Shown here: positions 1-23,818 of the stretch, one piece after another
Layout of the letters: each line of letters opens with the position of its first letter
Position numbering within the stretch: position 1 is the stretch's first letter
DNA from: Globomyces pollinis-pini
Lineage: Eukaryota; Chytridiomycota; Chytridiomycetes; Rhizophydiales; Globomycetaceae
Length of the DNA stretch: 23,818 nt
Direction of reading: 5' to 3'
NCBI GenBank assembly: GCA_025399215.1
Contig: MU621349.1
Span: 1 to 23,818 of the forward strand
Translations under genes and position numbers: made by a program
The notes under the pieces: model-generated
Told to the model about the DNA's origin: nothing
Database searches by the model: none
What the model saw: the letters and a program-made list of their open reading frames with translations, nothing else

Positions 1-691
1 AAGTCGCTATATATTTAATAAACTCTTGAAAGTTCAACACACATAGTGTTGGTTTTCAAATAATTTTGAGTATCCTAACACGAAAACAGAGTTTGGCCTT
101 TAATTACAGGTAGGTTAAAGATTCAGGTCTCACTGATTCTGTATTTTATAAGTTAGTATAAAAATACTTAGAGTTAGATTGAGAGTGCAGCTCTCCATAT
201 TTTAATTCTAAAAATTAAGCTCGTACGTGATAATGTGATTGACCCCAATTGACACCTTGATTATGATAAACTGGTGCAATTAGTTCAATATTGGAATTTG
301 ACCACAACGAACTGGTACATGTTGATCTTACCCTTTATTTATAGATGAGTAAGTTTATGATCTTACCTTTTATGTATAGATGAGTAAGTTATGGAGTAGA
401 ATAGAGTTACTAGTATTACTGGTATACCGGAGTATATGTGCTCAACGGTTTTTAGAATTAAAATACTCAAACGTTGAACATCAAGGGTTTGAAAGATTGT
501 TAAAATACAACATTATATCATATTTTACTTTTGTTTTTCATGAAAACGATATGTTCACTTTAACTGTAATTGACTTGCATTGATATAGCACTTCATATTA
601 AACATGTTGAGGGTTAGCTTAATAACGCGATATTCATTTTGAGCGAGTCAATTTCCGATTGAAAACAACACAAACAACTTCCATTTTTTCA
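1..691. other. Gene-free left flank
   Basis: No coding region could be supported here. A 67-codon open frame at 380-583 has no recognisable domain and no partner exon. The stretch holds the 5' flank of the acyltransferase-3 gene that starts at 692 and a 35-nt tandem duplication at 323-392, listed separately. No tRNA-like fold or exon of a gene entering from the left edge was recognised. Confidence 0.5.
323..392 (+). repeat. 35-nt tandem duplication enclosing an intron-like unit
   Basis: Positions 323-357 and 358-392 are two adjacent copies that differ at only a few positions. Each copy contains ATAG followed by ATGAGTAAGT. The duplication therefore frames a 31-nt segment at 349-379 that begins GTAAGT and ends TATAG, flanked on both sides by ATGA. 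Removing that segment would leave one copy of the repeat. It lies about 300 nt upstream of the acyltransferase ATG, so a 5'-UTR intron is possible but not shown. Confidence 0.75.
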
Positions 692-2011
692 ATGTCAAAT
701 AAACTTCTATATTTAGAGGGATTAAGAGGAATTGCAGCTTTTATGGTCTATCAAATTCACACGCTATTAGATTACAACCTGTCATTTCGACCAGTACGTG
801 TTGAAATGTATTGATAACTATTGTAGGCTTGGATGTGGTATCAACAATGGACAATATGCGTTCCAATATTTTTTGTTCTATCTGGAAGGGTCTTAACAGT
901 ATCTCCAATGAGAAAGGGCGATCAAACATCTATTATTGCTTCAATGATCAAAAGACCATTTAGATTGACTTTACCAGTCATTGGAGTTATGATAGTTGGG
1001 AAAATAATTTATGAACTGGGTTTGTTTGATTTAAAAAGTCCTTGTAGGATAAGTGAATATGCCTTTTGTGCTTCGTCTGACAAGGTTGCGCATACCTTCT
1101 TTGATATGTTTGTCAGACCATTCCTTTATATCAACAATTCACCTGGTTTATTTCCAAACTACAATTCAGCTATCCCATTACCTTATACATCATGGACGTT
1201 ACCATTGGAATACACTAATTCCAACTATTTATACGTTCTCACGATTGTATTGATACATTTTAAAGAAAGCTTGCAGATCCAATACTTCATTATAATTGTA
1301 GCTTTGTTGTTATCGCTTTTCGGGCATCTTTGGACAGCTCATTTTATAGTGGGATTAATCTTTGCCGACCTATCAAATCGTGGAGTTTTCAAGAAGTTAA
1401 TGACTTACAAATTGACCTATTTATGTAGCACTTTGGCTATACTACTATCTTTGTTTTTGAGTATAGACTCACCATACTCGATTGGGGCTATAGCGAATGC
1501 GTCGGTTAAGAATTTACAAGTAAATAGTCAAATGATATTTGGAGCTTGGGAGACCTACTATGGATCAGATGAACGTCCTATGGTTTTACTATTATGTACA
1601 GCTGTTATGTTTGCAATTGAAACCTCATCTTGGTTACAATGGATTTTAGGATCTAAACCTTTCGTATTTTTGGGTCGTATATCCTACATGCTATACTTGG
1701 CACATCCAATATTCAACTATAGTATCCACCAGCTTCTTTACAAAGCTATCGATTCCACCACACCGGTTGGAAGTGCGTGTTTGTTTGTGGTTACAACTTC
1801 ATGTGCCTGTCTATTTTCGGAAATATTGGTCCGAATCATTGATGAACCTGTATTGAAGCTCTTAAATTATGCTTATGATAAAATATTCAAAATGTCTCCG
1901 AAAAAGTTTAATGTGGTACCTTCGACATCGGTCGTTCAACAGACTAGAGAGATAGATAACCAGCCAATGGTAATTGACATACCTGCAGTCCAAATTGAAA
2001 AAGATCGGTAG
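692..2011 (+). CDS. Acyltransferase-3 family membrane protein
   Basis: Exons 692-793 and 827-2011, joined across a 33-nt phase-0 intron (794-826, GTACGT...TTGTAG), give 428 residues. The first exon supplies the family signature YLEGLRGIAA followed by a His (residues about 7-23), and exon 2 continues with FFVLSGRVL and WTLPLEYTNS, both typical of fungal acyltransferase-3 (PF01757) proteins. Many hydrophobic segments indicate a polytopic membrane enzyme, and the last 50 or so residues are hydrophilic. Family members transfer acyl groups, often acetyl, to sugars, lipids or peptides at membranes; the substrate here cannot be read from sequence. Without the first exon the protein would lack the N-terminal motif, so the ATG at 692 is preferred over 833. 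Confidence 0.9.
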
Positions 2012-2112
2012 ATGTGAATAAACTATATCAACTATTCTTTACGCTTAAATTATGGTTTATTTATTGTTACTACAACATTTTCCTTGATCAAAAGTTTGAA
2101 TCATTATAATCA

Positions 2113-2807
2113 TCATAAATTGTTGGGAAAGTGACTAATCACTGGTTTCTCTATCTCTTCGTGCTTCAGCCGTGAAACATAAATAAAGTTCCAGGTTGCT
2201 AACCCAATCCAAAAACCAAATCCAATGACAAATGAGACAAAAAACATAGTCGTGAGTGGAATAAAGAATATTAAAACAATTCGAAGAATTGATTCAAATG
2301 TTAATCCAACACCCCATACAATACTTATCACCTTCGTATGATGAATGTAACTAGCCTCCAAAAACTTCAAGTCGTAATCTCTTTGTTTGAAATAGTCTGA
2401 TCCTGCCATTAATCTCATGTATCGCATTGTTAGATTTTCCTTCAAGAATAACGATCCCAAAAAACCCAATCCAAACAATCCTGTAACAAATGAATCTTTA
2501 ACCAAAAGCGCTCTGGGATCTGCTGATATATATAAGAGTAAAATACTGAGTCCGATAGACATTAAAGACACGATTGAAGTAAAGTCCAGTATTCCTGTGG
2601 CAGCGATGTTAATGAATACTTCCAAAACTGGAGGCAAACCGGATAGCAATAAAGCATAAATTATAGGTATTTTGTTTTGTAATACAGAAAATATTGTTAA
2701 TGGCAACACTAAACTGTCAATCAATACCATTACATACCAAGATTTAATAATAGACCACGTAATATATACATTCGGACGCTTCCATTTGAATTGTTTTTCT
2801 CCGCCAT
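2113..2807 (-). CDS. VC0807-like integral membrane protein
   Basis: Exons 2807-2738 and 2708-2113, joined across a 29-nt intron (2737-2709, GTATGT...TTTAG), give 221 residues. Splicing restores LLLNLVLPLTIF, followed by ALLLSGLPPVLE and later MRLMAGSD and VWGVGLTFESILR. This order resembles the VC0807-like family found in bacteria and fungi. About five or six hydrophobic helices and a short basic tail are visible. The function of the family is not established; some members are annotated as resembling intracellular septation protein A. A 20-nt intron would also restore the frame, but the 29-nt one has the better donor and gives the family-like residue sequence. The start at 2807 follows the usual short hydrophilic N-terminus. 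Confidence 0.75.
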
Positions 2808-3408
2808 TAGGAGTATGTTATTAAAACCTGGTTTATATACCATATTGCTTTTTGTCAGGCTTGCCACTATGAAACGAATTGTTTTGTATGACCCATCATC
2901 CCCTTTCCAAATACCCACTACATGTAACAAATTCCACACATGCCACAATGATAAATGATTTTACATGCCAAACTGGTACATTTTGGATCTTTTCAAAGTT
3001 CAATACCACCAAACTTGTCATGGTACCTTTTCAGTCAGTATATTGCTGACTGTGATTGTATTGATACATTAAGATTGATTGAACTGGTATTATGACATCA
3101 CAGTGATAACTTTGTTGAGAATGGTTTTCTTCCTGAACACTGTTTAATGAAACATGATGCTAGAATCTGTTGTTGAGCATTTGAATTCTAATACTGAATG
3201 CTAATAGGCAAGTATTTTAGCATTATTATGAATTTACAATACTGAAATTTCAATATTTATGTATAGGAGGTAGATACATCGATTTGTTTTCTTTTGAACC
3301 AGAAGTTAATAAGATAATGACAGTTTAGTATACAAAAATTAATCAGACAAGTACAATTGCTAAGGTTATTCCTGGACTATTTTTACCAATTTATTAGAAG
3401 TATTACCA
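2808..3408. other. Intergenic, 5' flank of the VC0807-like gene
   Basis: About 600 nt lie between two minus-strand genes. An open frame continues upstream of the 2807 start to 2948, but it is not needed for the family match. I see no RNA gene, long repeat or convincing exon. The part nearest 2808 presumably holds the promoter of the VC0807-like gene. Confidence 0.5.
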
Positions 3409-3783
3409 CTACCCATACTTTTTCCGCTCATAAAACATATCAGTTCTTGCACTTCCCAGATTGACAATCTTTGGACATCCATCTCTCTAGCCATAAATTA
3501 AAAAATAAAACTTACATCCCTTTCCTGTAATGTACATTCTTTACAGTAATAAGCATCCGAAATTCCTGCTCCCCCACAAACAATACAGCGTCCCATAAAG
3601 CTTCCATAATTGCATTCATCACAAATACGTACCAGATCTGCAGGTCTAACTAAAGAATCACAAATCACACATTTCCCATCACACTTTTCACATAAACGTC
3701 CAATGGCTTGTCGTTAGTGGGTATTGAATACCTATTCCTGGTTGCTTACGACAAAATATTAAATCGGCATGATGTCTGGCCAT
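3409..3783 (-). CDS. PHF5A: PHF5A/Rds3-like SF3b zinc-finger protein
   Basis: Three exons, 3783-3732, 3706-3516 and 3486-3409, are joined by introns of 25 nt (3731-3707) and 29 nt (3515-3487) and encode 106 residues. The protein starts [14 protein letters not shown] and carries the conserved Cys series ([24 protein letters not shown]-type knuckles, YYCKEC) and ends FYERKKYG. This is a near full-length match to the PHF5A/Rds3 family (human about 110 residues). The family is a Zn-knuckle subunit of SF3b in the U2 snRNP that contacts the branch-site adenosine. No single frame reveals the gene. It ends about four residues before the usual basic tail. The 25-nt intron contains a CTAAC branch-like motif only a few bases from the AG. 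Confidence 0.95.
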
Positions 3784-3863
3784 TTTTGTAAAAAAAAATT
3801 CAACTCCAGCCTTTCTTTTACATCATGGTCGCTATCAAGTCTTCACTGGATCGATGCACATTA

Positions 3864-3934
3864 CAATCAAGCTGCTTGAACAGCTTCTGATTGATTTACC
3901 TTCAATCAAGCTGTTTTATCAGCTTCTGACGATT
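3864..3934 (+). repeat. 39-nt imperfect tandem repeat
   Basis: CAATCAAGCTG followed by CAGCTTCTGA recurs at 3864 and 3903 with a period of 39 nt. The second copy is recognisable for about 32 nt. Confidence 0.7.
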
Positions 3935-4015
3935 CTAACGCTTCAGGTCGTCAACTCATGGACAGGTGGTTTATCAAGTTTCATGACGTTCATTCGTGGT
4001 GATTATATGTCAAAT

Positions 4016-4058
4016 ATTCAAACTCAACTAGATCTTAGGATTCAAACTCAACTAGATC
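4016..4058 (+). repeat. 24-nt tandem repeat
   Basis: ATTCAAACTCAACTAGATC occurs at 4016 and again at 4040, exact over 19 nt with a period of 24 nt. Confidence 0.8.
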
Positions 4059-4104
4059 ATGGTGAAAGTCAACTTTGATACACAATGCAATTTATTAGTG
4101 AGGT

Positions 4105-5597
<1,493 letters not shown>

Positions 5598-5987
5598 TTT
5601 AGGAAAAAGTTGGACACCAGATCGTACTTATAGGCAGGAACCGTCCAATCCGAAATCGGTGGCTTAAATTACGTGATTTGATGGAGATGAGGATAAACTC
5701 AAGTTGGATAGCAATAATCTTTAACGTAATAATGTTTGTATTGAACAGTGCAATTTACATTAATTGGATTGGTATCTTTGAATCAATTTGCTGCTTTGGA
5801 GTATTCAAACACACCAAAGACTGTGAATTGTTCCTGTTTGAACTGTTATCGCATCAAAAGGCGTGATTTCTTCGTTAATGAAATATTACAGATTATGCAC
5901 CTGATCACATTCGCTCGTGTAGGTTTATCATTAAAATTAATGTGGGTTTATTTTGTATTAATAAACAAAGAAAGATAGCAATGCTAG
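5598..5987. other. Intergenic, MET17 promoter region
   Basis: About 390 nt lie between the MET17 start and the end of the next minus-strand gene. Plus-strand open frames at 5678-5978 show no domain and overlap each other in different frames. TTACGTGA at 5669-5676 is one base from the TCACGTGA box used by Cbf1 at yeast MET genes; this is a weak, chance-level match worth only a note. Confidence 0.4.
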
Positions 5988-6587
5988 TTAGAATGATATA
6001 CCGCCAGTACAAACGGAAGGGTTAAATGACGGAGGATCGAGAGTTTCTTGAGGTTTCTTATTCAAGTTATTCAACATCCCGGCTGGATCTGATTTACGTT
6101 TTAACAACAGTTTCCCTTTTTTCTTCTTCTCTATTTGACTTACTTCTACCTCTATTGATTTATCATGATTTAGTATGGCTTTATGATATGGTCCATACAA
6201 CCAACAAGAATCTTTGTTCCAATTCAAGGTGGTTGGGTCGATTCTTTTCAAATTAAACCTACAAATATAAATTATTCATTCAACAATACCTATATCATGA
6301 TTAAACTCATATAATAATACCTCTGTTGAAAAAACTTTCTCCAACAAGCATTTTCTAACCTTTAAAAATATTAAAACAAAAGGTCCAACCTAATAAAGTA
6401 ATTAAACACTCTGGATTACACAAACCTAGCAATCAAAAGACATTAAACCATACCTTCGAACCAAATCATTATCGGGAGTATTTTTATTCTTTGTTGCATG
6501 AGACCAAGTAGCATGTAAATCAAAGGTGTTGAAGTCGTAGCTAAAATAATCGACTGTATCGTTTGAGGTTTGAATATCAGTTCCCAT
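5988..6587 (-). CDS. Small AreA-type GATA-like domain protein (PF08550)
   Basis: Exons 6587-6454, 6359-6321 and 6258-5988 give 147 residues. Joining them rebuilds the PF08550 (nitrogen regulatory AreA GATA-like) core: FDLHATWSHATKNKN, then RLENACWRKFFQQR, then TLNWNKDSCWLYGPY. The middle exon is only 39 nt and lies between two unusually long introns, 94 nt (6453-6360) and 62 nt (6320-6259), each made of back-to-back GT...AG units. The rest is a basic, lysine-rich tail (a KKKKGK-type run near residue 100) with no Cys4 GATA zinc finger. The ATG at 6587 is the only in-frame ATG before the domain; an upstream TTG was discounted. PF08550 proteins are fungal and several are linked to nutrient signalling; a role here is not assignable. 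Confidence 0.8.
6259..6320 (-). other. Double intron: two 31-nt GT-AG units
   Basis: The intron is 62 nt. It splits exactly into 6320-6290 (GTATTA...ATATAG) and 6289-6259 (GTATTG...TTGTAG), meeting at AG|GT. Removing only the first unit leaves TAT TGT TGA, an immediate stop, so both must be removed to join QQR to FNLKRID. Confidence 0.75.
6360..6453 (-). other. Triple intron: 28 + 36 + 30 nt GT-AG units
   Basis: The intron is 94 nt and parses into 6453-6426 (GTATGG...GCTAG), 6425-6390 (GTTTGT...ATTAG) and 6389-6360 (GTTGGA...AAAG), with AG|GT at both internal junctions. Using only the first acceptor gives Phe-Val-stop. Full removal joins LVR to RLENACWR as the family requires. Confidence 0.72.
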
Positions 6588-7252
6588 AATAGAAGGAAAT
6601 AGATTCAAGTGTTTTAAAAAACAAAAATTGGTCGTGGCGTTGTTGACTCGAAATGACTGTTTTAAAAGTGAGGTTTCATTGAGTTCCCAATCGCGTTCTA
6701 TTGTTCAATGAAAGGATGTGTTTAGTATTGATTCATTTATGTTGTTTGTTTTTGTTCTGATGTGTGGTTTGCAGTTGGTTGTTTTGATGGCCCCTTGAAT
6801 TTCAGTTTTACTTATCTGTCAACACGAGTTTCAGATAGACTGACAAACGTGTCTCTTCTGCATAATGTCTTTGAATAGTCATTGCAAATGTACTACAATG
6901 AAATCTGATCACACAATTTAATTAAAGTCTTACTTCACTCAATTATAGTCAGAATTAATGCTTTCTTGTGTGTTTCCTTTTTAGTAATTAATTGTTTTAA
7001 ATTAAGTTAATTCATATGATGTGCTATACGCCTATCTAATACAATATTACAAAAATTTACAATCACGTACATCAAACAACACCTATGTGTTGGATATTGA
7101 AGTGTACAATAACTGTCAAGTTTAAAATTTTTATGGTTCATTGGCTATTACATTGCATTTGTTTTGTTTGACAATCACAAGACAAATACATTAATGTTTA
7201 TTGAAAACAAAAGAAACCACTTAGAAACAAATCTTACAACTACTAAACCCAA
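6588..7252. other. Divergent intergenic region
   Basis: About 665 nt lie between the start of the AreA-like gene (minus) and the start of ODAD4 (plus), so both promoters must lie here. The DNA is AT-rich. I saw no repeat, RNA gene or open frame worth reporting. Confidence 0.5.
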
Positions 7253-8590
7253 ATGAGAAAGAATAAGAAAGAAGATGACGAAGATGATGATATGGATGAC
7301 ATGCGCATGGGACTTAATGAATCAACAATGATCAAATTGTCACCGCAAATGATCCTACGTAATACATTGATTGCGGAAGCGGACTTGTTTCTACGTTTTT
7401 CGGATTATCAACAAGGTAGTGATGTTCATCGTCCACTTACATTTGAACAGGTAGAAATAGTTTATTTTAAGCTTTCAGCTGAAAATTTGTACACGCAAGC
7501 ATTAGAGGTACTAAGAGAGATTCACTTAATTATATTGTAGCTAGATGGAAACGATATCCATGTTCTTCTTTGTCGTTCACGTTGTAGAGTTCTCAATGGT
7601 TAGTTTGTCGTGATTAATTTGTAACAGGGAATCCAATGGGGGCTGGATTGGATGCTGATAAAATTCTATCAGTTGATCCAAAGCACGTTCGAGGAATCAT
7701 TTGTAAAGCAGTAAAACATATTTCAGATTGATGATTTTAGGATGCACTCTTTACATTGGGTGATTTTGAAATGGCAATGGTTTTCAAACTCATTTAATTA
7801 AACAATAGGTAAAGTTGAAACCAATTAAGTATAGGTAACGTCATTAAAATATCAATTTCATTTATACAGGTGGTAATATTTGTCTTGGTAATAGAATTAG
7901 TGGTATTCTAGAGGACATAAGTCCAGACCGGATGTTATTGACTTCCAGAATGGAGTATCCAGATGCACTGAAGCCATCAACAAAGCCATGGGTAAATCCC
8001 ATTCTCTATTAAAACTATTTCATAGGAGGATTTGATGTGGAAAAGCTGAAGAAAATGATTGCGTTTCGTAAAATTGAAGGCAAAGAGGAAGTATCAATGC
8101 ATCTACATACGAATTATTTTAAACCAGTTGTGACTCAATCAAAAGTTCGATCTGATAATCCCATCAATCATAACCTGTTGGAAGAACTATATGAAGACTA
8201 CGTGTATCTCAAAGAATTAGAAAAAGATCCAATGTTTAATGAAGTAAATGAATAGTTTAACTCTAGGCTTTACACGGTGAAGATAAAAATATCAAAGTAT
8301 CTGTTTCCAGTGCTCTTGATTTCTTGGATGGAAGAATAGAATTCTGGAGGGTATTGTTCAATGATTAATTTTAGGCGCGTAATCCTAAAGGATTGCATGA
8401 TACAAGGTTTTCTATCATAGTGCAATTCTTATCTTATAGTGTTGTAGAAGAAGTCAATCAAATGAATCGATTTATTGTTCGAAAAACCAAAAACTTGAGT
8501 CATGATAAACCTGCTGTATTACCTAAAATACAACCTCTTGTTGCGCAAAAGGAAACTAAAAAGTCACACGAAGTCATTAAAGGAAAATAA
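7253..8590 (+). CDS. ODAD4: ODAD4/TTC25-like outer dynein arm docking TPR protein
   Basis: Eleven exons are proposed: 7253-7415, 7479-7507, 7541-7598, 7628-7710, 7741-7779, 7870-7872, 7901-7991, 8026-8243, 8267-8350, 8375-8406 and 8440-8590, for 316 residues. Splicing restores a TPR array: EADLFLRFSDYQQ plus AENLYTQALELDGND, then LCRSRCRVLNGNP, then KADALFTLGDFEMAM, WYSRGHKSRPD, FQNGVSRCTEAINKAMG. Later segments LLEELYEDYVYLKEL and ALDFLDGRIEFWRARNP also follow TTC25. The family anchors outer dynein arms to axonemal doublets. The N-terminus is acidic (DDEDDD). Simple introns are 33, 29, 30, 28, 34, 23, 24 and 33 nt; two more are composite. The 3-nt exon at 7870-7872 (Val) and the in-frame 33-nt intron at 8407-8439 are the least certain calls. 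Confidence 0.85.
7416..7478 (+). other. Double intron: 35 + 28 nt GT-AG units
   Basis: The 63-nt intron in the first TPR of ODAD4 divides into 7416-7450 (GTAGTG...AACAG) and 7451-7478 (GTAGAA...TTCAG) at an AG|GT junction. It has no stop and is a multiple of three, so a simple ORF reads through it. TPR spacing (DYQQ directly to AENLYTQALE) argues that it is removed. Confidence 0.7.
7780..7900 (+). other. Intron array: 29 + 26 + 35 nt, 3-nt micro-exon, 28 nt
   Basis: Units 7780-7808, 7809-7834 and 7835-7869 each start GT and end AG and abut at AG|GT. They are followed by GTG (7870-7872) and a further intron at 7873-7900. Keeping GTG as an exon gives FEMAMVWYSRGHK, the residue count expected from TTC25. 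Without it the helix is one residue short and the last unit would be 31 nt (7870-7900). Stops in the region exclude simple read-through. Confidence 0.62.
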
Positions 8591-8633
8591 TTGAATCCAA
8601 TAAATCAATCTGTAGACATTTTATAAACAGTTG

Positions 8634-8705
8634 AAGATTATTACTGAGTATCACATTCAATAGATAAATAAGATTATTACTGAGTATCACATTCAATAGA
8701 TAAAT
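8634..8705. repeat. Perfect 36-nt tandem duplication
   Basis: Two identical adjacent 36-nt copies (8634-8669 and 8670-8705), starting AAGATTATTACTGAG. They lie between the convergent 3' ends of ODAD4 and the next gene. Perfect identity suggests a recent event. Confidence 0.95.
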
Positions 8706-8763
8706 TCATATTATTTATCAGTGGTTAAAGAGATTTGGTCATGTAGGATCTGTTTATTTTAAA

Positions 8764-10365
8764 TTAAACTGTGTTTGGTGATATATCGAAAACACCATCT
8801 ACTAACTGAATCTTTTCATTCTCGATCATATCCTTTACAAACTGACCTTGAGTTGATCCGTCCTTTTGTAGCTTTTTAGCAAAGTTTTCATTTGCAGAGG
8901 CAAGGATAAGGTATATATCATCTGAATTTCTCCATTCTCTGTACTTGTTACTCCATAATATAAAACAGAACGCAGATATTAATAATAGTAATATGAATGC
9001 AATGACTGAAGTCCATATTGGATTGACTCGGATTACCAACACATTCCCACATTCGTTACCCGATAATGGCTTGCGAATTTGAGGTCGCATACTAGTACTA
9101 CATAATCCATAATTGAATCTGGTTCTGAGATTGGTAACCAAACTAGTTGTATTGACCGATATTGAAGTTCTTTTTTTACAAAATTTATCACCCCAAACTA
9201 AGGTCGTGAAACAAACTGATCTTAAACCCTCAAACGAAATAGTTGCTGTTCGATTATCTTGTATTGGGCGGGTAGCAATTGATAAAAGACTAGCTTTGAA
9301 CAGATCATCTACATATGTATCGAGAGATTTAGAAATGTCATCAATAAATATGCTGTAATTTGAATATAAATTGGTTGGGTTTAATGCTGTCCATGATTTA
9401 CTTGGGGTGGAATAAGACAAATCTGAGGTAGCAAGAGATGCCGAAAGGGTACATTTCACACTTGTATCTAACTGTTCTTGAAAATAGGAAAATGGCAGAT
9501 AAACGCTTTCGACTTCCTTTTCTTTAATTGTTGTTGATTCAAACCCATAACCTGCAAAACCTCCACCAGAAAGTCCTATTGGTAGGTTAAATGTCCATGT
9601 CCCAATAGTAAAACCTTCTTGTGCTTTCAGAGTTGTAATATTCTTCGATTCACTACAAGTCATAGTTCCTCGAATAAACGTTACATTGTTCATTGTGAGT
9701 AATTGTGAGGTCGGGCGGAGAGGTGGTGTCTTTAGGTAGCCAATTAACTTACCTTGGTAAACAATTGGATCGGATGGACAGTTATCAGTGATAGTAAAAG
9801 CATCAGCACTTCTGCTACCATCAGCTGTTAAAATAGTTTTTCCAATAGCAGACATTCCGACGTATTCGTGGGAAGTTTCATTTAAATCCGCAGTTGTACT
9901 GAGAGGCATATTGTAACTCCCAGTTGTGCATATGTTAAGATCCGACAAAGAGATAACGATAGGAAAGATTGGAGTAGCAACAAATCCTACAATAATACCC
10001 ACAAGAGAAACAACCATGACTGGATTGGAGATGTATTTCTTTGGAATACTTGGGAGAGAAGATAGACGATGAACATCTCGTAAGGAACAGAATTGTGATA
10101 AGGTGAGGGTGTTTCCAGTAATGGACCAAAAAGCTAGGGATGGTCTTAAATAATCTTGCAATTGTGCAATACACACCAGGAAGGCTGCAGCCAATAATGA
10201 TAAGACAACAGACATGATATTTTTCAAGGTTGAGGTGCCAATGTTCAATGACCAAGTCTCAAGCAATGGATTTCCCAAAGGCAAGAGTAACAAAACGAAA
10301 GTCACGACCAGCATTCCAGCAATAGAAAGCCAGGCTACTGAAGGGATTTGAGTGTTTTTGGACAT
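8764..10365 (-). CDS. Unrecognised membrane protein with Cys-rich ectodomain, copy A
   Basis: A single uninterrupted 533-codon frame. I do not recognise the family. Hydrophobic segments lie near residues 12-32, 46-67 and 113-140, and one lies near 447-471. Between the third and fourth is a region of about 300 residues with roughly eight conserved Cys (CTT, NCPSD, TCSES, KCTLS, VCFTT, KFCKK, LCSTS, NECG) and N-glycosylation sequons (NET, NVT, NIT, NYS, NRT, NTT), so it probably faces the lumen or cell exterior. A hydrophilic tail of about 60 residues follows. A tandem paralogue lies upstream at 10737-12320. Unlike most neighbours it has no intron in 1.6 kb. A fungal cell-surface sensor or adhesin-like role is possible but unproven. 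Confidence 0.85.
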   Translation of the reverse strand: MSKNTQIPSVAWLSIAGMLVVTFVLLLLPLGNPLLETWSLNIGTSTLKNIMSVVLSLLAAAFLVCIAQLQDYLRPSLAFWSITGNTLTLSQFCSLRDVHRLSSLPSIPKKYISNPVMVVSLVGIIVGFVATPIFPIVISLSDLNICTTGSYNMPLSTTADLNETSHEYVGMSAIGKTILTADGSRSADAFTITDNCPSDPIVYQGKLIGYLKTPPLRPTSQLLTMNNVTFIRGTMTCSESKNITTLKAQEGFTIGTWTFNLPIGLSGGGFAGYGFESTTIKEKEVESVYLPFSYFQEQLDTSVKCTLSASLATSDLSYSTPSKSWTALNPTNLYSNYSIFIDDISKSLDTYVDDLFKASLLSIATRPIQDNRTATISFEGLRSVCFTTLVWGDKFCKKRTSISVNTTSLVTNLRTRFNYGLCSTSMRPQIRKPLSGNECGNVLVIRVNPIWTSVIAFILLLLISAFCFILWSNKYREWRNSDDIYLILASANENFAKKLQKDGSTQGQFVKDMIENEKIQLVDGVFDISPNTV

Positions 10366-10736
10366 AAAACAAAAACTTTGTTCGTACCTCTGTAGCCATA
10401 ATCATGAACAGCCTAAGTGGCACAGTCACACCATTTTTAGAAACTTTTCACCAAGTCCCCTGTTTGTTATTGAATTGTAGAGGAATGGTTTCGCTAGTCC
10501 TAAAAATGAAAGACCATTCACTTGGGGTTTAAAATACATTTGTTACAATGCTATAATAATACTATTATTGGGTGAGAAGTGCTACTATCATGTATTGTGA
10601 CAGAGAATGCAAAATCAATAATAACCATCTCCAAATTGTAGACTTTCCAAACGTTATAAACGTTTTAATTGAAACTATATAAGACCGATTGTAATCTAGG
10701 TGATATGTTTATTGAAGTAAATTAAAGTGCCCATAT
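10366..10736. other. Intergenic between the tandem paralogues
   Basis: About 370 nt form the promoter side of copy A and the 3' side of copy B. I see no exon, repeat or RNA gene. A TATATAAG string lies near 10676 on the plus strand, the wrong orientation for copy A. Confidence 0.5.
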
Positions 10737-12320
10737 CTATGCTCGTGATACATCGAATACCCCATCTACTAATTGAATCTTTTCATTCTTGATCATATCT
10801 TTATCAGAGTAATCTTGAACTGTACCTTGCTTCTGAATAATTTTGGCAAAGTTTTCATTCGCAGAAGCAAGAATCAGGTGAATATCATCTGAATTTCTCC
10901 ATTCTCGGTCCTTATTCCTCCACAATATAATATAAAATGCAGAGATTAATAAAAGGAGTACTACGGCGATAACAGTAGTCCAAATTGGATTAACTCTGAT
11001 CACTAGCACCTTTCCACATTCGTTACCAGATACTGGTTTGCGAATTTGAGGTCGCATACTGGTACTACATAGTCCATAATTGAAGCGGGTTTTGAGATTT
11101 TCAACCAAACTATCTATACCTACAGATGCTGAAGATTTTCCATTGCAGAATTTGTCACCCCAAACTATGGTGGTTGAACAAACTGCCTTCATTCCATTAA
11201 ACTCGATAGTTGCTGTTTGGTTATTTAGAAATGGTTTGGTAGCAATTGATAAAAGACTGCCTTTGAAAAGATCATCTGCCCATGTATCAACTTTAGAAAC
11301 ATCATCAATATATGTGCTGTAATTTGAATACAAATTGGTTGGATTTAATGCTGTCCATGATTTACTTTGGACTGAATAAGACAAATCTGAGGTAGCTAGA
11401 GATGCTGATAGGGTACATTTCATGCTAGAATCTAACTGTCCTTTAAAATAAGAAAATGGCAAATAAACGGCCGAGGCTTCCTTTTCATTGATTGTTGCTG
11501 ATTCAAATGCATAACCTGCACCAGAAGGATCTGCTGGTGGGCGAAATGTCCATTGACCAATATTGAAGCCTTCACTTGGTTGCAAAGTTGTGATATTCTT
11601 TGACTCACTACAAGACATAGCTCCTCGAATAAATGTAACATTGTTCATTGTGATTAATTGGGAAGTTGAACGGAGAGATGGTGTCTTTAGGTAACCAATC
11701 GTTTCACCTTGATAAACAATTGGATCAGATGGACAGTTATCAGTGACAGTAAGTGCATCAGCACTTCTTCGGCCATTATCAGTTGAAATAACTCGTGCAG
11801 CAGCAGTCACGGATGTGTATTCTCGGGATGTTTGATTCAAATCCGCAGTTGTGCTGAGGGACATATTGTAATTGCTGGTTGTGCATATATTGAGATCTGA
11901 CAGAGAGATAACAATAGGAAAGATTGGGGCAGCAACAAATCCAGCTATGACACCAACAATAGAAATAACCATGACTGGATTGGAGATGTATTTCTTTGGA
12001 ATACTTTGGAGAGAAGATAGACGATGAACATCTCGTAAGGAACAGAACTGAGATAAAGTCAAAGTGTTTTCAGTGATGGACCAAAAAGCTAGGGACGGTC
12101 TTAAATAGTCTTGTAATTGTGCAATACACATCAGAAAGGCAGCAGCAAGCAAGGATAAGCAAACAGACATGATATTTTTCAAGGTTGAGGTGCCAATGTT
12201 CAATGACCAGGTTTCGAGCAATGGATTTCCCAAAGGCAAGAGTAACAAAATGGCTGTTACGACCAGCATTCCAGTAATCGAAAGCCAGGCTACAGCTGGG
12301 ATTTGTTTCTCTTTAGTCAT
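10737..12320 (-). CDS. Unrecognised membrane protein with Cys-rich ectodomain, copy B
   Basis: An intronless frame of 527 codons, starting at the ATG at 12320 (MTKEKQIPAVAW). The frame stays open upstream to a TTG at 12356, but the ATG aligns exactly with copy A (MSKNTQIPSVAW). The first 150 or so residues, with three hydrophobic segments, are nearly identical between copies, while the ectodomain differs by many substitutions and small indels. The ectodomain Cys residues are kept, as are the C-terminal helix and the motif WRNSDDI(H/Y)LILASANENFAK. The pattern, a conserved membrane and cytosolic part with a faster-changing exterior, is what one expects of surface proteins under diversifying pressure, though that is inference. 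Confidence 0.85.
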   Translation of the reverse strand: MTKEKQIPAVAWLSITGMLVVTAILLLLPLGNPLLETWSLNIGTSTLKNIMSVCLSLLAAAFLMCIAQLQDYLRPSLAFWSITENTLTLSQFCSLRDVHRLSSLQSIPKKYISNPVMVISIVGVIAGFVAAPIFPIVISLSDLNICTTSNYNMSLSTTADLNQTSREYTSVTAAARVISTDNGRRSADALTVTDNCPSDPIVYQGETIGYLKTPSLRSTSQLITMNNVTFIRGAMSCSESKNITTLQPSEGFNIGQWTFRPPADPSGAGYAFESATINEKEASAVYLPFSYFKGQLDSSMKCTLSASLATSDLSYSVQSKSWTALNPTNLYSNYSTYIDDVSKVDTWADDLFKGSLLSIATKPFLNNQTATIEFNGMKAVCSTTIVWGDKFCNGKSSASVGIDSLVENLKTRFNYGLCSTSMRPQIRKPVSGNECGKVLVIRVNPIWTTVIAVVLLLLISAFYIILWRNKDREWRNSDDIHLILASANENFAKIIQKQGTVQDYSDKDMIKNEKIQLVDGVFDVSRA

Positions 12321-12994
12321 AATAATCAAAGTCTTTAGTTCCTCACCAAATGACAATCATAAAACACCCCTGTATCACCCTGTGTGGCATTAGGCTAAGT
12401 ACAAATTGGATTCCTGCTTGCTTTTCAATGCAATTGAATACCTGATGAAAATGGCATTGAATAGCAAAAGGTCATACTTTATAATGTTGAAGTAAAGGAT
12501 AAATTAGCGTTATTCAACCAGACTTTAGATCTAACTGTGCTGCCAAGCTCAATAACATGGCCTTCAAAATAGTGAAACGAGAAAGATTCGGGTATTGAAT
12601 GCCACAGCTCTTTCAATATGTCGTCAGCAAACAGGTTGTATAATAACAAAATAGAATTTGTAGTTTGAATATGAATGATCTACAATGACTCAGAAAAACT
12701 TTCCTTTTTTAATATTTGGTGAACAAATCTAGAATACTATTCTAAAAATGCTCATTTGTTTATCATAAATGGATTACTTTGATATTGTGTGAAATATCCG
12801 ACCGCGTTAGGATTGTATGTCCCTTCAAAACCCACAATTGTTTATCTGCCTCATTACCAAAAACTGAGCATTTCTCCTTCATTAAAGGGAACTGTTTTTT
12901 GGTCCATTGAACACTTTGTTCTTACTCAACCCAAATCCATAGAGGAATCAATGCAGTTGAATCAAATCGATGTAATTTTTTTTCTTTTTTTTCC
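12321..12994. other. Divergent intergenic region
   Basis: About 675 nt lie between copy B (minus) and TYW1 (plus), presumably holding both promoters. An open frame at 12789-13010 shows no domain. Just before the TYW1 ATG lies a long pyrimidine run, T8-C-T8 (about 12977-12993), which may belong to the 5' UTR. Confidence 0.5.
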
Positions 12995-14974
12995 ATGTTT
13001 CGGGCATTAGGGACAATTGGAATAATAGGTTTAAGTGTTGCATATTTGTATCGAACTCAGAAAAAGCATGCAAAAGTAAACAAAGATTGTAAGGAAGTGG
13101 ATCTACAAATGGAAGACTCCCAAGTGGATCTTGTCGAAACAAACTGTTGTTCAACTGCTGTCGATTCTTGTTGTTCTACTACAAAAAACACTAATGGTTG
13201 TTGTAAATCTACTGATGATACTGTCACCAATGAAAAACTGATCTTGTATGCTTCTCAGTCTGGAACTAGCAAACGTTTGGCATTGGAATTGAAAACGGAT
13301 TTAAACTGTGAATGTATATCAATTGATGAATATGAAAATGAATCTTTCTTTAAAGAAAAAAGAACAATCGTGTTTATTCTCAGTAATTACCAACAAGGTA
13401 GATTTAAATGTTGTTAAACTACAGGTACACCGTCTGACTCTGCTAAATGGTTTTTCAATTGGTTACAAGAAGCAAGATATGATGTTCGTGTGGGGGCACA
13501 AGGATTATTAGGATTAAAATATGTGATGTATGGTGTTGGTGATTCAAGCTATGGTGATGAATTTTGTTCATTCGCAAAGAAAGTCGACAAATTATTGGCT
13601 GAAATGGCTGCCACTCGTGTAATGAAAACTACTTTTGGAGATATCAATGATGATTTTGAAACCTTCAATACTTTTAAAAAACATGTCAAATTTACCAACT
13701 CTGAAGGCACTACGACTATGGTTTATTCGGATGATGAACAGGAAGAAACTTATTCAGATGAAGATGAAGAGAATGAAAACTATGGTTCGGAGAATGAATT
13801 GATGGATATTGAAGATATGGGAAATGCAATGAAACCTACAGCACAATCGAATAAAAAGAAAGAAATGGTCACTCCAAAGCTTAGACAATCGCTTGAAAAA
13901 CAAAAATACAAAATCGTAGGAACACATTCTGGTGTTAAAGTGTGTCGATGGACAAAATCAATGTTACGTGGTAGAGGAGGTTGTTATAAGCACTCTTTTT
14001 ACGGAATTGAATCTCATCGTTGTATGGAAACGACTCCTTCTTTAGCCTGTGCAAATCGTTGTGTATTTTGTTGGAGATCTCACACTAACCCAGTTGGAAC
14101 CACTTGGAAATGGAAAATGGATGACTATAAAGATATTGTAGCTGGTGCTATGGAAGGACATTATAAGATGATTAATGAATTGAAAGGTGTTCCTGGTGTG
14201 AAGCCGGAACGGTTTAAAGAAGCCATGCAGATCCGACATTGTGCACTTTCACTGGTCGGAGAACCTATTATGTATCCTCAAATTAATGAACTAGTTGGAT
14301 TGTTGCATGAAAAACGTATTTCTTCATTTTTAGTAACAAATGCTCAATTCCCTGATGAAATTAAACGTATGGTTCCTTGTACCCAACTATATGTATCAAT
14401 CGATGCTGGAACTAAGGAAAGTTTATACAAAGTTGATCGACCAGTCTTTAAGGATTTCTGGGAACGTTACCTTGCTTGTTTAGACGCATTGAAGGATAAG
14501 GGTCAAAGAACAGTTTACCGATTGACATTGGTGAAAGACTTCAACACTGAAGAAATTCCAAACTATGGAAATCTAATTTCTAGAGGTACTCCCGATTTTG
14601 TCGAAGTGAAAGGTGTCACCTATTGTGGATTTTCTGGCTCACAACCCCTGACGATGAAGAATGTACCTTATCATGTTGAAGTAGCCAATTTCTGTGAAGA
14701 ATTAATCAAGCATTGTAAAGCAGATTACGAAATTGCATGTGTTCATGAACATTCATGCAGTGTACTGATTGCTCGTAAGAAATTCAAAATCAACAACAAA
14801 TGGCACACATGGATTGATTATGAAAAGTTCCACGATTTAGTTGCAAGTGGGGAATCATTTACTAGTATGGATTATATTATGGAAACGCCAAGTTGGGCTG
14901 TGTATGGAGCAAAAGAACAAGGATTTGATCCAAATGAAGTTCGTTATCGAAAGGGGAAGCTTGTTGAAGAATAA
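12995..14974 (+). CDS. TYW1: tRNA 4-demethylwyosine synthase (TYW1-like)
   Basis: Exons 12995-13397 and 13425-14974, joined over a 27-nt intron (GTAGAT...CTACAG), give 650 residues. A hydrophobic N-terminal segment (about residues 3-18) suggests a membrane anchor. A Cys-rich stretch with three CC pairs (about residues 49-70) follows, then a flavodoxin-like domain (LILYASQSGTSKR, GVGDSSYG) and an acidic linker. The radical-SAM half carries CANRCVFC (Cys343, Cys347, Cys350), flanked by SMLRGRGGCYKH and ESHRCMETTPS. TYW1 converts N1-methylguanosine-37 of tRNA-Phe to 4-demethylwyosine with pyruvate, the second step of wybutosine synthesis. The radical-SAM half is extremely close to the animal and yeast enzymes. 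Confidence 0.97.
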
Positions 14975-15017
14975 AATGAAGAATAAAATCTGTTTTTAAT
15001 ACAAGGATCATATTTCT

Positions 15018-15075
15018 CTTTCATCGATAAGATTTGGACAAGTTACCTTTCAACAATAAGATTTGGACACAATAA
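15018..15075. repeat. 29-nt imperfect tandem duplication
   Basis: CTTTCATCGATAAGATTTGG at 15018 recurs as CTTTCAACAATAAGATTTGG at 15047, a period of 29 nt. It lies in the gap between the convergent TYW1 and sulfoxide reductase 3' ends. Confidence 0.75.
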
Positions 15076-15161
15076 CCAAACACTGTATGGTGCAATTACT
15101 ATCTCAGTTTAAATTAAGAGTATAAATAGTTTAAATACTTTTATGTAACGTATCGAAAATG

Positions 15162-15704
15162 TTATACTAATGAATTCTTTTCAAAGGAATTCCATTTGGA
15201 GACTAAGATTGTAACAATGGCTTCCAATCCTTTTAAATCATATTCATCAAATTGAGACAAAGTAGTTGAGTCAATGTCCAACACTCCCAAACAAACGTTT
15301 GCCAACATCAAAGGAATGACAATTTCACTTTCAGAAGCCGAATCACAAGCAATATGACCTTTAAAATGATGTACATTTTCAACAACAATTGGTTTATGAA
15401 AAGCTGCAGCAGTACCACAAACCCCTTTCCCCATTGTGATGACCGTACAAGCGACTCTTCCTTGAAATGGACCAAGAATGAGTCTATTTTTAACATGATC
15501 AGTTAAATAGAAGCCAGTCCAGTTAATAGGTCTATTTTGATCATTCAATGCATTATGAATCAAAGCAGCAATATTTGATAAATTTGTTACCAAAGGTAGT
15601 GAAGTTGTAATCAAAGATTCTGCTTGTTGGACCAAGTCCGAATAAAACAATTCCTTTCCGTTTTGTTGTTCATCAGGAATTGGATTTTCAGGTGTTGTCA
15701 TCAT
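15162..15704 (-). CDS. fRMsr: Free methionine-(R)-sulfoxide reductase (GAF domain)
   Basis: An intronless 180-residue protein, the same length as the yeast enzyme (YKL069W). It is a single GAF domain with NWTGFYL, LGPFQGRVACT, GKGVCGTAA, GHIACDSASESEIVIP and LGVLDIDS. The three catalytic and resolving cysteines are Cys86, Cys96 and Cys120, spaced 10 and 24 residues apart as in characterised E. coli and yeast fRMsr. The enzyme reduces free L-methionine-R-sulfoxide to methionine in the cytosol, with thioredoxin as the usual reductant. There are two adjacent ATGs (15704 and 15701), and the first is used here. It diverges from the NMNAT-like gene over a 274-nt intergenic region. Confidence 0.96.
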   Translation of the reverse strand: MMTTPENPIPDEQQNGKELFYSDLVQQAESLITTSLPLVTNLSNIAALIHNALNDQNRPINWTGFYLTDHVKNRLILGPFQGRVACTVITMGKGVCGTAAAFHKPIVVENVHHFKGHIACDSASESEIVIPLMLANVCLGVLDIDSTTLSQFDEYDLKGLEAIVTILVSKWNSFEKNSLV

Positions 15705-15978
15705 TGGGATAAATTGCCGATTTGTTTTTTTCGGTGGATAATTGAACCTGACCGCACATTTGGTATCACCTGATAGTAGCCATGTGGATGGATGAGAAAT
15801 CCAAGGTTGAATAAAAGTTGGAGAGGAATGAGAATATCAACCCAAATATCAACCTGATAATGAATCTAATTCATTGCACAAAGAGAAACTTGCCAATTGT
15901 GTAAAAGAAGGGTCGAATGATGCTGATGACTCATGTATCATATAAACTCAAAAGAAACCTTCAGCAAAATCATCACAA
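15705..15978. promoter_or_regulatory. Bidirectional promoter region
   Basis: 274 nt between divergent starts. TGACTCA, a Gcn4/AP-1-type bZIP site, lies at 15927-15933, and TATAAA lies at 15941-15946, 33 nt before the ATG at 15979. Either could arise by chance in AT-rich DNA; the TATA position would imply a very short 5' UTR. Confidence 0.35.
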
Positions 15979-16707
15979 ATGATTACTGACTTAAACGTTA
16001 TTACCCAAGATAGTTTATCCAACACCGTCAAAGAATACTTTAATCAATTCAACAACAGGAACAAAGGCATCGTAGTGGTAATGACTGGAAGTTTCTTTCC
16101 AGTACACCAACAACATGTCGAAATGTGGATAAAATCAAAAGAAACATTAGAATCAAAGGGTTACAATGTTTTAATACTCATTTGTCCAACTACGTATCAA
16201 TATGTTGAACAGAAACTTGGATACTCAATGGCAAAATTCTGTAAACCATTGTTAGAGAACAACAAATCATTTGAATTGGTATGTAAATCCGTACAAGGAA
16301 TCCGTTCGGATGGTTTCTTTGTTTCTGATATTGACTTTCAACCTCAATTCAGTAACTATAACAAAACGACCTCCAAAATTCGTTCAATCATACAATCAAC
16401 TAACGATGATATAAAAGTCTACTATTTAGCTGGAGAAGACAATTTTCATAAACATATGCAACGATATCTTACCGACAAAGGACCTAATTTCGCAGATGGA
16501 CTGGTGGTCGTTCGAAGACCTGTCCAATATTTTCCGAATACGTATCACAAGAGTTATTGGTTGCATTACGTTACTTTAGCGTCTACCGAGATACCTATCA
16601 GTAGTTCGCTAATTCGAAAACGATTGTTATCAGGAAATCGAGTCGATGAGTACGTTCCAGATACTATCAAAGATGAACTTCATGAACTCTTTCGCTTGAA
16701 TAGTTAG
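15979..16707 (+). CDS. NMN adenylyltransferase-like nucleotidyltransferase
   Basis: An intronless 242-residue protein with the Rossmann-type nucleotidyltransferase signatures. GSFFPVHQQH at residues 37-46 is the GxFxPxHxxH ATP-binding motif, and ISSSLIRKRL at 207-216 is the ISSTxxR-like motif that binds ATP phosphates. YYLAGEDNFHKH in between corresponds to the substrate-binding region of the NMNAT/NadD group. The first 28 residues are an extra hydrophilic lead. Family members join ATP to NMN or nicotinate mononucleotide to make NAD or deamido-NAD. The sequence is divergent from typical eukaryotic NMNAT, so another cytidylyltransferase-like substrate remains possible. Confidence 0.75.
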   Translation: MITDLNVITQDSLSNTVKEYFNQFNNRNKGIVVVMTGSFFPVHQQHVEMWIKSKETLESKGYNVLILICPTTYQYVEQKLGYSMAKFCKPLLENNKSFELVCKSVQGIRSDGFFVSDIDFQPQFSNYNKTTSKIRSIIQSTNDDIKVYYLAGEDNFHKHMQRYLTDKGPNFADGLVVVRRPVQYFPNTYHKSYWLHYVTLASTEIPISSSLIRKRLLSGNRVDEYVPDTIKDELHELFRLNS

Positions 16708-16837
16708 ATTCACCATTCAAAGTAATAAAATTAATAAAGCTTATTTTGGGGACTTATCTTTAGTGTCTAGTAAACACAAATCAACTACCGTTCCGATTCA
16801 ATATAATTTTATTTATTTGGCTATTCAACAAATTTGA

Positions 16838-17857
16838 TCACTTTCTTTTCTTTGTTTTTTGATTGTCTGCAGCTTCCATTCGTCGTTTCTCTTGTTGGGC
16901 TTGAATCGCTTGAAACTCTTCTTCACTTGGTTCGCTAGGAACTGCTTTTGATTTTCCTTTAGGATTTGTATGTTTAGCAGCTATAGATGCAATCAACGAT
17001 TCCATTCGTGCTTGATTTCTCTCTTTCAAAGTATTTTGTAAAGATTGTTCACTTACAATCAATTCATTCTCTTTTTCATTCTTCTGATTCATTTCCTCAA
17101 TTAATTTTGCCTCTTCCAAGGCCTTCTTTTTCCTCTTTTCTAATTCCTTTTTGATGATTTTTGGAAATTTCTTCTCCAAAGGAACTTCACCATTATCAAT
17201 TGCTTCTTGAACGATCTCCTTAAACCGATCTAGGTCATCTAAAGTGCAACAAGGGACTTCATCTGTCATAGCTAACAAAGATCCCTTTGTTTTTGCATAG
17301 GCAGCCAATATATCTACTCGTTCCTGTAAAGAATCTACCAATTAAATGAAAACTAATTTACATCGATATTGTTTTTCATATTGCTGAATCGATTGTTCAG
17401 TTACTTGCCCACGTAGTGATTCAAAATAGTCGGTCCAAGACATTTCATCATCTTTTTCAAGATCATCCTTCTCGTCGATGGAACCAGTTCGATCATACCG
17501 TTCTCTTGTTGTTGGATTAACTAATACTTTATAATAAAGAGTCAATTTTTGGAATTCCAATGTTTTTTGTTCCTTCAATTCTTGAGGATGTTTATCAGGA
17601 CTATTCGTTAGACAATAATAATTACTGTAACTCTAAAGCCTTTCTTTTGTAAGCAGATTTAATGTCGGACTATAATATTAATTTGATTTTGTATAAATCA
17701 TTACCAGAGTAGCAGTCTTTTGAATTCCTAATTCCTTATACAAGTCGATGAAATTTGGATCAATTGCATCATCTAACACGATCGTCTCATCAATATCTTC
17801 CTCGCCTTTCTGTTTCTTCTTATTCTGATCCGTTTTTGGTTTGCGTTTGGTAGTCAT
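16838..17857 (-). CDS. DNAJC9: DNAJC9-like J-domain protein
   Basis: Exons 17857-17705, 17669-17626, 17600-17362 and 17334-16838, with introns of 35, 25 and 27 nt, give 310 residues. The lysine-rich N-terminus is followed by a J domain (FIDLYKELGI ... SAYKRKALELHPDKHP); the HPD triad is His66-Pro67-Asp68, and its His codon is split by the 25-nt intron. C-terminal features match DNAJC9: YFESLRGQVTEQSIQQYEKQY, then a helical segment with CCTLDDLDRFKEIVQEAIDNGEVP, then a long Lys/Glu-rich coiled coil. Human DNAJC9 is a nuclear Hsp70 co-chaperone that also binds H3-H4, and the same role is likely but inferred. Only 117 nt separate it from the next minus-strand gene. Confidence 0.9.
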
Positions 17858-17974
17858 TGTTCAGATCAATTCAACGTTTAAAAAAGAAAAAATAAAGTCT
17901 GGACAAATTCAATGAAATACACCAGTTGTACGAGTTAAATTTAATGATATATTTCAATTAAAATTCATGTAATC

Positions 17975-19661
17975 CTACTTCTTTATGACATCAAATCCAG
18001 TAGGAGGTGAAATGATTCCATAAGTCACAGCAGCAGCTTCCATAATTGAGGCAGGGAACTGCAAGAGAAATGTCAAAGGAATATGAAGTAAGATCAGGAA
18101 TGGGTTCAATTTACGATCGATATCTTGAATGACAATACCCAAGATATACAAATAAACGAAATTGACAAATGAGAAATCTTTCATGATTGCAAACCATCGG
18201 GGTGTATCATGTGGATAAATCAACTGTAATACGATAGATATCATGGTACCATACAATGATAATGTCCCAACTGACCAAAAGAATGCCCATAATTTCGGTA
18301 AGAAGTGAGGCAATCTACTAATACCCACATACCATCGCCGACGTTGTTTCAAAAATCCAATCATATCCATTGGTGATTGCTCTCTAATCAAACCAGGAAC
18401 TTTACCACATTTGTAACCCAAACTCCAAGCTTTCATTGCAAATTCATAATCTTCCGTTAATGAACCCAAATCCCATCCAACCTCATTTTCAACTGCCCCA
18501 TTGGTTAATAGAAAAGAACCATGAGCACCGAAAATAGGTCTGTGAAAATAAGAATATTGTAATTGAAATCTGGCTAAATCATCACCTACTCGGATAGCAT
18601 CTGCAACGGTAAACAACCAATTTGTCCAATAATTGTATTGATTATATAAAATCACCCCTTGACCCCAATGATATTCATGTTCATACCAAATAAATTGTAA
18701 TATTCTCTTGACACTTTCATCATCAACAACTGATTCTTCATCCAAATGCAATATCCAATCATGTTCTGTATATTTCATTGTTTGCCGATACCATTCTAAT
18801 GCCCTAGCTTTGTATTTAGAGCCTTTCGTTTGAAATGATGTGGGACATGTATAACAGTTAATTTTTTCAAATTCATAAGGTTCATCAGTGAGAACATGAA
18901 CTCGAATGGTAGGGTGTAATCGTTCCAAATGTTTATGAGCATCCCATGATCGATAAACAGCATCACGATTATCCCCTTTTGTTACTGTCAATAAATACAA
19001 GTTATCTAATCTTCTTTTTGTCATATGATTATCATATAAAAACTTTGGAGTTCTAAATGGTAAAACCAATCCAAAGAAACAAATCAAACTATAAGGTAAT
19101 GGTAAGATCCAAGCTAAAATGAACAAAAAGGAAATTACCAATCTTCCAATAACAAGAAACGTTCCATAATTCCACATCAGTATATCGATTCCAACTTTGT
19201 GGAATCATGACATTCATGAAATACACACCAGCTGTAATACAAATTAAATTGATAATCCATAATTCTGATAATAACGTCATGACAAATTTAGTATTTCCAG
19301 TATTGGTACGCACTCGATTATCATCAGCAAGAAGAGCATGAGAAAGCTCAGAAATAACATTCACTGCAGTATGTGATTTACGTTGATGTAACTTTGAATT
19401 ATTGTTGAGAGGTACACCCATACCACCAAAATTATTTGAATTGGCAATTGGATAAGTTGCATTTCGAAGTTGAGATGAATAATCTATTGATTTTCGTTTT
19501 CGAAGTTGTCGTTTTGGTAAGATTGATGAATGAGAAGGGTAGGTTGGAGAACTCATTGAATCCATTTCTTCAGCTGCTTCATCTTCAGGTAAATCAACTG
19601 CTTCATAATTAACATGGTTCCTCTGATTATTTCTCTGTAGATTCTTAGTCGTAGGCGACAT
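17975..19661 (-). CDS. Egghead/BRE-3-like GT2 glycosyltransferase
   Basis: Exons 19661-19229 and 19194-17975, joined over a 34-nt intron with a GTGTGT donor (19228-19195), give 550 residues. An N-terminal tail of about 120 hydrophilic residues precedes two or three transmembrane helices. The catalytic region shows LLTVTKGDN, LHLDEES (DEE at 296-298), GWDLGSLTEDYEFAMKAW (TED near 391-393) and QRRRW (428-432), the D, D, TED, QxxRW set of processive-type family 2 enzymes. Several helices follow. The closest familiar group is Egghead/BRE-3, beta-1,4-mannosyltransferases acting on glucosylceramide in animals; the fungal acceptor is unknown. The intron places the last split codon as Val145; its donor is non-optimal, so this junction is moderately sure. 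Confidence 0.88.
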
Positions 19662-20280
19662 GATAAAGAAGAATTGAAGATATGAAGCAGTTCAGATAGG
19701 GAACCAATGCCACTTTGGGTCAAGAAAAAAGGCGAGTTTGTAATTTTGGAACCACCTTGTATCTTCATCAAGCACAAGTAATATCTGTGTAGCATGAATT
19801 GGTCGAACTCTATCCCTGGGGTACAAAGCGTGCTTTATATCGCGTTTAGTTTTTCCTGTTGACTAGTTGAAGCCAAGTACTATAGCAATGTTTTTTAAAC
19901 AAATAGTCTTTCAAATCCCTACTAAAGAATGATATCAGATTTCCATCAGATATTCATTAAAGATCCAGCGCTGCACTGTAAAAATGTGGTATTTCACTCA
20001 ATATTTGTCTCACCAAAGTACACACTCAGTATATTTGTAGTCTAGTTTAATCAGCCAATTAATTAGGCGCTAGAGTTATTATGCGCTGTTGCATTGCCCT
20101 GATTTACTTGGTCATATAGAAGATTGGCACCCATTTTTTGGGCTAATCAACCTCCCTTTGAGAATTCATTCTACAAGGGCTGCATCAAAACATTTCTAGG
20201 TATTCAGTGATAACAAAATATGTGTATTTAAATGTCTTGTATTATATATCAAAATATTACAATTTAAAACATTCCTCCAA
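19662..20280. other. Intergenic, promoter side of the GT2 gene
   Basis: About 620 nt lie between two minus-strand genes. No exon, RNA gene or repeat was recognised. An open frame running over the GT2 5' end (19553-19795) is a shadow frame. Confidence 0.5.
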
Positions 20281-21563
20281 TTAATCTGTGTGATCATCTT
20301 CTAGTCGTAAAGAAGATTGAACAAAAGATGGTGGTTGTATAACATCGTTGAAGATAAAAGTTCTAAACAGTTAGATCATACAGTCATACCCGTAGATTAA
20401 AACAACGAATCCAACAACTTGCAACCATTTGAAGGTTTCCCAGTGTAAAGCTAGAGATGCCATCCAAATAAACAATGTCCTAGTGGTGTTATAGTTTATA
20501 CACAAACCTGCATGTATCGATTGTAGAACGAGATGTTGCACTGATATTTTTGGTGACAGCTAATCCACAATAATTGAAAATTGAGATTGAAAACATTATT
20601 CCAATTCCAGCATACAAAACTTGGGGATGTGATATTTGTCTCACCCTAAACATTTAAGTTATGGATAAAAACATACATTTCATCAAAGTTAAAGACATTG
20701 CCAGGCTCACCTCGTACACCAAGTGTAAAATGTAAGATTGGAACGGCAATCAGACTTAACGTTAATCCGAAAAGTCCTTCTAAACCAACAGCTTTCAAAG
20801 GCGCAACTTGATATCTGACCATAATTTTTTCTTCAATTACAAATTGAGACGCAGTAAAGCATTGTGCTAATACTACCAGGAAAATTCCAATTGGGGATGT
20901 TGGTGTAGCATGTTCAACAGGTTTTTCGGCACCGGAGACCAATGGTGACAGTCCAACAATAGCGACTCCAAGAAACACAACACAAAGTGCAAACCATCTA
21001 TACAAAGGATGTTTTCGACCTAAAAATATGGTGGAAAACAATCCAGTAAATAGTACCACAGATCCTCTCAACATCTGATAAATCGAAGCTGAAGTGAAAA
21101 TCAACCCAATGTTCATTAATGTCGTTCCGGTTAGATCACATAATGTTGGTAATAAAAACAATAGCTGAGCAACTCCAGTCAATGGTTTTGGGGACGCAGC
21201 TGGAATGTCGGCAGAGGATTCAATATGTTCGGGCAATTCATTTGAAGGACTGCCTTCCGGTATAGGATGATAAGTTGAATCTCCTTGTCTCTTTTCATTC
21301 CAATCCATGATCAAGAAGACAAACAAACACATAATTTCACCCACAAACATCTACAAAGATCAAAAAAAGCTAAGTATACATTGATAGTTTGGAATAGCGG
21401 TTGTTCAAAATAACGTTTGTTTGGACCATCGCAATGGTCAACACAAGTAAGATCTTGTAATTTGTTCAGTAGTGTATTGATAGTTCCTAAGTATATCAAA
21501 TATGGCAACCATACCAGTGAATAGCATCCCTGATACCAATAGAATGAGAAAAGTTCTGTTCAT
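20281..21563 (-). CDS. SLC35F6: SLC35F6-like drug/metabolite superfamily transporter
   Basis: Six exons: 21563-21515, 21486-21380, 21350-20677, 20645-20508, 20479-20390 and 20362-20281. The introns are 28, 29, 31, 28 and 27 nt, and the product is 379 residues, close to human SLC35F6 (about 371). Matching segments run in order: FTGTINTLLNKLQD, a CVDHCDGP loop, LFQTINMFVGE, LPTLCDLTGTTLMNIG, SASIYQMLRGSVV, FTGLFSTIFLGRK, VIEEKIMVRYQV, GLEGLFGL, FNYCGLAVTK and SATSRSTIDTCRTL. About ten transmembrane helices are expected, with a loop of about 40 hydrophilic residues after the second or third. SLC35F6 is reported in lysosomal and mitochondrial membranes and its substrate is unclear. The spliced last exons restore the second half that the long frame lacks. 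Confidence 0.92.
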
Positions 21564-21803
21564 TTTAGTTTGTGGGGGAAACTTCCTTCTGTACAAATAA
21601 AAAGTTTGAACCAGCCACACAGTGAAAATCCTGGATATTGAGAACACGAGGAACGTACGCAGACATTAAAAGACAAACATGACTATTAGAGATACATAAT
21701 ACTGGAGTGGTCTATTACTATTATATCACCAGCACAGATCTAAAGGAACTGTATCAATCATACAAGAATTTATTTGATTAATCTACACAATTAAACCTTC
21801 TTA

Positions 21804-23228
21804 CTATTTTAATCCAGCAGTATACTTGCGAAACATTTTTTCCCTCTCTGTTGGGTTTTTGATTGCCAAAAAACGAGGATCTTTATCAATTTTGACACAA
21901 GTCTATCATTACAAAACTAAAACTCCTTACTGTACTCCAAACCGATTGAGAGCTGAGATCTAACGTCTTGAGTAATTCTATAAAATCATTTTGGAGTTCT
22001 AAGGTTTAGAAAACATCACATATACGTTCTAATTGCGCCTTCTTTAATTTTTGAACATGTTCATGAAAGAGACTTTCACGTTTCTTTGCATCTTTGAATT
22101 TCACAAATTTTGCATCTCTTTTAAATTTTCTTGAAAAATCTTCAAATCGGGTTCGTATCTGTACATTTTGCTCCAATAAATCTAGATACTGACTTTCACT
22201 ATCCTAATACAATAAATATGCAATCGATACCGTAGATACTTTCTTTTTTTCTTGTATAATTTCTTGTGATCGTTGCTGATGATTAGAATATATTTGGGAT
22301 TACTGCACAGAATTGATCAAATACTTGTTTACGTTCTTTGAAATTTTTAATATTTTGGTATCGTGAGTCCGCTTCCAATAATGTTACTTGCTTGTCCCAA
22401 GTTAGAAATGGTGATATGGATTTTTCCTTTAGTAATTCCTTAGGATTAAAATATTCAATATCTACCATAAAATCGCTAGATAGCTCTTGAACTGATTTCA
22501 ATACTGGTGCTTCTAGGGGTTCAATTACATCCTGCACAGGTTCCTGAATTTGATCCAACTTTGGCCTTTTCGAATCTTCATTTATTAAACTGATGCTTTC
22601 TTGGTGAATCTCGTCTTCAATATGCTTTCGCTTTAAATCCACTTCTTTAGCTTCATTTTCCGTGTTCGCGTTCCCAATTGCTTCCTCTGGAATATCTGTC
22701 GACTCTTCAATGGCTGCATTATGTTGAATCTTACTTTCTTGCATGTCTTCATCTTTCTCTGCAGCTTCGTTCTCAAGATCCATTGCTTCAGCCAACAATT
22801 CTCCAATGAGATCAACAATATCATCTGGTATCTGACATAAAATATAACCAAATTAATTACCTATCATTAAAACCAAATAAAAAATACCTAAATAATAAGT
22901 ATTAGTTAAAACAAGTAATACATCCCAACTGACAGTCTTATCCGACTCACGATAGAAAAATTCATGATTGAAATTAGTCAATACAATAGCCCAATCCGAA
23001 TCAGGGATATATTTTCTACGATTATCAATACAAGTAAAATACAATTCCACAGCAACTTCTTTCTTTGGAGGAGGAGGAGGAGTATAATCCAAAGGTCGTT
23101 CCCAAACACTTTCATTTGTAATACGATTAAAGAAATATTCTCGACCATCCGGTGTAAACATTTGAGACCTACTTGGTTATTTATTCGGTTCTTTACCATG
23201 CTAAATTGATTCTTGTATCCGTACTCAT
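21804..23228 (-). CDS. TCERG1: TCERG1-like WW/FF-domain transcription-splicing factor
   Basis: Seven exons: 23228-23197, 23168-22922, 22831-22304, 22275-22240, 22203-22026, 21998-21931 and 21902-21804, giving 395 residues. WW1 (W11 ... TPDGREYFFN ... SVWERP) is followed by a proline run and WW2 (DWAIVLTNFNHEFFYR ... SWDIP). An acidic linker with basic KRKH and KRPK patches leads to three FF domains: FLTWDKQVTLLEADSRYQN...KERKQVFDQFC (about 216-269), a second at 282-336, and DFIELLKTLDLSSQSVW...EREKMFRKY (about 341-391). The order and FF sequences track TCERG1/CA150 (S. pombe Dre4), which links the Pol II C-terminal domain to spliceosomes. Simple introns are 28, 28, 36, 27 and 28 nt; one is composite (90 nt). 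Confidence 0.88.
22832..22921 (-). other. Triple intron: 34 + 27 + 29 nt GT-AG units
   Basis: The intron lies inside WW2 of the TCERG1-like gene, between TGG-GAT and ATA-CCA. Units 22921-22888 (GTATTA...TTTAG), 22887-22861 (GTATTT...GATAG) and 22860-22832 (GTAATT...GTCAG) abut at two AG|GT junctions. Partial removal leaves in-frame stops; full removal gives SWDIPDD, matching WDRPDD of TCERG1. Confidence 0.75.
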
Positions 23229-23818
23229 CAAGAAATTTGTTTTTTTTTAAAAAAATGGAAAGTAGTGATACGAATCCATGATATTGATGGTGTTCGTTGC
23301 TTATTCCTATAGAAAAGTACTCGCACTGAAGACTAAAGTTGCCAAGATTTGACTTTGGACAGATATAGGGTCGATATACATTATTGTGACTGATAGAAGT
23401 CATTCAAACTCTACATTCATACGTTGAACTGAAACTAATGGTTATCATCAAATGAACTAAATATCAATTGTATGATAAAGAAAGTTACGCAAGTATATTT
23501 ATAACCATTCACTCATATTAAATGATGAACTTTCTTCTGTAAAAGAAGCTACTATTAAAGCAGTTACTTCCATCTTTCACAATCAATGCCAATTGTTCGA
23601 ATAGTACGATTAGCAAGTCTCTAAGTTAATACTCATGTTTATTTTCATTGGTCAAATACTACCACAGATCCAGAAAGATCAACTAATTTCCTATCCTAAA
23701 ATTATTTCATGACTTGAACCAACTAAATATTGAACAAAATACAGATCAGGTCAGACCATGACGATTTAACTTTCAATCCTCAAAAGACCTATGACTTAAT
23801 AACGGACCTGATTTCAAA
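23229..23818. other. Gene-free right flank
   Basis: 590 nt beyond the TCERG1 start. A short plus-strand open stretch (about 23518-23609) lacks an in-frame ATG and a recognisable domain. No gene, RNA or repeat can be supported; the region should contain the TCERG1 promoter. Confidence 0.45.

Follow-up and report, generated by a model that had tools for sequence, protein, structure and literature searches.

Recursive splicing is typically found in long introns. In Drosophila and vertebrates it has been described at ratchet points, or zero-nucleotide exons (PMC8605326, PMC6110456), and it shares with the introns considered here an acceptor directly followed by a donor (AG/GT), such that removal of one segment restores the next donor. 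There, however, the recursive sites subdivide long introns, whereas in Globomyces pollinis-pini the entire sequence is made of ~24-36-nt units, up to 12 of them, over 60-365 nt. AGGT is also known as a dual-specific splice site that acts as donor and acceptor, including in a tandem array in human UBC (PMC10809524). The Globomyces junction sequence appears to fit this donor/acceptor pattern. The repeated UBC units are reported to be coding monomers whose number varies by splicing, whereas the Globomyces units read as non-coding and are all predicted to be removed.

In ascomycetes, stwintrons are complex intervening sequences of several U2-type introns, for which a small duplication within an intron has been proposed as a source (PMC7138796, PMC8469720). 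Stwintrons are nested, with an internal intron that interrupts an external element and leaves first; the Globomyces units instead abut, each with its own GT and AG ends, and no order is imposed on them. Intron gain by tandem genomic duplication with AGGT boundaries has been described as well (PMC3443670, PMC4974935); there, an exonic segment is reported to become a new intron, whereas in Globomyces existing introns appear to multiply in place. The AG/GT logic is known, and a rule for building longer introns from up to twelve units was not found described. Full-text searches of an open-access collection, with subscription papers mostly outside it, brought up no account of minimal spliceosomal introns that abut in arrays.

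Here we propose that predicted introns of ~24-36 nt abut in arrays of 2-12 at AG/GT junctions, that the spliceosome likely removes them unit by unit, and that the arrays, at least in part, likely grow by tandem duplication, a reading of the sequence to which we assign a probability of roughly 0.7.

Five arrays in the window and the ODAD4-like gene

The window, that is the whole stretch of 23,818 nt analysed, holds five long introns that a sequence-only reading had taken for complete tilings of GT-AG units. This was confirmed for lengths of 63, 90, 94, 62 and 90 nt (arrays 1 to 5): all units start with GT and end with AG. The same reading had placed AG/GT at the internal junctions, and this holds for eight of eight, with units of 26-36 nt.

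ODAD4/TTC25-like gene, 7253..8590, forward strand: gene model, carries arrays 1 and 2.
Array 1, 7416..7478, forward strand: 63 nt in the ODAD4/TTC25-like gene, units of 35 and 28 nt (7416-7450, 7451-7478); predicted from the tiling to be removed between DYQQ and AENLYTQALEL, where the six non-Globomyces orthologs aligned have no residues.
Array 2, 7780..7869, forward strand: 90 nt in the ODAD4-like gene, units of 29, 26 and 35 nt (7780-7808, 7809-7834, 7835-7869).
Predicted 3-nt exon GTG (Val), 7870-7872, forward strand: gene model, the V of (M/L)VWY in six of six non-Globomyces orthologs.
Single intron of 28 nt, 7873..7900, forward strand: gene model, directly after the 3-nt exon.
Array 3, 6453-6360, reverse strand: 94 nt in a small gene at ~6587-5988, units of 28, 36 and 30 nt (6453-6426, 6425-6390, 6389-6360); predicted from the tiling to be removed between DLVRR and LENACWRKFF, with a continuous frame after removal.
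Array 4, 6320-6259, reverse strand: 62 nt in the same small gene (~6587-5988), units of 31 and 31 nt (6320-6290, 6289-6259); predicted from the tiling to be removed between QQR and FNLKRIDP.
WW/FF-domain gene (TCERG1/PRPF40-like), reverse strand: identified by WW and FF domain matches, carries array 5.
Array 5, 22921-22832, reverse strand: 90 nt in the WW/FF-domain gene, units of 34, 27 and 29 nt (22921-22888, 22887-22861, 22860-22832).

End-preserving dinucleotide shuffles of arrays 1, 2, 3, 4 and 5 tiled in 309, 78, 36, 134 and 17 cases per 4000. Two-unit tilings alone are weak evidence; the set of five is not, though it was picked for tiling, and its joint tiling probability is ~2e-9 as a product that assumes independence. 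The branch-point motif, as used here, is absent from one of the 13 window units. A gene model called arrays 2 and 5 at gap 0 and did not call those starting at 6453, 6320 and 7416 (arrays 3, 4 and 1). The small gene at 6587-5988 has a weak Pfam match to GATA_AreA (E 0.049, below its cut-off), and with homology this weak arrays 3 and 4 are read as introns because of frame continuity and tiling. Another gene of the window reads as TYW1. An Rfam search of the window returned nothing, and neither did a tRNA search.

The arrays of the ODAD4-like gene stand, but its layout as first read was amended: the gene holds two arrays, and array 2 is followed by a 3-nt exon and then by a 28-nt intron. Two of ten ODAD4 homologs bear the name Tetratricopeptide repeat protein 25, and eight of the ten were taken into the alignment (P0129 and P0130 were left out). 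All six non-Globomyces orthologs aligned are without extra residues at the position of array 1, and all six have (M/L)VWY at that of array 2; the 3-nt exon is predicted because, in our reading, the V of this motif has no other source. The deposited Globomyces protein (P0121) retains array 1, which is stop-free in one of three frames, as 21 residues and treats the 26-nt unit of array 2 as exonic. If its model rests on RNA, P0121 counts against the array reading; the six orthologs contradict P0121.

Recurrence of abutting units across the genome

We scanned the G. pollinis-pini assembly (18.5 Mb, 459 contigs) for pairs in which GTAA..TAG is followed by GTAW..TAG after a spacer of 0-3 nt. Assembly-wide, strict unit pairs numbered 263, 75, 88 and 95 at spacers of 0, 1, 2 and 3 nt, an approximately threefold excess at zero. 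The reversed patterns gave 413, 265, 394 and 322, counts that exceed the forward ones and also peak at zero (413 vs a mean of 327). Triple junctions are a sharper test than pairs. Three consecutive TAG/GTA junctions at intron spacing matched 71 times, in 46 arrays, against 4 times when reversed; with 1-nt spacers there were 0 forward and 0 reversed matches, and with 3-nt spacers 3 forward (two of them overlapping) and 7 reversed. The genome-wide enrichment of AG/GT at unit spacing that the sequence-only reading had suggested looking for was found (71 triples, compared with 0 and 3 when spacers were allowed and 4 for the reversed pattern).

A 248-kb scan made without gene models gave a similar contrast: at a unit score of at least 7, 15 adjacent pairs lay at gap 0 versus a mean of 2.5 and a maximum of 6 at gaps 1-30, while the reversed 248 kb gave 6 at gap 0 and a mean of 5.6. 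With the loosest units the reversed sequence gave 254 pairs at gap 0 versus 145-233 at gaps 1-30, and because of this mild zero-gap excess we relied on the strict threshold. Altogether, AG/GT concatenation at intron spacing recurs across the genome, far beyond chance. If the pair excess is divided by the fraction of single introns matching the strict pattern, the result is a rough estimate of ~1000 junctions genome-wide, or nearer 900 once the reversed excess at zero is subtracted, which is an order of magnitude and not a count. Units were located by TAG and GTAW, which places arrays with decayed junctions outside the sample.

Single introns were characterised with a simple gene finder trained on 20 stretches of 10 kb, eight 3-kb loci and the window. 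Its first setting, which called far too many introns, was discarded, and an intron penalty was introduced on retraining. Of the 507 introns called under a flat length prior, 348 measured 24-36 nt and 144 exceeded 42 nt, many of these of doubtful quality; once the length model had been trained, 466 of 500 single introns were at most 42 nt long. Called single introns usually begin with GTA(A/T) and end in (T/C)AG; their branch-point motif, which resembles (C/T)T-A-A-(T/C), mostly ends 5-9 nt before the intron end. A reference set of 299 single introns, chosen at 22-38 nt, has a mean of 28.7 nt. Array units were slightly longer (29.6 vs 28.7 nt, KS test, p 0.012), in a comparison where the search pattern bounds unit length and the single introns were pre-chosen at 22-38 nt.

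Composite introns were offered to the gene model at equal scores for gaps of 0-9, in chains of at most 14 units at gap 0 and at most 3 elsewhere. The model used seven arrays at gap 0 (2 or 3 units each) and one at all other gaps combined. In 224 kb, it called these seven arrays along with 13 single introns between 43 and 105 nt long. Altogether 42 introns and arrays above 42 nt were called, 21 of them single introns longer than 105 nt; one such call in the window joins two genes, and we suspect that other called introns above 105 nt may likewise do so. Outside the window, single introns that do not tile were predicted, two of them (76 and 63 nt) in the same gene of L023 and one of 74 nt in an L028 gene that reads as a kinase. 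The claim that introns here extend mainly by concatenation went too far, given these predictions of single introns at 63-76 nt. With two of the five window arrays called, the recall of the gene model is low, and its ratio of arrays to longer single introns is provisional.

Integrity, removal and origin of the units

The 71 triples bracket 117 distinct units in 46 arrays, and the branch point was not part of the pattern that found them. YTNAY lies at the right distance in 82% of the 117 array units and in 81% of the 299 single introns, versus 43% after interior shuffling; the stricter YTRAY occurs in 56%, 58% and 20%, respectively. Among the 77 units of the 33 arrays without similar neighbours, the rates were 84% for YTNAY and 53% for YTRAY. 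At the sequence level the units show the traits of U2-type introns: GT-AG ends and, ahead of the acceptor, a branch-point motif. The case for removal unit by unit is mainly an indirect one, namely that unused relics in diverged arrays should have lost their branch points. We consider it likely that the units are removed one by one as complete minimal introns. Each could be removed alone, and removal in any order or in blocks would yield the same mRNA.

Further arrays occur outside the window, several of them within recognisable domains; the larger ones listed are at L031, L032 and L033, whereas those at L019 and L020 come from the sampled 10-kb stretches.

L033 kinase array: 12 units, 365 nt; unit lengths 26, 25, 34, 32, 32, 28, 29, 29, 32, 36, 28 and 34 nt.
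L031 array: 6 units, 172 nt; a Usp match, weak at E 0.00028 and just short of its cut-off, spans the array.
L032 array: six units of 27 nt each, in a short-chain dehydrogenase, directly behind its first four coding bases.
L019 array: units of 32, 31 and 27 nt inside Tfb2; the domain match crosses the removed array.
L020 array: units of 29 and 31 nt inside a phosphomannomutase (PMM); the domain match crosses the removed array.

The L033 array, the longest we read, lies in a protein kinase, where it interrupts the DFG codons at ..NVKIT/DFGLSNF... With the array removed, a Pkinase match extends over residues 40-292 and covers 263 of 263 profile positions. GT and AG are present in all 12 of its units and the branch-point motif in 10 of 12; the units are diverged, and TRF reports no repeat there. 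The domain match at L032 is uninformative on removal because it starts just past the array. The twelve arrays whose length was measured span 60-365 nt; for those with six or twelve units, 0-2 shuffles per 4000 reproduce the tiling. At L029 and L030 there are further long arrays.

We compared adjacent units with a threshold set at the 99th percentile of unrelated pairs, which carries no control for local base composition. It is exceeded by 21 of the 71 adjacent pairs, where under one would be expected; these pairs belong to 13 of the 46 arrays, and the most similar neighbours are identical copies. The other 33 arrays have no adjacent pair past the threshold. TRF reports L032 as a 27-nt tandem repeat; at L029 and L030 the repeats it detects are ~31-32 nt long. 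At L033, L019 and L020 the repeated units read as introns, and the protein domain continues across them. Tandem duplication is well supported as the source of some arrays. The diverged majority may have arisen by duplication followed by divergence, or by insertion of unrelated introns at AG/GT. An exon-end AG precedes 4 of 10 arrays, a small number, versus 153 of 537 single introns; behind this count was the idea of microhomology, in which the exon-end AG and the intron-terminal AG would guide duplication. Dispersed introner-like families were also considered and set aside: two array sequences searched across the genome, with a search that skips very common words, matched only at their own place, single units of ~30 nt being too short for it.

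In the mechanism we propose, the spliceosome would pair splice sites efficiently only over ~24-36 nt, or at most ~24-40 nt, a narrow distance suggested by the single introns, which are mostly 24-36 nt long. A duplicated intron would then be unable to become one longer intron and would leave unit by unit; without such merging, the donor, branch point and acceptor of each unit would stay under selection. Any donor may pair with the acceptor of its own or of a later unit, and since the mRNA would be the same whatever the order or blocks of removal, gain and loss of units would be nearly neutral and copy number would drift as in a minisatellite. The length limit is unproven because of the non-tiling introns of 76, 63 and 74 nt and the 144 of 507 calls above 42 nt. 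The three introns of 63-76 nt suggest that any real limit would be a soft one and that some longer introns are not arrays. The fuller picture, in which the intron acts as the repeat unit of satellite-like arrays with a narrow length limit, up to 11 zero-length exons, neutral turnover and order-independent recursive splicing, seems to us to have slightly better than even odds.

A different course of removal would have the whole array leave in one step, as a single longer intron bounded by the first donor and the last acceptor, the internal AG/GT junctions being unused relics of duplication. With single introns predicted at 63-76 nt, the spliceosome may manage such lengths, and relics would still look intact in those arrays that are recent near-copies. 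We nevertheless hold one-step removal to be unlikely: the 77 units of arrays with dissimilar neighbours carry YTNAY at the rate of single introns (84%), and the diverged 365-nt kinase array keeps its GT and AG ends in 12 of 12 units and its branch-point motif in 10 of 12. With respect to origin, excised unrelated introns might insert by reverse splicing at AG/GT as the best protosplice site, and tandem duplication would then not be the main source. The 33 of 46 arrays without a significantly similar adjacent pair would fit this, as would AGGT being a preferred site of intron gain in the literature (PMC3443670), whereas the 13 arrays in which neighbouring units resemble each other, some of them to identity, and the two arrays for which the genome search, with the limits given above, returned no other copy argue against it. 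We consider it rather improbable as the main source.

The units might also be translated tandem repeats, that is coding minisatellites and not introns. The 63-nt ODAD4 array is stop-free in one frame and the deposited protein translates it, but in nine of the twelve arrays checked each frame is closed by one stop or more (the other three are the 63-nt window array, L023 8856-8771 and L020 1236-1301), five of twelve array lengths are not divisible by three, and the six ODAD4 orthologs compared are without the residues, so that we consider coding repeats very improbable. Least probable, to the point of being negligible, is that AGGT occurs by chance inside ordinary longer introns, with gene models chosen to fit. 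Two-unit cases do tile in up to 8% of shuffles (309/4000), yet the five window arrays together are very improbable, and chance tiling was ruled out by the spacer, reversed and shuffle controls.

Annotation and the biology of minimal introns

Ordinary gene annotation appears to miss such arrays. For the kinase with the twelve-unit array, the 120 best matches (candidates of 0.55-1.75 times the query length) include no Globomyces-named or near-identical protein, and the best identity among them is 63%, which suggests that the deposited gene set lacks this kinase. The deposited ODAD4 model conflicts at its arrays with the six orthologs, and the kinase has no near-identical match among these 120, so that genes may be lost when such genomes are annotated.

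Long introns are the main setting in which recursive splicing is known, and the unit arrays of Globomyces would bring its AG/GT logic to the smallest intron size, genome-wide. With removal unit by unit and growth in place, the arrays would offer a natural test of an upper length limit on splice-site pairing, and they would likewise test the free use of zero-length exons and the origin of introns by in-place duplication.

A predicted three-nucleotide exon in the ODAD4-like gene

In the ODAD4-like gene (window 7253-8590, + strand), one predicted exon is a single codon that separates the three-unit array from a 28-nt intron:

7870-7872, + strand, predicted 3-nt exon GTG (Val)

The valine that it encodes was found in all of the aligned non-Globomyces orthologs (6/6). 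The window also carries a tandem pair of adjoining paralogous genes (8764-12320, - strand), whose membrane-protein-like products gave no Pfam matches.

Apparent mis-reading of intron arrays in deposited proteins

Both arrays of the ODAD4-like gene appear to be mis-read in P0121, the protein deposited for this locus. Residues similar to a translation of the first array unit and of an intron also occur in P0122, the protein of Globomyces sp. JEL0801. The kinase gene with the twelve-unit array (L033; C102:2801-4800) may be missing or broken in the deposited set, because its best 120 database matches included no Globomyces-named or near-identical protein.

Surroundings of other arrays

At locus L029, a tandem repeat of 67 bp in 3.4 copies (177-404) lies close to a long intron array. 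A three-unit array is also present inside a WW/FF-domain gene (window about 23228-21800, - strand) of the TCERG1/PRPF40-like family, which is linked to splicing.
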